DNA of 64,000 nucleotides from positions 274,217 through 338,216 of the forward strand of contig NZ_BMQQ01000004.1 in the NCBI RefSeq assembly GCF_014648195.1, given 5' to 3'. The position numbers were made by a program, and so were the translations under genes. A model generated the notes under the pieces. It was not told where the DNA came from, made no database searches, and saw nothing but the letters and a program-made list of their open reading frames with translations. Shown here one piece after another: positions 1-64,000 of this stretch. The number at the start of each line of letters is the position of its first letter. Positions within the stretch are counted from its first letter, which is position 1. This stretch comes from Streptomyces purpureus (GTDB lineage: Bacteria > Actinomycetota > Actinomycetes > Streptomycetales > Streptomycetaceae).

Positions 1-87
1 GACGGCCTCTGCCTCCAGGTCCTGCTCACCGGCGGCCAGTACGACGAAGCCCACGCCCGGGAGATGCTGCGCCGCCTCATCCCGTGA
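1..87 (+). CDS. C-terminal end of an unidentified protein, cut by the window edge
   Basis: The first 28 codons read in frame to a TGA at 85-87. The tail contains GGQYDEAHAREMLRRLIP, which resembles the last helix of a TetR-type regulator, but 28 residues are too few to name a family. The sigma-factor remnant begins 31 bases downstream on the same strand. Confidence 0.45.
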   Translation, partial: DGLCLQVLLTGGQYDEAHAREMLRRLIP

Positions 88-118
88 ACCCCCTCGGCCC
101 CAGCGGGCGACAAGGGGT

Positions 119-330
119 GTGACAGCCACCGACATCAGACACGGAGTGTCCGTGACCGGACCCCCAGGGCCCGACGACGCGGCACTCATAGCCGAGTCCC
201 TCGAACGGCCCGACGTCTTCGCCGACCTCTACGGCAGGCACGCCGCCGACATCCACCGCTACGCCGCCCGCCGCCTCGGCGACGCCGCCGCGGACGACAT
301 CACCGCCGACACCTTCCTCACGGCCTTCCG
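119..330 (+). pseudogene. ECF sigma factor, N-terminal remnant
   Basis: Codons 29-71 read as sigma-70 region 2 (VFADLYGRHAADIHRYAARR, then a conserved DDITADTFLTAF segment). At about base 330 the reading turns abruptly into Pro/Ser-rich nonsense and stops at 427, so region 4 and the -10/-35 recognition helices are missing. In Streptomyces such sigma genes often precede a CU044_5270-family membrane protein, and the end of exactly that family follows in another frame. I infer one deletion that removed the sigma C-terminus and the partner's N-terminus together. Confidence 0.7.
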
Positions 331-753
331 TCATCCGCCATCACGACCGTCCTCGCCCGCACCTTCCACCTCCCGCCCCGCGTACACGGCGCGCTGCTGC
401 GGGCCCTCGCCACCATTCCCGGTGTGACCGTCGTCCCCGGCGAAGACGTGCGGACGAGGAGGCCCATGGCCGTGCACCGGCAGGCCTCGGTCCGGGGGCC
501 GGGCACCAGCAGCCGTGACGAGCTCCTGGTGAACCCGGTCACCTACGCCTTCGCCGGGCTGCGCACCGTCCACGAGGCCGACGGCAGAACGACCGGGGAG
601 GAGACCGAAGAGCTGACGTACTGGAACCCGGTGGCGAAGCTGGGCGACTCCCGCGCCGTCCGCCGGCGCGCTGACCGCCGGCCGGGCGCGGGCCGCCGCC
701 GGGGCCGACCGGTACCTGAGACCGGTTCGCCCCGGCCCGCCCCAGCCGGTTAG
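331..753 (+). pseudogene. CU044_5270-family protein, C-terminal remnant
   Basis: From about 331, in the frame that is +1 to the sigma remnant, the reading gives HLPPRVHGALLRALATIPGV and later ELLVNPVTYAFAGLRTV. Both are hallmarks of the C-terminal half of CU044_5270-family proteins, the usual partners of ECF sigma factors. The membrane anchor and first half are gone, and the last 35 residues turn Arg-rich, suggesting a further frameshift near 650. No start codon or ribosome site belongs to this piece. Family assignment is from memory. Confidence 0.6.
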
Positions 754-762
754 GTTTCCCTC

Positions 763-1764
763 ATGACTGACTCGCCCGACAGCACCACCGCACCGCGCAC
801 CACCGGCGCCGTCGCCGCCGGCCTCGCCACGATCGCCGGTGACGGCACCGTCCTCGACACCTGGTTCCCCGCCCCCGAGCTCGTCGCCGAGCCCGGCCCG
901 GCCGGCACCGAGCGGCTCACCGCCGACGACGCCGTCCGCCTGCTCGGCGCGGGCGCCGCCAAGGCCATCGGCGTGGACGCCCGCCGCGGGGTCGAGGTCG
1001 TCGCCGTCCGTACCGTCATCGGCTCCCTGGACGACAAGCCGCTCGACGCGCACGACGCCTACCTGCGTCTGCACCTGCTCTCCCACCGTCTGGTCAAGCC
1101 GCACGGCCTGAGCCTCGACGGCCTCTTCGGGGTCCTCGCCAACGTCGCCTGGACCTCGCTCGGCCCGGTCGCCGTCGACGACGTCGAGAAGGTCCGCCTC
1201 AACGCCCGCGCCGATGGGCTGCACCTCCAGGTGACGTCCGTCGACAAGTTCCCGCGCATGACCGACTACGTCACCCCCAAGGGCGTCCGGATCGCCGACG
1301 CCGACCGCGTCCGGCTCGGCGCGCACCTCGCCGCCGGCACCACCGTCATGCACGAGGGCTTCGTCAACTTCAACGCCGGCACCCTCGGCACGTCGATGGT
1401 CGAGGGCCGGATCTCGGCCGGTGTCGTCGTCGGCGACGGCTCCGACATCGGCGGCGGCGCCTCCACCATGGGCACCCTCTCCGGCGGCGGCAACGTCGTC
1501 ATCGCCATCGGCGAGCGCTGCCTGATCGGCGCCGAGGCCGGTGTCGGCATCGCCCTGGGCGACGAGTGCGTCGTCGAGGCCGGGCTCTACGTCACCGCCG
1601 GCACCCGCGTCACGATGCCCGACGGCCAGATCGTCAAGGCCCGCGAGCTCTCCGGCGCCTCGAACATCCTCTTCCGCCGCAACTCGGTCACCGGCGCCGT
1701 CGAGGCCCGCCCGAACAACGCGGTCTGGGGCGGCCTCAACGACATCCTCCACAGCCACAACTGA
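763..1764 (+). CDS. dapD: 2,3,4,5-tetrahydropyridine-2,6-dicarboxylate N-succinyltransferase
   Basis: DapD transfers succinyl from succinyl-CoA to tetrahydrodipicolinate in the cytoplasm, in the succinylase route to meso-diaminopimelate and lysine. The 333-residue length and the N-terminal alpha/beta region (residues 1-165) fit the actinobacterial DapD type. From about residue 180 it shows left-handed beta-helix hexapeptide repeats ([20 protein letters not shown], then [20 protein letters not shown]), the acyl-CoA binding trimer core. The ATG lies just past the sigma remnant. The opposite-strand dapA gene begins about 1.2 kb downstream, so two steps of the same pathway sit close together. Confidence 0.95.
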
Positions 1765-1826
1765 TCGGACCGGCTCCGCGTTGAACAGACCGCAGAGCCG
1801 ACCGATCATCTGATGCGAGGAGTGAC

Positions 1827-2030
1827 ATGAGGACCAGATCCACGGTGGCGGGGGCGCTGACGTTCCTGGCCGCGCTGCTGCCGGCCACCACCGCCACCGC
1901 TGACGAGACCAACCGCGACTCCCGCAACGGCCCTGTCGTCGCCCTGATCCACGCCGGTCAGATCGACGACCCGGCCGAAGACGTCCTGGAGCACGCGAAC
2001 ATCCTCGGCACCACTCACGTCTCCGGCTGA
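1827..2030 (+). CDS. Small secreted protein of unknown function
   Basis: A 67-residue product with a classical signal peptide: MRTRS, a hydrophobic core to about residue 20, then ATTATA-type cleavage near residue 25. The mature part of about 42 residues ends PAEDVLEHANILGTTHVSG. GAGGAG lies six to eight bases before the ATG at 1827. Its 3' end overlaps the end of convergent dapA by 16 bases. Similar tiny secreted proteins ending in a DDPAEDVLEH-like motif occur in streptomycetes to my recollection; none that I know has a function. Confidence 0.7.
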   Translation: MRTRSTVAGALTFLAALLPATTATADETNRDSRNGPVVALIHAGQIDDPAEDVLEHANILGTTHVSG

Positions 2031-2929
2031 GCCAACTCGTCGTACGCAGCCCGCAGCCCGTCGGCCGCCTCCCGGCCGGCGGGCTGCAGCGGTTCCCGGA
2101 CCGGCCCGCCGAGCAGCGCCTTCACGGTCACCGTGCCCGGCAGCCCGGACGCCATCATCAGCTCGGTCAGCGGCAGCACCCGCCGGTTCAGCCGCCGCGC
2201 CCCCACCGTGTCGCCCGCGTCGAACGCGTCGAGCACCGCCCGCATCGCACGCGGCGCCACATTGGCCACCGTACTGACGTACCCCGCCCCACCCAGCGCG
2301 TACAGCGGCAGATTCAGCTCCTCGGACCCCGAGTAGTACGCCAGCGACGTGCGCGCCATCACCTTCGCGCTGCCCAGCAGGTCGTACGAGCAGTCCTTGA
2401 CCGCCACGATCCGCGGATGCCCCGCCAGCTCCAGCAGCGTCTCCGGCTCGATCCGGGTGCCCGTACGCCCCGGAATGTCGTACAGCATCAACGGCAGCCC
2501 GCTCGCGTCCGCCACCCGCAGGAAGTGCGCCCGCACCGCGTCCTGCGGCGGACGGCTGTAGTACGGCGTCACCACCAGCAGCCCGTCCGCGCCGGCCTCC
2601 TCGGCCTGCCGGGCCAGCGCCAGCGTGTGCCGGGTGTCGGACGTGCCGACGCCCGCCACGACCGCGACACCGGCCCCGACCTCCTCCCGTACGGCCCGTA
2701 CCAGCGCCGACTTCTCCGCGTCGCTCGTGGTGGGCGACTCACCGGTCGTGCCGTTCAGGACCAGGCCGTCGCAGCCCTCCGCGACCAGACGCGCCGCATG
2801 GCGCCGCGCCGCCCCGAGATCGAGCTCCCCGGAGTCGGTGAACGGCGTGATCATCGCGCACAGCGCGCGGCCGAACGGACGTGGAGGCTGTTCAAGGTGA
2901 GGAGGCTGTTCAGAGTGAGCGATCGTCAT
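2015..2929 (-). CDS. dapA: 4-hydroxy-tetrahydrodipicolinate synthase family protein
   Basis: A DapA/NAL-family TIM-barrel aldolase of 304 residues. DapA condenses pyruvate with aspartate semialdehyde, the committed step of the diaminopimelate/lysine route. Seen: GTTGESPTTSDAEK (pyruvate-carboxylate pocket) near residue 60, YYSRPPQ with YDIPGRTG (catalytic Tyr region) near 140, and the Schiff-base lysine in IVAVKDCS near 178. Streptomycetes carry several DapA paralogues, so a related aldolase substrate is possible; the nearby dapD favours lysine. The start at 2929 gives MTIAHSEQPPHLEQPP, with a short repeated HLEQPP/EQPP lead-in. Confidence 0.85.
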   Translation of the reverse strand: MTIAHSEQPPHLEQPPRPFGRALCAMITPFTDSGELDLGAARRHAARLVAEGCDGLVLNGTTGESPTTSDAEKSALVRAVREEVGAGVAVVAGVGTSDTRHTLALARQAEEAGADGLLVVTPYYSRPPQDAVRAHFLRVADASGLPLMLYDIPGRTGTRIEPETLLELAGHPRIVAVKDCSYDLLGSAKVMARTSLAYYSGSEELNLPLYALGGAGYVSTVANVAPRAMRAVLDAFDAGDTVGARRLNRRVLPLTELMMASGLPGTVTVKALLGGPVREPLQPAGREAADGLRAAYDELAQPET

Positions 2930-3078
2930 CCTCGCAGTCTCCGCGCCCCCGAACGTGAAGGTCCACTTAGTTCTTCTTGTCAGGCAGGGTTAGCACCGCT
3001 GAACAATCCGGGGCTGTGCGCGGCCGTCTGGCATGATCGAGCCGCGCGACAGGGGGACTTCAGGAGGAATCACACACC

Positions 3079-3819
3079 ATGAGCGAACAGCGCGTCGCGC
3101 TCGTCACCGGATCGTCCTCGGGCATCGGAGCCGCCGTCGCCCGCCGCCTGGCCGCCGCCGGGATCCGGGTCGTCGTCAACTCCGCCCGGTCGGTGGAGGC
3201 GGGCCAGGCCCTCGCCGCCGAACTGCCGGACGCCCGCTACATCCAGGCCGACGTCTCCGACGAGACCCAGGCCACCGGGCTCGTCGCCGCCGCCGTCGAG
3301 GCGTACGGCCGGCTCGACATCCTCGTCAACTGCGCGGGCACCACCCGCTTCATCCCGCACGACGACCTCGACGCGGCCTCGCCCGACGTCTGGCGCCACC
3401 TCTACGACGTCAACGTCATCGGCGTCTGGCAGACCATCACCGCCGCCGTCCCGCACCTGCGCGCGAACGGCGCCGGCTGCGTCGTGAACATCTCCTCGCA
3501 GGCGGGCGTACGCCCCGGCGGCAGCTCCATCCCGTACGCCGTCTCCAAGGCCGCCGTCAACCACATGACGAAGCTGCTCGCCAAGACCCTCGGCCCCGGG
3601 ATCCGGGTCAACGCCGTCGCCCCGGGCTTCATCGACACGCCCTGGTTCGACGGCGTCGAGGGCGCCGACGAGGCCAAGGCCCATGTGGCCGGGGCCGTCC
3701 CGATGCGCAGGGTCGGCCGCCCCGAGGACATCGCCCAGGCCGTCTTCGACCTCGCCCACGCCGCGTACATCACCGGAGAGGTGCTCCTCGTCGACGGCGG
3801 CGGCCACCTCCTCTCCTGA
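3079..3819 (+). CDS. Short-chain dehydrogenase/reductase (SDR)
   Basis: A classical 246-residue SDR, an NAD(P)-dependent oxidoreductase. It shows the cofactor motif TGSSSGIG at residues 10-17, NCAG near 87, the catalytic Ser in NISSQAG near 138 and the YAVSK catalytic pair near 153. The end VDGGGHLLS is typical of the 3-oxoacyl-ACP reductase/glucose dehydrogenase type. AGGAGG lies about 10 bases before the ATG. It is a single gene followed by a strong hairpin, so the substrate cannot be inferred from neighbours. Confidence 0.85.
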   Translation: MSEQRVALVTGSSSGIGAAVARRLAAAGIRVVVNSARSVEAGQALAAELPDARYIQADVSDETQATGLVAAAVEAYGRLDILVNCAGTTRFIPHDDLDAASPDVWRHLYDVNVIGVWQTITAAVPHLRANGAGCVVNISSQAGVRPGGSSIPYAVSKAAVNHMTKLLAKTLGPGIRVNAVAPGFIDTPWFDGVEGADEAKAHVAGAVPMRRVGRPEDIAQAVFDLAHAAYITGEVLLVDGGGHLLS

Positions 3820-3845
3820 CCCCCCGCCGCCGCATCGCCCGCCGT

Positions 3846-3879
3846 CCGGCCCTGATCGCACCGCGCCGATCAGGGCCGG
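3846..3879. terminator. Perfect 13-bp inverted repeat after the SDR gene
   Basis: CCGGCCCTGATCG at 3846-3858 pairs exactly with 3867-3879 around an 8-base loop, 27 bases after the SDR stop. No T-run follows, as usual for streptomycete terminators. Confidence 0.75.
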
Positions 3880-3977
3880 AGGTCTCTCCGGTCCACGCTT
3901 GACCTCAACTTTGGTTGACGTTCCACGATGTTCCTGCGCGCCGGCCAGGCGCCCACCACCGGAAAAAGGGGACCATC

Positions 3978-4700
3978 ATGACCGTCCACGCCCGCCTCGA
4001 CTCCGACGCCCGCCCCGACCTCACCCGCACCGACGTCGGTGTCGTCAAGGCCGGCACCTGGCGGGTCGGGACCCCCGAGCGCCAGCGCGCCGCCGTCGAC
4101 GCCATCCGCAAGACCTGGCAGAGCCGCGCATGGCCCGACAGCGGGATCCTCTCCTACACCGTGTACACCGGGGAGGACGGCGACACGCTCTTCCACTACT
4201 CGCAGTGGCGCAGCGAACAGGCCTTCCAGGACTTCTTCGCCCGCCACCGCGGCGACCGCAACGGCGAGATCGACGCCGCAGTCCCCGGCATCGAGCGGGT
4301 CGAGGTCAACTCCTACGAGCTCTACCGCGCCAAGGAAGCGGACAAGGACGACCCCCGCGTCCCGGGCAGCATCGTCGTCGTGGACGTCATGTTCGACGGC
4401 CCGGACGCCGACCGGCAGCGGGACTGGGTGGACGGCGTCTTCGAGGCGCTGGCGACCGACCCGAACCCGCACCCCGGTGGCATCTCCGGACACTTCCACA
4501 TCAGCGTCGACGGCACCCGCGTCCTCAACTACGCCGAGTGGGAGAGCGCCGAGGCCCACATCGAGGCCCTCGCCGCCCCCGGCGACGGCATCGGCGCGGA
4601 CACACCCCAGTGGCGCAAGGTGCAGAACTACCCGGGTGTCGTCGGGGGTGGCGTGAAGCGGTACACGCCCGCGCTGAGCCTCAGCCCGGGCGTGTCCTGA
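3978..4700 (+). CDS. Antibiotic-biosynthesis-monooxygenase (ABM) fold protein, two domains
   Basis: A cytoplasmic 240-residue protein made of two ABM-type ferredoxin-like repeats. The first (about 18-110) holds ILSYTVYTGEDGDTLFHYSQ and a WRSEQAFQDFF helix. The second (about 130-225) holds ISGHFHISVDGTRVLNYAEW and AEAHIEAL. Members act as cofactor-free monooxygenases, haem-degrading enzymes or plain stress proteins, so the reaction cannot be fixed. I chose the ATG at 3978, which has AAAAAGGGGACC upstream, over an upstream in-frame ATG at 3915 with no ribosome site. Confidence 0.75.
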   Translation: MTVHARLDSDARPDLTRTDVGVVKAGTWRVGTPERQRAAVDAIRKTWQSRAWPDSGILSYTVYTGEDGDTLFHYSQWRSEQAFQDFFARHRGDRNGEIDAAVPGIERVEVNSYELYRAKEADKDDPRVPGSIVVVDVMFDGPDADRQRDWVDGVFEALATDPNPHPGGISGHFHISVDGTRVLNYAEWESAEAHIEALAAPGDGIGADTPQWRKVQNYPGVVGGGVKRYTPALSLSPGVS

Positions 4701-4714
4701 GGGACATGCGGGAG

Positions 4715-6559
4715 CTACGGACGGAAGCGCAGCACCTGCGGGTCGTGGTCGCTGTTCTGCTCGGCGAACTCCGCGTTGATGTGGACGCTGTCGTACTCGA
4801 AGTCGTCGATCGACGGGCTGGTCAGGATCTGGTCGAGGACCTGGCTGTTGCCCTGGAAGACGTACGAGTACCGCTCGCTGCGCGGCAGCGACTTCACGGC
4901 CGGGTACAGCACACCGCCGTCGGTGAGCGCCTTCGTCGTCGCGGAGAACTCGAAGTCGTTGATGTCACCGAGGACGACCACGTCCGCGCCGCGCTGCACC
5001 TTCAGGATGTCCTTCACGAAGGTGTTCACGGCCTGCGCCTGCTGCAGACGCTTCACCTCGGAGGAACGGTTCGGCGGCTGGTGGTGCGAGACCAGCGACT
5101 CGTCACCGCCCTTCGAACCGAAGTGGTTCGCGATCACGAAGACCGTCTTGCCCTTGAAGGAGAACTCACCCGCGAGCGGCTTGCGGCTGTTGTCCCAGGC
5201 GGTGTTCGCCGGGTCGATCCGGCCCGGGGACAGCGTCAGCTCCGCCCGGCCCTTCTCCCCGCGCACCACACCGGTCGCGCTCTGCGCGTCGCCGCCGGCG
5301 CGGTCGGTGAAGGAGACCCGCTCCGGGTTGAAGAGGAAGACCTGGCGGATGTTGCCGCCGGGCTCGCCGCCGTCCCGGTTGTTGGCCGGGTCGATCGAGC
5401 GCCACGCGTAGGACGGGCCGCCGGCCGCCGCGATCGCCTCCGTGAACTTCTTCAGCGTCTCGTCGGCGGCCACCGTGCCGTCGTTCTTGGCGCCGTTGTT
5501 GTCCTGGATCTCCTCCAGGGCCACGATGTCGGGCGAGGCGAGGTTCTCCACGACCGCCTTGGCCAGCGCGTCGAACTTCTCCTGCGGGTCCGACGGGTCC
5601 AGGTTCTCCACGTTGTACGTGGCCACCGCCAGCTCGCCGCGGCGCTGCGGCTCGGTGGTCTCCCGCTCCAGCCCGCGGTCCACGACCGTGCCCAGCGTGC
5701 GGGCGGTCAGCGTGTAGCCGCCGAACTGGTTGAAGTCCAGCGGGCCCTCGGTCGTCCCCGCCAGCACGTCACCGACGTTCGCCTTCGGGAACGGCTGCTG
5801 GGCGATCGGGGTCAGCGACTGGATCTGGAGCCGGCCGGTGTTCTGCGAGGTGTACGAGCCGTAGACCGTGCCGCCGCGGCGGTTGGCGTGCTCGTACGGC
5901 TTCACCGTCACCCACAGCTCGGAGTACGGGTCGGTGGCGCCGACCACCCGCGACGAGCCGATCGCGACGTTGGTGCCCTCCAGGGACTCGTAGTAGTCCA
6001 GGGCGTACGTCTTCGGGCGCAGCGTCAGCCCGTTGATGGAGCCCTCGGCGGCCGGGTCGCCCTCGGGCGCGTACACGGACGGAACGGACTTCGCCGAGAT
6101 CCGGACCGGCGCGGGCAGCGCGTTCCCGGAGGAGACGACCGTCACGGCCGGCTTGGTGATCTGCGTGACCGACTGGTTGCCCGACTTCGTGCCGCCCGGC
6201 ACGTACTCGCCGACCGTGCCCGACACCTTCACCGCGTCGCCGACCGCGACCGTCGGCGCGGAGCCCGTGTAGACGAAGACGCCCTCGCTGGTGGCCGCGT
6301 TGCCGTCGCCCTCGGGGTCCTGGAACCAGAAGCCCTTGGAGCCGTACGTCCGCACGCCCGTGACGATGCCCGAGACATCCGTGACCGCCTGGCCGGCGAG
6401 CGGCGAGACGCGGGTCGTGCCCTGGATGTCGTGGATGTGCACGACGGCGGGGGCGGTGTCCTCGGCGGCGGCGGTGGCGGAACCGGCCAGCAGGCCGGCG
6501 GCGAGGGCGGCGGCGACGACGGTGGACACGGCCGCGGATCTCGGTATGGAGGAAGGCAT
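4715..6559 (-). CDS. Secreted ExeM/NucH-family endonuclease
   Basis: A 614-residue extracellular nuclease. The start at 6559 (MPSSIPRSAAVSTVVAAALA) gives a clean signal peptide ending near ATAAAEDTA and has GGAG seven bases upstream; the 27-codon in-frame extension is rejected. Residues about 45-280 are an OB-fold-like ligand region (DIQGTTRVSPLAGQAVTDVS). Residues about 300-610 are an endonuclease/exonuclease/phosphatase domain: ATYNVENLDP, IVALEEIQDNNG, VVLGDINDF and the closing NSDHDPQ with the catalytic His and Asp. Probable role: phosphate scavenging from, or turnover of, extracellular DNA. It is convergent with the ABM gene. Confidence 0.88.
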   Translation of the reverse strand: MPSSIPRSAAVSTVVAAALAAGLLAGSATAAAEDTAPAVVHIHDIQGTTRVSPLAGQAVTDVSGIVTGVRTYGSKGFWFQDPEGDGNAATSEGVFVYTGSAPTVAVGDAVKVSGTVGEYVPGGTKSGNQSVTQITKPAVTVVSSGNALPAPVRISAKSVPSVYAPEGDPAAEGSINGLTLRPKTYALDYYESLEGTNVAIGSSRVVGATDPYSELWVTVKPYEHANRRGGTVYGSYTSQNTGRLQIQSLTPIAQQPFPKANVGDVLAGTTEGPLDFNQFGGYTLTARTLGTVVDRGLERETTEPQRRGELAVATYNVENLDPSDPQEKFDALAKAVVENLASPDIVALEEIQDNNGAKNDGTVAADETLKKFTEAIAAAGGPSYAWRSIDPANNRDGGEPGGNIRQVFLFNPERVSFTDRAGGDAQSATGVVRGEKGRAELTLSPGRIDPANTAWDNSRKPLAGEFSFKGKTVFVIANHFGSKGGDESLVSHHQPPNRSSEVKRLQQAQAVNTFVKDILKVQRGADVVVLGDINDFEFSATTKALTDGGVLYPAVKSLPRSERYSYVFQGNSQVLDQILTSPSIDDFEYDSVHINAEFAEQNSDHDPQVLRFRP

Positions 6560-6762
6560 CAAAAGGCTCCGAAAGTGCTTGGAGGATCGGTCGATTGATC
6601 TACGCGCGTCAATCTCTTGTGTGAGTACGGAACTTGTCAAGAGTTGCCGGGGGTACGGTCGGTGACCGGTTCATGAACCGGCAGGCACCGGGCGAAGAGC
6701 GTCTACGCTGGGTCGGCCTGCAACACGCGCCTGGAACACGTACGCCCCGAGGAGAATCCCTG

Positions 6763-8208
6763 ATGGTCTCGGACCGCCCCACCCTGCCGCCCGTACGGCT
6801 GCACTCGGACGCGGAGCTGGCGAGGGACGCACTCGCCAGCCCGCTGCTCGCGCGGGCCGTCCGCCTCGCCCGCTGGGCCGGACCCGACACCCGCGTCGGC
6901 GCCGGCGGCGAACTCGCCGACGAGCAGCTGCCCGAGGCCGCCCGCGTCCTCGGCCTGGAGCCGGACAAGGACGGCGCCGCCTACGCCAGCGAGGCCTGGC
7001 GGGTGGCCGTCGACACCGGACTCGTCGACGTCGTGGAGCCCTCGGAGACGGAGGAGGGTGACCACGGCACCGCCACCGCGGGCGAGAACCTCGCCCTCGT
7101 CACCGGCGGCGCCCCGCAGGACGTCCTCGGCCTCTGGCTCGACGGCCTCGACGTCGTCTTCGCCGACGCCACCGCGCCCGTCCTCGACGACATCGCCGAC
7201 GTCATCGGCGAGAACGGCGAGATCGACTTCGACGCGCTCGACTGGGACCCCGAGGCCGAGGCCGAGTTCCTCGAAGGCGTCCTCGGCAACCTCTACCTGC
7301 TCACCGTCGCCGAAGGCGGCTCCGGCGAAGGCCCGGTGCCGCTGCCCGCCCTCGCCGCCTCGATGATCGTCCCCGACGACATGGGGGAGCCCACCGACGA
7401 CGTCCTGGAGCAGGTCTCCGAGGCGATGATGCGGCTCGACGACCAGTTCCGGCTCCTCGAACCGATCGGCCTCGTCGCCTACCAGCCCGTCGACGAAGCC
7501 CTCATGGCCGAGGAGGGCGAGGAGCCCGCGCCGCCCGTCGACGACGAGGACGTCAGCCGCTACGGCATGGTCCGGCTCACCCCGCTCGGCCTGTACGGCA
7601 TCCGCGCCCGCATGCTGGAGGCCGGTGTCGACGCGCCCGCCGTCGGCGACCTCGCCGACAAGGGCGCGGACACCCTGCTTGACGGCCTCGCCCAGTACCC
7701 CGAGCCGTCCGCCCGCGCCGAGACCGCACTGTGGCTCGCCCGCCGCGACCCCCTCGCCGGCGCCCGCGAACTCCTCGCCGCCGCCCGCGGCACCGACGCC
7801 GGCTCCCCGCTGCGCCGCCTCCACTGCCAGCAGGCCCTCTCCCTCGTCGGCGCCGACGCCGAACCCGCCGTCCGCGACGTCCTCGACGACCCCGAACTGG
7901 GCGGCCTGGCCCGCGTCTGGCTCGCCGAACGCGGCGCGTCGGACGTCCCCCCGCCGCCGGAGGCCATGATCTTCTGGCTGGCCATCGACACGATCGCCGC
8001 CCAGCTCGACGCCGACGGCGACCTGGAAGAACTCCAGGACCTCGTGGAGGGCCTGACGGGCCAGCACAGCGGCTTCTTCGACGCGGCGTGGCGGGTGAAC
8101 CATCCGTCGACGGCGGAGGTCCTGGAGGCGATGGGCCGCCTCCACCGCGACAAGCAAGCGGCGAAGGAGGCCCGCAAGGCCGCCTTCAAGGCCCGCTCCC
8201 AGGGCTGA
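6763..8208 (+). CDS. Conserved streptomycete protein of unknown function (paralogue of 53179-54621)
   Basis: An acidic 481-residue cytoplasmic protein with no signal or membrane segment. The N-terminus (about 15-75) reads SPLLARAVRLARWAGPDTRV and resembles a DNA-binding or winged-helix module. The C-terminal third is helical repeat-like (ARAETALWLARRDPLAGARE, then HCQQALSLVGADAEPAVRDV), like HEAT repeats. The 480-aa protein at 53179 shares this order, including RVARWA, the LTPLG strand and the repeats. I chose the ATG at 6763 because GAGGAGAA lies just upstream. It ends KEARKAAFKARSQG. No function known to me. Confidence 0.7.
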   Translation: MVSDRPTLPPVRLHSDAELARDALASPLLARAVRLARWAGPDTRVGAGGELADEQLPEAARVLGLEPDKDGAAYASEAWRVAVDTGLVDVVEPSETEEGDHGTATAGENLALVTGGAPQDVLGLWLDGLDVVFADATAPVLDDIADVIGENGEIDFDALDWDPEAEAEFLEGVLGNLYLLTVAEGGSGEGPVPLPALAASMIVPDDMGEPTDDVLEQVSEAMMRLDDQFRLLEPIGLVAYQPVDEALMAEEGEEPAPPVDDEDVSRYGMVRLTPLGLYGIRARMLEAGVDAPAVGDLADKGADTLLDGLAQYPEPSARAETALWLARRDPLAGARELLAAARGTDAGSPLRRLHCQQALSLVGADAEPAVRDVLDDPELGGLARVWLAERGASDVPPPPEAMIFWLAIDTIAAQLDADGDLEELQDLVEGLTGQHSGFFDAAWRVNHPSTAEVLEAMGRLHRDKQAAKEARKAAFKARSQG

Positions 8209-8565
8209 GCTCCCCCCACCCCGCCCCTTCCCGAAGCCCTGCCGGGGGCGGTGGGGAGTGAGGTGATCCGGGGCGGGGCCCCGGGCCCGGGTGCGCCGGC
8301 TGCGGGTCACCCGCCCGCTGGGTGCGCCGGCTGCGCGGGGCGGTATGGGGGCCTCGGCGGCGGGGACGTCGGCTGCACGGCGCGGCGCGGTGCCCCGGGG
8401 CGCCGGCTGCACGGCGCCCCGTTGTGGGCATACGTTCCGCTGGGGCTGGGGGCCCCGGACGGTGGCGCCGCACCCCCCGCGCCTGACCCTCACTACCCCT
8501 GCCGTACGACGCAAGCGGCCCGCCGGAGATCCCCGGCGGGCCGTTGCCGTTGCGCTTCCGTACCG
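8209..8565. other. Gene-free, very GC-rich stretch between convergent genes
   Basis: This 357-base stretch holds no credible gene. It contains variants of GTGCGCCGGCTGC near 8291 and 8321 and of GCCGGCTGCACGGCG near 8404, i.e. short degenerate direct repeats. The only clear signal is the hairpin at its right end, listed separately. Confidence 0.5.
8517..8542 (-). terminator. Terminator hairpin after the TerD gene
   Basis: GGCCCGCCGG (8517-8526) pairs perfectly with CCGGCGGGCC (8533-8542) around a 6-base loop. It starts 23 bases beyond the stop of the minus-strand TerD gene. Confidence 0.75.
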
Positions 8566-9768
8566 TCAGAGCGCCTGCGCGGCGGGCTTCACCATGCCTC
8601 GGACCGTGCGGGACTTCACGAAGTCGCCCATCGCCGTCATCTCCCACTCGCCGGAGAACTGGCGGATCAGCTTGCACATGATCACGCCGGTCTGCGGTTC
8701 GGCGTTGGTGAGGTCGAAGCGGACCAGTTCCTCGCCCGTCGCCGCGTCCATCAGCCGGCAGTACGCCTTGGCGACCTCGGTGAACTTCTGGCCGGAGAAG
8801 GAGTTCACCGTGAACACCAGGCCCGTCGCCTCGGCCGGCAGGCGGCCCAGGTCGACGACGATCACCTCGTCGTCGCCCGCGCCCTCACCGGTCAGGTTGT
8901 CGCCGGAGTGCTTGACCGAGCCGTTCAGGATGGCCAGCTTGCCGAAGTAGCAGCTGTCCAGGTGGTTGCGCTGCGGGCCGTAGGCGATCACCGACGCGTC
9001 GAGGTCGATGTCCTTGCCGCGGTAGGCCGGCTCCCAGCCCAGGCCCATCTTGACCTGGGAGAGCAGCGGACGGCCGCCCTTGACCAGGGAGACCGTCTGG
9101 TTCTTCTGCAGGCTGACCCGGCCCTTGTCCAGGTTGATCTTCCCGGCGCCGGGCGCGGGCGCTGCGGCGGCAGGGGCCGCGGGCGCTGCGGCCGGGGCCG
9201 GGGGAGCCGTCACCCTCGGGTCGGCCGGAGCCGCGGGCGCGGGGGTCGCCGGGGCCGTCGCGGGCTCCTCCTCGACCGAGACGCCGAAGTCCGTGGCGAT
9301 CCCGGCCAGCCCGTTCGCATAGCCCTGGCCCACGGCGCGCGCCTTCCAGGCGCCGCCCCGCAGATAGATCTCCACGATCACCAGCGCCGTCTCGGCCCCG
9401 AGCCGCGGCGGCGTGAACGTCGCCAGCGCCGCGCCGCTGTCGGCGTCACGGATGGTCGCCGTCGGCTCGATGCCCTGGAACGTCTGCCCCGCGGCGTCCG
9501 GGCTCGCCGTCACCACGATCTTCTCGATCCCGGCCGGCACGGCCGAGGTGTCCACGATGATCGCGTCGGGGGCGGTGCCCCCGCCGGACCGGTAGGTCAC
9601 GCCCGGTCCCGTCGGCTGGTTGTAGAAGATGAAGTCGTCGTCGGAGCGCACCTTGCCGTCGGCGGTGAGCAGCAGGCCCGATACGTCGAGCCGCACCGGT
9701 GCGGTGACGTCCACCGCCACACGCGCGACGCCGAGGGGGATGTTCGAGCCGGGGGTCATTGCGGTCAT
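8566..9768 (-). CDS. Two-domain TerD-family protein
   Basis: TerD-family proteins bind calcium and belong to tellurite-resistance/stress modules abundant in streptomycetes. This 400-residue form has two TerD domains. Domain 1 (about 1-170) holds LGVARVAVDVTAPVRLDVSG, SDDDFIFYNQP and IVEIYLRGGAWKARAVGQGY. Domain 2 (about 235-395) holds INLDKGRVSLQKNQTVSLVK, a DEVIVVDLGRLP segment and VRFDLTNAEPQTGVIMCKL. An Ala/Pro-rich linker (about 178-232) joins them. The (S)DDDFIFYNQ acidic cluster is the expected calcium site in domain 1; domain 2 lacks that exact motif. It is a single gene with its own terminator. Confidence 0.9.
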   Translation of the reverse strand: MTAMTPGSNIPLGVARVAVDVTAPVRLDVSGLLLTADGKVRSDDDFIFYNQPTGPGVTYRSGGGTAPDAIIVDTSAVPAGIEKIVVTASPDAAGQTFQGIEPTATIRDADSGAALATFTPPRLGAETALVIVEIYLRGGAWKARAVGQGYANGLAGIATDFGVSVEEEPATAPATPAPAAPADPRVTAPPAPAAAPAAPAAAAPAPGAGKINLDKGRVSLQKNQTVSLVKGGRPLLSQVKMGLGWEPAYRGKDIDLDASVIAYGPQRNHLDSCYFGKLAILNGSVKHSGDNLTGEGAGDDEVIVVDLGRLPAEATGLVFTVNSFSGQKFTEVAKAYCRLMDAATGEELVRFDLTNAEPQTGVIMCKLIRQFSGEWEMTAMGDFVKSRTVRGMVKPAAQAL

Positions 9769-9824
9769 GCTCTCGGTAACGAGCGACGCCGCTTTGCCGT
9801 TCCCTTACCTTGCTAAACGTTCCG

Positions 9825-10055
9825 CTATCCGCGTGCACCCCGGTTGCGCGGATGCTGCCGGGCAAGCCGTTCGTTGCCGTGCTTGTACGCGCCGGTCCAG
9901 CGCGCCATCACCAGCTGGGCGTCGCCGGACTCCGCCTCCTGGAGGAACTTCTCCGCCCGGGCGCCGCGCAGCGTCCCCGCCGCGCGGCCCTGGTGCACGA
10001 TCTCGACGGTGCCGTCGGCGCGCTGCTCGTAACTGAATCCATACGGTCGTGGCAT
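9825..10055 (-). CDS. Small conserved protein of unknown function
   Basis: A basic 76-residue protein, MPRPYGFSYEQRADGTVEIV, ending NERLARQHPRNRGARG. The body (GTLRGARAEKFLQEAESGDA, then MARWTGAYKHGNERLA) is well formed and matches a short, widespread streptomycete hypothetical I recall. I start at 10055, not 10091, because the family begins MPRPYGF. No domain with known activity is visible. Confidence 0.7.
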   Translation of the reverse strand: MPRPYGFSYEQRADGTVEIVHQGRAAGTLRGARAEKFLQEAESGDAQLVMARWTGAYKHGNERLARQHPRNRGARG

Positions 10056-10101
10056 GGCCGCATCATCCCGGCCACTGACCGCGCCCGTCACCCGAATATC
10101 C

Positions 10102-10587
10102 TCAGTCGCAGACGAACCGGTTCCCCGCGCCCCGGAACATCAGCCCCCGCAGCGGCCCCGGCCGCGCCCCCAGCGCCCGCTCCTGCTGCCGCCGCACCAC
10201 GTAGCGCCCCGGCGCGATCCCGCTGGCGCCGTGCTCCGGATGGATCAGGTACGCCACCGAGGCCGCCTCCAGCGCCCCGATCGCCAGCCCGGTCGGATCG
10301 TCGACACGCGTCGTCCAGCGGCACCGGCCCCGGTCGGCGACGAGGGTGTGCGGGTTCCCGCCCGCCGAGCTGCGCAGCAGCTCCACCCCCTCCGGCGGCA
10401 CGCCCCACCACCCGTCGTCGTCCACCCGCAGCTGCCCCAGCATCGCGAGCGGAACGACGATCAGGTCGCCCTGTGCCTGCATTCCGTCGACCACCGGGAC
10501 GGTCACCTCCCGCTCCAGGTGGTCCAGCACGTCGAGTCCGGTCCGGGCCGTCAGCTCGCCCAGGGTCACGTTCACGTTCATGGTCAT
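10102..10587 (-). CDS. Conserved protein of unknown function, next to DUF6745
   Basis: A 161-residue soluble protein beginning MTMNVNVTLGELTARTGLDV. GGAGGAATCTGCC lies directly before the ATG and decides the start at 10587 over the 10644 in-frame codon. It contains GRCRWTTRVDDPTGLAIGAL and ends FRGAGNRFVCD. I do not recognise a family. It follows the DUF6745 gene on the same strand with a 63-base gap holding a repeat/palindrome, so the two are probably co-transcribed or share control. Confidence 0.65.
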   Translation of the reverse strand: MTMNVNVTLGELTARTGLDVLDHLEREVTVPVVDGMQAQGDLIVVPLAMLGQLRVDDDGWWGVPPEGVELLRSSAGGNPHTLVADRGRCRWTTRVDDPTGLAIGALEAASVAYLIHPEHGASGIAPGRYVVRRQQERALGARPGPLRGLMFRGAGNRFVCD

Positions 10588-10617
10588 GGCAGATTCCTCC
10601 AATGTCTGTTGGTTCGT

Positions 10618-10645
10618 CAGATGACAGATGACAGATGACGTCATC
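10618..10645. repeat. Three 7-bp direct repeats running into a 12-bp palindrome
   Basis: CAGATGA is repeated three times head to tail (10618-10638) and runs into the perfect palindrome GATGACGTCATC (10634-10645). It lies 31 bases upstream of the start of the 161-aa gene and just past the DUF6745 stop. A regulator-binding site is the natural reading; the palindrome resembles a CRE-like GACGTC core. Confidence 0.55.
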
Positions 10646-10650
10646 CGCCC

Positions 10651-11868
10651 TCACGTGCGGCGCCGCAACCGCCCGTACTGCTCCCCGCTCAGGCCGTACG
10701 ACCACCCCGCCGCCGCCACCGGGTCGTCCAGGAACGCCGGGACACCCAGCGCGTACTGCCGCCGCCGCCCGTCGGGCTCCACCGAGCCGTTCACCGTCAG
10801 CAGCAGCCGGGCCGAGCGGCCCCACAGCTCCCGCGGCACGTCGTAGAGGCGCAAGCGGAAGCCGGGGTTGCCGGGGTCGTCGGCCGTGCCGACGAGCCGG
10901 AGCCCGGCCTGCTCGATGTACGCGTCCCAGCCGATGCGTTCGATCGCGGCGCGCCGGACCTCCACATTGGTCTCGGCGTGGATCCGCTCCACCGTCGGCC
11001 CGGTGACCACCCAGCCCGGCACCCGCGCGCCGTGCAGGACGTACACCCCGCTCCCGTCACGGAAGCGGACCGCCGGGCCGTCGTCGTGGTGCAGCCGGAT
11101 CTCGCCATGGACGGCGCCGGGAGCTGGTTCGGTGTGTACGGCGGCCGGTCGCTCGGCCATCACGCACCGGCCCTCCCCCGCCCACCACCAGCCGGTGGAC
11201 CGGGCCAGCCGGGCCCACAGACCCAGCTGCGCGAGGTCGCCCGCCGCGAACCACCCGTGACCGATCCGGGCGCAGGCGTCGTAGTGACCGACCCAGGAGG
11301 CGTCGTGCTGCCCCCACCAGGTCAGCGGGTCGGGCGAGTCGGTGCGCAGCGCGCTGCGCACCGGGGCGCGGACCGCGTCGCCCAGCGACCCGCGCAGTGC
11401 GTCCCGTACGGCCACCCACAGCACCCGGTCCAGCGAGGCGCCGGCCGCGAGCGCCTCCCGCGGGGCCGTCGAGCGGAGCTGTTCCCAGTCCGGCTCGGGC
11501 TTGAGCGGCCGCAGGGACCACCCGTACCGATCAGGCCCGCGGACCGAGCTCTCCAGCCGGTCCCGCAGCTCCGACTGGAGCGTGGCGAGACGTGAGGGCG
11601 GCGACCATCCTTCGGCCCGATCGGGCAGCACACCCGTGTGCAGCCGCACGGGCCCGAAGGCGGGGTCGGTTCGTACGAGTTCCAGTCCGGCGGACGGAGA
11701 GTCCACCCAGGTGAAGCGGGGCGCCGGCGCGTCGATCAGCCGGTACAGCTCCCGTACGGCATCCTCGGCCTCCGCGCGCTCGGCGCTGTGCGCCGACAAG
11801 CCGTGGGCCAGCCATGCGTCACGGACCGCGCACGCCTCGCGTGCCCGGTCCATCTCGGCGGCCCTCAC
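10651..11868 (-). CDS. DUF6745 domain-containing protein
   Basis: A 405-residue soluble protein. The middle and C-terminal parts match DUF6745 as I remember it: TGWWWAGEGRCVMAERP, then EIRLHHDDGPAVRFRDGSGV followed by YVLHGARVPGWVV and the ATNVEVRRAAIERIGWDAYI segment. Function is unknown. The N-terminal 60 residues are helical and Arg/Ala-rich. The GTG at 11868 is used here; an ATG five codons on (11853), preceded by GAGGGCCGCCGAG, is equally possible. It leads a two-gene unit with the 161-aa protein. Confidence 0.7.
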   Translation of the reverse strand: MRAAEMDRAREACAVRDAWLAHGLSAHSAERAEAEDAVRELYRLIDAPAPRFTWVDSPSAGLELVRTDPAFGPVRLHTGVLPDRAEGWSPPSRLATLQSELRDRLESSVRGPDRYGWSLRPLKPEPDWEQLRSTAPREALAAGASLDRVLWVAVRDALRGSLGDAVRAPVRSALRTDSPDPLTWWGQHDASWVGHYDACARIGHGWFAAGDLAQLGLWARLARSTGWWWAGEGRCVMAERPAAVHTEPAPGAVHGEIRLHHDDGPAVRFRDGSGVYVLHGARVPGWVVTGPTVERIHAETNVEVRRAAIERIGWDAYIEQAGLRLVGTADDPGNPGFRLRLYDVPRELWGRSARLLLTVNGSVEPDGRRRQYALGVPAFLDDPVAAAGWSYGLSGEQYGRLRRRT

Positions 11869-11988
11869 CGCTCGATGGCGGAGGCCGCCTTTCCGTCGTT
11901 CACGACGTCAACAGAGATCATGCGCGCAGCATGCCATCCCAACTCCGCTCCCGGCAAAGGAATTTCGGCGGCGCAAAACAGGGGAGTG

Positions 11989-12405
11989 TCATGCGCGGGC
12001 GGCCCGGCGGTTCTCGTACCGCAGCGCCGCGCCGGTCACCACCGCCCCCACGCCCTCCCAGATCCCCACCCCGAGAAAGCCCTCCGCCGCCCGGCCCGAC
12101 AGCACCGCCGTCGTGAACACCGCGCAGGTCAGCAGCCGGAAAGGGACCGTCCAGCGGAAGAACGCCCGCCAGTCGGCCAAGGCCGCCAGCACGTAGTACA
12201 CACCCATGTTGAGCGCCGCCATCGACGACGCCATGAGGAACACCAGGGTGTGGTCTCCCTCCGCCCGGCGGGCCGAGGGTATGGGCTCGAAACCCATCAG
12301 CGAGATCATCACATCGGGGGCGACCAGCCCCACGACACCGAGCGCCGCGGCGAGCACGCCGAAGACCGCCATGGTCCAGCCGGACAGGGAACGAGGCAGC
12401 CGCAC
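11989..12405 (-). CDS. Four-helix membrane protein of unknown function
   Basis: A 138-residue integral membrane protein with four hydrophobic segments: about 12-32 (MAVFGVLAAALGVVGLVAP), 50-75, 85-103 and 110-130. Short charged ends follow the inside-positive pattern (RYENRRAARA tail). It looks like the small DUF-type membrane proteins common in actinomycetes; no catalytic residues are visible. It reads away from the upstream penicillin-binding protein's 3' end on the same strand with an 80-base gap. Confidence 0.7.
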   Translation of the reverse strand: MRLPRSLSGWTMAVFGVLAAALGVVGLVAPDVMISLMGFEPIPSARRAEGDHTLVFLMASSMAALNMGVYYVLAALADWRAFFRWTVPFRLLTCAVFTTAVLSGRAAEGFLGVGIWEGVGAVVTGAALRYENRRAARA

Positions 12406-12484
12406 GGAACTCCTCCGCCAACACAGGGACGTCGATCGACACCCCCTGCATATCGTGCGGCCCGCCCCGCCCCCGACCCAGGGT

Positions 12485-13933
12485 CTACTTCAGCGCCGCG
12501 GCCATCATCTTCTGCGCCACCGGAGCCGCCAGACCGTTGCCGCTCACCTCCGAGCGCGCCGCCCCCGAATCCTCGATGAGCACGGCCACCGCGACCTCCT
12601 TCCCGCTGGAGGAATCCTTCGCGTACGACGTGAACCACGCGTACGGCGTCTTGCTGTTGTTCTCGCCGTGCTGCGCCGTGCCCGTCTTGCCGCCCACCTC
12701 CGCGCCGTCGATCCGGGCGTTGCTGCCCGTGCCCTGCTCCACGACCGTCCGCATCGCGTCCCGCAGCTGCCCGGCGGTCTGGGACGACACGATCCGCGTC
12801 GATCCGGTGTCCTCGAACGACTGGAGCGTATTGCCGTCCCCGTCCACCACCTTCGACACCATGTGCGGTGCCATCAGGACTCCGTCGTTGGCAATGGCGG
12901 CCGACACCATCGCCATCTGCAGCGGCGTCGCCGTCACATCGAACTGCCCGATCCCCGACAGCGCCGTCTGCGCGTCGTCCATCTTCGACGGGTACACACT
13001 CGCGTAGGCACGCACCGGCACGTCCAGCTTCTGGTTGTTGAAGCCGAACTTCTCCGCCATCGCCTTCACCTTCGCCTGGCCCAGATCCACGGCCATCTTG
13101 GCGAAGACGTTGTTGCACGAATACCGCAGCGCGGTACGGATCGTGGCGTTCTCGCACGGCGCCGACGGGTTCTCGTTCTTCAGCACCCGCACCGTCCCCG
13201 GTAGCGTGTACGGATCCGGGCTCTGGGTCGCCGTGTCCACCGACCCGTACAGCCCGTCCTCCAGCGCCGCCGCGGCGACCACCAGCTTGAACGTCGAGCC
13301 CGGCGGCAACGGCTGCCGCATCGCCCGGTTCACCAGCGGCTTGTCCTCATCGGCGGTCAGCTTCCCCCACTCCGCCCCGTCCGTCCCGCCCGCGATCTTC
13401 GACGGGTCGTACGACGGCGTACTGACCATCCCCAGGACGCGGCCGGTCTTCGGATCGAGGGCCACGGCCGCGCCCTTCTTCGAGCCGAGCGCCTCGTACG
13501 CCGCCTTCTGCACCGCCGGATCGATCGTCGTCAGCACATCGCCCGGATCCTGCTGCTCACGGGTGAGCGTGTCCAGCGGACTCTTCAGCCGCGAGTCGGT
13601 CCCGTCGAGCACATCGGCGTAGACGCCCTCCAGCTGCGTGGCGCCGTACACCTGCGAGCTGAACCCCGTGACGGCCGCGTACAGCTCGCCCTGCGTGTAC
13701 GTGCGCTTGTACGCCAGATCACCACTCTCCGTCCTCTTCGAACCGGTGACCGGCGAACCGGCCACGATGATGTCCCCGAGCGGCCGCGCGTACTGCGCGA
13801 TCACCTTCCGGCGGTTGTTCTTGTCGTCCGCGAGTGCCCTGTCCTCGTACGCCTGCACCCAGGTCGCCCGCATCAGCAGGGCGGCCACCAGCAGCAGCGA
13901 GAAGACAGCCGCTCGCCTGATCGTTGTGTTCAT
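12485..13933 (-). CDS. Class B penicillin-binding protein (peptidoglycan transpeptidase)
   Basis: A D,D-transpeptidase that cross-links peptidoglycan outside the membrane. The 482-residue chain has one N-terminal anchor (about 8-25, VFSLLLVAALLMRATWV), a PBP dimerisation-type region (about 30-150), and the transpeptidase domain with all three motifs: PPGSTFK (nucleophile Ser, about 221), YSCNN (SxN, about 283) and KTGTAQHG (about 419). Length and anchor resemble streptomycete PbpA, but there is no ftsW/rodA neighbour to confirm a division role. It reads on the minus strand from 13933. Confidence 0.88.
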   Translation of the reverse strand: MNTTIRRAAVFSLLLVAALLMRATWVQAYEDRALADDKNNRRKVIAQYARPLGDIIVAGSPVTGSKRTESGDLAYKRTYTQGELYAAVTGFSSQVYGATQLEGVYADVLDGTDSRLKSPLDTLTREQQDPGDVLTTIDPAVQKAAYEALGSKKGAAVALDPKTGRVLGMVSTPSYDPSKIAGGTDGAEWGKLTADEDKPLVNRAMRQPLPPGSTFKLVVAAAALEDGLYGSVDTATQSPDPYTLPGTVRVLKNENPSAPCENATIRTALRYSCNNVFAKMAVDLGQAKVKAMAEKFGFNNQKLDVPVRAYASVYPSKMDDAQTALSGIGQFDVTATPLQMAMVSAAIANDGVLMAPHMVSKVVDGDGNTLQSFEDTGSTRIVSSQTAGQLRDAMRTVVEQGTGSNARIDGAEVGGKTGTAQHGENNSKTPYAWFTSYAKDSSSGKEVAVAVLIEDSGAARSEVSGNGLAAPVAQKMMAAALK

Positions 13934-14029
13934 CCCACAGACGGGACGAGCGGAATGCAGGCCTCCGTTCCCGATGTGTCCGGTTTCTCAGGGAATCCTC
14001 ATCTCCGCGCCGCAGCCCTCAGGGGAGCC

Positions 14030-14689
14030 CTACCCCGGTGTGATGAACCCCGACTCGTACGCCGCGATCACCGCCTGCGTACGGTCCCGCGCCCCCGTCT
14101 TCGCCAGCACCGCCGCCACATGCGTCTTCACCGTCGCCGGACCCACCCCCAGCCGCCCCGCGATCTCGGCGTTGGCCAGGCCCGTCGCCATCAGCCGCAG
14201 CACGTCCGCCTCCCGGTCGGTCAGCCGCGCCGCCCATGGCGGAGCCGCCGGCCGCCGCCGCGCGTGCTCCGCGGCCAGGCCCCGCACCGCCGCCGGGTAC
14301 AGCAGCGAATCACTCCGCGCCACCAGCCGCACCGCGCTCACCAGCTCGTCCGCCGCGGACCGCTTCAGCACGAACCCGGCCGCCCCCACCCGCAGCGCGT
14401 CATACACATACGCGTCGTTCTCGAACGTCGTCACCACCACGATCCGCGGCGGCCGCTCCATCGTGGCCAGGATCTGCTCCGTGGCCCGGATCCCGTCGAT
14501 CTCCGGCATCCGCACATCCATCAGCACCACATCGGGCCGCACCTCACGCACCACCGAGACGGCCTCGGCCCCCGTCGACGCCTCCCCGGCCACCTCGACA
14601 TCCGGCTCGGCGTCCAGGATCACCCTCAGCGCCGTACGTACCATCCGCTCGTCGTCCGCCAGAACGACCCTGATCGGAGTGCCCGTCAC
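14030..14689 (-). CDS. NarL/LuxR-family response regulator
   Basis: A 219-residue two-component regulator. The receiver domain (about 5-120) has the acidic pair in VVLADDERMV, the phospho-acceptor Asp in PDVVLMDVRMPEIDG and the switch Thr/Lys in VVVTTFEN and GFVLKRSA. The LuxR helix-turn-helix (about 153-215) reads LTDREADVLRLMATGLANAE. The start is the GTG at 14689, whose GTGA overlaps the kinase stop, so the two are translationally coupled. It is the direct partner of the kinase at 14686-15957. Target genes unknown; the adjacent membrane protein is a candidate. Confidence 0.9.
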   Translation of the reverse strand: MTGTPIRVVLADDERMVRTALRVILDAEPDVEVAGEASTGAEAVSVVREVRPDVVLMDVRMPEIDGIRATEQILATMERPPRIVVVTTFENDAYVYDALRVGAAGFVLKRSAADELVSAVRLVARSDSLLYPAAVRGLAAEHARRRPAAPPWAARLTDREADVLRLMATGLANAEIAGRLGVGPATVKTHVAAVLAKTGARDRTQAVIAAYESGFITPG

Positions 14690-15957
14690 CGGCCACCGCC
14701 CACCGGCAGCCGGGTCGCCAGCCGCCACACCTCGCCGACCGGACCCGACGCCGCCGTACCGCCCAGCAGCCGGGCCCGCTCCTCAAGGCCACGCAGCCCA
14801 CGGCCCCCACCCGGCCGGACCACCGGCCCCCCGGCCGGCAGCGGATTCTCCATCACGATCTCCAACTCCTCCCCGTCCACACCGATCCACCCCGTCACCG
14901 GCTGACCGCCGGCATGCCGCACCGCGTTCGTCAGGCCCTCCTGAACGATCCGGTACGCCTCCCTGGACACCGCCGCCGGCACCCGGTCGAGACCCTCACC
15001 GATCCTTAAGCCCACCTTCGCCGCGGCCGCCCCCGCGAGGAGCCCGTCCAGCGCCTCAAGGCCCGGCCCCGGCAGCTCCCCGTCGTCCTCGCCCTGCCGC
15101 AACAGGCCGAGCACCGCGTCGAGTTCACCGACCGTGCGCCGCGTGGTCTCCTCGATCGCCGCCAGCGCCTCCCGGACGAACGCCACATCCGCCGCCGCGT
15201 CCGAATCGAGGACCCGCCGCGCCGCACCCGCCTGCAAGGTCACCGCACTGAGCGCATGACCCACCGAATCGTGCAGCTCCCGCGCCAGCCGGTTGCGTAC
15301 GGCCAGCTCGGCTGCCCGCCGCTCGGCCGCCGCCAGCCGGTCCGCCGGGGTGGGACCCAGCAGCCGCGGCGCCTGACGGGCCATGAACGACCCCGCACAC
15401 GCCGCCGCCGCCACGAGCGCCAGCAGCATCAAAAGACCGGCGGGCACACCCCCGTAGACCAGCCACTCCTGGTCAAGCGACCAGAAATGGGCCACCGCGG
15501 AGGCACGCAGACCGGGCGAGAACGGCAGCAGCATCGTCGTCACCGCGAACGGCGGCAACGCCAGCGTCGCACCACTGACCAGCCCGCCCAGCCCGACGTG
15601 CAGCGTGTACCAGCCCGCCGTCCGCAGCCGCGCGTCCCGGCTGTCCGCCGGACCCTCCGCGAACCGCCCCTCCGCCACCCCGCACAGCGACCTCGCCGCC
15701 GCCACCGACATCGGCCGGGTCAGCGGGAAAAGCGCCGTGACGGCGGCCAGGGGCAGCGCGATCGCATACGCCGTGAACTGCACGGCCGGCGACGACGCGA
15801 ACATCGCCTGCCCGCCCAGCAGCGGCCCGGCGACCACCGTCCCCAGCAGCCAGTACGGCATCAGCAGGGCCCCGCCCAGGATCAGATGCACCCAGCGCAG
15901 CCGCGCCCGCCGCCCGAACAGCCTGCCGGCCACGGCCCTGCCCGTATTCCCCCGCAC
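14686..15957 (-). CDS. Sensor histidine kinase (HisKA_3 type)
   Basis: A membrane histidine kinase of 423 residues. The N-terminal sensor half has about six hydrophobic segments between residues 20 and 200 and little exposed domain. The phospho-acceptor motif is RNRLARELHDSVGHALSAV (His near 231), the HisKA_3 type that pairs with NarL-family regulators. The ATPase part has the N box in IVQEGLTNAVRHAG (about 340) and glycine boxes GGGRGLRGLEER. The pairing with the downstream regulator is shown by a 4-base overlap. The signal is unknown; absence of a large extracellular loop suggests a membrane or intramembrane cue. Confidence 0.9.
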   Translation of the reverse strand: MRGNTGRAVAGRLFGRRARLRWVHLILGGALLMPYWLLGTVVAGPLLGGQAMFASSPAVQFTAYAIALPLAAVTALFPLTRPMSVAAARSLCGVAEGRFAEGPADSRDARLRTAGWYTLHVGLGGLVSGATLALPPFAVTTMLLPFSPGLRASAVAHFWSLDQEWLVYGGVPAGLLMLLALVAAAACAGSFMARQAPRLLGPTPADRLAAAERRAAELAVRNRLARELHDSVGHALSAVTLQAGAARRVLDSDAAADVAFVREALAAIEETTRRTVGELDAVLGLLRQGEDDGELPGPGLEALDGLLAGAAAAKVGLRIGEGLDRVPAAVSREAYRIVQEGLTNAVRHAGGQPVTGWIGVDGEELEIVMENPLPAGGPVVRPGGGRGLRGLEERARLLGGTAASGPVGEVWRLATRLPVGGGR

Positions 15958-15972
15958 TCCTGAGCCCCCGCC

Positions 15973-16923
15973 CTACGCGCCGCGGCGCCGCAGCACGACC
16001 GCCAAGCAGCCGGCCATCAGGAGCCCCGTGATCATTTCTCCAGCGTAGGCGGTCAGCATCCACCCGGTGACCCGCTTGCCGGGATCGTCGACCGGCAGCA
16101 GCGCCGCCGTCAGCAGGTAGGCTCCCCAGGAGCCGAGCGCAGCCGAACCCAGCCAGGCCAGCGCCAGCGGGGTCCGCACCCGCAGCGACCGGCCCAGCCG
16201 GAACACCAGCATCAGCGTCCCCGCCACAGCGACCGCCGCGAAGGCGACCCGCATGCCCTCCAGGAGGGCGAAGTCGCTGGTGCGCTCCGCGATCCGGGCG
16301 GGCGTCAGGCCGCCCTCCACACCGAAGGCCCAGAGGGTGTGCAGGGCCACCGGTACGAGAGCGAGGAGCGAGGCGACGACGGCCGTGGCCCGCGTCCCCG
16401 CGCCGGACAGCGACCGGGGCAGCTCACCGACCCGGCCCCGCGCCACGTGCCCCCAGCGGTCCCGGGCGTACGTCACGAACAGGGCGCCGAGTGCGAGGGC
16501 CTGCACGATGAAACCGCCGTAGACGACCCCGAAGACCCAGTCCTCCAGGAACGGGCGGCCGTCGGCGACCCGGCGCGGGGCGCCCATGAACGCCGCGAGG
16601 ACCAGCTGGGCCGGGTAGGCCACCACGATCGGGGAGAGCAGCCCGGTCGCCCCCCACATCGGCACGGCCGGCAGCCAGGCCCGGACCCGCAGCCCCCAGG
16701 CCTGGGTCAGCAGGAGGGCGAGCACGACGACGGCGGCGTCCATCAGGACCGTGACGCCGTTGGCGACGGCCATCACCGTGCGGTGCTCCAGCAGCACACT
16801 GCCGTCCGGTATGCCGATCCGGCTGCCCGCGATCCAGGCGATCTTCAGCGAGACGTACGGCAGGCAGGCGGCGACGGTGATCGCGCGCAGGGCGCGGCGG
16901 GCGGGGGAGAGCGGTGGTGTCAT
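15973..16923 (-). CDS. Polytopic membrane protein, first gene of the kinase operon
   Basis: A 316-residue integral membrane protein with about eight hydrophobic segments (for example AITVAACLPYVSLKIAWIAG near residue 15 and GTLMLVFRLG near 255). It starts at 16923 (MTPPLSPARRALRAI); the in-frame extension to 17235 crosses the intergenic region and is rejected. Its stop is 15 bases before the kinase start, so membrane protein, kinase and regulator form one operon. No catalytic motif is visible; it may be a sensor accessory. Confidence 0.8.
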   Translation of the reverse strand: MTPPLSPARRALRAITVAACLPYVSLKIAWIAGSRIGIPDGSVLLEHRTVMAVANGVTVLMDAAVVVLALLLTQAWGLRVRAWLPAVPMWGATGLLSPIVVAYPAQLVLAAFMGAPRRVADGRPFLEDWVFGVVYGGFIVQALALGALFVTYARDRWGHVARGRVGELPRSLSGAGTRATAVVASLLALVPVALHTLWAFGVEGGLTPARIAERTSDFALLEGMRVAFAAVAVAGTLMLVFRLGRSLRVRTPLALAWLGSAALGSWGAYLLTAALLPVDDPGKRVTGWMLTAYAGEMITGLLMAGCLAVVLRRRGA

Positions 16924-17098
16924 GGCTCCCACGCTCCCGGCCGCACTGTGCGGGCACGTCCTGCCTGATGACGAACCGCCTCCGCCGTGCGGGGGAGAGC
17001 TGTGCGGGCGGTCCGGTGGGGCGAGGGGGAAATTGACCCACGATCGAGGGGTCTGAATGACCTGCCTGGCGGGTCGATCTGCTCCTAAGCTGATCTTC

Positions 17099-17626
17099 AT
17101 GAACACGCAGACGCCTTTGAACATCCCGGCTTTCGCCCCCGTCCTCACCCGCGGCGCCGACGCCGAGACCACCGCGGACCCGAGCAGTGTGATGACCCTC
17201 CTGACCGACTCGGACACCACCGGCGGCCTGCTCACCAGCTACCGCTCGTCCTTCGCGAAGGGCGCGGTCGGAGCCCCCGCCCACTTCCACACCAAGGCGT
17301 CCGAGATGTTCTTCGTGCTCGGCGGCTCACTGGAGGTGCTGGTGGGGGAGGAGCTGACCGTCCTGAACGAGGGCGACTTCCTGCTCGTACCGCCGCACAC
17401 CCCGCACGCCTTCGCGGCCGCGCCGGGTGCCGAGGCGGACGTGCTGTTCGTGTTCACGCCGGGGATGGCGCGCTTCGACTATCTGCGGCTGCTGGGCCGG
17501 GTGATGCGCGGTGAGGCGGGGTTCGAGGAGATCAGGGAGTCGTCGGAGCGCTTCGACAATCACTACGTCGACAGCCCGGTGTGGCAGAAGGCGCTGGCCG
17601 TCAGAGCCGGCGCGTCGCCAGAGTGA
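17099..17626 (+). CDS. Cupin-domain protein
   Basis: A 175-residue single-domain cupin. Motif 1 is APAHFHTKASEMFFVLGGSL (metal-binding His-x-His and Glu) and motif 2 is GDFLLVPPHTPHAF with a further His. The mononuclear metal site looks complete. It resembles the small quercetinase-like cupins; the substrate is not predictable. The ATG at 17099 is chosen. The 3' end overlaps the end of the convergent IclR-family gene by 26 bases. It is divergent from the kinase operon across 175 bases. Confidence 0.8.
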   Translation: MNTQTPLNIPAFAPVLTRGADAETTADPSSVMTLLTDSDTTGGLLTSYRSSFAKGAVGAPAHFHTKASEMFFVLGGSLEVLVGEELTVLNEGDFLLVPPHTPHAFAAAPGAEADVLFVFTPGMARFDYLRLLGRVMRGEAGFEEIRESSERFDNHYVDSPVWQKALAVRAGASPE

Positions 17627-18371
17627 GGCGGTCGCGCGCGTCGAAGAGCGCGTCCTTGATCGTCTGTTCGTGGCCCGGTGTCAGCCGTGCCACGGGCACC
17701 GAGCAGCTGATCGCGTCACGCGACGGTGTCCGGTACGGGATCGCGATGCCGAAGCAGCGCAGCCCCAGCGTGTTCTCCTCGCGGTCCACGGCGTATCCCT
17801 GCTCGCGGACGGCGTGCAGCTCGTCGATGAGCTTCTCGCGGTCCGTGATCGTGTGCTCGGTCACCGCGGGGAGGGTCTCGGGGAGCAGCTTGCGGACCTG
17901 CTCGTCGGTGTGGGTGGCGAGCAGGGCCTTGCCGAGCGCGGTCGAGTGGGCGGGCAGCCGGCGGCCGACGCGGGTGAAGGGGCGCAGGTAGTGCTGGGAC
18001 TGACGGGTCGCGAGGTAGACGACGTTGGTGCCGTCGAGCCGGGCGAGGTGGATGGTCTCGGTGGTGTCGTCGGAGAGCCGGTCGAGGGTGGGCCGGGCGG
18101 CGCTCACGACTTCGTCGCCGTCGATGTACGAGGTGCCGACGAGCAGGGCCCGTACGCCGATTCCGTACCGCGTACCGGTGGCGTCGGTCTCCACCCAGCC
18201 GAGATCGACCAGGGTGCGCAGCAGCATGTACAGGCTGGACTTGGGGTAGCCGACGGCTTCCTGGACGGCGGCGAGGGAGTGCATGCCGGGGAGGCCCGCG
18301 AAGTATTCGAGCAGTTCCACCGTGCGTACGGCCGACTTGACCTGCGCCCCACCCGAATCGGCAGTCGACAT
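17601..18371 (-). CDS. IclR-family transcriptional regulator
   Basis: A 256-residue IclR regulator. The winged helix (about 10-75) reads SAVRTVELLEYFAGLPGMHS, YPKSSLYMLLRTLVDLGWVE. The effector domain (about 90-250) has LPAHSTALGKALLATHTDE, the VDREENTLGLRCFGIAIPY segment and the conserved Cys in AISCSVPVARLT. It starts at 18371 (MSTADSGG); ten more in-frame codons upstream are possible. It ends inside the convergent cupin gene. Targets unknown; IclR regulators usually control nearby catabolic genes, but none is adjacent. Confidence 0.88.
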   Translation of the reverse strand: MSTADSGGAQVKSAVRTVELLEYFAGLPGMHSLAAVQEAVGYPKSSLYMLLRTLVDLGWVETDATGTRYGIGVRALLVGTSYIDGDEVVSAARPTLDRLSDDTTETIHLARLDGTNVVYLATRQSQHYLRPFTRVGRRLPAHSTALGKALLATHTDEQVRKLLPETLPAVTEHTITDREKLIDELHAVREQGYAVDREENTLGLRCFGIAIPYRTPSRDAISCSVPVARLTPGHEQTIKDALFDARDRLTLATRRL

Positions 18372-18616
18372 TCGCCCCGCACCCCTTGTGTTCGCGTTCA
18401 CCTATAGGAACTGCGGTCAGAATAGCGAACAGGGGCAGGGCGGGCAGCAGAACCAGTGTGGAGCCCGGACCCCTGGACGGAAAGCCCGCCCGAGCAGTCT
18501 GCGGTCGAGACCACAGCGGACGGGATCCCCCGGACGCTGCTCCCTTGGGAGCCGTGTGACGGCAATACTCCCGGTCTTCCCCGTCGTGCCGACGGGCGCC
18601 TGGAACACTGACCCCC

Positions 18617-19225
18617 ATGGATCTGGTTCTCCCCGAACTCCCTTTCCCGCTGCGCGCCTACGGTCCCGACGCCGACTGGTCGTACGAACGGGGTGTGCTG
18701 AACGGCTGGGCGGGCGCCCGGCAGGACCGTTTCGTGCCGCCCACGGGCGACGCGCTGGACCCGGCGTCGGACGCGCCGCGTCTGCTGGGCGCGCCCGAGG
18801 GCGATTTCCAGCTCCTCGCGCGCGTGAAGGCGGGCTTTGGTGCCGCCTTCGACGCGGGTGTGCTGTACGTCCACGTTGCCGAGCGGGAGTGGGCCAAGCT
18901 CTGCCTGGAGCTCTCCCCGGACCGGCCGACGGTGTGCACGGTCGTGACGCGGGGGCACTCCGACGACGCCAACTCCTTCGTGGTCGACGGCGACAGTGTC
19001 TGGCTGAGGGTCAGCAGGACCGGAGGCGCGTTCGCGTTCCACGCGTCGACGGACGGCGAGAAGTGGACGTTCGTGCGGATCTTCTCGCTGGGGACGACGG
19101 AGCAGGCGTCGGCGGCGCTGGTCGGTTTCATGGCGCAGTCGCCGGTGGGCGAGGGCTGTGTGGTCTCCTTCGACCGGATCGAGTACCGCCCGGCGTGGCC
19201 GCAGGGTCTGCGGGACGGCTCCTGA
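18617..19225 (+). CDS. DUF1349 (concanavalin-like fold) protein
   Basis: A 202-residue soluble protein of the DUF1349 family, jelly-roll proteins distantly like carbohydrate-binding modules. Seen are FQLLARVKAGFGAAFDAGVL, EREWAKLCLELS, an SFVVDGDSVWLRVSRTGGAF strand and the FHASTDGEKWTFVRIF motif. Members are sometimes called regulators of enolase on thin evidence. The gene stands alone between the IclR promoter region and the MFS remnant. Confidence 0.8.
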   Translation: MDLVLPELPFPLRAYGPDADWSYERGVLNGWAGARQDRFVPPTGDALDPASDAPRLLGAPEGDFQLLARVKAGFGAAFDAGVLYVHVAEREWAKLCLELSPDRPTVCTVVTRGHSDDANSFVVDGDSVWLRVSRTGGAFAFHASTDGEKWTFVRIFSLGTTEQASAALVGFMAQSPVGEGCVVSFDRIEYRPAWPQGLRDGS

Positions 19226-19241
19226 ACGACCGGTACGGGCC

Positions 19242-19690
19242 TCAGGCGCGGGGCAGTCGCAGCGAGGCCGCCGTCGTAACCGTCAGCAGCACGGCGCTCA
19301 CCAGCAGGCTGGTGCGCAGGCCGGTGGCGAAGCCGCCCGCCACCAGCGAGCCGAAGACCGCGATGGCCAGGCCGCCCGCGGTCCGGCGGACGGCGTTCAG
19401 GAGACCCGCGGCGGTGCCCGCGCGGTCGGCGGGCATGGCCTCCATCATCGCGGCGATCAGCGGCGGCAGCGAGAAGCCGCAGCCGAGGGCCAGCGGGACG
19501 AGGGTGACGGCCAGCGGCGGCAGAGGTGTTGCCGGGCCGACCGTCAGCAGGAGCAGCAGTCCGCCGACCGCCACCAGCTGGCCGGTGACGATCGGCAGCC
19601 GGGGGCCGTAGCGAGCCGCGACCTTCGCCGAGGCGATGTTCACGGCCGCCAGCAGTAGTGGCCCGAATGCCATATGCCCGGAGGTTCTGG
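19242..19690 (-). pseudogene. MFS transporter, C-terminal remnant
   Basis: The minus strand encodes about 150 residues typical of the last five helices of a 14-helix drug-export MFS protein: AFGPLLLAAVNIASAKVAAR, GRLP-type loop, TLVPLALGCGFSLPPLIAAM, and the RAGTAAGLLNAVRRTAGGLA motif before two final helices. The N-terminal two-thirds are missing: upstream of about 19690 the reading runs antisense into the GlxA gene. A deletion joined here is the simplest explanation. Confidence 0.75.
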
Positions 19691-19692
19691 CC

Positions 19693-20779
19693 ATGTCGGT
19701 GGCGCTGGGGTCGTCGGCCCGGCGGGTCGAGGTGATCGCCGCGCCGCCGGTGTCGATGTTCAACCTGTCCATCCCCGAGATGCTGTTCGAGAAGGCCGAG
19801 GTGGACGGGGAGCGCTGCTACGAGACGCTGATCTGCGCCCCCGACCCGGGGCCGGTCGCCACGGCCGGGGGTCTGGAGCTGGTCGTCGCGCACCGCCTCG
19901 ACGTGGTGGACACGGCGGACACGGTGGTCCTCGCGGGCAGCGGGGTGTACGACGCGCCCGACGCGCGGATCCTGGACGTGCTGCGGCGGGCCGCAGCGGC
20001 CGGGAAGCGGATCGCGTCCTTCTGCACGGGCGCGTTCGCGCTGGCGGCGGCGGGGCTGCTGGACGGCCGGGCGGCGACGACGTACTGGACGTACCGCGAG
20101 GCGCTCGCCGCCCGTCATCCGTCGGTCGACCTGCAGGACGACGTCCTGTACGTGCAGGACGGGCCGATCTGTACGTGCAGGACGGGCCGATCCTCACCTC
20201 GTCCGGGACGCGGCCGGGATCGACCTGTGCCTGCACATCATCCGTACCGACTACGGAGCCGCCGTCGCCAACGCGGTGGCCCGGCTCGCGCTGGTCGCGC
20301 CGGTACGGCCCGGCGGGCAGGCGCGGTTCACGCACACCCCGCTGCCGCCGGAACGGGGCGTCTCCTTCGCCTGCACGCGCGCGTGGGCCATGCGCCACCT
20401 GGACGAGCCGCTCACGCTGACCGACCTGGCCCGGCACGCGGGGGTGTCGGTGCGGACGCTGTCGCGCCGGTTCCACGCGGAGACCGGGGTGAGCCCGCTG
20501 CAGTGGCTGCTGCACCAGCGGGTGGAGCGGGCGAAGGAGCTCCTCGAGACGACGGAACTGGCCATGGACCAGCTGGCCCGGGCCGCGGGCCTGGGCTCGG
20601 CGGACTCCCTTCGCCGGCATGTGCTGCGCCGCACGGGCCTGACCCCGACGGCGTACCGCGCTTCGTTCACCCGCCGCGGCCTGCCCACGGACCTCAGCGC
20701 CGACCGCCCCGGTCTGCCCGCGGGCATTCCCTGCCTTCCCGCAACCGCCGCCGGTCCGTCCGCGTCCTCGGTCGCGTGA
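19693..20779 (+). pseudogene. GlxA-type AraC-family regulator, broken by two frameshifts
   Basis: The gene reads in three frames. Residues 1-160 form the DJ-1/PfpI-like domain (SMFNLSIPEMLFEKAEV, VVLAGSGVYDAPDA, ASFCTGAFALAAAGLLDGR). A 23-bp tandem duplication (20146-20168 = 20169-20191) shifts the frame, and a second shift of one base near 20207-20213 is needed to reach the C-terminal AraC helix-turn-helix (LTLTDLARHAGVSVRTLSRR, LLETTELAMDQLARAAGLGS) that ends at 20779. Without both lesions the product would be an ordinary protein of about 350 residues. Confidence 0.85.
20146..20191. repeat. Exact 23-bp tandem duplication inside the GlxA gene
   Basis: Two identical head-to-tail copies, 20146-20168 and 20169-20191, each beginning CTGTACGTGCAGGACGGG and encoding the YVQDGP stretch. 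As 23 is not a multiple of three, the second copy breaks the frame. Confidence 0.95.
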
Positions 20780-21252
20780 TCCGATACGCCCACGCCGAAG
20801 ATCTTGACGCCATCGCCGCCCTGCACCGCCAGGCCCGGGCCACCTACTACCGCGGTCATCTGCGGGAGGGGGAGTTCCTGGGCCCCGAGGAGCTGGCGCG
20901 CGGCCGGGCCGGGTGGACGGCCGCCGTCGCGGAGGGCCGGGTGCTGTGCGCGGAGCGGGAGGGCGAGGTGGCCGGGGCCGCCGCCTTCGGCGTCCGCGAC
21001 GGCGTCATGTACCTGACCCAACTGCATGTCGCCCCGGCTCACTGGCGCCAAGGCGTCGGCACGCGGCTGCACGCGGCGTGCGTCGAGGCCTGGCGTACGG
21101 CCGGGGTCACCACCGCCCGCCTGGAGGTGTACGAACACAACGCCCGCGCCCAGGCCTTCTACGCGGCCCACGGCTGGCGCCCCGACCCGGCGGCCCCGCG
21201 CGCCGGCAGCCATCTCGTGCTGCGGCTCACACTCCCCGCAGGTCAGGAATGA
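20776..21252 (+). CDS. GNAT-family N-acetyltransferase
   Basis: A 158-residue GNAT acetyltransferase. It shows the acetyl-CoA motif LHVAPAHWRQGVGTRLHAAC (the Q/RxxGxG/A loop) at about residue 85-104 and the closing strand RLEVYEHNARAQAFYAAHGW. The GTG start at 20776 overlaps the stop of the broken GlxA gene (GTGA), so translation was probably coupled to it and may now be weakened. Acceptor substrate unknown. Confidence 0.85.
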   Translation: MIRYAHAEDLDAIAALHRQARATYYRGHLREGEFLGPEELARGRAGWTAAVAEGRVLCAEREGEVAGAAAFGVRDGVMYLTQLHVAPAHWRQGVGTRLHAACVEAWRTAGVTTARLEVYEHNARAQAFYAAHGWRPDPAAPRAGSHLVLRLTLPAGQE

Positions 21253-21328
21253 GCCGGGTGACGGCCGCGTTGGCCCTCCCGTGAGCGGAGGAGGTCCCTC
21301 CGGGCCGTATGAGTGGGAGTGGAACAGC

Positions 21329-21367
21329 ATGCGCGTCGAGATCTGGAGCGACATCGCCTGCGCGTGA
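21329..21367 (+). pseudogene. DsbA/FrnE-family oxidoreductase, 5' fragment at the left element edge
   Basis: ATG to TGA encodes only MRVEIWSDIACA. The first 11 codons are the usual start of DsbA/FrnE-type thiol oxidoreductases, MRVEIWSDIAC, to be followed by PWC. The next bases already belong to the inserted element, which supplies Ala and a stop. The rest of the gene resumes at 25717 in matching register. Confidence 0.88.
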
Positions 21368-21382
21368 ACCAACGGAACCACA
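21345..21382. other. attL-like left junction of the inserted element
   Basis: Host sequence ends in GCCTGC (21356-21361), the same hexamer as at the right edge (25717-25722). Six bases later begins ACCAACGGAACCACA (21368-21382), matching 14 of 15 bases of the inverted arm at 25698-25712. This is the layout of a hybrid host-arm/phage-arm site left by a large serine integrase; that enzyme class is inferred. Confidence 0.75.
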
Positions 21383-21475
21383 GGTTATCGCAGGGCCGTT
21401 GACCAGCGGTGACGAACGCGAAGATGCCCCGGTCGGCGCTCGCGGGGGAAGCGCAGACCAGGGCAGTGCGGGGTG

Positions 21476-22645
21476 TCAGCCCACGGCGGGGACGGGGTGG
21501 TCCGGGGAGTCGAGCCAGGCGCGTTCCATGCCGTCAGCCACGGTCAATCCGAACCGATCGAACCCGGGTCGCTCCTGTCCGTGCCACCAGTAGTAGGCGG
21601 CTTCCGTCTCGTCCCACAGCCGGCGGGGACCCGCCTGCACCACCGCGAACGAGTCGGCCCCGGGTTCGTAGTCGGCCGATGCCCACGACTCCGTGTCGGT
21701 GCTGTACGTCCACAGGGTGTACGTGCCGTCGTCATAGCGTTCCACGCTCCAGAACGCCCCAGACATCTGGAGCCCGATGGCGAACTGTTCCACCCACCCG
21801 CCAACCTCGGCGGGCGAAAGCGTGGTGGTGCTCCTGGTGCCGTCCGCAGGCCACTCGTGGCCGTTCAGATAGGCGTCATGCCGTGGTAGGTCCGGGCGCT
21901 GCTGCCGCAGGCGCATGAAGGCGCTGGAGCGCGTGAAGCGCCCGCTCGCCGTTCCGCCGTCCACGGTCAGCCTGACGATGGCTTCACCGCCGTACAGGGT
22001 TCCCCAGGGGGCCACGATCAGCCCGCCCGAACGCGTCTGGTCCACCCATGCCCGGGGAACCTCGCCGACCGAGCACGTCGCGATGACACGGTCATACGGT
22101 GCCCCTCCTGCGTACCCCAGCCGGCCGTCACCGACGATCACCAGCGGAGACAGACCCGCGGTGCGCTGGTTCTCCCCGGCCCCCTTCGCAACCTCAGGGT
22201 CGAACTCGATGGAGACGACGTTCTCGGCGCCGAGCCGGTGTGCGAGCAGTGCCGAATTCCAGCCCGTGCCCGTTCCGATCTCCAGCACCCTGTGCCCGTC
22301 TGCGACGCCGAGATCGGCCAGCATCGAGAACACCATGTGAGGCTGCGAACTGGAGTTGGAAGGCGTCTTGCCCAGCCCGTCCCCGGTGTGGCTGCCGTCG
22401 TCCCACTGGGTGGTCAGCGGGATGTCCGAGTACACCGCCGCGAACCACGCGTCCGGGTCCTCGGTGCGGTCCACCATGGGGTTCTGCCGGGTGCCGTCCG
22501 AGATTCCGGGCCAGATGCGGTCAGGTACGAACTTGTCCCGGGGCACCGCCTCGTAGGTCGGCAGCCAGTCCGATTGCAGAGCGCCCGAAGCAACGAGCGC
22601 GGAGGCGAGCCCCGAGGGGCCCACCTCCTCTTTGCGCGCGGCCAT
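21476..22645 (-). CDS. PIMT-type O-methyltransferase with C-terminal extension (RiPP-associated type)
   Basis: A 389-residue homologue of protein-L-isoaspartate O-methyltransferase. The Rossmann core (about 1-225) has the PIMT substrate region SSSQPHMVFSMLADLG, the AdoMet motif VLEIGTGTGWNSALLA and the VVSIEFDPEVAKGA acidic loop. Housekeeping PIMTs stop near 220 residues; the extra ~165 here (FMRLRQQRPDLPRHDAYLNG, VEQFAIGLQMSGAFWSVERY) is typical of PIMTs that act on ribosomal peptides, methylating Asp so that it closes to aspartimide. The start at 22645 is seven bases from the stop of the 47-aa peptide, its likely substrate. Confidence 0.85.
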   Translation of the reverse strand: MAARKEEVGPSGLASALVASGALQSDWLPTYEAVPRDKFVPDRIWPGISDGTRQNPMVDRTEDPDAWFAAVYSDIPLTTQWDDGSHTGDGLGKTPSNSSSQPHMVFSMLADLGVADGHRVLEIGTGTGWNSALLAHRLGAENVVSIEFDPEVAKGAGENQRTAGLSPLVIVGDGRLGYAGGAPYDRVIATCSVGEVPRAWVDQTRSGGLIVAPWGTLYGGEAIVRLTVDGGTASGRFTRSSAFMRLRQQRPDLPRHDAYLNGHEWPADGTRSTTTLSPAEVGGWVEQFAIGLQMSGAFWSVERYDDGTYTLWTYSTDTESWASADYEPGADSFAVVQAGPRRLWDETEAAYYWWHGQERPGFDRFGLTVADGMERAWLDSPDHPVPAVG

Positions 22646-22651
22646 CCGGTG

Positions 22652-22795
22652 CTACTTCTTCGCGGGGCCGGAGCCGTCGGAGCTGTTCCCGCCGCTCGTC
22701 TCGGACCCGCCGCCCCCGTGTCCGCGTCCGCTGCTGCCGTCGTCCTGCTGGCTTCCGCCCTGTCCGCTTCCGGTACCGCCGCCGTGCTTGGGCAT
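22652..22795 (-). CDS. Gly/Ser/Asp-rich 47-aa peptide, candidate RiPP precursor for the methyltransferase
   Basis: The peptide starts MPKHGGGTGSGQGGSQQDDG and ends SSDGSGPAKK. It has no signal peptide, no Cys and no hydrophobic core. It carries two Asp-Gly steps, DDGSSG and SDGSGP, the sequence context most prone to succinimide/aspartimide formation, which is what PIMT homologues act on. GAGGAG lies six bases before the ATG, so it is translated on its own although the frame stays open upstream. It sits immediately before the methyltransferase in one operon. Precursor role is inference. Confidence 0.65.
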   Translation of the reverse strand: MPKHGGGTGSGQGGSQQDDGSSGRGHGGGGSETSGGNSSDGSGPAKK

Positions 22796-22871
22796 CTCGT
22801 GCTCCTCAACTCGTGATGGTGTGGGGCTTTCACTTACTGACCCGCCCTGGCGGGGGCGGGGGCTGTGGGGG

Positions 22872-23077
22872 TCAGGCGGGCCTTGCGGTGGCCGGGTCGG
22901 CGTGCCACTCGCGGCCCCGTGTTCGGACCAGAGAAAGGCGATGGGGCGCTTCCTGCGTCGGTTCGGCGGGTCGGACGGGTCTTCCCACTCGGGGTCGAGA
23001 TCCCGCAGGATGCCGACACGACCCGCGCTGTCCTCCACCAGCTTTCCGACATCCCGTTTCGTGATCACTTCGGGCAC
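22872..23077 (-). pseudogene. Small cassette protein, probably frameshifted near its end
   Basis: From the GTG at 23077 the product reads MPEVITKRDVGKLVEDSAGR, then VGILRDLDPEWEDP and AFLWSEHG. Relatives I remember continue with a GREW-x-ADP-x-x-RPA ending. Here that ending (GREWHADPATARPA, then stop at 22872) sits in the next frame, requiring one missing base in the G-run near 22915. As it stands the frame misses this stop and runs on into the 47-aa peptide. The start overlaps the upstream gene by 13 bases. Function unknown. Confidence 0.5.
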
Positions 23078-23256
23078 TCGTTCTCGCGGTGCCGGTACAC
23101 CACGGTGGGCGGGGCACCGATCCGCGCAACGATGTCCCGGTGCACCTGTTCAAGGCTGCCGATAGGCCCGTCGCAGTTCGAACACCTCTCACCCGTAGGC
23201 GCGTAAGTCAGGTACTCCGATTTCGCGCCCGCATTCGATCTGGTTTGGCTCGCCAT
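23065..23256 (-). CDS. Small CxxC protein of unknown function
   Basis: A 63-residue protein, MASQTRSNAGAKSEYLTYAP, with RCSNCDGPIGSLEQVHRD and a final NECPK. The CxxC and the late Cys could bind zinc. Homologous tiny proteins accompany XRE/DUF5753 regulators in streptomycetes as I recall. I chose the ATG at 23256 over the 23274 codon. It is cotranscribed with its neighbours in the element. Confidence 0.6.
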   Translation of the reverse strand: MASQTRSNAGAKSEYLTYAPTGERCSNCDGPIGSLEQVHRDIVARIGAPPTVVYRHRENECPK

Positions 23257-23347
23257 CGTCCGCCGTCCCCTCACGTGATCCGACGACGACCACGCTACGG
23301 AGAGCGAAAGCCCAATCCTCAGTGCATTGCACGAGGTTGCACGCGAG

Positions 23348-24196
23348 TTACCCGAGGGCGTCCAAGGCTGATGTGATCAGCGCGCGGGCGGAGGCCCCGT
23401 ACACCGCGAGCGCTGCAAGCTCCGCGAACGTGTCGGCGTAAAGCGCAATCTCGCTCGGCTGCGTGAGCGTGAGGTAGCCGGAGATCAATTCGACGTTGAC
23501 CTGTGCCGTGTCGTAGATCCAGAACCCTTCAGCCGGCCAGCGCTCCCGGTCCGGCGCCATGGGGACGACTCCCAGACTGACATTGGGCAGTGAGGCAACG
23601 GAGATCAAGTGGCCGAGCTGACCGGACATGACGTCAGCGCCGCCGATTCCCGTCCGCAACACCGACTCCTCGACGAGGAACGCGAACCGCCGGTCACCCT
23701 CGTACAGGACCCGCTGACGCTCCATGCGGGCGGCCACGGCTTCGGCCACGTCGTCCACCAGGCCGCGCCGTCGTTGGATGGCTTGTAGCGCTGCCGTCGT
23801 ATAGGGCCGGGTCTGGATCATGCCGGGCACGAGCCACGATGAGTATGACCGGAAACGGCGGGTGCGCTGGTACAGCGGTAGGCGGGCTTCCTGCGCCTGC
23901 CTGAGCCCGGCCCGCTCCATCCGTCGCCAGCCGACCCACATGCCCTCGGCTGTCCGCAGCATGGCAATGAGGTCTTCGGTCTGGTCGTCGGCTCCGCAAG
24001 CCGTGCACCACGCCCGGATGTCGTCCGCTGACGGGGGCGTACGGCCGTTCATGATCCGGGAGGACTTGGACCGGCTCCACTCGCAGCGCTCGGCGAGTTC
24101 GGCCCCGGTCAGCCCGGCATCCCGGCAAAGCTCCCCGAGTCGATCCGCGAGAGCCTGCCGGGCTTGCTGGGCACTGGAAGATGCAGAGACAGCCAT
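23348..24196 (-). CDS. XRE-family regulator with DUF5753 C-terminal domain
   Basis: A 282-residue DNA-binding protein. The N-terminal XRE helix-turn-helix (about 8-65) reads RLGELCRDAGLTGAELAERC, EWSRSKSSRIMNGRTPPSAD. The C-terminal DUF5753/Scr1-type domain (about 95-275) has YSSWLVPGMIQTRPYTTAAL, FLVEESVLRTGIGGADVMSG and the closing YADTFAELAALAVYG. Such regulators occur by the dozen in streptomycetes, each next to a small partner gene. It sits 10 bases from the stop of the DUF6879 gene, so both are in one operon. It probably controls the cassette. Confidence 0.88.
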   Translation of the reverse strand: MAVSASSSAQQARQALADRLGELCRDAGLTGAELAERCEWSRSKSSRIMNGRTPPSADDIRAWCTACGADDQTEDLIAMLRTAEGMWVGWRRMERAGLRQAQEARLPLYQRTRRFRSYSSWLVPGMIQTRPYTTAALQAIQRRRGLVDDVAEAVAARMERQRVLYEGDRRFAFLVEESVLRTGIGGADVMSGQLGHLISVASLPNVSLGVVPMAPDRERWPAEGFWIYDTAQVNVELISGYLTLTQPSEIALYADTFAELAALAVYGASARALITSALDALG

Positions 24197-24206
24197 GGGT
24201 ACGTGA

Positions 24207-24737
24207 TCAGTCGGGCCGGTACTCCGCGTGGGGAACCGCGCGCTCCCACGCTGCCTCGTACGCACTGACGTACTGCGCGGCCAACGTCGCGTCGTGGACT
24301 ACCTCCATGCGAGGCCCGGTCCACTGACCCTCGCCGCTGAAGTGGTGCAGGATCACGGTCTCCTCATCCATGACCCACCCGTCCAGGGCGGGGAGCAGGA
24401 GATCACGGGCCCGAGAACGCGGCAGCCAACGTACTTCCTCGCCCGCTGCGACGTTCGTGAAGGTGCCGTCGTACTCGTAGCGGACGTAATCGCTCAACGG
24501 CTCCGAGACGACGCGCAGCCGGCGCATGACCACACCGCGGCGTGTCGTCTCGGCCACCACGTCCAGCCACGAGCGCCACCACGACTCCCGGTCGGCCGGG
24601 TCGTACCGGTGCCCCTCCTGCCAGCGGATGAACTCGGGGTCATCCCGCATGTAGCTGTCCCGCATCTCAAGGTGCATCGCCGAGCGCTGCGCCTTCGCGA
24701 GGCATTCACGTACCGCTGTTGCCACCGTTGTCCTCAC
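24207..24737 (-). CDS. DUF6879-family protein
   Basis: A 176-residue soluble protein of the DUF6879 type: AQRSAMHLEMRDSYMRDDPE, the VVMRRLRVVSEPLSDYVRYE segment and EEVRWLPRSRARDLLLP. These proteins accompany XRE/DUF5753 regulators, function unknown. The GTG at 24737 overlaps the upstream gene by 32 bases; a GTG at 24725 is an alternative with GAGG seven to ten bases upstream. Confidence 0.75.
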   Translation of the reverse strand: MRTTVATAVRECLAKAQRSAMHLEMRDSYMRDDPEFIRWQEGHRYDPADRESWWRSWLDVVAETTRRGVVMRRLRVVSEPLSDYVRYEYDGTFTNVAAGEEVRWLPRSRARDLLLPALDGWVMDEETVILHHFSGEGQWTGPRMEVVHDATLAAQYVSAYEAAWERAVPHAEYRPD

Positions 24738-24972
24738 TGTCCGGGCGGGGGATGAACTGGAGCATGTTGGCAGGCAACCGGATCACGGTCTCGTGGTCCG
24801 GCACGTCCGTGGAGTGGCCCGGAACCGAGCCGACTTCCTGAGCCTGCCGGATCGTCTCGTCGTCCGCCTTCCACGACTGGATGATCAGGTCTCCGGTCTC
24901 CTCCTCTACCCAGATCGTGGGCGAGCCGTCATCGGGGGTGTTGGGCCAAATCCCCAGGAACCTTAGGGCCAT
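24706..24972 (-). CDS. Small cassette protein upstream of DUF6879
   Basis: An 88-residue acidic protein, MALRFLGIWPNTPDDGSPTI, with WVEEETGDLIIQSWKADDET and HETVIRLPANMLQFIPRPDS. It is the usual small first gene of XRE-DUF6879 cassettes in my memory. AGGAG lies seven bases before the ATG at 24972, which rules out the long upstream extension. Function unknown. Confidence 0.7.
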   Translation of the reverse strand: MALRFLGIWPNTPDDGSPTIWVEEETGDLIIQSWKADDETIRQAQEVGSVPGHSTDVPDHETVIRLPANMLQFIPRPDSEDNGGNSGT

Positions 24973-25253
24973 TGGGCACTCCTGTACCGAGTCGGTTGCA
25001 CGGATGTGCACGAGCCTCACCCCTCCAGCGCATCGGCGCAAGAGCGCAGCGCGACGCACGCTGTGCTGCCGACTGAAAGCACGAAAGCCCCGCACCGGCC
25101 ACCCTGGTACTGGCGACGCGCGCGGGGCTCTGCGATGAGGGAATTTCTCGGCTGAATCAGGTGACCGACCGTATTCGCTGGGCGCGGGATCCCCCAAGCT
25201 CACTGAGGCGATGGCAGCGGACTCGTTTGAAATCAATCTGCACTCTGAAGTAT
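24973..25253. other. Leader/intergenic region of the element's regulator operon
   Basis: No gene is visible here. It must contain the promoter of the minus-strand cassette and holds the hairpin at 25086-25129. Base composition is notably AT-richer towards 25250. Confidence 0.5.
25086..25129 (-). terminator. Hairpin between the HNH gene and the regulator cassette
   Basis: AGCCCCGC (25086-25093) pairs with GCGGGGCT (25122-25129) around a long loop that itself folds partly. It lies 125 bases after the HNH stop on the minus strand and 114 bases before the cassette start, so it either ends the HNH transcript or attenuates a read-through one. Confidence 0.6.
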
Positions 25254-25676
25254 TCACCGCCGCCAAAACGACCTAATCAGCCATGCGAGTTTTTTGCCTC
25301 CCTGCCGTTCTGGCGTGAGAGGGGTGGGGGGTACCCCCCTGGTCGAGCCGTGCCCTAGGACCGGATCGGCTTGACGTTCGCGGCAGCCCCCCCCGCCCGG
25401 TTGACGCTTAGCGGTCTCTCGGTTGTGGCAGCGAACGCACAGCGGGCGGAGATGCCTCGCCCCGTCCGGATCCGCCTCACCCCGTGCCACCAGCTCTCGC
25501 TGGCTCAAGGGGAAGTGGTCCGCGACGTCGCCGCAGAACCGCACAGCAGACACATGGTTCCGGTACAGGTACGCCCGGCGGACGCGCTGCCAACAAATGT
25601 CGTACGCGGGTTCTATTCTAGGGACCGAGGGATTCCTTCCCGGGTTAAAGGAGGGGCGAAGGTTTCCAAGACACAC
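25254..25676 (-). CDS. HNH endonuclease at the right edge of the element
   Basis: A protein of up to 140 residues. The core reads VADHFPLSQRELVARGEADP and then HLRPLCVRCHNRETAKRQPG, the D-H and C-x-x-C-H-N pattern of phage-type HNH nucleases. In phages such genes lie near the packaging end and terminase. The first ~25 residues do not look like family sequence, so the true start may be a later codon or the 5' end may be trimmed by the integration site 20 bases upstream. It points to a phage origin for the element. Confidence 0.65.
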   Translation of the reverse strand: MCLGNLRPSFNPGRNPSVPRIEPAYDICWQRVRRAYLYRNHVSAVRFCGDVADHFPLSQRELVARGEADPDGARHLRPLCVRCHNRETAKRQPGGGGCRERQADPVLGHGSTRGVPPTPLTPERQGGKKLAWLIRSFWRR

Positions 25677-25689
25677 GTTTCCGCAGGTC

Positions 25690-25735
25690 AGGCGTGGTGT
25701 GGCTCCGTTGGTCCATGCCTGCCCGTGGTGCTACA
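25690..25735. other. attR-like right junction of the inserted element
   Basis: TGTGGCTCCGTTGGT (25698-25712) is the inverted partner of the left arm, then four bases, then the shared GCCTGC (25717-25722) and the resumed host gene. Joining both element ends gives arms symmetrical about a 16-base centre whose middle TG lies inside the shared hexamer, as expected for attP of a serine integrase. Confidence 0.75.
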
Positions 25736-26388
25736 TCGGGAAGGCGCGCTTCGAGAAGGGGCTCGCGGCCTTCGCCCACCGTGAAAAGGTCGAGGTCGTG
25801 CACCGTTCCTTCGAGCTCGACCCGGGCCGGGCCAAGGGGGACACCGCGCCGGTGGTGGACATGCTGGCGCGGAAGTACGGGCGGAGCCTGGAGGAGGCGC
25901 GCGCGATGGAGGAGCGCGTCGCCGCCAACGCCCGCGCCGAGGGGCTCGGCTACCGCACCGAAGGCCGTGACCACGGCAACACCTTCGACATCCACCGGCT
26001 GCTCCACCTGGCCCGTGAGCGCGGCCGGCAGAACGAGCTCCTCGACCTCGCCTACCGGGCGAACTTCGCCGAGGAGCGCTCCGTCTTCGACGCCGAGGTG
26101 CTCGTGCGGCTCGCCGTCGAGGCGGGTCTGGAGGAGGCCGAGGTCCGTGCCGTCCTCGCCGACGAGGACGCCTACGCCGAGGCCGTACGCTCCGACGAGC
26201 GCGAGGCGGCCGAGCTCGGCGCGAACGGTGTGCCGTTCTTCGTCCTGGACCGCCGCTACGGCGTCTCCGGCGGACAGCCCGCCGAGGTGTTCACCCGGGC
26301 GCTGGAGCAGGCATGGGAGGGACGTGTGCTCCAGCCCGTGGGCGGCGAGGCGGAGGTCTGCGACACGGACGGCAGCTGCGCCGTCTGA
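25717..26388 (+). pseudogene. DsbA/FrnE-family oxidoreductase, main 3' part
   Basis: From the junction the host frame resumes as CPWCYIGKARFEKGLAAFAH, with the CPWC thiol site, a helical insertion (RDHGNTFDIHRLLHLARERG) and the cis-Pro segment GVPFFVLDRRYGVSGGQP, ending CDTDGSCAV. With the 5' fragment at 21329 it makes a normal 232-residue DsbA-family protein. It has lost its start codon; a GTG at 25699 inside the element arm is in frame and could give VAPLVHACPWCY, but no good ribosome site precedes it and the first beta strand would be altered. Confidence 0.88.
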
Positions 26389-26419
26389 GCCCACCCCCCC
26401 GGCCCACCCCCGTTATCCA

Positions 26420-26432
26420 TAAGCATTGCTTA
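26420..26432. promoter_or_regulatory. 13-bp palindrome upstream of the class V aminotransferase
   Basis: TAAGCATTGCTTA is perfectly symmetrical about its central T, with CC and GG one base outside each end. It lies 59 bases before the ATG at 26492, in a typical operator position. Confidence 0.5.
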
Positions 26433-26491
26433 GGGTGGACGTGTAAATCTCGGTAATTGACTTTGAGTTGAGGGGAATCCAGGCTGGACCC

Positions 26492-27547
26492 ATGGAGACC
26501 CTGGGTGGCGCCGAGTTCGCGCCGAAACTGACGTATCTGAACACCTCCAGCTGCGGTCTGCTGCCCCGCAGCGCCGTCGACGCCGTCAAGGCCCTCGCCG
26601 AGAGGCTCGCCGAGGGGAGCCCCGAGGGGGCGGGCAGTTTCGAGCTGGCGGAGCGGGCCCGCGCCGCCTTCGCCCGGCTCGCGGGCGTCGGCGCGGACCG
26701 GGTGGCCCTCGGCAGCTCGGTCGCCGTCCACGTCGGGCTGATCGCCCAGTCGCTGCCGGCGGGCGCCGAAGTCCTCTTCCCCGAGGGCGAGTTCAGCTCC
26801 GTCATCACCCCCTTCGCGGTCCGCGGCGACCTCAAGCTGCGGTACGTGCCGCTGGAGTCGCTCGCCGAAGCGGTCGGCTCGCAGACCGCGCTCGTCGCCT
26901 TCTCGTCCGTGCAGTCCGCCGACGGGCGCGTCGCGGACATGCCGGCGGTCCGCGCCGCGGCCGCCGCGCACGGCGCCCGTACGCTCCTCGACGCCACCCA
27001 GTCCGCGGGCTGGCTGCCGCTGGACGCCGGGGCGTACGACTACACCGTCACCGGTGCCTTCAAGTTCCTGGTCTCCCCGCGCGGCGCGTCCTTCCTCACC
27101 GTCACCGAGGAGGCCCAGGACTCGCTGGTGCCGGTGCACGCGGGGTGGATCGCGGGCGAGGACGTGTGGGGCAGTGTGTACGGCCCGGTCCCCGAGCTGG
27201 CCCGCTCGGCGCGGCGGTTCGACGAGCCCCCGGCCTACCTCTCGTACCACGGCGCCGAGCGCTCCCTCGCGGTGCTGCTCGACACCGGCATCGACACGAT
27301 CCACGCCCATGTGACCGCGCTGGCCACCCGTTTCCGGGCCGGACTCGACCGGCTCGGCCACCCGGCCGTCCCCTCCGACTCGGCGGTCGTGGGCGTGCCC
27401 GGCCTCGGCGACCGCCAGCCGGCCCTGCTGGAGGCCGGCGTGGTCACCTCCGCCCGCGCGGGCAATCTGCGGGCCTCATTCCACCTGTACAACTCGGCGA
27501 CGGACGTCGACCGGGCGCTGAACGCGCTGGAATCGCTGGGCGGCTGA
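26492..27547 (+). CDS. Class V aminotransferase family protein
   Basis: A 351-residue PLP enzyme of the NifS/kynureninase fold. It shows LTYLNTSSCGLLPRSAVDAV at the start, ARTLLDATQSAGWLPLDA (Asp and Gln that hold PLP, about 160) and the Schiff-base lysine in DYTVTGAFKFLVSPRG (about 190). The C-terminal RAGNLRASFHLYNSATDVDR is the family's substrate-binding ending. Cysteine desulphurase activity is unlikely without a catalytic Cys loop. I start at the ATG 26492; a TTG at 26468 is in frame. Confidence 0.82.
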   Translation: METLGGAEFAPKLTYLNTSSCGLLPRSAVDAVKALAERLAEGSPEGAGSFELAERARAAFARLAGVGADRVALGSSVAVHVGLIAQSLPAGAEVLFPEGEFSSVITPFAVRGDLKLRYVPLESLAEAVGSQTALVAFSSVQSADGRVADMPAVRAAAAAHGARTLLDATQSAGWLPLDAGAYDYTVTGAFKFLVSPRGASFLTVTEEAQDSLVPVHAGWIAGEDVWGSVYGPVPELARSARRFDEPPAYLSYHGAERSLAVLLDTGIDTIHAHVTALATRFRAGLDRLGHPAVPSDSAVVGVPGLGDRQPALLEAGVVTSARAGNLRASFHLYNSATDVDRALNALESLGG

Positions 27548-27565
27548 GGAGCGACGGAAGGGCAG

Positions 27566-27592
27566 GGGGCCGGGGCACGCCGCCCCGGCCCC
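27566..27592. terminator. Bidirectional terminator between aminotransferase and ectD
   Basis: GGGGCCGGGGC (27566-27576) pairs perfectly with 27582-27592 around a 5-base loop, between two convergent genes that end at 27547 and 27610. Confidence 0.8.
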
Positions 27593-27609
27593 TCAGCCTC
27601 CAGAAGAGC

Positions 27610-28503
27610 TCACCGCACCGGCGTGAAGTCCCGCGCCCCAATGAACTCCGGTCGCCGCACGGGCGCCGCGAACGGCTCCTGCGCCGCGTTCTCCACGCTG
27701 TTGAAGACGATGAAGACGTTGCTGCGCGGGTACGGCGTGATGTTGTCGCCCGAGCCGTGCATGCAGTTGCAGTCGAACCAGGTCGCCGAACCCGCCCGGC
27801 CGGTGAACAGCTTGATCCCGTGCGCGTCCGCGAGCCGCGTCAGCGCCTCGTCGGACGGCGTCCCCGCGTCCTGCATCTGCAGCGACTTCTTGTAGTTGTC
27901 CTTGGGCGTCGCCCCAGCGCAGCCCAGGAACGTCCGGTGCGAACCCGGCATGATCATCAGGCCGCCGTTGGTGTCGTGGTTCTCGGTCAGCGCGATCGAC
28001 ACCGACACGGTCCGCATCCGGGGCAGCCCGTCCTCCGCGTGCCAGGTCTCGAAGTCCGAGTGCCAGTAGAAGCCGGAGGCGCCGAAGCCGGGCTTCACGT
28101 TGATCCGTGACTGGTGGACGTACACGTCCGAGCCGAGGATCTGCCGGGCCCGGCCCACCACCCGCTCGTCGCGCACCAGCCGGGCGAAGACCTGGCTGAT
28201 CTTGTGCACCTCGAAGACGGACCGTACGGCCTGCGACGCCGGCTCCACGATCGAGCGGGCGTCGGCCCGCACCGCCGGGTCGGCCACCAGCCGGTCCAGC
28301 TCCGCCTTGTAGAGCGCGACCTCGTCGTCGGTGAGCAGACCGGGCTCGGCGAGGAAGCCGTCACGCTCGTACGACTCCAGGCCCGCGCCCGGACCCCACA
28401 CCACCGGGTCCTGGCGGGGGGTGAGGGTCTCGACCGTGCCGCGCGTGGGATAGAGGTCCGTCGTGGCCGTGGCCGTCGTGGGATGGGGGTACAGATCCGT
28501 CAT
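27610..28503 (-). CDS. ectD: Ectoine 5-hydroxylase
   Basis: EctD is a 2-oxoglutarate/Fe(II) dioxygenase that hydroxylates ectoine to 5-hydroxyectoine in the cytoplasm. The 297-residue chain has the metal motif FYWHSDFETWH (H-x-D, about 150), the distal His in FDCNCMHGSGDNITPYPRSN with the Arg/Ser that binds 2-oxoglutarate, and QSRINVKPGFGASGFYWH, the EctD signature. It is the last gene of ectABCD, three bases after ectC. Confidence 0.96.
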   Translation of the reverse strand: MTDLYPHPTTATATTDLYPTRGTVETLTPRQDPVVWGPGAGLESYERDGFLAEPGLLTDDEVALYKAELDRLVADPAVRADARSIVEPASQAVRSVFEVHKISQVFARLVRDERVVGRARQILGSDVYVHQSRINVKPGFGASGFYWHSDFETWHAEDGLPRMRTVSVSIALTENHDTNGGLMIMPGSHRTFLGCAGATPKDNYKKSLQMQDAGTPSDEALTRLADAHGIKLFTGRAGSATWFDCNCMHGSGDNITPYPRSNVFIVFNSVENAAQEPFAAPVRRPEFIGARDFTPVR

Positions 28504-28506
28504 GGT

Positions 28507-28905
28507 TCAGCCCTCCTCGGTCAGCAGGGGGTAGACGCCGTTCTCGTCGTGGTCCTCCCGTCCGGTCACGGGCGGGTTGAAGACGCAGACGCACCGGAAG
28601 TCGGTCTTGGGGCGCAGGGTGTGCCGCTCGTGGCCGTCGAGGAGATACATCGTGCCGGGCTCGATCCAGTGGACCTCACCGGTCTCGTCGTCGGTGAGCT
28701 CGGCCTCGCCCTCGACGCAGAGCACGGCCTCGATGTGGTTGGCGTACCACATGGACGTCTCCGTGCCCGCGTACAGCACGGTCTCGTGCAGGGAGAAGCC
28801 CACCCTCTCCTTGGCGAGCACGATGCGCTTGCTCTCCCATGTGCCGGACTTGGCCCGGACGTGCCGGTCGGTGTTCTCGATGTCCTTGAGCGATCGGACG
28901 ATCAT
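28507..28905 (-). CDS. ectC: L-ectoine synthase
   Basis: EctC, a 132-residue cupin, cyclises N-gamma-acetyl-diaminobutyrate to ectoine. Seen: [20 protein letters not shown], the [20 protein letters not shown] strand, [20 protein letters not shown] with a metal-site Glu, and the [20 protein letters not shown]is region. Third gene of the ectoine operon, 33 bases after ectB. Confidence 0.97.
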
Positions 28906-28938
28906 CGGTGGTGCAACTTCCCTTCGTACGTGCGGTGT

Positions 28939-30213
28939 TCAGGCGGTCTCGCGGACCGCGCGGTCCAGGGTGCGCAGACCTTCGTCCAGCTCCTCCGGCG
29001 TCACGGTCAGCGGCGGCAGGAGCTTGACGACCTGGCTCTCCGGGCCGGAGGTCTCGAGCAGCAGGCCCAGCTCGAAGGCGCGGGCGCAGACCGCCGAGGC
29101 GCGGGACCGGTCGGCGAACTCCAGGCCCCAGACCAGGCCGCGGCCGCGGAAGTGGGCGCCGTAGGCGGAGTTCTCCTCGCAGATCGCGAGCAGGGCCTGC
29201 TCGACCTGCTCGCCGCGGACGAGGGTCTGCTTCTCCATCTGCCCGTCGGCCCAGTAGGCGTCGAGGGCGGCGGTGGCGGTGACGAACGCCGGATTGTTGC
29301 CGCGGAAGGTGCCGTTGTGCTCGCCCGGCTCCCAGACGTCCAGCTCGGGCCGGAACAGGCAGAGCGACATCGGCAGCCCGTAGCCGCTGATGGACTTGGA
29401 GAGGGTGACGATGTCCGGGGTGATCCCGGCCTCTTCGAAGGAGAAGAAGCCGCCGGTGCGGCCGCAGCCCATCTGGATGTCGTCGACGATCAGCAGCATG
29501 TCGCGGCGGTGGCACAGGTCGGCGAGGGCCCGCAGCCACTCGGGACGGGCGACGTTGATACCGCCCTCGCCCTGCACGGTCTCCACGATCACCGCGGCGG
29601 GCTTGTTGAGCCCGGAGCCCTGGTCCTCCAGGAGCCGTTCGAACCAGAGGAAGTCCGGGACCTGGCCGTCGAGGTAGTGGTCGAACGGCATCGGCGTGCC
29701 GTGCACCAGCGGGATCCCGGCCCCGGCCCGCTTGAACGCGTTGCCGGTGACGGCGAGCGAGCCCAGCGACATGCCGTGGAAGGCGTTGGTGAAGGAGACG
29801 ACCGACTCGCGGCCCTTCACCTTCCTGGCCAGCTTCAGCGCGGACTCCACGGCGTTGGTGCCGGTCGGGCCGGGGAACATCACCTTGTACGGCAGGTCGC
29901 GCGGCCGCAGCACCACCTCCTGGAAGGTCTCCAGGAAGGCGCGTTTGGCGGTGGTGGCCATGTCCAGGCCGTGGGTGATGCCGTCCCGCTCGATGTAGTC
30001 GAGCAGCGCCCGTTTCAGTACGGGATTGTTGTGGCCGTAGTTGAGCGATCCGGCGCCGGCGAAGAAGTCGAGGTAGGACCGGCCGTCCTCGTCGGTGAGC
30101 CGGGCGCCCTGCGCGGTGTCGAAGACGGCGGGCCAGCCGCGGCAGTAGCTGCGCACCTCCGACTCCAGGGTCTCGAAGACGCTCAGGTGGTCCAGGGGGG
30201 TGGTGACAGTCAC
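28939..30213 (-). CDS. ectB: Diaminobutyrate-2-oxoglutarate transaminase
   Basis: EctB makes L-2,4-diaminobutyrate from aspartate semialdehyde and glutamate, first step of ectoine synthesis. This class III aminotransferase has 424 residues with YLDFFAGAGSLNYGHNNPVL near 50, the VETVQGEGGINVA region, LLIVDDIQMGCGRTGGFFSF (PLP-binding Asp) and the PLP lysine in DIVTLSKSISGYGLPMSL. Its ATG overlaps the ectA stop (ATGA). Confidence 0.97.
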   Translation of the reverse strand: MTVTTPLDHLSVFETLESEVRSYCRGWPAVFDTAQGARLTDEDGRSYLDFFAGAGSLNYGHNNPVLKRALLDYIERDGITHGLDMATTAKRAFLETFQEVVLRPRDLPYKVMFPGPTGTNAVESALKLARKVKGRESVVSFTNAFHGMSLGSLAVTGNAFKRAGAGIPLVHGTPMPFDHYLDGQVPDFLWFERLLEDQGSGLNKPAAVIVETVQGEGGINVARPEWLRALADLCHRRDMLLIVDDIQMGCGRTGGFFSFEEAGITPDIVTLSKSISGYGLPMSLCLFRPELDVWEPGEHNGTFRGNNPAFVTATAALDAYWADGQMEKQTLVRGEQVEQALLAICEENSAYGAHFRGRGLVWGLEFADRSRASAVCARAFELGLLLETSGPESQVVKLLPPLTVTPEELDEGLRTLDRAVRETA

Positions 30214-30734
30214 AGCGAATCTCCTGTGGGGCGGGAGGGGAGGGGGCCGACGCGGTAGAGGACTTCGGGCTGGTGGGCCCGGTCCGGGAAGAGGTCCCCG
30301 GCGAAGAGGACTTCGCGGGCGAGGGGGACGTCATGGCGCCGGGCGTACGAGGTGAACAGTCGGTCCGATGCGGTGTTGTCCGGGGTGACGGTCGTCTCGA
30401 CCGTGTCGATGCCACGGGAGGCGACCCGCGTGGTCAGCGCGTCGAGGAGCACCCCGGCGAGGCCCCGGCCGCGGTGGGTGTGGTCGACGGCGATCTGCCA
30501 GACGACGAGGGTGTGGGGGCGTTCCGGCCGTATGTATCCGGTGACGAAGGCGACCGGCTCGCCGTCCGCGCCGCGGGCCACCAGCGAGGTGGCGGCGAAG
30601 TCACGGCACCACAGCAGATAGCTGTACGAGGAGTTGAGGTCCAGAACCTCGGAGTCGCGGGCGATACGCCAGATCGCGGCTCCGTCCTCCACTCGTGGGC
30701 TGTCCAGAACAATGGCTGCTTGTGCTGCGGTCAT
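30210..30734 (-). CDS. ectA: Diaminobutyrate acetyltransferase
   Basis: EctA is a GNAT enzyme that acetylates diaminobutyrate. The 174 residues include LDLNSSYSYLLWCRDFAATS, the acetyl-CoA loop AVDHTHRGRGLAGVLLDALT and TTVTPDNTASDRLFTSYARR, all EctA-typical. The start at 30734 (MTAAQAAIVLD) has no Shine-Dalgarno; upstream is TAAATT eight bases away, consistent with a -10 box and a leaderless message. First gene of the operon, whose products protect against osmotic and heat stress. Confidence 0.96.
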   Translation of the reverse strand: MTAAQAAIVLDSPRVEDGAAIWRIARDSEVLDLNSSYSYLLWCRDFAATSLVARGADGEPVAFVTGYIRPERPHTLVVWQIAVDHTHRGRGLAGVLLDALTTRVASRGIDTVETTVTPDNTASDRLFTSYARRHDVPLAREVLFAGDLFPDRAHQPEVLYRVGPLPSRPTGDSL

Positions 30735-30735
30735 G

Positions 30736-30759
30736 CCGAGGGAATTTACCGAGGGAATT
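30736..30759. repeat. Two 11-bp direct repeats directly before ectA
   Basis: CCGAGGGAATT occurs at 30736-30746 and 30749-30759, spacing 13 bases, starting one base beyond the ectA ATG. On the ectA strand it encloses TAAATT, the likely -10 box, so a protein bound here would sit on the promoter. Confidence 0.6.
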
Positions 30760-30850
30760 CTTGGATTGCATTCCCCGCAGGTCTGGGCAGGCGGCTTCCC
30801 ATGTGTTATCGCGCGGGCGCGTGCCCCGCGCGGACGGTCGCAGAAATGGC

Positions 30851-30880
30851 CGATATGCCCGGTAATATCCGGGCATATCG
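30851..30880. promoter_or_regulatory. Perfect 12-bp inverted repeat upstream of ectA
   Basis: CGATATGCCCGG (30851-30862) and CCGGGCATATCG (30869-30880) are exact inverses separated by TAATAT. The site is centred about 131 bases upstream of the ectA ATG. It could be a dimeric operator or a hairpin in an upstream transcript; no T-run follows. Confidence 0.65.
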
Positions 30881-31106
30881 CTTGTGGTGTGGAGTCCGTC
30901 ACAGGGGCGAAACGCCCGCTCGCCCGCTTGAAAATCTTGGTGTTTGAGGTCGGGGGAACCGGGCAGAAGAATGCGGGGACCTAATCATCTTGAAATTGTC
31001 CCGGTGATTCTCCAGTTTCTGACGGATGGGGCCGCCGAATTTCATCTCCCGGCGCCGTTCGGGCTCTTTCCCGTCGCCTTCCGCTTTCACGATCCGGAAA
31101 TCATCG

Positions 31107-31470
31107 TCACGATTCTTCTTGGGTGAAGTGCACGCAGATCCGCCGGCGCGTGCGGCGCCGCCCCGAAGGCGTGGGGCAGGCCCGGCGGTACGACGACCAG
31201 GTCGCCGGCGGCCACCCGTACCCGCTCCGGCTCCGGCCACATGTCCAAGGCGCCGTCCAGGACGTGGAAGACCTCCGTTGAGCGCGGATGCCGTGCGGCT
31301 TCGCGCCGTCCGCGCCGGCCGGCGGCGTCAGCCGGTTCCCGCCCAGCGCCCCGCCCGTGGCGTCCCCGTCCGCCAGCAGCCGGAACACGCCCCCGACGGC
31401 AGCTCCACACGCTCCGCCGCGCTCCCTCGTACCACCAGAGGACGCACCCAGCCCTCCTTCGCTCCGGCCC
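31107..31470 (-). pseudogene. Cupin-domain protein, broken by frameshifts
   Basis: Three minus-strand frames together give a small cupin: GWVRPLVVRGSAAERVELPS, then VFRLLADGDATGGALGGNRL in the next frame, then RHPRSTEVFHVLDGALDMWP with GDLVVVPPGLPHAFGAAP in the third. One base is missing in the G-run near 31390 (five G where six restore the frame) and one near 31290 (CAC-GG-CAT where CACCGGCAT is expected). A third slip near 31135 would restore a natural end, CVHFTQEES. A real pseudogene or clustered sequencing error. Confidence 0.7.
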
Positions 31471-31544
31471 GAATGCCGAGAGCCAGTCCATCCCGGGAAC
31501 CCGGCGCGACCAAGAAGCAGTTGAGCAGCACAGTGATCACGAAC

Positions 31545-31589
31545 GTAGATGACACGTACGGGGGTGACACGTACGTGGATGACATCGAT
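31545..31589. repeat. Three 15-bp iterons upstream of the LysR gene
   Basis: GTAGATGACACGTAC, GGGGGTGACACGTAC and GTGGATGACATCGAT follow each other without gap and share the core GATGACA. They end 26 bases before the LysR start codon at 31616, so autoregulation is plausible. Confidence 0.6.
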
Positions 31590-31615
31590 CGGCGAGGGTT
31601 GGGGGGAGCGGTCCT

Positions 31616-32611
31616 GTGGAACTGCGTCAGCTGGAGTACTTCGTCGCGGTCGCGGAGGAGCTCGGCTTCGGCCGGGCCGCCGAGCGGCTGCACATCGTCC
31701 AAGGGGCGGTCAGCCGGCAGATCGCCCGCCTGGAGCGGGAGCTGGGCTTGCGCCTCTTCGACCGCTCCACCCGGCACGTACGGCTCACCTCGGCCGGGGA
31801 GCGGCTGCTGCCGGAGGCCAGAGCCGCGCTCGCGGCGAGCGCCCGGCTGCGCGAGACCGCCGCCGGGATCGCCGCGGGCACCGACGGGCTCGTACGGCTC
31901 GGCACCAGCCGGGCCTTCGCGGACCGGGTCTACCGCGCCCTGGACACCCTCGCGGCCGGCCGCCCGGGACTTCGGGTCCGCCTGGAACGGGCCCCGCAGG
32001 ACGCCCGCCTCGCCGCCGTACGCTCAGGGCTCTTCGACGCGGCCCTGGTGCGCACCCTGCGCCACGCCGACGGCCTCACCCTCCACCACCTGTGGTCGGA
32101 CCCGCTGATCGCCGCGCTCCCGGCGTCGTACGACCCAGGGTCCTTCGACCCGGCGTCCTTCGACCTGGCGTCCTTCGACCTGGCCGCGGCGCCTGCCGCC
32201 GCCGAGCCCGTCGGCGTCGGGGCCGGTGCCGGTGCGGCCGGCCGGCCGGTCCCCGCCGCGGGGCCCGGCGCCGGGCTCGACCTTGAGCGGCTGGTGCGCC
32301 TGCCCCTGCGGCTCGCGCCGCGCGAGGCCAATCCCGCCTTCCACGACCTGGTCACCGCCGCGCTGCCCGGCTGGGTGCCGGGGCCGGAGTTCACCACCCT
32401 CCAGGAGACCCTGACCGACCTGGCCGCCGCCCCCGAGCCGTCCTGGACGGTCTTCTACCCGGTCGGCCCGCTCCCGCCGACCGACCGGATCGTCTTCCGT
32501 ACGCTCCCGGGACTGACCGTCCCGGTCTCCCTCGCGCTCCCGGCGGGCCCCCCGGCCCCGCCGGTCGCGGCACTGCTCGACGCGCTCGCGGTCAGCGTGG
32601 CGCCTCGGTGA
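31616..32611 (+). CDS. LysR-family transcriptional regulator
   Basis: A 331-residue LysR regulator from a GTG start. The winged helix (1-60) is canonical: [40 protein letters not shown]. The effector domain (about 90-325) is standard except for an insertion at about 170-215 made of [20 protein letters not shown] and a Gly/Ala/Pro stretch. That part is encoded by 15-bp DNA repeats at 32141-32185. The final VSVAPR is encoded by a copy of the 92-bp repeat that fills the gap to the convergent aminotransferase. Targets may be the aminotransferase or the lost cupin. Confidence 0.88.
32141..32185. repeat. Three 15-bp in-frame repeats inside the LysR gene
   Basis: TCCTTCGACC followed by C/TGGCG or a close variant occurs at 32141-32155, 32156-32170 and 32171-32185, encoding [15 protein letters not shown]. 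The frame is kept, so the protein tolerates it. Confidence 0.85.
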
Positions 32612-32900
32612 CGGCGTGCGGCGCCGACGCGGCTCGCGGTCAGGGCTGCGTCCGGTGAGCGCGGCGGTGTTCGATGGGCTCGGAGGCAGCGCGGCGCCTC
32701 GGTGACGGCCCGGCCCGTGGGCAGGGCCGCGCCTCGGTGACCGGCCTGTCGCGCGGCGGTGTTCGATGCGCTCGGGTTCAGCGCGGCGCCTCGGTGACGG
32801 CCCGGCCCGTGGGCAGGGCCGCGCCTCGGTGACCGGCCTGTCGCGCGGCGGTGCTCGATGGGCTCGGGTTCAGCGCGGCGCCTCGGTGACGGCCCGCTCC
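32593..32900. repeat. 92-bp tandem repeat between convergent LysR and aminotransferase genes
   Basis: Two nearly identical copies lie at 32687-32778 and 32779-32870, each beginning CAGCGCGGCGCCTCGGTGAC. A third partial copy (32871 to about 32896) is the 3' end of the minus-strand aminotransferase gene, and a degenerate copy at 32593-32686 covers the end of the LysR gene. The same bases thus encode SVAPR-stop on one strand and VTEAPR-stop on the other. The expansion looks recent, since the inner copies differ at about two positions. Confidence 0.9.
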
Positions 32901-33970
32901 GCAGCCGCCAGGTCCACCACCGCGCCGCTGTCGCGGAGCGCCGCCCCGAGCGCCGCCAGCGACCGGCGGGCCATCTCGGGCGTCGCGTCCACGCCGTAGT
33001 GGTTGACCCGGATCATCTCTCCGGCGAGCGCGCCGCCACCGGCGGCAAGCGGCACGGACGGGTCGGCGGCGAGCGCCTTCGCCACCAGCTCCGAGGCGTC
33101 GGTCCCGGCCGGGGCACGCAGCGTCGTCGCCACCGGGGCCGCCTCGGCGGCCTCGTACACGTACGGCTCCAGACCCCCGCCCAGAGCCAGGGCGCCCGCG
33201 CGGGTGGCCGCCGCGGCCGAGGCGTGCCGGCCCATCAGGGCGTCCAGGCCCTCCGCCTCGATCCGCTCCAGGCACGCCTCAAGGGCCAGCATCTCCAGCT
33301 GTGCCGGAGCGTGCAGCAGCGCCGGGCGGCCGCCGTCGATCCAGCGCTCCTTCCAGTCCAGCAGGGAGAGGTACGAGCGCCGCGGAGCGGCCGGGTTGGC
33401 GGCGAACCGCTCCCACGCCCGCGCGCTCACCGATACCGCCGACACCCCCGCCGGGCCGCCCATCGCCTTCTGCGCGCCGATGATGCACATGTCGACGCCC
33501 CAGGCGTCCGGCAGCACCGGCTCGGCGCCGACCGAGGCGACCGCGTCCAGGTAGAAGAGGGCGCCGTGGGCCCGTACGACCTCGCCGATCTCCGCGACCG
33601 GATTGGTGTTGCCGGTCGCCGCCTCGGCGTGCACCAGTGACACGAAATCGGTCTCCGGATGCTCGGCCAGCGCCCGCTCGATCTGCTCGGCGGTGACGGC
33701 CGTGTGGAACGGCACCTCCAGGTCGACGACGTGCGCCCCGCAGTCCCGCAGCCAGTTGCCGAAGGTCTGCCCGTACGGTCCGGTGACCACGTTCAGCGCG
33801 GTGGAACCGGCCCGCGCGCCGCTGCGGATGCATCCCTCCAGGGGCAGCAGCGCCTCGCCCTGGGTGATCACCACGTCCTGTTCCGTGGAGAGCAGGGCGG
33901 CGACCCGCCGCTCGATCTCCGCGAAGCGCGCGGCGGTCAGCGGGGGCAGGTCCAGGAGCGGGTGCGTCAC
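32870..33970 (-). CDS. Class V aminotransferase (alanine-glyoxylate/serine-pyruvate type)
   Basis: A 366-residue PLP enzyme. Seen: VVITQGEALLPLEGCIRSGA, TGPYGQTFGNWLRDCGAHVV, VSLVHAEAATGNTNPVAEIG (substrate side), ALFYLDAVASVGAEPV (PLP-binding Asp, about 145) and the Schiff-base lysine in CIIGAQKAMGGPAGVSAV (about 172). This motif order is that of alanine-glyoxylate and serine-pyruvate aminotransferases; exact donor and acceptor cannot be told. It starts at 33970, 71 bases from the divergent amidohydrolase, and ends inside the 92-bp repeat. Confidence 0.85.
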   Translation of the reverse strand: MTHPLLDLPPLTAARFAEIERRVAALLSTEQDVVITQGEALLPLEGCIRSGARAGSTALNVVTGPYGQTFGNWLRDCGAHVVDLEVPFHTAVTAEQIERALAEHPETDFVSLVHAEAATGNTNPVAEIGEVVRAHGALFYLDAVASVGAEPVLPDAWGVDMCIIGAQKAMGGPAGVSAVSVSARAWERFAANPAAPRRSYLSLLDWKERWIDGGRPALLHAPAQLEMLALEACLERIEAEGLDALMGRHASAAAATRAGALALGGGLEPYVYEAAEAAPVATTLRAPAGTDASELVAKALAADPSVPLAAGGGALAGEMIRVNHYGVDATPEMARRSLAALGAALRDSGAVVDLAAAERAVTEAPR

Positions 33971-34041
33971 GGTGGTGCCTTTCTCGAACGTCTGCGCCCG
34001 AGGGTATCCGGGGCGTGTCGGTGGGCTCGTACAGTGCAGAC

Positions 34042-35127
34042 ATGAGCGATCGCGTGGTGCTGCATGTGAAGGGGCGGGTGCTCGTCGGCCCGGAGGACGT
34101 ACGGGACGAAGTGTGGGTCGTCGACGGGCGGATAACGTACGACCGTCCGGCCGCCGAGGCGCACACCGTACGGGGCTGGGCGCTGCCCGGGCTGGTCGAC
34201 GCGCACTGCCATGTCGGGCTCGACCGGCACGGCGCGGTGGACGAGGCCACGAGCGAGAAGCAGGCGCTGACCGACCGGGACGCGGGCACCCTGCTCATCC
34301 GGGACGCCGGGTCCGCCGCGGACACCCGCTGGATCGACGACCGCGACGACCTCCCGAAGATCATCCGGGCGGGCCGGCACATCGCCCGCACGCGCCGCTA
34401 CATCCGCAACTACGCGCATGAGATCGAGCCGGAGGACCTCGTCGCCTACGTCGGCCGGGAGGCGCGGCGCGGTGACGGCTGGGTGAAGCTCGTCGGCGAC
34501 TGGATCGACCGGGAGGCGGGCGACCTGACGGCCTGCTGGCCGCGGCCCGAGGTGGAGGCGGCGATCGCCGAGGCGCACCGGCTGGGCGCGCGGGTCACCG
34601 CGCACTGTTTCGCGGAGGACTCCCTGCGGGACCTCGTCGAGGCCGGCATCGACTGCATCGAACACGCCACGGGCCTGACCGAGGACACGATCCCGCTCTT
34701 CGCGGAGCGGGGCGTCGCGATCGTGCCGACCCTGGTCAACATCGCGACGTTCCCGCACCTCGCGGACGGCGGCGAGGCCAAGTTCCCGCGCTGGTCGGCA
34801 CACATGCGCAGGCTGTACGAGCGCCGCTACGACACGGTCCGGTCGGCGTACGACGCGGGCGTGCCGATCTTCGTCGGCACGGACGCGGGCGGCTCGCTGC
34901 CGCACGGCCTGGTAGCGGCCGAGGTCGAGGAACTGGTGAAGGCCGGCATCCCACCCCTTGAGGCCCTCTCGGCGACGACCTGGTCGGCCAGGCGCTGGCT
35001 GGGCCGCCCGTCCCTGGAGGAGGGCGCCCCGGCGGACTTGGTGGTCTACGACGACGACCCCCGGGCGGACGTACGGGTGCTGGCGGCGCCGCGGGGGATT
35101 GTTGTCTCTGGGCGGGTGGTGGGCTGA
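34042..35127 (+). CDS. Amidohydrolase (imidazolonepropionase-like)
   Basis: A 361-residue metal-dependent hydrolase. It has the N-terminal beta sandwich, the metal motif GLVDAHCHVGLDRHG (H-x-H, about 55), a His in GARVTAHCFAED (about 190), another in CIEHATGL, and the metal Asp in FVGTDAGGSLPHG (about 280). The end DLVVYDDDPRADVRVL is the usual returning sandwich strand. The family hydrolyses cyclic amides and related C-N bonds; substrate unknown. The ATG at 34042 is preferred over 34015. Confidence 0.85.
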   Translation: MSDRVVLHVKGRVLVGPEDVRDEVWVVDGRITYDRPAAEAHTVRGWALPGLVDAHCHVGLDRHGAVDEATSEKQALTDRDAGTLLIRDAGSAADTRWIDDRDDLPKIIRAGRHIARTRRYIRNYAHEIEPEDLVAYVGREARRGDGWVKLVGDWIDREAGDLTACWPRPEVEAAIAEAHRLGARVTAHCFAEDSLRDLVEAGIDCIEHATGLTEDTIPLFAERGVAIVPTLVNIATFPHLADGGEAKFPRWSAHMRRLYERRYDTVRSAYDAGVPIFVGTDAGGSLPHGLVAAEVEELVKAGIPPLEALSATTWSARRWLGRPSLEEGAPADLVVYDDDPRADVRVLAAPRGIVVSGRVVG

Positions 35128-35542
35128 GGGGGCGGGGGCGAGCGGGGGCGGTGCGGGCGGGGTTTGTGGCCTGGGCCGGTAGGCGGCCGGTCTGTTTCCG
35201 CCGGGGCGCGGGGCGCATGCGCGGGCCGACGGCCTGGCCGGGGGCGGTTCCCGCCGGGCGCGCGCAGGCAGGTTCCGGCGGTTGGCGGGAGGCCGGTGGG
35301 CGCCGCCGCTCGGCCCCCGCCGAGCCAGCGCGCCGACGGCGGTGGGTGTTCCCACCCCCTGCGGTCGGCTGTGCGGCCGCGTGCCGGAGCGTTGTTGGCT
35401 GGGCAGGGCGGTGGCGTGGCGCAGCCCGGGCGGGGCGAGCCTCGGCACCCGTCGGTCGGCGGGCGCCGGTGCTCGCGCTGTCCGGCTACGCGCCGGAGCG
35501 CCCCTCGCCGGGCCGGGGCCGGCGCCCCGGCCCGCACGTGGC
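35128..35542. other. Gene-free GC-rich gap between convergent genes
   Basis: This 415-base stretch has only shadow reading frames. It is G/C-saturated (long runs of GGCG and CCGG) and contains one clear hairpin at 35509-35534. No repeat longer than about 10 bases stands out. Confidence 0.5.
35509..35534 (-). terminator. Terminator hairpin after the acylase fusion gene
   Basis: CGGGCCGGGG (35509-35518) pairs perfectly with CCCCGGCCCG (35525-35534) around six bases, nine bases past the stop of the minus-strand gene. Confidence 0.75.
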
Positions 35543-38272
35543 TCAGCGGGTGAAGAACGCCAGACGGGCTCGCTTTTCGGGGATGAAGACCTCTGGGAGA
35601 TCCACCTCCGGGAGCACGACCTCGGGGCCCAGGCCGAAGCCGAGGCGGACCAGGCGGGCGATCGCCTTCTCGTTGGCCGCGTCCGGTTCCGCGACGAGGC
35701 GGTCGTGGCCCTGGAGGGCGAAGTCCAGGAGTACGCCGAGGACCTTGCCGGAGAAGCCGGGGCGCGCGTCGCCGCCGGCCGGAGCGAGCATCAGGTGGAC
35801 CCCGAGGTCGCCCGGCGCGGCGTCGTAGCACTCGCTGACCCGGTCGGCGTCCGGCTCGTACGTCTGGAACAGCGCGACCGGCACGCTGTCGAGGGTGACG
35901 AGGAAGCCGTGGTGGGTGCTGAGCGAGTCCAGGTGCGTGTAGATCTCCCGGACCTGCTCCACCGTCGCCTCGCCCATGCCCCAGAACCTGGCCCGCTCCT
36001 GGCTCACCCAGGAGTGGATCAGGGCCGCGTCCCGCGCGGGGTCGACCGGGGCGACCCGGACCGTGCCGAACCCCTCGACGGTCTGCTCGTACAGCTCCTT
36101 GGACCCCTGCTCGCGGGCCAGGCGGTCCCAGTCGGTGATCACGGGCGCGAGCTCCCCGCGCAGCCACAGCGGCAGCTGGTCGGTCTGGTGCGGGTCGCCC
36201 GGGACACCGGACGCACCGAACGGTACGACCCACAGGCTGTTGTCGCGGTCGGCGAGGTCCCACACGTAACGGGCGGCCGAAGCGCGGGCGCTGCGGTCGG
36301 TGACACCCGGCACGCTGGAAGTGGACATGACGCAGTCGTGGTCGCCGTCCAGGCCGGGCCACCGCGCGTCGTCCCGGTCGGGCAGCGCGCTCCACGGCGC
36401 GAGCCGGTGGGTCTCCCCCCAGGCCCGCGGCGGTTCGCCGGCCGCGACCTCCTCCAGCGCGTCGCGTACGGCCGAGGCGATGTCGGCGGCCGGTACGGGC
36501 CCGCGGGTCAGCAGCATCTCCAACGCGTAGGCGACCCGCGGCACGAGCGCGAGCCACGGCTGGAACAGCGCGGGGTAGGAGGGGGGTTCGGCGAGCGGGG
36601 CGAGCGCGGGGTGCGCCGCGATCCGCCGCACGACGGCCGCGCGTACGGCCGCGTACGCCCCCGCGTCGGCGGAGGCGGCGTCCATCCGCCGGTCCCAGCC
36701 GAGCAGCCGCGCCCGCAGCGCCTCGGCGCCGGGGGAGAGCGGCCGTCGGCCGGCCGGCGCTCCGGCGCCTGTGGCGAGGGCATCCGAACCCGCCGCGTCC
36801 GAGCCGCGGGCGGCCGGGACTCCGGCCCCCTCGGCCTCCGCAACCGCCCCCTCCGCAGAGCCGCCCGTGCCCACCGCCTCCACCACCGCCAGCAGCCCCG
36901 CCGCCGAGGCGAGATGCGTGTCCGTGTGGATCGTCGGCATGTCCGTCGCCGACCATGCCGTCGACGATTCCAGCAGCTCGGCGATCCGGCGCGCGCGGTG
37001 GGGGGCCGCGAATTCGATGCCGAGCGGTGTGGCCAGGCCGCGCGCGTTGGCCATCACGGCGACGCCGTCGACCTCGGCGCGGGGGAGCGGGTCGTGCCAG
37101 CCCTGCCAGGCATGGGCGGCCTCCCAGGCGGGGACCACCCGCAGCGAGTTGTCGCGGTCGCGCAGGGGGACCCGCCCGGCGACCCGGTGAAGCAGTCCGC
37201 CCGCGGTGTCCGCGGCCTGGACGACGTTGACGGGCTCCACCCACCGGTCGAACGCCCGGTCCACGTCGTCGACGGTACGGGCGGCCAGCAGCGCCGGCAG
37301 CGCCGAGAACCCCAGGTCGCCGGTGACGCGCGGTGGATGGCGCAGGCTGATCGCGCTCGCGCCGTCCGGTGCGGTCAGGATGACCGGCCCGCGCTCGGTC
37401 TCGGCCACCTCGACGGTGACCGGGTCGCCGCCCGCGACCTCGATCGTCTCGGTGTGCGTGTGGACGGGCTCCCAGCCGCCGGGGCCGAGCGCCTCCAGCC
37501 GTCCCTCGACCCGGCGCAGCCGCTCGCGGTACAGGTCCTGGTAGTCGGCCATGGCGTTGGTGATGGCCCAGGCGACGTGCCCGGTGTGCCCGAAGTGGGC
37601 CAGGCCCGGTACGCCCGGCACCGCGAGTCCGACCACGTCGTACTCGGGGCAGGCCAGATGGATCTGCTGGTAGACGCCGGGCGCCTCGATGAAGCGGTGC
37701 GGGTCGCCCGCGATCAGCGCGGCGCCGGTGGCGGTCCGCCCGGGGGCGACGAGCCAGCCGTTGCTGCCGGAGGTGCCGGGGCCGTCGGTGGCGAACAGCT
37801 CGGTCCACTCCTCGCCGAGCCGCCGCGCGACCTCCTCGCGCCACAGCTTGGTGGGGAACCCGGCGAACAGGATGTGCGTGGAGAGCCAGACCGCCAGCGG
37901 CGTCCACGGCTCCCAGCGGCCGGGCGCGAGACCGGTGTCGGCGAACTCGGCCGTACGGTCCGCCCCTTCGGCCAGCCCGTCGTTGACGCCGTCGACGTAC
38001 GCGGTGACCCACGCGGCGGTGGCGGGGTCGAGCCGCTCGAAGCAGCGCCGGGCGGTGTCGGCGAGGCGGACCTGGCGGGCGAAGGTGTCCCAGCCGGTCT
38101 CGGCCGCGCCGAGGAAGGACGCGGAGGTGCCCTGGGCGCGGTGCCGCTCGACCTCCAGCTGCCACGCGCGGTCGAGCGCGGTGTGGCGGCCCTGGGCGAA
38201 GGCGAGTTCGGCCGGGTCGGCGGCCCTCAGATGCGGGATCCCCCAGCTGTCCCGGATGGCCTCGATAGTCAC
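35543..38272 (-). CDS. Penicillin-acylase fused to a siderophore-type N-acyltransferase
   Basis: A 909-residue two-enzyme protein. Residues about 1-700 are an Ntn-hydrolase of the penicillin acylase family: ESYGIP-like DSWGIPHLRAADPAELAF, the nucleophile Ser in TSGSNGWLVAPGRTATGAAL (about 180), GDPHRFIEAPGVYQQIHLAC and GHVAWAITNAMADYQDLYRE. There is no signal peptide, so it acts in the cytoplasm. Residues about 735-909 are an IucB/RhbD-type acyltransferase: LIHSWVSQERARFWGMGEAT, GFLVTLDSVPVALFQTYEPD, the GVHLMLAPAG strand and DEPDAANEKAI-like region. An iron box lies just upstream of its GTG. Likely role: supplying or exchanging acyl groups for hydroxamate siderophores. Confidence 0.85.
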   Translation of the reverse strand: MTIEAIRDSWGIPHLRAADPAELAFAQGRHTALDRAWQLEVERHRAQGTSASFLGAAETGWDTFARQVRLADTARRCFERLDPATAAWVTAYVDGVNDGLAEGADRTAEFADTGLAPGRWEPWTPLAVWLSTHILFAGFPTKLWREEVARRLGEEWTELFATDGPGTSGSNGWLVAPGRTATGAALIAGDPHRFIEAPGVYQQIHLACPEYDVVGLAVPGVPGLAHFGHTGHVAWAITNAMADYQDLYRERLRRVEGRLEALGPGGWEPVHTHTETIEVAGGDPVTVEVAETERGPVILTAPDGASAISLRHPPRVTGDLGFSALPALLAARTVDDVDRAFDRWVEPVNVVQAADTAGGLLHRVAGRVPLRDRDNSLRVVPAWEAAHAWQGWHDPLPRAEVDGVAVMANARGLATPLGIEFAAPHRARRIAELLESSTAWSATDMPTIHTDTHLASAAGLLAVVEAVGTGGSAEGAVAEAEGAGVPAARGSDAAGSDALATGAGAPAGRRPLSPGAEALRARLLGWDRRMDAASADAGAYAAVRAAVVRRIAAHPALAPLAEPPSYPALFQPWLALVPRVAYALEMLLTRGPVPAADIASAVRDALEEVAAGEPPRAWGETHRLAPWSALPDRDDARWPGLDGDHDCVMSTSSVPGVTDRSARASAARYVWDLADRDNSLWVVPFGASGVPGDPHQTDQLPLWLRGELAPVITDWDRLAREQGSKELYEQTVEGFGTVRVAPVDPARDAALIHSWVSQERARFWGMGEATVEQVREIYTHLDSLSTHHGFLVTLDSVPVALFQTYEPDADRVSECYDAAPGDLGVHLMLAPAGGDARPGFSGKVLGVLLDFALQGHDRLVAEPDAANEKAIARLVRLGFGLGPEVVLPEVDLPEVFIPEKRARLAFFTR

Positions 38273-38288
38273 AGCGACCCCGATCTCT

Positions 38289-38307
38289 TTAGGTTAGGCT
38301 GCCCTAA
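38289..38307. promoter_or_regulatory. Iron box (DmdR/IdeR-type operator)
   Basis: TTAGGTTAGGCTGCCCTAA matches 17 of 19 bases of the streptomycete iron-box consensus TTAGGTTAGGCTAACCTAA. It lies 16 bases before the GTG of the acylase fusion gene. Repression when iron is plentiful follows from the known action of DmdR/IdeR repressors. Confidence 0.85.
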
Positions 38308-38311
38308 CTTA

Positions 38312-38679
38312 TGGCACGGCTGTCCGAGAAGCAATCTCGGGCCTTCCGTCTGGCTGCCCTGAGCTGCGACAGGCGCGCGATTGACGCTCCGTGACTGCAC
38401 GTCGCCCTGGCTTGTTATGACACTTTCCGTGCGCTCCGGCGTGTACAGCTGCGCGCCCTGCCCTCGCCCCCTGGAGCGGTGAGGCTCCGGGGATTCCTGG
38501 AACGCCTGTGCCGGAATATTCGAATACGAGCGCGGAAACCACCCTTTGGGATGAACTCACTTCAGGTGTCTGTCAGTTCACCCTCAGTGCGTAAAGATTC
38601 CGGTGTCTCAAGTCGCCGTGGCCACGTGTCCCCGTGGGCCGCCGGGCGACGCCATGTCTCTTGTGGGGGTTCCACCACC
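38312..38679. other. Intergenic region before the LAETG-anchored protein
   Basis: No gene is convincing here, although the downstream reading frame stays open back to 38479. It contains a small hairpin, CCGAGA (38324-38329) with TCTCGG (38335-38340). The promoter of the 322-aa gene must lie within it; I could not fix -35/-10 boxes. Confidence 0.45.
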
Positions 38680-39648
38680 TTGAACAGCAACACCTTCCGC
38701 ATGCCCGCACGCCGCACGGCCGCCCTCGCGGCCGCCGTGGCGCTCGCCGCCGGCCCCGTGCTGCTCACCGCCCCCGCGGCGCACGCCACCGGCACCGGCT
38801 CCGGCGCCCAGGGGCAGGCCGGCGCGGTGGTCCTGCGGACCGGCCTCGACGTGAACCTGCTCAACAAGACCGTCAGCGTCCCCCTCAAGGCCTCGCTCAA
38901 CGAGGTCAAGGCGCCCGCGAGCGCCCGGAAGACCGCGCTGAGCGTGCGACTGGACGGCGTCGACCAGGGCAAGCCCTTCAGCGTGCTGCGCGCCGACGTC
39001 GCCACCGCCAGTGCGACGGTCACCCCGACCAGGGCGGAGGGATTCGCCAACCTCGCCAAGGCCCGCGTCCACCTGCCCGGACTGCCGCTGCTCTCCCTGA
39101 TCGAGGTCGAGAAGGTCACCTCCAAGGCCGTCTGCGAGAAGGGACGGCAGCCGGTCGCCGAGTCGAACGTCCTCGGTCATGTCACGGTGCTCGGCAAGAA
39201 GGTGAAGCTCACCGCCGGCGGCCGGACCAAGGTCACCGTGCCCGGCGTGGGCGAGGTGACCCTCGACCTCTCCCGTACGCGGACCACCTCGACCACGGCC
39301 GCCGCCACCGCGCTCGAACTGAAGGTGTCCGTCAACCCGCTCAACCTCAACGTCGCCGAGGTCGAGGGCGTGGTCACCCTCGCCGAGGCCACCTGCACGG
39401 CCCCGCGGCCCGGCGGCAAGCCCACCGAGCAGCCTTCCGCGCCCCCCTCGCAGGAGCCCGACGACGCCAGTGGCACGAACGGCAGCCGGGACACCGGCAT
39501 CACGGCGCAGGGCGGCGAGCCCACCGCCAACCTCGCCGAGACCGGCGGCAGCTCCGCCACCCCGTACGTGACCGGTGGCGCCCTCCTCCTCGTCGGCGCG
39601 GGCGCCGGAGCCCTCGCCCTCAACCGCCGCGCCCGCGCCCGCGGCTGA
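38680..39648 (+). CDS. LAETG-anchored, sortase-processed cell-surface protein (SCO1860-like)
   Basis: A 322-residue secreted protein with a signal peptide (about 1-35, RRTAALAAAVALAAGPVLLT), a mature domain of about 210 residues with two Cys (SKAVCEKG and EATCTAP), a Pro/Ser/Thr stalk (TEQPSAPPSQEPDDASG), the sortase motif LAETG near 287, a hydrophobic helix and an Arg-rich tail. Sortase would link it to peptidoglycan. I choose the TTG at 38680 (GGGGGTT just upstream); an ATG seven codons on would still leave a signal peptide. Function unknown. Confidence 0.85.
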   Translation: MNSNTFRMPARRTAALAAAVALAAGPVLLTAPAAHATGTGSGAQGQAGAVVLRTGLDVNLLNKTVSVPLKASLNEVKAPASARKTALSVRLDGVDQGKPFSVLRADVATASATVTPTRAEGFANLAKARVHLPGLPLLSLIEVEKVTSKAVCEKGRQPVAESNVLGHVTVLGKKVKLTAGGRTKVTVPGVGEVTLDLSRTRTTSTTAAATALELKVSVNPLNLNVAEVEGVVTLAEATCTAPRPGGKPTEQPSAPPSQEPDDASGTNGSRDTGITAQGGEPTANLAETGGSSATPYVTGGALLLVGAGAGALALNRRARARG

Positions 39649-39938
39649 CCCCCGTCATGGAGGCGGCCTGAGCGCGCGACGCGCCGCGCTCGGTCCGGCC
39701 TCGGGCAAGTCCGGTGCCGCGCCTCGGACCGGCCCTGAGTCGCTCGGGCCGGCCTCGGGCAGCCCGGCGCCGCCTCCGGCACGCAGGGGAGGCGCGGTGG
39801 CCGCCCAGGACAGGCCCGGATTCGCCACGGCCTTCGCGGGGCGCCCCTGGGCGCGCCGCTCAGGCCGTGCCCAGGCCGTGCCCAGGCCGTGCTCAGGCCG
39901 TGCTCAGGCCGTGCTCAGGCCGTGCCCAGGGCCCCGCG
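39649..39938. other. Gap holding a tandem 11-bp repeat
   Basis: No gene is visible in these 290 bases between convergent genes. The notable content is the six-copy 11-bp repeat at 39861-39926. Confidence 0.5.
39861..39926. repeat. Six copies of an 11-bp tandem repeat
   Basis: CAGGCCGTGCC/T occurs six times without gaps (units start at 39861, 39872, 39883, 39894, 39905 and 39916). It begins right after the 3' end of the convergent cobC gene (stop at 39939). Likely polymorphic in copy number. Confidence 0.95.
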
Positions 39939-41024
39939 TCACCGGATCGCGCAGCCGGTCATCACCAGTGCCTGGTCCAGCGCCTGCAGGAAACGGTTGG
40001 TCGTCGCCCGGTCCCTTACCGCGAGCCGGAGCCACTGGCGGCCAAGACCCGGGAACGTGTCGCCGCGGCGCGCCGCGAACCCCAGGCTCCGCAGCCGCTC
40101 CCGCACCTCGTCCGCCCGCTCCATCCGGACCAGCACGAACGGACCCTCGGCCGTCTCCACGGCCCGTACCTCGTCGAACTCCGCAAGGCCCGCCAGCAGA
40201 TGCGCCCGCTCGACGGCGACCTTGTGCGCCGCCTCCTCCGCCTCCGCCAGCGCCGCCGCCGACATGCACGCCTCCGCCGCCGCCAGCGCAGGCGTCGACA
40301 CCGGCCACAGCGGCTGCGCCCGCTCCAGGGCCTTCACCGTCGCCGGTTCGGCGAGGACGTAACCGATCCGCAGCCCCGCGAGCCCCCACGTCTTCGTGAG
40401 ACTGCGCAGCACCACCAGGCCTGGTACGTCCGTCCGCCCGGCCAGCGCCTCACGCTCACCCGGCACCGCGTCGATGAACGCCTCGTCCACCACCAGCGTC
40501 CGCCCGGGACGGGCCAGCGCGGCGATCGCCGCCGCCGGGTGCAGCACGGACGTCGGGTTGGTCGGATTGCCGACCACCACCAGATCCGCGTCCTCGGGCA
40601 CCGCGGCCGGATCGAGCCGGAACCCGTCCTCCTCCCGCAGCAGCACCCGGGTCACGTCGTGCCCCGCGTCCCGCAGCGCCGACTCCGGCTCCGTGAACTG
40701 CGGATGCACCACCACCGCATGGCGCACCGGCAGCGCCCGTGCGATCAGCACGAACGCCTCGGCGGCGCCGGCGGTCAGCAGCACCCGGTCGGGTTGCAGA
40801 TCATGTCGGGCGGCGACCGCCGACCGGGCGGCCCGCCCGTCCGGATAGGCCGCCAGGCCCATGAGGGAATCGGCGATCCGCTCGCGCAGCCATGGCGGGG
40901 GAGTGTTCGTCCGCACATTGACCGCGAGATCGATCAGCTTCTCGTCCCGTACCTCCGCGTCACCGTGGTGACGAAGATCGTGGACGACCTGGTGGACGTC
41001 GGGGATGTCAGGGTGTCTATGCAT
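39939..41024 (-). CDS. cobC: Rv2231c-type CobC, PLP-dependent cobalamin-pathway protein
   Basis: A 361-residue fold-type I PLP protein of the threonine-phosphate decarboxylase/histidinol-phosphate aminotransferase type. It shows DLAVNVRTNTPPPWLRERIA, VVVGNPTNPTSVLHP, TLVVDEAFIDAVPGE (PLP-binding Asp) and the Schiff-base lysine in VLRSLTKTWGLAGLRIGYVL. In the cobalamin route it makes (R)-1-amino-2-propanol phosphate. The start at 41024 (MHRHPDIPDVHQVV) is supported by the family; 55 upstream codons are rejected. It lies 186 bases after cobE on the same strand. Confidence 0.85.
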   Translation of the reverse strand: MHRHPDIPDVHQVVHDLRHHGDAEVRDEKLIDLAVNVRTNTPPPWLRERIADSLMGLAAYPDGRAARSAVAARHDLQPDRVLLTAGAAEAFVLIARALPVRHAVVVHPQFTEPESALRDAGHDVTRVLLREEDGFRLDPAAVPEDADLVVVGNPTNPTSVLHPAAAIAALARPGRTLVVDEAFIDAVPGEREALAGRTDVPGLVVLRSLTKTWGLAGLRIGYVLAEPATVKALERAQPLWPVSTPALAAAEACMSAAALAEAEEAAHKVAVERAHLLAGLAEFDEVRAVETAEGPFVLVRMERADEVRERLRSLGFAARRGDTFPGLGRQWLRLAVRDRATTNRFLQALDQALVMTGCAIR

Positions 41025-41210
41025 GGCCGCCGTGGTGTGGGTGGGGGGTGGACGGCGTGCCGTGGGGAACGGCCTGCCGCGGGGACAACTCCAGGGTGGA
41101 TCCGACGACATCGGCGGACCGCACCCGTTTTCGGGGTACCCCGGTGGGGACGACCGGGGCGAAGGGAGCGGCGAAAGCCGTTTCCCCACGGGTGTACCCG
41201 GGTCCCTCCG

Positions 41211-41729
41211 TCAACAACCGCGCAGATGAGCCACGTTCGCGACGGATGAATCGGTGCATAACGGCTGCTTGGGGTCGGTCGACGACCCCACCTCGGCCGT
41301 TCCGCCCCGCCCCGACGCTGCGGTCGTCCGGCCCTCCATGGCCGTACCCGTCACCCGGGCCACCGCGCACGTCACCCGCGCCGGCGGGGGTGACTTCCGC
41401 TTCGGTACGAGGAGTTCGCCGCCGTTCGCCCAGGCCAGCGCCGCCGCCTCCGCCACCGAGGGCGTGCCCGTCCGCGCCCGGACCAGGCCGGACGGGTGCG
41501 GCACGGGCACCGACGCCAGGACGCCGGGCGGGTACGCCACCAGCGGCAGCCCCAGCCGCGCCGCCGCGCCGACGATCCCCGGCTCCGCCGCCCTCGCCTC
41601 GACCGTGGCCAGCGCCCGTACCGCCGTCAACGCCAGGCCCGCGCCCCGCAGCGTCTCCTCCACCAGCGCGCACACCTCGTCCACCGACACCCCCCGACCG
41701 GCCCCGACGCCGACCACGAGCCCGCTCAC
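41211..41729 (-). CDS. cobE: CobE/CbiG C-terminal-domain cobalamin protein
   Basis: A 172-residue protein. VSGLVVGVGAGRGVSVDEVC, the ALTAVRALATVEARAAEPGI segment and PSGLVRARTGTPSVAEAAAL match the CobE/CbiG C-terminal domain, thought to assist ring contraction in cobalamin synthesis. The GTG at 41729 is the family start. The tail beyond about residue 120 (VARVTGTAMEGRTTAASGRG) looks low-complexity and may be an extension from a lost stop. Upstream of cobC on the same strand. Confidence 0.75.
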   Translation of the reverse strand: MSGLVVGVGAGRGVSVDEVCALVEETLRGAGLALTAVRALATVEARAAEPGIVGAAARLGLPLVAYPPGVLASVPVPHPSGLVRARTGTPSVAEAAALAWANGGELLVPKRKSPPPARVTCAVARVTGTAMEGRTTAASGRGGTAEVGSSTDPKQPLCTDSSVANVAHLRGC

Positions 41730-41803
41730 CGGGCACCGGGCCGGGCCGGGACACGACACGGCCGGATGTGCGCGGTGGCCGCCGGATCGGATAGCAAGGC
41801 CCC

Positions 41804-42529
41804 ATGGCCGTATTCGTCGCGCTCGGCGCGTTCCTGATGACGCTGTTCGGCGGCTGGGTCGCCGGCCGTGTCACCGACCGGCGCCACCTCGTCCTCGGCC
41901 TCGCCGGCGGTCTGATGCTCGGTGTCGTCGGCCTCGACCTCCTCCCCGAGGCGGTCGAGGCCGCCGGGGCCGAGGTGTTCGGAGTCCCGCAGGCCCTGCT
42001 GCTCTTCGTCGGCGGGTTCCTCCTCGCGCACCTGGTGGAACGCCTTCTGGCGGTCCGTCAGGCCGCCCATGGCGCCGACCGCGACGAGCGCGTCCCCCAG
42101 GTCGGCCTGACCGCCGCCGCGGCCATGGTCGGACACAGCCTCATGGACGGCATCGCGCTGGGCGCCGCATTCCAGATCGGCGGCGGCATGGGCGCCACCG
42201 TCGCGCTCGCCGTCATCACCCACGACTTCGCCGACGGCTTCAACACGTACACCATCACCAGCCTCTACGGGAACGCCCGCCACAAGGCCGTGGTCATGCT
42301 CGTCGCCGACGCGCTCGCCCCGATCGTGGGCGCCGCCTCGACGCTCTTCTTCAGCCTCCCCGAGGAACTGCTCGGCAGCTACCTCGGCTTCTTCGGCGGC
42401 GCGCTGCTCTACCTCGCCGCGGCCGAGATCCTCCCCGAGGCACACCACGACCACCCCGCGCGCTCCACGCTGGCGTGCACGGTCGCGGGGGTGGCGTTCA
42501 TCTGGCTCGTGGTGGGCCTGTCGCACTGA
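41804..42529 (+). CDS. ZIP-family metal transporter
   Basis: A 241-residue membrane protein with about eight hydrophobic segments. The metal-site helices are AAMVGHSLMDGIALGAAF (His and Asp) and ALAVITHDFADGFNTYTITS (His-Asp), followed by YLAAAEILPEAHHDHPAR with a Glu and His cluster. ZIP proteins carry zinc, iron or other divalent ions into the cytoplasm. Its place among cobalamin genes might hint at cobalt, but it reads on the opposite strand and no riboswitch precedes it. It has a 75-base divergent gap with cobE. Confidence 0.85.
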   Translation: MAVFVALGAFLMTLFGGWVAGRVTDRRHLVLGLAGGLMLGVVGLDLLPEAVEAAGAEVFGVPQALLLFVGGFLLAHLVERLLAVRQAAHGADRDERVPQVGLTAAAAMVGHSLMDGIALGAAFQIGGGMGATVALAVITHDFADGFNTYTITSLYGNARHKAVVMLVADALAPIVGAASTLFFSLPEELLGSYLGFFGGALLYLAAAEILPEAHHDHPARSTLACTVAGVAFIWLVVGLSH

Positions 42530-42561
42530 GACGACGGCCCGGCACAGGGAGGTCACGCGGG

Positions 42562-43938
42562 TCACGGACGCCGAACCTCGCGGCAGTGCTCGGCCAGGCG
42601 CCACGCCGTCCCCGGCGCCGCCGCCCAGTGCGTGTGCAGATAACTCGCGTGCACACCGCCCTGTACGAACCCCTCCACGCGCCGCTCCGGCTGCCGCAGC
42701 CCCCACGCCGGAACCGGGCCCGCACCCGGCTCCAGGACGGTCCGGTGGAACTCATGCCCCCGCATCCGGGTCCCCGCCGCGGCCAGCGGGCTGTCGCTCA
42801 CCGCGACCGCGTCGCGGTAGCCCAGCGTCAGCCGCTCCGACATCCGCGCGTCGGCGTCCAGCACCCCGCACATCGGCTTCCCGTCCAGCGACCGCGCCAG
42901 ATACAGCAGCCCCGCGCACTCGGCGGCGACCGGCGCACCGGAGCGCGCCAGCTCGGCGACGGCCTTGCGCAACGGCTCGTTGGCGGACAGCTCCGCCCCG
43001 TACATCTCGGGAAACCCGCCACCGATGACGAGCCCGCTCGTCCCCTCGGGAAGCGCCTCGTCCCTGAGCGGATCGAAGGTCACCACCTCGGCGCCGGCCG
43101 CCTCCAGCAGCTCCGCGTGCTCGGCGTACGAGAACGTGAACGCCGCCCCGCCGGCGACGGCGATGGTCGGCCTGCGGCCGTGCCCGCCCGTTCCGCCCTG
43201 CGGAGCGCCTGCCCACGACCAGGCGGACCATGGCTCCACGCGCAGCTCCGGCGCCGACCGCGCCAGCGCCAGCAGCCCCTCCAGGTCGCACCCCGCCCGC
43301 ACCTGCTCCGCCTGCGCCGCGACCGCCTCCACCGCCGCGGCCTGCCGCTCGGCCACCGGTACGAGCCCCAGATGCCGCGACGGCGTCGCCACCGCGGGCG
43401 CCCGCCGCAGCACCCCGAGCACCGGCACCCCGGACTCGCCGAGCGCCTCCCGCAGCAGATGCTCATGACGGTCGGTGGCGACCTTGTTGAGGATCACCCC
43501 GCCGATCCGCACCTCCGGGTCCCAGGACGCGAAGCCGTGCACCAGCGCCGCCACCGAGCGGGACTGCGACGACGCGTCCACGACCAGCACCACCGGCGCC
43601 TTCAGCAACTTGGCGACCTGCGCCGTCGACGCCAGCTCGCCCTGGTCGGCGGCGCCGTCGTACAGGCCCATCACACCCTCCACGACGGCCAGGTCGCAGC
43701 CGCGCGCGCCGTGCTCGAAGAGCGGCGCGATGAGCTCCGTACCGCACATAAACGCGTCGAGGTTGCGGCCCGGCCGGCCCGTGGCCAGCGCGTGGTAGCC
43801 CGGGTCGATGTAGTCCGGGCCGACCTTGTGCGGCGAGACCGCCAGACCACGGCCGGCGAACGCGGCCATCAGGCCGGTCGCGACCGTGGTCTTGCCCGCG
43901 CCGGAGGACGGCGCGGCGATGACGAGACGTGCTACCAC
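42562..43938 (-). CDS. cobB: Cobyrinate a,c-diamide synthase
   Basis: CobB amidates the a and c side chains of cobyrinate using glutamine and ATP. The 458 residues have the N-terminal ATPase (APSSGAGKTTVATGLMAAFA at about 9, DYIDPGYHALATGRPGRNLD) and a C-terminal class I glutamine amidotransferase (VAAECAGLLYLARSLDGKP with the nucleophile Cys, MRGHEFHRT with the catalytic His). Its start overlaps the end of cobO by seven bases. It is the last gene of the operon. Confidence 0.93.
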   Translation of the reverse strand: MVARLVIAAPSSGAGKTTVATGLMAAFAGRGLAVSPHKVGPDYIDPGYHALATGRPGRNLDAFMCGTELIAPLFEHGARGCDLAVVEGVMGLYDGAADQGELASTAQVAKLLKAPVVLVVDASSQSRSVAALVHGFASWDPEVRIGGVILNKVATDRHEHLLREALGESGVPVLGVLRRAPAVATPSRHLGLVPVAERQAAAVEAVAAQAEQVRAGCDLEGLLALARSAPELRVEPWSAWSWAGAPQGGTGGHGRRPTIAVAGGAAFTFSYAEHAELLEAAGAEVVTFDPLRDEALPEGTSGLVIGGGFPEMYGAELSANEPLRKAVAELARSGAPVAAECAGLLYLARSLDGKPMCGVLDADARMSERLTLGYRDAVAVSDSPLAAAGTRMRGHEFHRTVLEPGAGPVPAWGLRQPERRVEGFVQGGVHASYLHTHWAAAPGTAWRLAEHCREVRRP

Positions 43939-44540
43939 TCGATGCCCCGCTGCCCCTTCTGACCGGCGTCCATCGGGTGCCTCACCTTCGACATGTCGGT
44001 CACCAGATCCGCGAAGTCCATCAGCTCCTGCGGCGCGTTCCGCCCGGTGATCACCACATGCTGCTGACCCGGGCGGTCGCGCAGCACCTCGACGACCTCG
44101 GCGGTGTCGACCCAGCCCCAGTGCAGCAGATACGCGAACTCGTCCAGGACGTAGAACTTGTACGTCTCGGCAGCGAGGTCCCGCTTGACCTGCTCCCAGC
44201 CCTCACGGGCCTTCTCCTCGTGGGACTGCTCGCCCTCGGCGACCTCGCGCTGGATCCACGACCAGCCCTCGCCCATCTTGTTCCAGCTGACCGTGCCGCC
44301 CTTGCCGGTCTCGCCGAGGGCCTTGAGCGCGTTCTCCTCGCCGACCTTCCACTTCGCCGACTTGACGAACTGGAACACCCCGACGGGCCAGCCCTGGTTC
44401 CAGGCGCGCAGCGCCATCCCGAACGCGGCCGTCGACTTCCCCTTGCCGATGCCCGTGTGCACCATCACCAGCGCACGGTTACGGCGCTGACGGGTGGTGA
44501 GACCGTCGTCGGGTACGACGGTCGGCTGTCCCTGCGGCAT
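43932..44540 (-). CDS. cobO: Cob(I)yrinic acid a,c-diamide adenosyltransferase
   Basis: CobO attaches the adenosyl ligand to the cobalt. The 202 residues show the P-loop VHTGIGKGKSTAAFGMALRA, VGVFQFVKSAKWKVGEENAL, the VLDEFAYLLHWGWVD Walker B and the VITGRNAPQELMDFADLVTD motif, all CobO-typical. Start and chelatase stop share one base (TAATG), so translation is coupled. Confidence 0.95.
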   Translation of the reverse strand: MPQGQPTVVPDDGLTTRQRRNRALVMVHTGIGKGKSTAAFGMALRAWNQGWPVGVFQFVKSAKWKVGEENALKALGETGKGGTVSWNKMGEGWSWIQREVAEGEQSHEEKAREGWEQVKRDLAAETYKFYVLDEFAYLLHWGWVDTAEVVEVLRDRPGQQHVVITGRNAPQELMDFADLVTDMSKVRHPMDAGQKGQRGIEW

Positions 44541-46567
44541 TAGGCGGCCCTCCTCGTTGTCCTGTGCGATTCCTGTACGTCCCTCACGAGACCGGCGATG
44601 CTGTCGGCCCGCAGCTCGTCCAGCGTCACGGCGGTGCCGCCGAGCTCACGGGCGAGGTCCCCGGCGAGGCCGAGCCGCACCATCCCCGTCTCGCAGTCCA
44701 CGACGACCGACGCCGTCCCCTCCGCGGCGTGCAGCCGCGCGGCCCGGGCGGCCAGCGCCACAGGATCGGGGCCGCCGGTCGCCCGGCCGTCCGTCACCAC
44801 GACCAGAAGCGGGCGGCGCGACGGATCACGCAACCGCTCCACGCGCAGTACGTCATGTGCCTTCAGCAGGCCCGCCGCCAGCGGGGTACGGCCCCCGGTC
44901 GGCAGCTCCTCGAGCCGGACGGCGGCCGCGTCCACCGACGACGTCGGCGGCAGCGCCACCTCGGCGCCCTTGCCCCGGAAGGTCACCAGACCGACCTTGT
45001 CCCGGCGCTGATACGCGTCGAGGAGCAGCGACAGCACCGCGCCCTTCACCGCTCCCATCCGCTGCCGGGCCGCCATCGAGCCGGAGGCGTCGACGGCGAA
45101 CAGCACCAGATTGCCCTCCCGGCCCTCGCGGGTGGCCTGCCGCAGATCGTCCCGGCGCACCACCAGACCCGGGCCGGAGCGGCCCCGCGCCCTCTGGTGC
45201 GGGGCGGCCGCGGTGACTGTCGCGGTCAGGTGCAGCTTGGTCAGCGCGCCGCGCGGGCGGGTCGAGCCGGTGGTCCGGCCGTGCTCGGTACGGGCCCGGG
45301 AGCGGCGTCCGGCCGCGCCCTCGCCGAGTCCGGGCACGCTGAGCACCTTCGTACGGAACGGCTCACCGGCCTTGACGGCGGCCCGCTCCCCGGCACCGGG
45401 ACCGCCGGTGGACGGCGCGGGTTCGGGGGACTCCTCGGGCCCTTGCTCAGGCGCCTGGTCGGGCGCGTCGCCCTGCGGAGGGACACCGCCCCCACCGCCC
45501 GGACCGCCGTCGCCCGGGCCCTGCGGGTCCGGGTCGTCGTCGGGCTCGTCGTCGCCCTTGAACTGCTCCAGGGTCTCGTCGAGCTTGTCCTGGTCCAGCC
45601 CCGGCGCGTCGAACGGATTGCGCCGTCGGCGGTGCGGAAGCGCTAGCAGCGCGGCCTGCCGTACGTCCTCGGAGGTGACGTCGGTCCGGCCCGCCCAGGC
45701 GGCGAGCGCCGTCGCCGTACGGGCCATCACGATGTCGGCGCGCATGCCGTCGACCTCGAACGCGGCGCAGGTCGCGGCGATCTGGAGCAGGGCCGCGTCC
45801 CCGAGCACCACCTGCGGCAGCAGGGCGCGCGCGGCGACGATCCGGTCCCGCAGCGCGGCCTCCTCCTCCGCCCAGCGGGTGGCGAACACGGCCGGGTCGT
45901 CCTCGAACGCCAGCCGCCGCCGCACGACCTCGACCCGCTGCTCCGGATCCCGGGAGGCGGCGACCTCGACGGTCAGACCGAACCGGTCGAGCAGCTGGGG
46001 CCGCAGCTCGCCCTCCTCGGGGTTCATGGTCCCGACGAGCAGGAAGCGGGCCGCGTGCCGTACGGAGACGCCTTCGCGCTCGACGTGGGAGGCGCCCATG
46101 GCGGCGGCGTCGAGGAGGAGGTCCACGAGGTGGTCGTGGAGGAGGTTGACCTCGTCCACGTAGAGGATGCCCCGGTGCGCCTGGGCGAGCAGCCCGGGCT
46201 CGAAGGCCTTCACGCCTTCGGACAGGGCCCGCTCGATGTCCAGCGCCCCGACGAGCCGGTCCTCGGACGCTCCGACCGGCAGTTCGACCAGCCGCGTCGG
46301 ACGCGTGACGCCTGGCGCGGGCTCGTGCGGCCCGTCAGGGCACTGCGGGTCGGGAGCCTCGGGCGCGCACGAGAAGCGGCAGCCCGCGACGGCGTCCATG
46401 GCGGGCAGCAGGGCCGTCAGGCCGCGCACGATCGTCGACTTGGCCGTGCCCTTCTCTCCTCGGACGAGGACACCGCCGATGGCCGGGGAGACGGCGTTGA
46501 GCAGCAGGCTGAGCCGCATGTCGTCCATGCCGACAACGGCGGTGAACGGGTAGGGAGCCGAGGCCAT
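44540..46567 (-). CDS. Putative cobaltochelatase, fused ChlI/ChlD-like ATPase
   Basis: A 675-residue protein combining two chelatase subunits. Residues about 1-335 are the AAA+ module ([60 protein letters not shown]). An acidic, Pro/Gly-rich linker (about 340-400) follows. Residues about 475-660 are a von Willebrand A domain with the metal site [20 protein letters not shown]. It resembles magnesium chelatase I/D subunits; the operon makes cobalt the probable metal. The large CobN-type subunit is not in this window. Confidence 0.88.
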
Positions 46568-46724
46568 TAACGGGTACCCCTTTCGAGGGAAGTGCAGTGC
46601 TCGGGCACGTCGGCATGGTGGGGGAGGGCGGTCCCGCCTGCCCGGGGGCAGTGCCGGGACGGCCGGGTGGACGGTCGTACGGGCTCGTTGCGCTCCGCCC
46701 AGGCGGGCGCGTGGCCGGGGCCGT

Positions 46725-48254
46725 TCACGGCGCCCCCGGCGGCACGAACGGCAGCCCCGCCCGCGGGCCCTGCTCGATGAGCCGCAGCAGCGCGTCGGTG
46801 TCGGCGTGCTCCTCGATCAGGTCGCCGAGGCGGTCCAGCTGTTCTTCGCGGAGCGCGCCGAAGGACGTGTCCGGCGCGGGTACGAAACGGCGGCCCGCCG
46901 CGGCCGCGACCTCCCGCAGGAACGCCCGCCGGAAGCCGTCGCTCTCGAGCGACCCGTGCCAGTGCGTGCCCCACACCGCGCCGACTCGGCAGCCGTCCAG
47001 GAACGGCTCGCCGCCGCGCACGTCGGCGACGCCGTGGTGGATCTCGTACCCCTCGACCCACTCGCCGAGGGCCTCACCGACGGGCCGCGCGAGGGTCTTC
47101 TCGGGGGCGAACCGTACGTCCACGGGCAGCAGCCCGAGCCCCGCGACCTCGCCGGCCCGGGACTCGACGTCGTCCACAATCCGCTCCGCCAGGGCCTGGA
47201 AGCCGCCGCAGATGCCGAGCACCGGCCGGCCCTCGGCCGCCCGGCGCCCGATCGCGTCGGCGAGGCCGCGCTCACGGAGCCAGGCCAGCGCCTTCACCGT
47301 CCCCCGGGTGCCGGGGACGACGACCAGGTCGGCGTCGACGAGCTCCTCGGCCCGGTCCACGAACCGCACCACCACACCGGGCTCCGCGGCGAGCGCGTCC
47401 ACGTCGGTGAAGTTGGACATCAGGGGGACCGCGCACACGGCGACCCGCAGCACGTCCTCGCCGACCGGCGGCGCCACCTCCGATTCACGGACCGCGCCGC
47501 GCAGGGAGACCCGCAGCCCGTCCTCCTCGTCGATGCCGAGACCGTGGGCGTAGGGCAGGACGCCGAACGTGGGCCGTCCCGTGAGCCCCTTCAGCATGTC
47601 GAGTCCCGGCGTCAGGAGCGTCACGTCGCCCCGGAACTTGTTCACGAGATAGCCGGCGACGAGCTCCTGGTCCTCGGGCGCGAGCAGCGCCGTCGTCCCG
47701 AAGAACTGGGCGAACACCCCGCCCCGGTCGATGTCCCCGACCACGACGACGGGGAAGCGCGCGGCGCGCGCTATGCCCATGTTCACGATGTCGGTGCGGC
47801 GCAGATTGATCTCCGCCGGACTTCCGGCCCCCTCGCAGATCACGGCGTCATACGTGCCCCGCAGCTCCTCCAGGCACGCCACGACCGGCTCGTACAGCTC
47901 GCGCTGCCGTCCGCCGTGGTAGCCGCGGGCGCTCATCTCGCCGACCGGCTTGCCCATGAGCACGACCTGGCTGGAGCGGTCGCTGCCGGGCTTCAGCAGG
48001 ACCGGGTTCATCAGCGCCGTCGGCTCCACGCGCGCGGCCTGCGCCTGCATGGCCTGCGCCCGGCCGATCTCCGCGCCCTCACGGGTGACGAAGGAGTTCA
48101 GGGACATGTTCTGCCCCTTGAACGGCGCGACCTTGATTCCCTTGCGGACCAGCCAGCGGCAGATGCCGGCCGTCACGACGCTCTTGCCCGCGTCCGACGT
48201 TGTCCCGGCGACCATCAGCCCGCCGCCGGGGCCGCCCCCGCTCCCGCCCCTCAT
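46725..48254 (-). CDS. cobQ: Cobyric acid synthase
   Basis: CobQ amidates the b, d, e and g side chains. The 509 residues contain the dethiobiotin-synthetase-like ATPase ([60 protein letters not shown]) and a C-terminal amidotransferase ([20 protein letters not shown] with nucleophile Cys, [20 protein letters not shown] with catalytic His). Its ATG at 48254 overlaps the cbiB stop (ATGA). A 157-base gap separates it from the chelatase gene. Confidence 0.95.
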
Positions 48255-49213
48255 GTACGCCTCCGCTTCATGGCCGTCACGGCCAGCCGCCCGCCCACGC
48301 ACGCGGCCAGGGCGAGCGCGCTCACCCGGCGCGACAGCCGCACCGCGCGTTCGATGTCCGCCACCTCGACGGCCCGGCCGTCGCCGTTGAGCACGGGCCG
48401 GTGCTCGACCCGGCCGCCGTACGAGAGGGTGCCGCCGAGCCGTACGCCGAGCGCGCCCGCGAACGTGGCCTCCACCGGGCCGGCGTTGGGGCTCGGGTGC
48501 TTGCCCGCGTCGGCCCGCCAGGCCCGCAGCGCGCCGCGCGGGTCGCCGCCGGCGGCCGTGGCCAGGGCGGCGGTGAGCCGGGCGCCGGGCCAGCCGGCGA
48601 GGTCGTCGAGGCGGGCCGAGGCCCAGCCGAAGCGGCGGTGGCGCGGCGACTTGTGACCCACCATGGCGTCCAGGGTGTTCACGGCCCGGAAGCCGGCCAG
48701 CCCCGGCACCCCGGCCACCGCGCCCCACACCAGCGCGCCGACCACGGCGTCGGAGGTGTTCTCGGCGACGGACTCCACCACGGCGCGGGCGATCCCGGGA
48801 CCGTCCAGGGCCTGCGGGTCACGGCCGCACAGATGGGGCAGCCGCTCGCGGGCCACCTCCAGGTCTCCGGCGGCGAGCGCCCCGCCGATGGCGCGGGCCT
48901 CGCGGCCCAGGGACGTGCCGCCCACGACGGACCAGACGCAGGCCGCGGTCAGGGCGACGGACGCGGCGCCGTGGCCGCGTACGGCGCGGGCCGCGAGCGC
49001 GCCGGCGGCGGCGGCTCCTCCGGCGCAGACGGCGGTGTGCAGTGCGCCCCAGCCGCGGTGGTCGCGCCAGAGCGCGCGCTCGACGGCTCCGGCGGCCCGG
49101 CCGAAGGCGGCGACGGGATGGCCCCGGCGGGGGTCCCCCAGGACGAGATCGGCCACCAGTCCTGCGGTGGCGCCGTACGCGTAGACAGCGGTCGCTCTGC
49201 TGCGGCCAGGCAT
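48251..49213 (-). CDS. cbiB: Adenosylcobinamide-phosphate synthase (CbiB/CobD)
   Basis: A 320-residue membrane enzyme that joins the aminopropanol arm to adenosylcobyric acid. It has several hydrophobic stretches (for example ALALAACVGGRLAVTAMK near the end), the start GLVADLVLGDPRRGHPVAAF, the motif VVESVAENTSDAVVGALVWG, FRAVNTLDAMVGHKSPRHRR and the SPNAGPVEATFAGALGVRLG segment, all CbiB-typical. It is the first gene behind the riboswitch and leads cobQ, chelatase, cobO and cobB. Confidence 0.93.
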   Translation of the reverse strand: MPGRSRATAVYAYGATAGLVADLVLGDPRRGHPVAAFGRAAGAVERALWRDHRGWGALHTAVCAGGAAAAGALAARAVRGHGAASVALTAACVWSVVGGTSLGREARAIGGALAAGDLEVARERLPHLCGRDPQALDGPGIARAVVESVAENTSDAVVGALVWGAVAGVPGLAGFRAVNTLDAMVGHKSPRHRRFGWASARLDDLAGWPGARLTAALATAAGGDPRGALRAWRADAGKHPSPNAGPVEATFAGALGVRLGGTLSYGGRVEHRPVLNGDGRAVEVADIERAVRLSRRVSALALAACVGGRLAVTAMKRRRT

Positions 49214-49224
49214 GGCGCAATGTC

Positions 49225-49400
49225 CTCACTCAGGGTCCGCGCCCTGGCTCGACGTGACCGGCGGTGAGAGTTCCTGGCTCCCGGGGATCAGCTCCCCGGT
49301 CACAGTGGCGGGACCGCGCCGGATTCGCACCGGACTTCCTCTACTGCCGCCGTAATGGCCCCGGCAGTCCACCACGCTGCCCGAATGCCCGTCAACTCAC
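49225..49400 (-). promoter_or_regulatory. Cobalamin riboswitch
   Basis: On the minus strand the leader reads AAGTCCGGTGCGAATCCGGC, then GCGGTCCCGCCACTG and TGACCGGGGAGC: the conserved core and B12 box (GCCACTG) of adenosylcobalamin riboswitches, with the usual paired arms either side. A GC-rich arm and CGGTGAGAG-like stretch follow, ending 12 bases before cbiB. Bound cobalamin would shut down the operon. Exact limits are approximate. Confidence 0.92.
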
Positions 49401-49411
49401 CCTTGACCTGC

Positions 49412-49465
49412 GCATACGGAAGGGGCGGACTGCACCTTGTGGTGCGGCCCGCCCCTTCCGTATGC
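49412..49465 (-). terminator. Long terminator between the phosphate genes and the riboswitch
   Basis: A perfect 17-bp stem (GCATACGGAAGGGGCGG at 49412-49428 with 49449-49465) encloses a 20-base loop that itself holds GCACC-TTGT-GGTGC. It starts 16 bases past the stop of the 73-aa gene and ends the phosphate-transport transcript before the riboswitch. Confidence 0.85.
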
Positions 49466-49480
49466 CGTGGAGCGCCGTGG

Positions 49481-49702
49481 TCAGACGACGATCAGATAGA
49501 TGCCGTACGCCACGGCCGCCGCGCAGAGCGCGAAGCAGGCGTAGGCGCCGGTACGGGCCAGGGTGGCGGAGCCTCCCTGGGCGGCGGCCGACTCCTGCTT
49601 GGAGAGGCCGACGATGCCGAGGGTGAACAGGCCCACCAGAGCGACGGTGGCCACGAGGCTGACACCGAAGACGGTGCCGAGAGCTGCCCAGTCGATCTTC
49701 AT
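49481..49702 (-). CDS. Small membrane protein in an operon with the phosphate transporter
   Basis: A 73-residue protein with two hydrophobic helices (about 8-32, VFGVSLVATVALVGLFTLGI, and 50-72) and a short polar middle (SKQESAAAQGGSATLART). It lies 12 bases after the Pit transporter stop on the same strand. Small partners of this kind follow pit genes in streptomycetes as I recall; function unknown. Confidence 0.75.
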   Translation of the reverse strand: MKIDWAALGTVFGVSLVATVALVGLFTLGIVGLSKQESAAAQGGSATLARTGAYACFALCAAAVAYGIYLIVV

Positions 49703-49714
49703 GCGTTTCTTTCC

Positions 49715-50971
<1,257 letters not shown>

Positions 50972-51238
50972 TTACCCAGGCAATCGTTTGACGTCAGTGG
51001 CTGGATGAACGTAGGCAACCTGAGTGAACGGAAGGTGAACTGGGAGGGTTGCGGGGGTGTCCCCATTCGGGTGCATGTCCCTCCGCTTTCCGTTCGAAGC
51101 GGCCCTCCGGCCCATGGTTTCGGGGCAGGACGCGGCTTTCGGGCTCTCGCGCGCCTCTTCGGGCGGTCTGCCCGGCCCTCCCGAAGAGATACTGATCACG
51201 TCGGCGCGGCCGCCCGCCCCGGCTGGCACGATCACCCC

Positions 51239-51895
51239 ATGGACCCCATGGAACAGACTCTCGAAGAGGCCTGGCGGGAGCTCGTGGCCACGGCCCGCAG
51301 GACCGTCACGGACGGCCTGGTCGTCGGGACGTCGGGCAATGTCTCCGTCCGCGTCGGGGACCTCGTCCTGGTGACCCCGAGCGCGGTGCCCTACCACCGT
51401 CTCACGGAGGAGGACCTCCTCGCCGTCGGCCTCGACGGCCGGCCGGTACGGGGCACGCTCCCACCCACCAGCGAGCTGCCGATGCACCTGGCCGTCTACC
51501 GGAACACCTCCGCCGCCGCCGTCGTCCACACCCACGCCGTCCACGCCACCGCCGTCTCCACCCTCGTCACCGAGCTCCCGGCCGTGCACTACATGACCGG
51601 CGCCCTCGGCGGCCCCGTCCGCGTTGCCCCGTACGCCCTCTACGGCACCCAGGAACTCGCCGGCCATGTGCTCGACGCCCTCGACGGCCGCACCGGCTGC
51701 CTCCTGCGCAACCATGGCACCCTCACCTACGGCGACACCCTCACCCAGGCCTACGACCGCACCGCCCAGCTCGAATGGATGTGCCACGTCTGGCTCACCG
51801 CCAGCACGCTCCCCGGCCGCACCCCCTCCCTGCTCACCCCGGCCCAGCTCGACGAGGCCGCCGAGAAGCTCCACGGCTACGGCCGCCCCGCCTGA
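51239..51895 (+). CDS. Class II aldolase/adducin family protein
   Basis: A 218-residue zinc enzyme of the L-fuculose-phosphate aldolase type. It has GTSGNVSVRVGDLVLVTPSA, the PTSELPMHLAVYRNTSAAAV region (Glu), the zinc pair VVHTHAVHATAVS (H-x-H) near 95 and the third ligand in CLLRNHGTLTYGDTLTQA near 155. Substrate unclear; methylthioribulose- or fuculose-phosphate-like sugars are typical. Starts at 51239 (ATG) or three codons later at 51248. Confidence 0.85.
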   Translation: MDPMEQTLEEAWRELVATARRTVTDGLVVGTSGNVSVRVGDLVLVTPSAVPYHRLTEEDLLAVGLDGRPVRGTLPPTSELPMHLAVYRNTSAAAVVHTHAVHATAVSTLVTELPAVHYMTGALGGPVRVAPYALYGTQELAGHVLDALDGRTGCLLRNHGTLTYGDTLTQAYDRTAQLEWMCHVWLTASTLPGRTPSLLTPAQLDEAAEKLHGYGRPA

Positions 51896-51972
51896 CCCGC
51901 CCTCCGGGGCAGGGGCGCGGGGCCCGGGGCCGCCCACTGGCAGGGCATGGCCGTCGTACCGACACTGGGAGG

Positions 51973-53100
51973 GTGCGCCCGGCTACAGCGACGGCAGCGG
52001 CCGTCACCACCCTGATAGGCATCGGTGCGGCCGCCATCGCGGCCGGCCGGTACGCCAGCGACGCGGCCCTGCGAACGCCGCCCGACCGGCCCCTGCCCGG
52101 CGACCCCCGGCTCACCGTCCACGACACGGCGCCCGGCCGGATCACCCTGACCCGCAGCCTCGCCGCCCTGCGCCCCGGCATCTACGGCCTCGCCGGGAAC
52201 GACCTGCACGCCGTCGTCGGCCCCGTCGACGACGGCGTCGCCCACACCGCGGACACCGTCGTACGCAGCCTGGAGCGCGTGGAGCACGGCACCCCGCGCA
52301 CCGGCAGCCGCGTCCGGATCACCCCCCAGCTCTACAGCGGCACCCCCGCGGACTCCCTCGGCCTCGCCCACGAGGACCTGGAGATCCCCGGAGAGCTCGG
52401 CACCCTCCCCGCCTGGCTCGTGCCGGCCGCCCGCGGCACCTGGGTCATCACCGTCCACGGCCTCGGCACCACCCGGCACCACCCCCTCAATCTCCTCCCC
52501 TTCCTCAACCGCCACCAGTTCCCCGTGGTCAACCTCGCCTACCGGGGAGACCCGGGCGCCCCCCGCTCCCCGGACGGCCTCGGGCACCTCGGCGACTCGG
52601 AGTGGCGCGACGTGGACGCCGCCATCCGGCACGCCGTCCGCCTCGGCGCCGACCGCGTCATCCTGCACGGCTGGTCCACCGGCGCGGCGATGGCCCTGCA
52701 CGCCGCCGCCAACTCCGGCCTGCGCGACCGCATCAGCGGACTCGTCCTGGACTCGCCCGTCCTCGACTGGCAGGCCACCCTGCGCGCCCTCGCCGCCGCC
52801 CGCCGCACCCCCAGCAGGCTCCTGCCGCTCGCCGTCCGGGCCGCCCAGGGCCGCACCGGCCTGCACGGCGACCGGCTCCAGGAGGCCGCCGACCCGGAGG
52901 TCATGCGCGTCCCCGCCCTGATCTTCCACGGCCCCGACGACACCCTCGCCCCCTGGGGCCCCTCCCAGGAGCTCGCCGCCCGGCGCCCCGACCTCGTCAC
53001 CCTGCACACCGTCAGGAACGCCCCGCACGCGTCCATGTGGAACGCCGACCCCGCCCGGTACGAAGAGGCGCTCCGGCGCTTCCTCACCCCCCTCATGTAG
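51973..53100 (+). CDS. Membrane-anchored alpha/beta hydrolase
   Basis: A 375-residue protein. The N-terminus (VRPATATAAAVTTLIGIGAA) is a signal anchor, so the enzyme probably faces outward. The hydrolase fold starts near 145 (WVITVHGLGTTRHHPLNLLP), the nucleophile elbow is ILHGWSTGAAMALHAA (Ser near 226), the acid Asp is in LIFHGPDDTLAPW and the His in RNAPHASMWNADP. Substrate unknown. The GTG at 51973 has GGGAGG directly in front, unusually close; it lies 78 bases after the aldolase. Confidence 0.85.
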   Translation: MRPATATAAAVTTLIGIGAAAIAAGRYASDAALRTPPDRPLPGDPRLTVHDTAPGRITLTRSLAALRPGIYGLAGNDLHAVVGPVDDGVAHTADTVVRSLERVEHGTPRTGSRVRITPQLYSGTPADSLGLAHEDLEIPGELGTLPAWLVPAARGTWVITVHGLGTTRHHPLNLLPFLNRHQFPVVNLAYRGDPGAPRSPDGLGHLGDSEWRDVDAAIRHAVRLGADRVILHGWSTGAAMALHAAANSGLRDRISGLVLDSPVLDWQATLRALAAARRTPSRLLPLAVRAAQGRTGLHGDRLQEAADPEVMRVPALIFHGPDDTLAPWGPSQELAARRPDLVTLHTVRNAPHASMWNADPARYEEALRRFLTPLM

Positions 53101-53178
53101 CCCCGCGCCCCCCTCATCCGAGCGCGGTGAGACTCATTCCGTTTGGGCTTTCGGGCCGTCAGCGGGAAGACTGCTCCC

Positions 53179-54621
53179 GTGACGTCTCGAAAGCCTGATG
53201 AGCAATTGGCGCGCAACTCCAGACTCCGACTCGTCCGTCCGCGGCCCCTCACCACGGCCCGACGGGCCGTGACGGCCCGGCGCACCCGGCCGGCGTCGCG
53301 GCCGCCCGAGGGGACCCCGCCCGCCGCGGAGCTGGCCCGCCAGGCGCGGGCCGTCCTCGCCGACGCCGTCCGCGTCGCCCGCTGGGCCGCCGCCGGGCAC
53401 CGCCCCGACGCCCCGCCCACCGGAGAACGGGCCGCCGCCGCACTCGACCTGACGCCCGACCAGGTCCGCGCGGGCTGGGACCGCGCCCGCCTCGCCGGAC
53501 TCGTCGAGCTCCACGGCTCCACCGCCCGCCCCGGCTGGCGCCTGCACGCCTGGGACCGCGACGACACCGCCGTCCTGCGCGGCTGGGTCGCGCTCTTCGA
53601 CGCCTGGTCGCTGGTCCACCCGGCCCCGGCCGCTGTGGCACCCGCCGCCGTCGCCGAGGTCGTCGAAGCCGTCCCCCAGGTGCTCTCCCTTCTTCAGCTC
53701 TCGGCCGGCCCCGTTCACGTACCGGCCCTGCTCGACCTGCTGGAGCAGCGCGTCGCCGAACTCCGCGAGGAGCGCTGCGAGGTCCCCTACGACCCGCAGG
53801 ACCCCGATTCCGCCCGGGCCTCGGACCCCGTCCAGACCGCGGACGCGATCCCCGTGCCCGTGCCGGTCCCGCTCCCCGACGGGCCCGCCGCCCCCGCCGT
53901 CCCGCTCGCCCCCCTCCTCGACTGGGCCCTGGACGGCCTCGCCGCCGTCGGCGCCCTGACCCTCGGCGACGGCCACGCCACCCTGACCCCGCTCGGCAAC
54001 TGGGCGGTCTGGGTCAAGCTGGAGCAGATCTGCGTCGCCGCGCAGAGCCCTGCCGGCCATATCGAGCAGTCGGCCGAGGACATGCTCCGCGGCTCCACCC
54101 GGCTCACCCCCGGACCCGCCCGCACCGAGTACCGCGCCTGGCTCGCCGCCCGCCCGCTCGCCGGCGCCGTCTCCGAACTGCTCACCGTCGCCCGCGGCGA
54201 GGACGCGCTGCTGCGCGGCCTCGCCTTCGACGCCCTGCGTGTCGTCGGGGCCCCGGCCGAGGCCGAGGTCCGTGCCGCCGCCGGGGAGCCGTCGCTGCGC
54301 CCTTACGCGCTGCTGTGGCTCGCCGAGTTCGAAGGCATGGACCCCGACGACGCCCCCGACGTCCTCAGCCGCGAGGAAGCGACCTGGCTCTGGGTGGACA
54401 CCGCCGCCGCCGTCGCCGACCACGGCGAGAGCGCCCTGCTGGTCCGGCACCTCGAATCGGCCGTGCAGGGAACCGTCCCCGCACTCCTCGACGAGGTCCG
54501 GGCCGTCGGACACCCCCGCACGGTCCAGGTCCTGGTCGCCCTCGCCGCCGCGCACCCCGATCCGGCCCTGGCCAAGGCGGTCCGCAGAGCCGCCTTCCAG
54601 GTCCACACCGGAGGGGCGTGA
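53179..54621 (+). CDS. Conserved protein of unknown function, paralogue of 6763-8208
   Basis: A 480-residue soluble protein from a GTG start. The N-terminal 40 residues are basic (SRLRLVRPRPLTTARRAVTA). Then VRVARWAAAGHRPD, LTPDQVRAGWDRARLAGLVE resembles a winged helix, and the C-terminal half is helical repeat-like (YRAWLAARPLAGAVSELLTV, LRPYALLWLAEFEGMDPDDA). It shares its layout with the 481-aa protein at 6763: RVARWA motif, LTPLG strand, and the repeat block. The two diverge strongly in the acidic linker region. Confidence 0.7.
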   Translation: MTSRKPDEQLARNSRLRLVRPRPLTTARRAVTARRTRPASRPPEGTPPAAELARQARAVLADAVRVARWAAAGHRPDAPPTGERAAAALDLTPDQVRAGWDRARLAGLVELHGSTARPGWRLHAWDRDDTAVLRGWVALFDAWSLVHPAPAAVAPAAVAEVVEAVPQVLSLLQLSAGPVHVPALLDLLEQRVAELREERCEVPYDPQDPDSARASDPVQTADAIPVPVPVPLPDGPAAPAVPLAPLLDWALDGLAAVGALTLGDGHATLTPLGNWAVWVKLEQICVAAQSPAGHIEQSAEDMLRGSTRLTPGPARTEYRAWLAARPLAGAVSELLTVARGEDALLRGLAFDALRVVGAPAEAEVRAAAGEPSLRPYALLWLAEFEGMDPDDAPDVLSREEATWLWVDTAAAVADHGESALLVRHLESAVQGTVPALLDEVRAVGHPRTVQVLVALAAAHPDPALAKAVRRAAFQVHTGGA

Positions 54622-54632
54622 GGGGCCCGCGT

Positions 54633-54658
54633 CCGAAGGGCTTCTGACGTCCCTTCGG
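54633..54658. terminator. Hairpin between convergent genes
   Basis: CCGAAGGG (54633-54640) pairs with CCCTTCGG (54651-54658) around ten bases, between the 480-aa gene and the convergent VOC gene. Confidence 0.6.
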
Positions 54659-54669
54659 GCCGGTCCGCC

Positions 54670-55071
54670 CTACTCCGAGGCGCCGGGGGTGTACGTCCCG
54701 AAACTCCAGATGTTCCCCTCGGCGTCCCGGGCCATGTAGTCGCGTGAGCCGTAGTCCTGGTCGGTCGGCGGCATCACGATCTCCACACCGTGCTCCACCG
54801 CCCGCGCGTGATGCCGGTCCACGTCGTCGACATGGACGAACACCCCCGCCGGACCGGCGTCCCGCATCAGCTTGTCGAACTCTCCTCCCGTGCCCTTGCT
54901 GCCCAGCATCACCATCCCGTTGCCGTACGACAGCTCCGCGTGCAGCACCTGGCCGTTCTCGCCCTCGTACACGGCGTTCTGCGTGAAGCCGAAGGCCTCC
55001 GTGATCTGTTTGATCGCGGCCTTGGCGTCGTCGTAGGTCAGGGTGGGGCAGATGTGGGGTGCTTCTGACAT
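54670..55071 (-). CDS. VOC-family (glyoxalase/bleomycin-resistance fold) protein
   Basis: A 133-residue protein, MSEAPHICPTLTYDDAKAAI, with EAFGFTQNAVYEGENGQVLH, GPAGVFVHVDDVDRHHARAV and DYMARDAEGNIWSFGTYTPG, the two beta-alpha-beta units of the VOC fold, PhnB-like. No resistance function can be claimed. The start at 55071 skips three in-frame codons (MIG). GGGAGTGAT-type ribosome site precedes it. Confidence 0.82.
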   Translation of the reverse strand: MSEAPHICPTLTYDDAKAAIKQITEAFGFTQNAVYEGENGQVLHAELSYGNGMVMLGSKGTGGEFDKLMRDAGPAGVFVHVDDVDRHHARAVEHGVEIVMPPTDQDYGSRDYMARDAEGNIWSFGTYTPGASE

Positions 55072-55185
55072 CCCGATCACTCCTTCTCGCTCGGTACGTT
55101 CGGTACGCAGGTCGGGACCTAGGAATGTGACCTGGATCTCAGTCTGGCATCCACCACTGACAACGCGCCGAAAGCGGCCGGAGGA

Positions 55186-56076
55186 TCAGCGGAAGGTGTT
55201 GCAGCGTGCCATGTCGCCGGTGCGGTAACCGGTGGAGAACCACTCCTGACGCTGCTGCGCGGAGCCGTGCGTCCAGTTCTCCGGCGTCACCCGCCCCTGG
55301 AATTTCTCCTGGATACGGTCGTCCCCGACGGCCGCCGCCGCGTCCAGACCGTCCCGGATGTCGGTCTCGTCGAGCCGGGTCAACAACGGTCGCCCCGTCT
55401 TCTCGTCCGGTGTCGTCGTCGCGTGCCGGGCCCACACCCCCGCGTAGCAGTCCGCCTGCAGCTCCACCCGCACCGCGTTGCTCGCCGCGCCCGTCCGCCC
55501 GTCCTGCGCCCGCGCCAGCGTCCCGGTCAGGTTCTGCACATGGTGGCCGTACTCGTGCGCCACCACGTACGCCTGCGCGAAGGGTCCCCCGCTCGAACCG
55601 AACGTGGTCCGCAGCTCGTCGAAGAAGCCCAGGTCCAGATAGACCTGCCGGTCGCCAGGGCAGTAGAACGGCCCCACCGCCGCGGTCGCCGACCCGCACG
55701 CAGTACCGATCCGCTGGGTGAAGATCACCGTGCGGGCGTCCGCGTAACGGCCGCCCCGGCGCACGTACTCCGCCCGCCAGAAGTCCTGCACGCTGTTGAC
55801 GACCGCCACGATCCGGCAGTCCTGGCGGGTGTTCGCGTCCGCTCCCGTCCGGCAGCCGCGCTCGACCTCCGCCGCCGACGACGCCGTGGCCGCAGGCTCG
55901 TCACCGCCCGGTGACAGACCCAGCTGCTCCGGACCCACCCCGAAGAACAGCCCCAGGATCAACGCGATGAATCCGACGATGCCGCCGCCGACGGTGGCCC
56001 GTCCCCCGGGGATGCGGCTGCCGCGGACGTCCCGGACCTCCGAGGTGTCCAGATGCGCGTCGTCGTCGAACTGCAC
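55186..56076 (-). CDS. Membrane-anchored neutral zinc metallopeptidase (YpfJ family)
   Basis: A 296-residue protein of the YpfJ/KPN_02809 type. A cytoplasmic leader with RIPGGRATVGG precedes one transmembrane helix (about 30-48, GIVGFIALILGLFFGVGP). The extracellular domain has QDFWRAEYVRRGGRYADART, ACGSATAAVGPFYCPGDRQV, the zinc motif VVAHEYGHHVQNLTGTLARA (HEYGHH) and VRVELQADCYAGVWARHAT with the third ligand. Substrates unknown. Divergent from the PQQ-like gene. Confidence 0.93.
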   Translation of the reverse strand: MQFDDDAHLDTSEVRDVRGSRIPGGRATVGGGIVGFIALILGLFFGVGPEQLGLSPGGDEPAATASSAAEVERGCRTGADANTRQDCRIVAVVNSVQDFWRAEYVRRGGRYADARTVIFTQRIGTACGSATAAVGPFYCPGDRQVYLDLGFFDELRTTFGSSGGPFAQAYVVAHEYGHHVQNLTGTLARAQDGRTGAASNAVRVELQADCYAGVWARHATTTPDEKTGRPLLTRLDETDIRDGLDAAAAVGDDRIQEKFQGRVTPENWTHGSAQQRQEWFSTGYRTGDMARCNTFR

Positions 56077-56295
56077 GGCCCACCGTCCTCCGCGTCGCTG
56101 CCGCGGCAGAGGCCGCCGCCCTGCGCCGAGTATCGATCACTGCGGTGCGTCTCGCCCCTTTTGTCCCACCAGCGCCGCTACGCTCTGCGCCTGATTCGCC
56201 GGATCAATGGCCAGAACCACGGCCCGTTCCCTAGCCTGTGCTGCCGTGGCACCAAGAAATCAACGCCGTGCCCACATGGCGTCGAAGGGGGAAGG

Positions 56296-57126
56296 GTGAC
56301 CGCTCAGCCGCACCGCAGCGCCGACCACGCCGCGGAAAGCAGTGCCGACCGCAGCGCCGAAAGCAGCGCCGACCGCACCGCGGAACGCGACACCGACCGA
56401 AGCACAGGCGGCAACGCCGGCCGGAGCGCCGACCGGAGCGTCAACCGGACGGGGGTTCGGACGGTACGCCGGGGCGTACGCCTGGCGCTCGCCGTCGTCA
56501 CCGCCGCGCTGGCCCTGCCCCTGGTGACCGCGGCCGCCACCCACTCCCGGGCCGTGCCCTACGGCGACCGCCTCACCGCCCACACCTCCGCCGCCGTCAC
56601 GGCCATGGAGCCCGCGCTACGGGTACGCGGCCACGCCGTGGAGGCGTATGACCCCGCCACCGGCCACCGCCGCTGGACCTACACCCGCGAGGGCCGCCAC
56701 CCCCTCGCCGTCCTGCCGCTGCCCGGCCACGCCCTGGCCCTGTGGAGCGACGGCATGGTCACCGACACCGTCCGCGAGGACGGCAGCGCCGTGCGCTGGC
56801 ACCGCGTCATCCCCGCCTTCGACGCCCGGAGCGGATCCGTGCTCCAGCCGCTCGACCCCCAGGCGAAGATGCTCGCCGTCGTCACCCCCGAACGCATCGC
56901 GGCCTACCGCGTCGCCGACGGCGACCTGCGCTGGATCCTGCCTCCCCGCCGCGGCTGCACCTATGTCCCGCAGCGCCACCTGCGCACCTCCGACGCGCTC
57001 CTGATCGCCCAGCCCTGCACCGAGCCGGCCGCCTGGACCGCCGAACTCGTCGCCGTCGACGAATTCGGCCGGATCGAGCCGGACCGCGAGCCGCTGGGCA
57101 ACGAGATCCCCACCCCGAAGCCTTAG
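56296..57126 (+). CDS. Membrane protein with a PQQ-like outer-repeat domain
   Basis: A 276-residue protein from a GTG start (GGGGGAAGG upstream). Residues about 1-55 are a polar repeat region with SADRSAESSADRTAERDTDR, degenerate SADR/SAES units. A transmembrane helix follows (about 57-78, LALAVVTAALALPLVTAAAT). The outer part holds PQQ-type beta-propeller blades: VEAYDPATGHRRWTYTREGR and AAYRVADGDLRWILPPRRGC. Too few blades for a full propeller; a single-lobe sensor or carbohydrate-binding role is possible. Confidence 0.75.
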   Translation: MTAQPHRSADHAAESSADRSAESSADRTAERDTDRSTGGNAGRSADRSVNRTGVRTVRRGVRLALAVVTAALALPLVTAAATHSRAVPYGDRLTAHTSAAVTAMEPALRVRGHAVEAYDPATGHRRWTYTREGRHPLAVLPLPGHALALWSDGMVTDTVREDGSAVRWHRVIPAFDARSGSVLQPLDPQAKMLAVVTPERIAAYRVADGDLRWILPPRRGCTYVPQRHLRTSDALLIAQPCTEPAAWTAELVAVDEFGRIEPDREPLGNEIPTPKP

Positions 57127-57217
57127 CCCCCCGGCCACCAGGCGCGGGAGTGCGCGGGGGCCGGTGCCCCCGGAGTGACCCTCGTCGCACGGCAGAAAAC
57201 CAGTTGCACACGCCCGT

Positions 57218-57254
57218 TAGACTGGCCTCCATGGCCATTCTCCCTGTGCATTAG
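57218..57254 (+). promoter_or_regulatory. Candidate leaderless leader peptide upstream of the ABC-F gene
   Basis: TAGACT (57218-57223), a plausible -10 box, stands seven bases before ATG at 57231, which opens a seven-codon frame MAILPVH ending in TAG at 57254. A transcript started here would be leaderless and would run 61 bases to the ABC-F start. Short leader peptides that stall ribosomes control many ABC-F genes. Confidence 0.5.
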
Positions 57255-57315
57255 CGGCGTCGAAGCCCCGCCCCCGCCGTCCTTCCGCCGTCCATATCCG
57301 CCCTGGAGTCTGTCC

Positions 57316-58914
57316 GTGATCACCGCTTCCGGCATCGAGCTGCGCGCCGGCGCCCGCGTCCTCATCGAATCCGCGTCCTTCCGCATCGCCAAAGGTGACC
57401 GCATCGGTCTCGTCGGCCGCAACGGCGCCGGCAAGACCACCCTCACCAAGTGCCTCGCGGGTGAAGGCATCCCCGCCGCCGGCCAGATCGCCCGCTCCGG
57501 CGAGGTCGGCTATCTGCCGCAGGACCCGCGCACCGGCGACCTCGACGTCCTCGCCCGCGACCGCATCCTCTCCGCCCGCGGCCTGGACGTACTCATCCGC
57601 AAGATGCGGATGAACGAGGAGCGCATCGCGAGCGGCCAGGGCGCCACCCGCGACAAGGCGCTCAAGCAGTACGAGCGCCAGGAGACCGAGTTCCTCACCA
57701 AGGGCGGGTACGCCGCCGAGGCCGAGGCCGCCACCATCGCCGCCGCGCTCGGCCTGCCCGACCGGGTCCTCGGCCAGCCGCTGCACACCCTCTCCGGAGG
57801 TCAGCGCCGCCGTGTCGAGCTCGCCCGCATCCTCTTCTCGGACGCCGACACGCTCCTGCTCGACGAGCCGACCAACCACCTCGACGCCGACTCGATCGTC
57901 TGGCTGCGCGACTACCTGAAGACCTACCGCGGCGGCTTCATCGTCATCTCCCACGACGTCGACCTCGTGGAGACCGTCGTCAACAAGGTCTTCTACCTGG
58001 ACGCCAACCGCTCCACCATCGACGTCTACAACATGGGCTGGAAGCTCTACCAGCAGCAGCGCGAGGCCGACGAGAAGCGCCGCCGCCGCGAGCGCCAGAA
58101 CGCCGAGAAGAAGGCCGCGGCCCTCAACGCGCAGGCCGACAAGATGCGCGCCAAGGCCACCAAGACCGTCGCCGCCCAGAACATGGCCCGCCGCGCCGAG
58201 CGCCTGCTGTCCGGTCTCGAGGACGCCCGCGTCTCCGACAAGGTCGCCAAGCTGCGCTTCCCGGACCCGGCGCCGTGCGGGAAGACCCCCCTGACGGCCG
58301 ACGGCCTGTCGAAGTCGTACGGCTCGCTCGAGATCTTCACCGATGTGAACCTCGCCATCGACAAGGGCTCGCGGGTCGTCATCCTCGGCCTCAACGGCGC
58401 CGGCAAGACCACGCTGCTGCGGCTCCTGGGCGGCGTGGAGCAGCCCGACACCGGCGAGGTCAGCCCTGGTCACGGCCTCAAGCTCGGCTACTACGCGCAG
58501 GAGCACGAGACCCTCGACCCGGACCGCTCGGTCCTGGAGAACATGCGCTCCGCCGCGCCCGACCTCGACCTCGTCGAGGTGCGCAAGGTGCTCGGCTCCT
58601 TCCTCTTCTCCGGCGACGACGTCGACAAGCCGGCCGGGGTGCTCTCCGGCGGTGAGAAGACCCGGCTCGCCCTGGCCACCCTGGTCGTCTCCTCGGCGAA
58701 CGTCCTCCTCCTCGACGAGCCGACGAACAACCTCGACCCGGCCAGCCGCGAGGAGATCCTCGGCGCGCTGCGCACCTACAAGGGCGCGGTCGTGCTGGTC
58801 ACCCACGACGAGGGCGCCGTCGAGGCGCTCCAGCCGGAGCGGATCATCCTGCTCCCGGACGGTGTCGAGGACCTCTGGGGAGCCGACTACGCGGACCTGG
58901 TGGCCCTGGCCTGA
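57316..58914 (+). CDS. ABC-F subfamily ATPase
   Basis: A soluble 532-residue protein with two ABC ATPase domains and no membrane part, so it acts on ribosomes, not transport. Domain 1: Walker A GRNGAGKTT (about 35), LSGGQRRRVELARIL, DEPTNHLDADS. A charged, Arg/Lys/Glu-rich linker (about 235-300, READEKRRRRERQNAEKKAA) contacts the P-site tRNA in relatives. Domain 2: GLNGAGKTTLLR, LSGGEKTRLALATLV, DEPTNNLD. Housekeeping translation factor or antibiotic-protection protein; the linker alone does not decide. GTG start at 57316. Confidence 0.92.
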   Translation: MITASGIELRAGARVLIESASFRIAKGDRIGLVGRNGAGKTTLTKCLAGEGIPAAGQIARSGEVGYLPQDPRTGDLDVLARDRILSARGLDVLIRKMRMNEERIASGQGATRDKALKQYERQETEFLTKGGYAAEAEAATIAAALGLPDRVLGQPLHTLSGGQRRRVELARILFSDADTLLLDEPTNHLDADSIVWLRDYLKTYRGGFIVISHDVDLVETVVNKVFYLDANRSTIDVYNMGWKLYQQQREADEKRRRRERQNAEKKAAALNAQADKMRAKATKTVAAQNMARRAERLLSGLEDARVSDKVAKLRFPDPAPCGKTPLTADGLSKSYGSLEIFTDVNLAIDKGSRVVILGLNGAGKTTLLRLLGGVEQPDTGEVSPGHGLKLGYYAQEHETLDPDRSVLENMRSAAPDLDLVEVRKVLGSFLFSGDDVDKPAGVLSGGEKTRLALATLVVSSANVLLLDEPTNNLDPASREEILGALRTYKGAVVLVTHDEGAVEALQPERIILLPDGVEDLWGADYADLVALA

Positions 58915-59245
58915 TCGTCTCCGTATGGATCATTCGGCCTACGGGTGATCCATCATCTGAGTGAGTGCGTCTCGTACCGCGGCGTGGCTTCCGGTGGATT
59001 GCGTCCACCCGGGCCACGCCGCGCCGTCGTTCCCGGCGTGCCGGGGGCGCCCCGCTGACCTGGCGATACGTGCCCGTCCCGGCTCGGACCAAGGAAAACG
59101 GTTCACCGGAATCTGGGATTCCGGTCGTGAGGACGGCGTTCCGCCCGCCAAACCTCGTCGCACAGACCTTGTCGAATGGGTGGCCATCCCGCTCCAGAGG
59201 GGTGATCATGAGAGTCCAGAGCGCACTTCCCATGAGGAGGCACGG
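58915..59245. other. Intergenic region with a terminator hairpin
   Basis: No gene is visible in these 331 bases. ATGGATCA (58925-58932) pairs with TGATCCAT (58946-58953), about 10 bases past the ABC-F stop, and should end that transcript. The right part, with GAGGAGG at 59234-59240, leads into the small HTH gene. Confidence 0.6.
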
Positions 59246-59467
59246 GTGGCCGAGACTCTGAAGAAGGGCAGCCGGGTGACCGGCGCCGCGCGCGACAAGC
59301 TCGCGGCAGACCTGAAGAAGAAGTACGACTCCGGTGCGAGCATCCGGGCGCTGGCCGAGGAAACCGGCCGCTCCTACGGATTCGTCCATCGGATGCTCAG
59401 TGAGTCCGGAGTGACGCTGCGGGGACGCGGCGGAGCGACCCGAGGCAAGAAGGCCCCCACGGCCTGA
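59246..59467 (+). CDS. Small helix-turn-helix protein
   Basis: A basic 73-residue protein, VAETLKKGSRVTGAARDKLA. A single helix-turn-helix is clear: KYDSGASIRALAEETGRSYG followed by FVHRMLSESGVTLRGRGG. The Arg/Lys-rich ends should bind DNA. This is a common streptomycete protein of unknown regulon. GAGGAGG lies six bases before the GTG at 59246. Confidence 0.82.
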   Translation: MAETLKKGSRVTGAARDKLAADLKKKYDSGASIRALAEETGRSYGFVHRMLSESGVTLRGRGGATRGKKAPTA

Positions 59468-59642
59468 CGCCCAGGGGCGTCCCCGGCCCTCCCGGAGCCT
59501 CCGGGACCGAGGGCGCTGCTCGTCCGGGCGCGGTTCGTCCGGCCCCACCGATTTCGGCGTGGCCACCCGGTCGGTCCTGCGGTCGACCGGGTGGTTACTG
59601 TGCAGTCACTTGACTGTGCTGCACCGGAACCGGAGGAGCCCC

Positions 59643-60443
59643 ATGACCTCGCTCGACTCTGTGCTCGTTGTATTCGACAAGGACGGTGTGCGGCTCACCG
59701 TCGAGGACGCCGTTGCCACGGTGACCCTGACCAACCCGGCCAAGCGCAACGCCCAGTCTCCCGCTCTGTGGCGGGCGTTGGCGGAAGCCGGACGGTCGCT
59801 GCCGGGCAGCGTGCGGGTCGTGGTGCTGCGCGGCGAGGGCAAATCCTTCTCCGCGGGGCTCGACCGGCAGGCGTTCACGCCCGAGGGCTTCGACGGCGAG
59901 CCGTCCTTCCTCGACCTCGCGCGCGGCTCCGACGCGGACCTCGACGCGGTCATCGCCGAATACCAAGAAGCCTTCACCTGGTGGCGCCGTAACGACCTCG
60001 TGTCCATCGCGGCCGTCCAGGGCCACGCGATCGGCGCCGGCTTCCAGCTGGCCCTCGCCTGCGACCTGCGCGTCGTGGCCGAGGACGTCCAGTTCGCCAT
60101 GCGTGAGACAAGCCTCGGCCTGGTGCCGGACCTCACGGGCACGCACCCGCTGGTCGGCCTGGTCGGCTACGCCCGCGCGCTGGAGATCTGCGCCACGGGC
60201 CGCTTCGTGGGCGCGGCGGAGGCAGAACGCACCGGCCTCGCCAACCTCGCGGTCCCCCTCGACGAGCTCGACGGCGCGGTACGAGACCTGAGCGCGGCCC
60301 TGCTCGCGGCCCCGCGTGACGCCGTCATCGAGACGAAGGCCCTGCTCCGGGGCGCCACGGACCGCACGTACGAGGACCAGCGCACCGCCGAACGCGCCGC
60401 CCAGGCCCGCCGCCTGCGCGACCTGGCGGGCCTCGGCGACTGA
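59643..60443 (+). CDS. Enoyl-CoA hydratase/isomerase family protein
   Basis: A 266-residue crotonase-fold enzyme. It has VATVTLTNPAKRNAQSPALW, the oxyanion segment LRGEGKSFSAGLDRQAF, IAAVQGHAIGAGFQLALACD (second oxyanion glycine near 123) and the FAMRETSLGLVPDLTGTHPL loop. The usual Glu pair of hydratases is not obvious, the loop carries an Asp in VPDLTG, so it may be an isomerase. CCGGAGGAGCCCC precedes the ATG. Confidence 0.85.
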   Translation: MTSLDSVLVVFDKDGVRLTVEDAVATVTLTNPAKRNAQSPALWRALAEAGRSLPGSVRVVVLRGEGKSFSAGLDRQAFTPEGFDGEPSFLDLARGSDADLDAVIAEYQEAFTWWRRNDLVSIAAVQGHAIGAGFQLALACDLRVVAEDVQFAMRETSLGLVPDLTGTHPLVGLVGYARALEICATGRFVGAAEAERTGLANLAVPLDELDGAVRDLSAALLAAPRDAVIETKALLRGATDRTYEDQRTAERAAQARRLRDLAGLGD

Positions 60444-60508
60444 CCACCCCAGCGTCCGAGGCGGCCCGCCCGCCCGTCCCCCGGCGCCGGACGGCCTCCG
60501 CCGGACGT

Positions 60509-61339
60509 CTAGCGCACCTGTGTGATCAGGACCGTCACGGGCAGCGGCCGGGGCTGGGCCGTTTCGGCCGCGCGGCGTACCGCGTGGACGACGGTCGGTG
60601 GGCGGTGCCCCGCGGAGACGGCCAGTTCCACGCGGAGGTGGTCCGGCGCGCGGTGGACGGACGGGCCCAGGGTGGTCGTCAGGGCGTCGACGCCGTCGAC
60701 CGCGAGCACCGCGGCGGCGACGGGATCGGTGGCTGCGGTCGCCAACGGAACGCCCGCCGCCGCGCCGACGGCATCGCTTACGTCCTTCCCCAGGGGCGCG
60801 CCCGCCGCCGCGCCCACCGCATCGCTTACGTCCTTCCCCGGGGGCGCGCCCGCCGCCGGGGCGGTTCGCCCGGTCGGCCGAGGCGCCGCGCCTGGATCCG
60901 GGGGCGCGTCACCCAGGCCCGTCACGCGGAGGTCCACCCGGGCGATGGTCAGCCCGAGCCACTCGCCCGTGGTGAAGAGCGCGGTGCGCAGCTCCTCGGC
61001 CAGCTCCGGCAGGGGCGAGTCGCCCGAGGCCACGAACTCCCCGTCGATCAGCAACGGCCCCGGCCCCGCCGCGCCGGGGGGCGCCGGGAACTTCGATGGC
61101 CGGGGCGCGTCCGGGTCCGCCAGGCGCACTCTCATCGCGCCCGGCGCCACCCCTCGTACCTCGCCCGCCGCCCGACGGAGGACCGAGACGGCCGCCCGTT
61201 CCGCGAGCCAGGCACCGTCCTCCGTCCCGCCCAGGGGCAGCAGCCGACTGAGGCCGAGCCGGCCCCGTACCGCCGCCGACCAGCCGGTGCCGGTCGTCCC
61301 CGTGCCGCCCGACGCCGTATCTGCCGTCACACCTGCCAT
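60509..61339 (-). CDS. Asp23-cluster companion protein (nucleopolyhedrovirus P10-like annotation)
   Basis: A 276-residue Ala/Pro-rich protein, MAGVTADTASGGTGTTGTGW. Two halves look alike: RAAVSVLRRAAGEVRGVAPG with ALFTTGEWLGLTIARVDLRV, and AVLAVDGVDALTTTLGPSVH with VVHAVRRAAETAQPRPLPVT, both like Asp23/Gls24 beta-alpha units. Between them lies a 16-residue repeat GKDVSDAVGAAAGAPL, about two and a half copies. Homologues beside Asp23 genes are often mis-called P10 family. It is divergent from the Asp23 operon across 93 bases. Confidence 0.65.
   Translation of the reverse strand: MAGVTADTASGGTGTTGTGWSAAVRGRLGLSRLLPLGGTEDGAWLAERAAVSVLRRAAGEVRGVAPGAMRVRLADPDAPRPSKFPAPPGAAGPGPLLIDGEFVASGDSPLPELAEELRTALFTTGEWLGLTIARVDLRVTGLGDAPPDPGAAPRPTGRTAPAAGAPPGKDVSDAVGAAAGAPLGKDVSDAVGAAAGVPLATAATDPVAAAVLAVDGVDALTTTLGPSVHRAPDHLRVELAVSAGHRPPTVVHAVRRAAETAQPRPLPVTVLITQVR
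60751..60860. repeat. 48-bp repeat inside the companion gene
   Basis: GCATCGCTTACGTCCTTCCC occurs at 60771 and again 48 bases later at 60819, within two near-identical 48-bp units (60751-60798 and 60799-60846) and a partial third. Each encodes a 16-aa block with GKDVSDAV on the minus strand. Confidence 0.88.
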
Positions 61340-61432
61340 TCCTCCAGCCTGCCGCATCCCCGGCGCAGGATCGGGCAAGCGCACCTAATGTGGGCAAGGG
61401 AGTCCAGACCCGGCCGGAAGGGATGAACGGCG

Positions 61433-61921
61433 ATGACCGAGGCCGCACAGAGCAGGCAGCAGCAGACCTCCGACGAGACCGTTCGGACGCCGTTGGCCAA
61501 GCCGTCCCCGACGCGGCGGGGCGGGGGAGACCCGGGCGTCCGCGGGCGGACGACGATCGCCGACGGGGTCGTGGAGAAGATCGCCGGGCTGGCCGCCCGG
61601 GACGTGGTCGGTGTCCATGCCATGGGCGGCGGACTGTCCCGAACGCTCGGCGCCGTACGCGACCGGGTCCCCGGCGGTACGAAGTCCAGTGTCACGCGAG
61701 GTGTGAAGGCCGAGGTCGGCGAGGTGCAGACCGCGCTCGACCTGGAGATCGTCGTCGAGTACGGCGTCTCGATCTCCGATGTCGCCAGGGCCGTACGCGA
61801 GAACGTCGTCACGGCCGTCGAGCGGATGACCGGCCTGGAGGTCGTGGAGGTGAACATCGCCGTGAGCGATGTGAAGCTCCCCGACGAGGAGGAAGAAGAA
61901 CCGGAGACCCGGATTCAGTGA
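61433..61921 (+). CDS. Asp23/Gls24-family envelope stress protein
   Basis: A 162-residue protein of the Asp23 family, membrane-associated stress proteins. After a 35-residue polar start the domain reads GRTTIADGVVEKIAGLAARD, VVGVHAMGGGLSRTLGAVRD, DLEIVVEYGVSISDVARAVR and ENVVTAVERMTGLEVVEVNI, then an acidic end (LPDEEEEEPETRIQ). First gene of a five-gene cluster ending in AmaP, the membrane anchor for Asp23. Confidence 0.93.
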   Translation: MTEAAQSRQQQTSDETVRTPLAKPSPTRRGGGDPGVRGRTTIADGVVEKIAGLAARDVVGVHAMGGGLSRTLGAVRDRVPGGTKSSVTRGVKAEVGEVQTALDLEIVVEYGVSISDVARAVRENVVTAVERMTGLEVVEVNIAVSDVKLPDEEEEEPETRIQ

Positions 61922-62013
61922 CCGGCTTCGCCGGACCGGGCGGGCAACGGCCCGGGCAGGCGAGGAAGCAGCCGGGCTGAGGCGGGCCGAAGCAGGCGTT
62001 GAAGGGGCACAGC

Positions 62014-62214
62014 ATGAGCATGGCAGCGATCGGCCTGGTGGCCGGAATGGCGCTCGGCTTCGCCGGATACTTCGGCGGCTTCGGAGCGTTCGTGCTGGTG
62101 GCGGCCTTGGGAGCGATCGGTTTCGTGGCCGGCCGGTTCCTGGACGGAGACATCGAACCCGGCGACTTCTTCCGAGGTCGCGAGGGGCGCGAGCGCGTCG
62201 ACCGGCGGCGGTGA
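62014..62214 (+). CDS. Small membrane protein in the Asp23 cluster
   Basis: A 66-residue protein with two hydrophobic stretches (AAIGLVAGMALGFAGYFGGF and AFVLVAALGAIGFVAGRFLD) and a charged tail, DFFRGREGRERVDRRR. It resembles the DUF2273-type small proteins found beside Asp23 in Gram-positives. The ATG at 62014 is preferred over 61999. It probably helps anchor Asp23 proteins. Confidence 0.75.
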   Translation: MSMAAIGLVAGMALGFAGYFGGFGAFVLVAALGAIGFVAGRFLDGDIEPGDFFRGREGRERVDRRR

Positions 62215-62220
62215 CCCGGC

Positions 62221-62568
62221 GTGGCGGCGCAGCGGATCGGAGCCGCCGACCGCGGGGCGACCTCGATCGCCGACCGGGTGGTGGCGAAAATCGCCGCACA
62301 GGCGGCGCGCGAGGCGGTGGTACGCGTACCGGAGGGCGGCGCGGCGCCGCGCGCCTCGGTCGTCGTACACCGTGACATGGCACGTGTGAGGGTGAGTCTG
62401 GAGCTCGACTATCCTTCCGACCTCGGCCGCCAGTGCGGCCGGGTGCGTCACCATGTCGCCGAGCGGGTAAGGGCGTTGGCGGGGATGGAGGTGCCGGAGG
62501 TGGCGGTCCAGGTGGAGCGCCTGCACTCCGCGCACACGCGCCGCGAGGACCGGGGGAAGCTCCGATGA
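62221..62568 (+). CDS. Second Asp23/Gls24-family protein
   Basis: A 115-residue, shorter Asp23 domain without extra ends: RGATSIADRVVAKIAAQAAR, REAVVRVPEGGAAPRASVVV, VRVSLELDYPSDLGRQCGRV and ALAGMEVPEVAVQVERLHSA. GTG start, six bases after the small membrane protein. Its stop overlaps the next start (ATGA). Confidence 0.88.
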   Translation: MAAQRIGAADRGATSIADRVVAKIAAQAAREAVVRVPEGGAAPRASVVVHRDMARVRVSLELDYPSDLGRQCGRVRHHVAERVRALAGMEVPEVAVQVERLHSAHTRREDRGKLR

Positions 62569-63185
62569 CCGAACTCGACCAGACCACCTCCGGCGCGTCC
62601 TACGACCCGGCGCCGGCGCCGGACGGCGAGCAGCGGCCCCCGCCGCGGCGCTTCTGGGCCGCCCGGCGGGTGCCGGCGGTCCTGGTCTCGCTGGTCGTCC
62701 TGGGCGCGGCCGGGCTGCTCCTCTACGACATCGCGTCCGTACGGGCCGGCCGGCAGGCCATGCGCTGGCGGCGGACCCTCGCCGACGAACTGGCCACCCG
62801 CCCCCTCGACAACATCTGGGTCCTCGTGGCGGCCGGGCTCGCGATGCTCGTCGGTCTCTGGCTGATCGTGCTCGCCCTCACGCCGGGCCTGCGGGCCGTG
62901 CTCCCGATGCGGTGCGACGCGCCCGCCGTCCGGGCGGGCCTCGACCGGGAGGCGGCGGCGCTCGTGTTGCGGGACCGGGCCATGGAGGTCTCCGGTGTGC
63001 AGTCCGTACGGGTCGGCATGGGCCGGCGGAAGGTCGGCGTCCGTGCAGTCTCCCACTTCCGCGAACTCGACGACGTACGCGCCGACCTGGACGAGGTCGT
63101 GGGCGCCGGGATCAGAGAACTGGGGCTGGCCCGGCAGCCGTCGCTGACGGTGCGCGTCGGGCGTGCCCCGAGGAAGAAGAGGTGA
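62565..63185 (+). CDS. DUF6286 membrane protein
   Basis: A 206-residue protein with two transmembrane helices (about 37-58, VPAVLVSLVVLGAAGLLLYD, and 85-108, NIWVLVAAGLAMLVGLWLIV) and a C-terminal cytoplasmic domain (AALVLRDRAMEVSGVQSVRV, RELDDVRADLDEVVGAGIRE) that looks like a further Asp23-like unit. ATGA overlap with the upstream Asp23 gene. DUF6286 is the name I recall for it; function unknown. Confidence 0.82.
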   Translation: MTELDQTTSGASYDPAPAPDGEQRPPPRRFWAARRVPAVLVSLVVLGAAGLLLYDIASVRAGRQAMRWRRTLADELATRPLDNIWVLVAAGLAMLVGLWLIVLALTPGLRAVLPMRCDAPAVRAGLDREAAALVLRDRAMEVSGVQSVRVGMGRRKVGVRAVSHFRELDDVRADLDEVVGAGIRELGLARQPSLTVRVGRAPRKKR

Positions 63186-63189
63186 GGGC

Positions 63190-63789
63190 GTGACGGCGGT
63201 GGTCCGGGGAACCGTCCGCGGGGTCGACCGCGCGCTGCTGGGCGTCGCGGGCCTGGCACTGCTGGCCGTCGGGGGCGCGGTCCTCGCGGCCGGCCTCGGC
63301 CTCGGCGTACCGTCCTGGTGGCCCTGGTCCGGCCCCGACGACGTGCTGCTCGGCGCGTCCGCCCGCACCCGCTGGAAGGACGAGGTCTGGTGGTGGCCGG
63401 CGGTGATCGGCGGGCTCGCCCTGCTCGTGGTGCTGGCGCTGTGGTGGCTGCTCGCCCAGTTCCGCCGCGCCCGGCTGGCGGAGGTCCTGATCGACAGCGG
63501 CGACGGCGAAGGCGCGCTGCTGCGGGGCCGGGCCCTGGAGACCGTACTGGAGCGGGAGGCGGAGTCCCTGGACGGCGTGGCCCGCGCCCAGGTCCTGCTG
63601 ACCGGCCGTCGTACGGCCCCGAGGGCCCGGATCGCCCTGCTGCTGGAGCCGTACGCCTCGCCCGGCGGGACCCTGACCCGGCTGACCGACGAGGCGCTGG
63701 CCCACGCCCGGGACTCCGCGGGCCTCAAGGAGCTCCCGACGGAGACCCGGCTCAGGGCGGTCCGGCACGGCGCGCGCCGCGTCACCTGA
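63190..63789 (+). CDS. amaP: Alkaline-shock membrane anchor protein AmaP
   Basis: A 199-residue membrane protein. Two helices (about 15-40, GVAGLALLAVGGAVLAAGLG, and 72-95, PAVIGGLALLVVLALWWLLA) flank a short outside loop; a cytoplasmic domain follows (EGALLRGRALETVLEREAES, DGVARAQVLLTGRRTAPRAR). AmaP tethers Asp23 proteins to the membrane in other Gram-positives. GTG start at 63190, four bases after the DUF6286 gene. Last gene of the cluster. Confidence 0.85.
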   Translation: MTAVVRGTVRGVDRALLGVAGLALLAVGGAVLAAGLGLGVPSWWPWSGPDDVLLGASARTRWKDEVWWWPAVIGGLALLVVLALWWLLAQFRRARLAEVLIDSGDGEGALLRGRALETVLEREAESLDGVARAQVLLTGRRTAPRARIALLLEPYASPGGTLTRLTDEALAHARDSAGLKELPTETRLRAVRHGARRVT

Positions 63790-63833
63790 CGCGGGCCGGC
63801 GCCGGCGGGGGCCCGGCGTTCCCACGGGCCCGG

Positions 63834-64000
63834 CCCGTACCTGGAGCACCGGGCGTTCCCACGCGGCCCCGGCCCGTTCCGCAGTACCCGGCGGCCCGTA
63901 CGCGGAGCACCGGGCGCTCCCATGGGCCCCGGCCCGTTCCGCAGTACCCGGCCCGTACCCGGAGCACCGGCGTTCCCATGGGCCCCGGCCCGTTCCGCAG
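63834..64000. repeat. Imperfect ~57-61-bp tandem repeat at the window end
   Basis: Units begin CCCGTAC at 63834, 63895 and 63952, each followed by GGAGCACCGG and GGCCCCGGCCCGTTCCGCAG. At least three copies are present and the array runs off the window. It lies downstream of amaP; no gene overlaps it. Confidence 0.85.

Follow-up and report, generated by a model that had tools for sequence, protein, structure and literature searches.

A phage-satellite-like remnant in a Streptomyces dsbA-family gene, probably inserted by its own serine integrase

In a 64,000-nucleotide stretch of the Streptomyces purpureus genome (hereafter the window), a segment of 4,361 bp interrupts a DsbA-family gene (PF01323) at the codon for the first Cys of the CPWC motif. 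This segment is very probably what remains of a small, phage-satellite-like element that its own serine integrase inserted and that lost this integrase afterwards, when about 4 kb of its interior was deleted. Insertion by a serine integrase is the most likely course because related elements at exactly this dsbA site carry one in three Streptomyces genomes, and the integrase was most likely deleted because sequences 4.0 kb apart in one of these relatives, G149, lie 21 bp apart in the window, where an HNH gene is truncated. The site and the element family are new; the mechanism is already known. In the literature searched, mostly non-subscription papers, we found no serine integrase with its attB in a Streptomyces DsbA, DSBA oxidoreductase, or FrnE gene.

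The split gene and its attachment sites

The host genome is a Streptomyces-type genome of 7.54 Mb in 94 contigs. As the original prediction had it, the split gene resumes in register: MRVEIWSDIAC runs to 21361, its last codon being TGC 21359-21361, and CPWCYIGK starts from TGC 25720-25722. The whole split gene spans 21329-26388, the range first proposed, and the element proper about 21359-25719 (Table 1). A dsbA-family gene was matched in at least 339 of the 392 genus genomes sampled, and at 74 of the 75 loci read (69 of 70 genomes), the gene is uninterrupted, with an N-terminus of [S/N/A]DI-type residues directly 5′ of CPWC. The 75th locus (L066) is the newly found occupied site of G584. Uninterrupted copies had been anticipated, and a gap common to all relatives, with no empty site anywhere, can be set aside.

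The hexamer GCCTGC is common to both edges (21356-21361 and 25717-25722, 4,361 bp apart), and because the bases flanking it differ (G/C after it, C/T before it), we set the core at 6 bp and the element at 4,361 bp. The arms, ACCAACGGAACCACA and the inverse of 25698-25712 (ACCAACGGAGCCACA), match at 14 of 15 positions, and the joined ends form an attP-like dyad centred on the TG within GCCTGC, with 18 of 24 pairs outside TG; both the arm match and a TG inside the shared hexamer agree with what had been claimed. Of the 63,940 centres that the window offers, 5 reach 18 pairs or more, as do 4 of 200,000 joins made at random between window points; these are raw figures for a setting in which the core permits few centres. 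Large serine integrases use dyad attP sites. The attB itself is nearly asymmetric, with 7 of 24 pairs around TG.

The arms and the TG centre agree in all four elements known at this site, with 15, 20, and 16 of 24 dyad pairs around TG in the three relatives. The sequence that attL has in common with attR amounts to GCCTGC in the window; for G149 it is GCCTGCCCGTG, for S. celluloflavus TGCCC, and for G584 GCCTG. TG is all that these four stretches share. The sites show several marks of insertion by a serine integrase: an empty attB in related genomes, dyad arms flanking the attP core in all four elements, and a very short core with a non-palindromic dinucleotide.

We also tried the 15-base arm as a wide probe. 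With one base left free (ACCAACGGANCCACA), it matched 7 of the 392 genus genomes, its own twice and six others once each, and within the 115 bases around each of these six matches there was no dsbA start, CPWC stretch, or inner-side GCCTGC. A match at L003 has one GCCTGC, on the outer side of the arm. Because a reversed-pattern control also matched 7 genomes, occurrences away from the dsbA site are at chance level, and the probe was dropped. Two att patterns gave 0 matches each in IMG/VR.

Table 1. Features of the split dsbA-family gene and of the inserted element (window positions)
Feature	Position	Strand	Remarks
dsbA 5′ piece	21329..21367	+	ATG 21329; MRVEIWSDIAC, followed by GCG, a codon of the element, and by stop TGA 21365-21367
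attL	21356..21385	+	GCCTGC core, TG 21359-21360 fits as crossover; P′ arm ACCAACGGAACCACA 21368-21382; same place in three relatives
Outer motif TTGACCAGCG	21399..21408	+	Outside the dyad; CTGACCAGCG in three relatives
PIMT-like O-methyltransferase, 389 aa	21476..22645	-	PF01135 / phrog_13505; cargo common to G584 and PapayaSalad-group Streptomyces phages
Glycine-rich peptide, 47 aa	22652..22795	-	Adjoins methyltransferase; close match to phage PapayaSalad gp25
69-aa ORF	23065..23274	-	No Pfam or NCBIfam match
HTH / DUF5753 regulator	23348..24196	-	
DUF6879 protein	24207..24737	-	
88-aa ORF	24706..24972	-	No PHROG match
ORF with HNH endonuclease remnant	25254..25676	-	Homology from ~25594 downwards; lacks N-terminal part; WCVLCG segment changed; additional tail
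Inferred deletion scar	25595..25615	.	G149 flanks 4,025 bp apart, integrase between
Conserved right end of element	25616..25719	+	
Outer motif CAGGTCAG	25684..25691	+	Present in all four elements
attR	25698..25722	+	P arm TGTGGCTCCGTTGGT 25698-25712; GCCTGC core, TG 25720-25721 fits as crossover
Candidate start codon for dsbA 3′ part	25699..25701	+	In-frame GTG; ATG in G149 and S. celluloflavus, GTG in G584
dsbA 3′ part	25720..26388	+	CPWCYIGK from TGC 25720-25722; open for 222 codons, CPWC to stop

Integrases at the dsbA site

No integrase was found beside attP among the ORFs of the window element. A PF07508 profile search of the host genome gave no match, which is weak on its own because the G149 integrase scores barely over the cut-off (24.7 versus 21.1 bits); a search of the same genome for an integrase homologue at E <= 1e-80 was also negative, and its only over-cut-off PF00239 match is a 298-aa ORF on another contig. 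At the same site in the three larger relatives, an integrase gene adjoins the right end. The element of G149 (9,698 bp) has a frameshifted serine integrase (PF00239 and PF07508), and those of S. celluloflavus NRRL B-2493 (L047; 9,357 bp) and G584 (10,519 bp) have open integrase genes (phrog_95) that are 59% identical to each other. The original prediction had advised a search for larger elements that share these edges and encode a serine integrase; such elements exist, and none of the four occupied sites showed a tyrosine integrase. Together with the empty sites, these elements support the central proposal of that prediction, that this dsbA gene is an attB for a large serine integrase.

As to site specificity, among 17 integrase loci at E <= 1e-80, with about 1.5 kb read on each side, only the one that is 90% identical lies with dsbA, and a full arm match adjoins the integrase in G149 only. 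Since integrases 57-60% identical sit elsewhere, site use does not track overall identity. A partial arm match, 14 of 17, adjoins the integrase of G079 (L050). The three relatives are all that were found at the dsbA site in the genomes searched. An integrase search of IMG/VR returned five candidate stretches, none a relative, and the nearest phage integrase, from Rowa, is 38% identical.

Gene content and likeness to phage satellites

All three relatives carry HNH and terminase small subunit (TerS) genes, and one also carries scaffold and capsid genes. Each combines an integrase, TerS, and a regulator with no TerL- or portal-sized gene seen, their absence being judged by gene size: frames of at least 330 codons encode the integrase, a regulator, or a methyltransferase, save two that are antisense to other genes. 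We therefore regard the family as phage-satellite-like. In the window copy, neither an integrase nor TerS or another packaging-diverting gene was found among the scanned ORFs, which retain only the HNH remnant.

In the passages drawn on here, the literature on capsid-forming PICIs and candidate Mycobacterium PICIs with integrase and capsid (PMC10690885, PMC10654092) describes a comparable arrangement: the relatives resemble PICIs in their integrase, regulator, HNH, and TerS genes, in the scaffold and capsid of one of them, and in variable cargo at one end. Capsid-forming PICIs, however, also have TerL, portal, and connectors as described there, and no gene of such a size was seen in the relatives. 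In contrast to PICIs, the dsbA-site elements are known from their genes alone, and the window copy has probably lost both integrase and TerS. The phage satellites MulchRoom and MiniFlayer likewise have Streptomyces hosts and carry capsid, scaffold, terminase small subunit, and HNH genes, but they possess TerL and portal, and the MulchRoom integrase is of the tyrosine type, as far as that account goes (PMC10690885).

A parallel in integration comes from the phiJoe system, as set out in parts of PMC5311408, in which phiJoe-type attB sites of several Streptomyces are occupied by mobile elements varying in size and content. The 3.9-kb SCO2603 element of S. coelicolor at such a site also combines a serine integrase with an attB in a protein gene. 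The phiJoe attP resembles that of the window family: it is no longer than 50 bp and has imperfect inverted repeats on either side of a dinucleotide. The phiJoe int-attP primer contains CAGGTCAG, as do the right ends of the four dsbA-site elements. The phiJoe attB, however, lies in a B12-binding radical SAM protein gene, 74 bp from its end, and its dinucleotide is GG; the SCO2603 element retains its integrase, whereas the window element is without one and sits at the CPWC codons near the dsbA 5′ end.

The cargo at the left end pairs a PIMT-like enzyme with an adjoining short Gly/Asp-rich precursor, the arrangement of imiditide and type I pamtide pairs, in which a PIMT-like methyltransferase adjoins one short Gly/Asp-rich peptide in the descriptions drawn on here (PMC13001092, PMC10787088). 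Against TIGR04188, the closest of the named models, the methyltransferase scores 321 bits, short of the cut-off at 380. As judged from these sequences, the pair is RiPP-like and the peptide modification putative. Unlike those pairs, it occurs on a mobile element and in phages; the main texts of PMC13001092 and PMC10787088 do not use the word "phage." PapayaSalad, which shares both genes, was considered as a parent and rejected: its best dyad, by its serine integrase, is unrelated to the window dyad, so only the cargo looks shared.

Origin of the insertion and the fate of dsbA

Based on the att arms and the gene order, an integrase of this family appears to have made the insertion. Its own large serine integrase would have placed the element in the dsbA-family gene, probably by crossover at the TG of the codon for the first CPWC Cys, and a later internal deletion of about 4 kb would have removed the integrase and fused the right end to a truncated HNH gene. 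The junction fits this course: window 25285-25594 and 25616-25760 match stretches 4,025 bp apart in G149 and 21 bp apart in the window, and the window HNH lacks N-terminal sequence present in its three relatives. The window and G584 elements have the left end in common, including methyltransferase and peptide (66% over 1,486 bp). The two have no DNA match in the interval from the methyltransferase region to the HNH remnant. The HTH protein is 23% identical to that of S. celluloflavus, and DUF6879 has no match in the G149 or S. celluloflavus elements. Because this middle is not closely shared with the relatives, the history involves cargo exchange and not one simple deletion. As no integrase was found in the host genome, the copy can probably leave only if one comes in from elsewhere. 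Both att sites appear intact, so that excision in trans would be predicted to reconstitute the dsbA gene.

The original prediction allowed that the integrase was lost or never carried. Loss is most likely the part that stands, given the fusion of the right end to the truncated HNH gene. That the element never had an integrase, its cargo block having gained both ends by recombination with a resident copy, would suit middle genes whose kinship to those of the relatives is distant or absent, and HTH and DUF6879 genes that occur together on many Streptomyces plasmids. We consider it improbable, as the family HNH gene is present but cut at the scar and the left end resembles that of the integrase-bearing G584 element. 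A little less unlikely is a working non-autonomous passenger, moved in trans by full-length-family integrases in the manner of a MITE or a satellite of a satellite. Both arms and the TG core are kept, the dyad, at 18 of 24 pairs, is better than two of the three that come with an integrase (15 and 16), and amino-acid changes are not in excess in the downstream dsbA part, so that the insertion could be recent. Yet the host genome yielded no integrase, its exact arm copies are the two known ones only, and no other integrase-less copy appears among the matches listed.

Some insertions, such as skin and the comK phages, are programmed reversible gene switches. The insertion here is precise and in a conserved gene, attR retains CPWC, and precise excision would restore the gene; no integrase was found to drive excision, however, and the great majority of loci read have the plain empty gene, so that a switch of dsbA seems highly improbable. 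A shared core of just 6 bp might suggest an assembly artefact, or a transposon insertion whose dyad arose by chance, but the same insertion point and arms recur in three other genomes and so good a dyad came up so rarely among random joins that we give either almost no weight. Loss of the element's own serine integrase after insertion remains by far the preferred account.

The downstream part of dsbA is open in all four elements, and each has an in-frame ATG or GTG in the right arm, 21 bases 5′ of the Cys codon, with a conserved CAGGTCAG upstream. The predicted N-terminus reads M/V-A-P/S-L/S-V-H/Q-A/G-CPWC. We compared dN/dS medians with the 5-95% range of intact pairs, a lenient comparison, in which the window lay inside in 5 of 5 identity bins, G584 in 5 of 5, and G149 in 5 of 6 (0.50 bin: 0.622 versus an upper bound of 0.608, n=2). 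S. celluloflavus lay inside in 2 of 3 bins, including its main 0.70 bin (0.541, upper bound 0.553, n=60), and above in the 0.65 bin (0.526 versus 0.323-0.433, n=11; only 9 intact pairs). In this alignment, 142 intact pairs are only 45-55% DNA-identical. Relaxed selection on the split gene was rejected as a sign of age, the window medians falling within the intact range in all bins. An attP that spares its target, the P arm bringing its own in-frame start so that the host could still produce a CPWC protein, now with a different N-terminus, is a speculative reading that we think unlikely, its odds slightly lowered because S. celluloflavus dN/dS is higher in one bin.

If that reading were true, the attachment site would be an integrase binding site and a gene start at once, so that an attachment site may double as a translation start. 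The cargo ties a RiPP-like methyltransferase/peptide pair to phages and satellites. With predicted attP and attB and two open integrase genes, this serine integrase family could become a new site-specific integration tool, and the window copy documents the decay of a serine-integrase element into an orphan insert.

Empty and occupied copies of the dsbA site

The gene that the original prediction described as cut between MRVEIWSDIAC and CPWCYIGK reads in register across the interruption, and its 3′ piece carries a DSBA-like thioredoxin domain (PF01323); we take it to be of the FrnE subfamily. It lies on contig C4 of the 7.54-Mb host genome (G000), whose nearest matches (S. celluloflavus, and plasmids and phages of Streptomyces) place it in Streptomyces. 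The GCCTGC common to both element edges, their spacing of 4,361 bp and the match of the arms at 14 of 15 bases were likewise reproduced. In the joined ends, the dyad centred on TG was equaled at 5 of 63,940 window centres and in 4 of 200,000 random joins.

Features of the split gene and its insert (window coordinates unless a locus is named)
Feature	Coordinates	Description
5′ piece of split gene	starts 21329	reads MRVEIWSDIAC, stop two codons on
3′ piece of split gene	25720-26388	CPWCYIGK..., in register with 5′ piece
Right outer motif	25684-25691	CAGGTCAG
Left outer motif	21399-21408	[C/T]TGACCAGCG
Methyltransferase/peptide pair	21476-22795; L009:17861-19200; L095 around 11330-12673	PIMT-like enzyme and short Gly/Asp-rich peptide

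A query spanning attR (the right edge) matched 339 of 392 genomes of the genus; among the matches listed, only those in G000 and the related genome G149 extended to the element side, the others starting at the core or shortly behind it. Uninterrupted copies proved abundant, with the N-terminus directly before CPWC at 74 of 75 dsbA loci (70 different genomes), which comprised 28 from the attR-query search, 29 from a family-wide right-end search and 18 picked from the attR-query matches. A stricter N-terminus pattern gives 73, leaving out L106 (MRVEIWADIA), which is counted within the 74. The sole interrupted locus (L066) is the occupied site of another genome, G584. The interruption of dsbA is therefore an insertion.

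Larger elements with the same edges and a serine integrase, as had been anticipated, exist in G149, Streptomyces celluloflavus NRRL B-2493 and G584. In G149, attL and attR are those of the window but lie 9,698 bp apart, and a serine recombinase (PF00239 and PF07508) adjoins attR; its gene (L044:2747-4428, read in two frames) is frameshifted near the 3′ end, so that the G149 element may be immobile too, or a sequencing error may lie behind the frameshift. A GTDB genome scan with the G149 integrase protein yielded one confirmed relative, the 9,357-bp S. celluloflavus element, which has an open integrase (566 aa as used) followed by a Cys-rich ORF, scaffold, major head protein, HNH, terminase small subunit, regulator and cargo. 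In the family-wide right-end search (42 of 394 genomes at E ≤ 1e-12), only G000 and G584 matched into the element. The G584 element (10,519 bp) carries an open 559-aa integrase, 59% identical to the S. celluloflavus enzyme, as well as HNH, terminase small subunit and regulator genes. Frames of at least 330 codons in the three relatives are integrase, regulator or methyltransferase, except two antisense to other genes; judged by gene size, there is thus no room for TerL or portal proteins of usual size.

Attachment sites and integrases

The four elements differ in the stretch common to attL and attR: GCCTGC (window), GCCTGCCCGTG (G149), TGCCC (S. celluloflavus) and GCCTG (G584). Their dyads have, in the same order, 18, 15, 20 and 16 of 24 pairs. 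Only TG is common to all four; it is the dyad centre and supplies positions 1 and 2 of the codon for the first Cys in CPWC. Beyond the dyad, all four elements carry the two outer motifs in opposite orientations, possibly as an accessory or directionality-factor site. A phiJoe int-attP primer also contains the right motif (PMC5311408). Left of the S. celluloflavus attL (L047:19148-19224) lies a decayed second right-end copy with dsbA-like codons after it, as though the same site had once held an earlier insertion.

An integrase search at E ≤ 1e-80 returned 17 loci in 15 of 392 genomes, and reading about 1.5 kb per side placed dsbA beside only the G149 enzyme (90% identical). Since enzymes with 57-60% identity sit at other sites and the G584 enzyme, at 59%, is nonetheless at dsbA, overall identity is no guide to site use. 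Genome G079 (L050 around 1406) has a partial right arm (14 of 17) next to an integrase of 57% identity that sits at a different site; this may be a member of the same arm family whose target has changed.

Probable integrase loss, and cargo

Window positions 25285-25594 (the HNH 3′ part) and 25616-25760 (right end and dsbA) match G149 stretches that are separated by 4,025 bp there, with the integrase inside, versus 21 bp in the window. The window HNH remnant lacks the N-terminal sequence that the three relatives keep, and its WCVLCG segment is altered. Loss of the integrase by deletion would account for both the joined stretches and the truncated HNH gene. In G000, PF07508 had no match, no integrase homologue was found at E ≤ 1e-80, and the one resolvase domain over cut-off is in a 298-aa ORF on contig C30; because PF07508 is only just sensitive enough for this integrase family, the absence rests on these results jointly. 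The three relatives have nothing closely similar to the central genes of the window element (HTH/DUF5753, DUF6879), and a single deletion is therefore insufficient: cargo exchange is needed besides. The segment with these genes (23331-25003) matches Streptomyces plasmid segments, the longest being from S. clavuligerus pCLA1 (74% identity).

The window methyltransferase (PF01135; TIGR04188 score under cut-off) and the adjacent Gly-rich 47-aa peptide match eight phage records from five phages at 72-74% DNA identity, including PapayaSalad and Alderaan, both Austintatiousvirus. A similar pair sits at the left end of the G584 element, and both elements share it with the PapayaSalad group of Streptomyces phages. 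Imiditides have pairs of this kind (PMC13001092), and ours looks like an imiditide-type RiPP pair borne by phages. Left-end cargo varies: G149 has a nucleotidyltransferase and a sulfatase (L044:10260-11979), and S. celluloflavus a kinase-like gene (L047:18070-18900).

Fate of the target gene

The upstream dsbA part meets an immediate stop in three of the four elements and continues past CPW in G584. Downstream, all four keep an open frame of 222-229 codons. Each P arm (the attR-side dyad arm) has an in-frame ATG or GTG 21 bases before the Cys codon, a candidate start codon by which the target gene could be spared; the arm is also likely an integrase site, so its conservation alone is no proof of this. 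When dN/dS medians are set against the 5-95% range seen for intact pairs, those of the window fall inside it in five of five identity bins, a result compatible with either a recent insertion or a gene that has kept its function; S. celluloflavus exceeds the range in one bin out of three, and G149 does so slightly in one out of six. The mechanism is already known; as far as our searches show, the family of elements, its insertion site and its series of decay stages are new.
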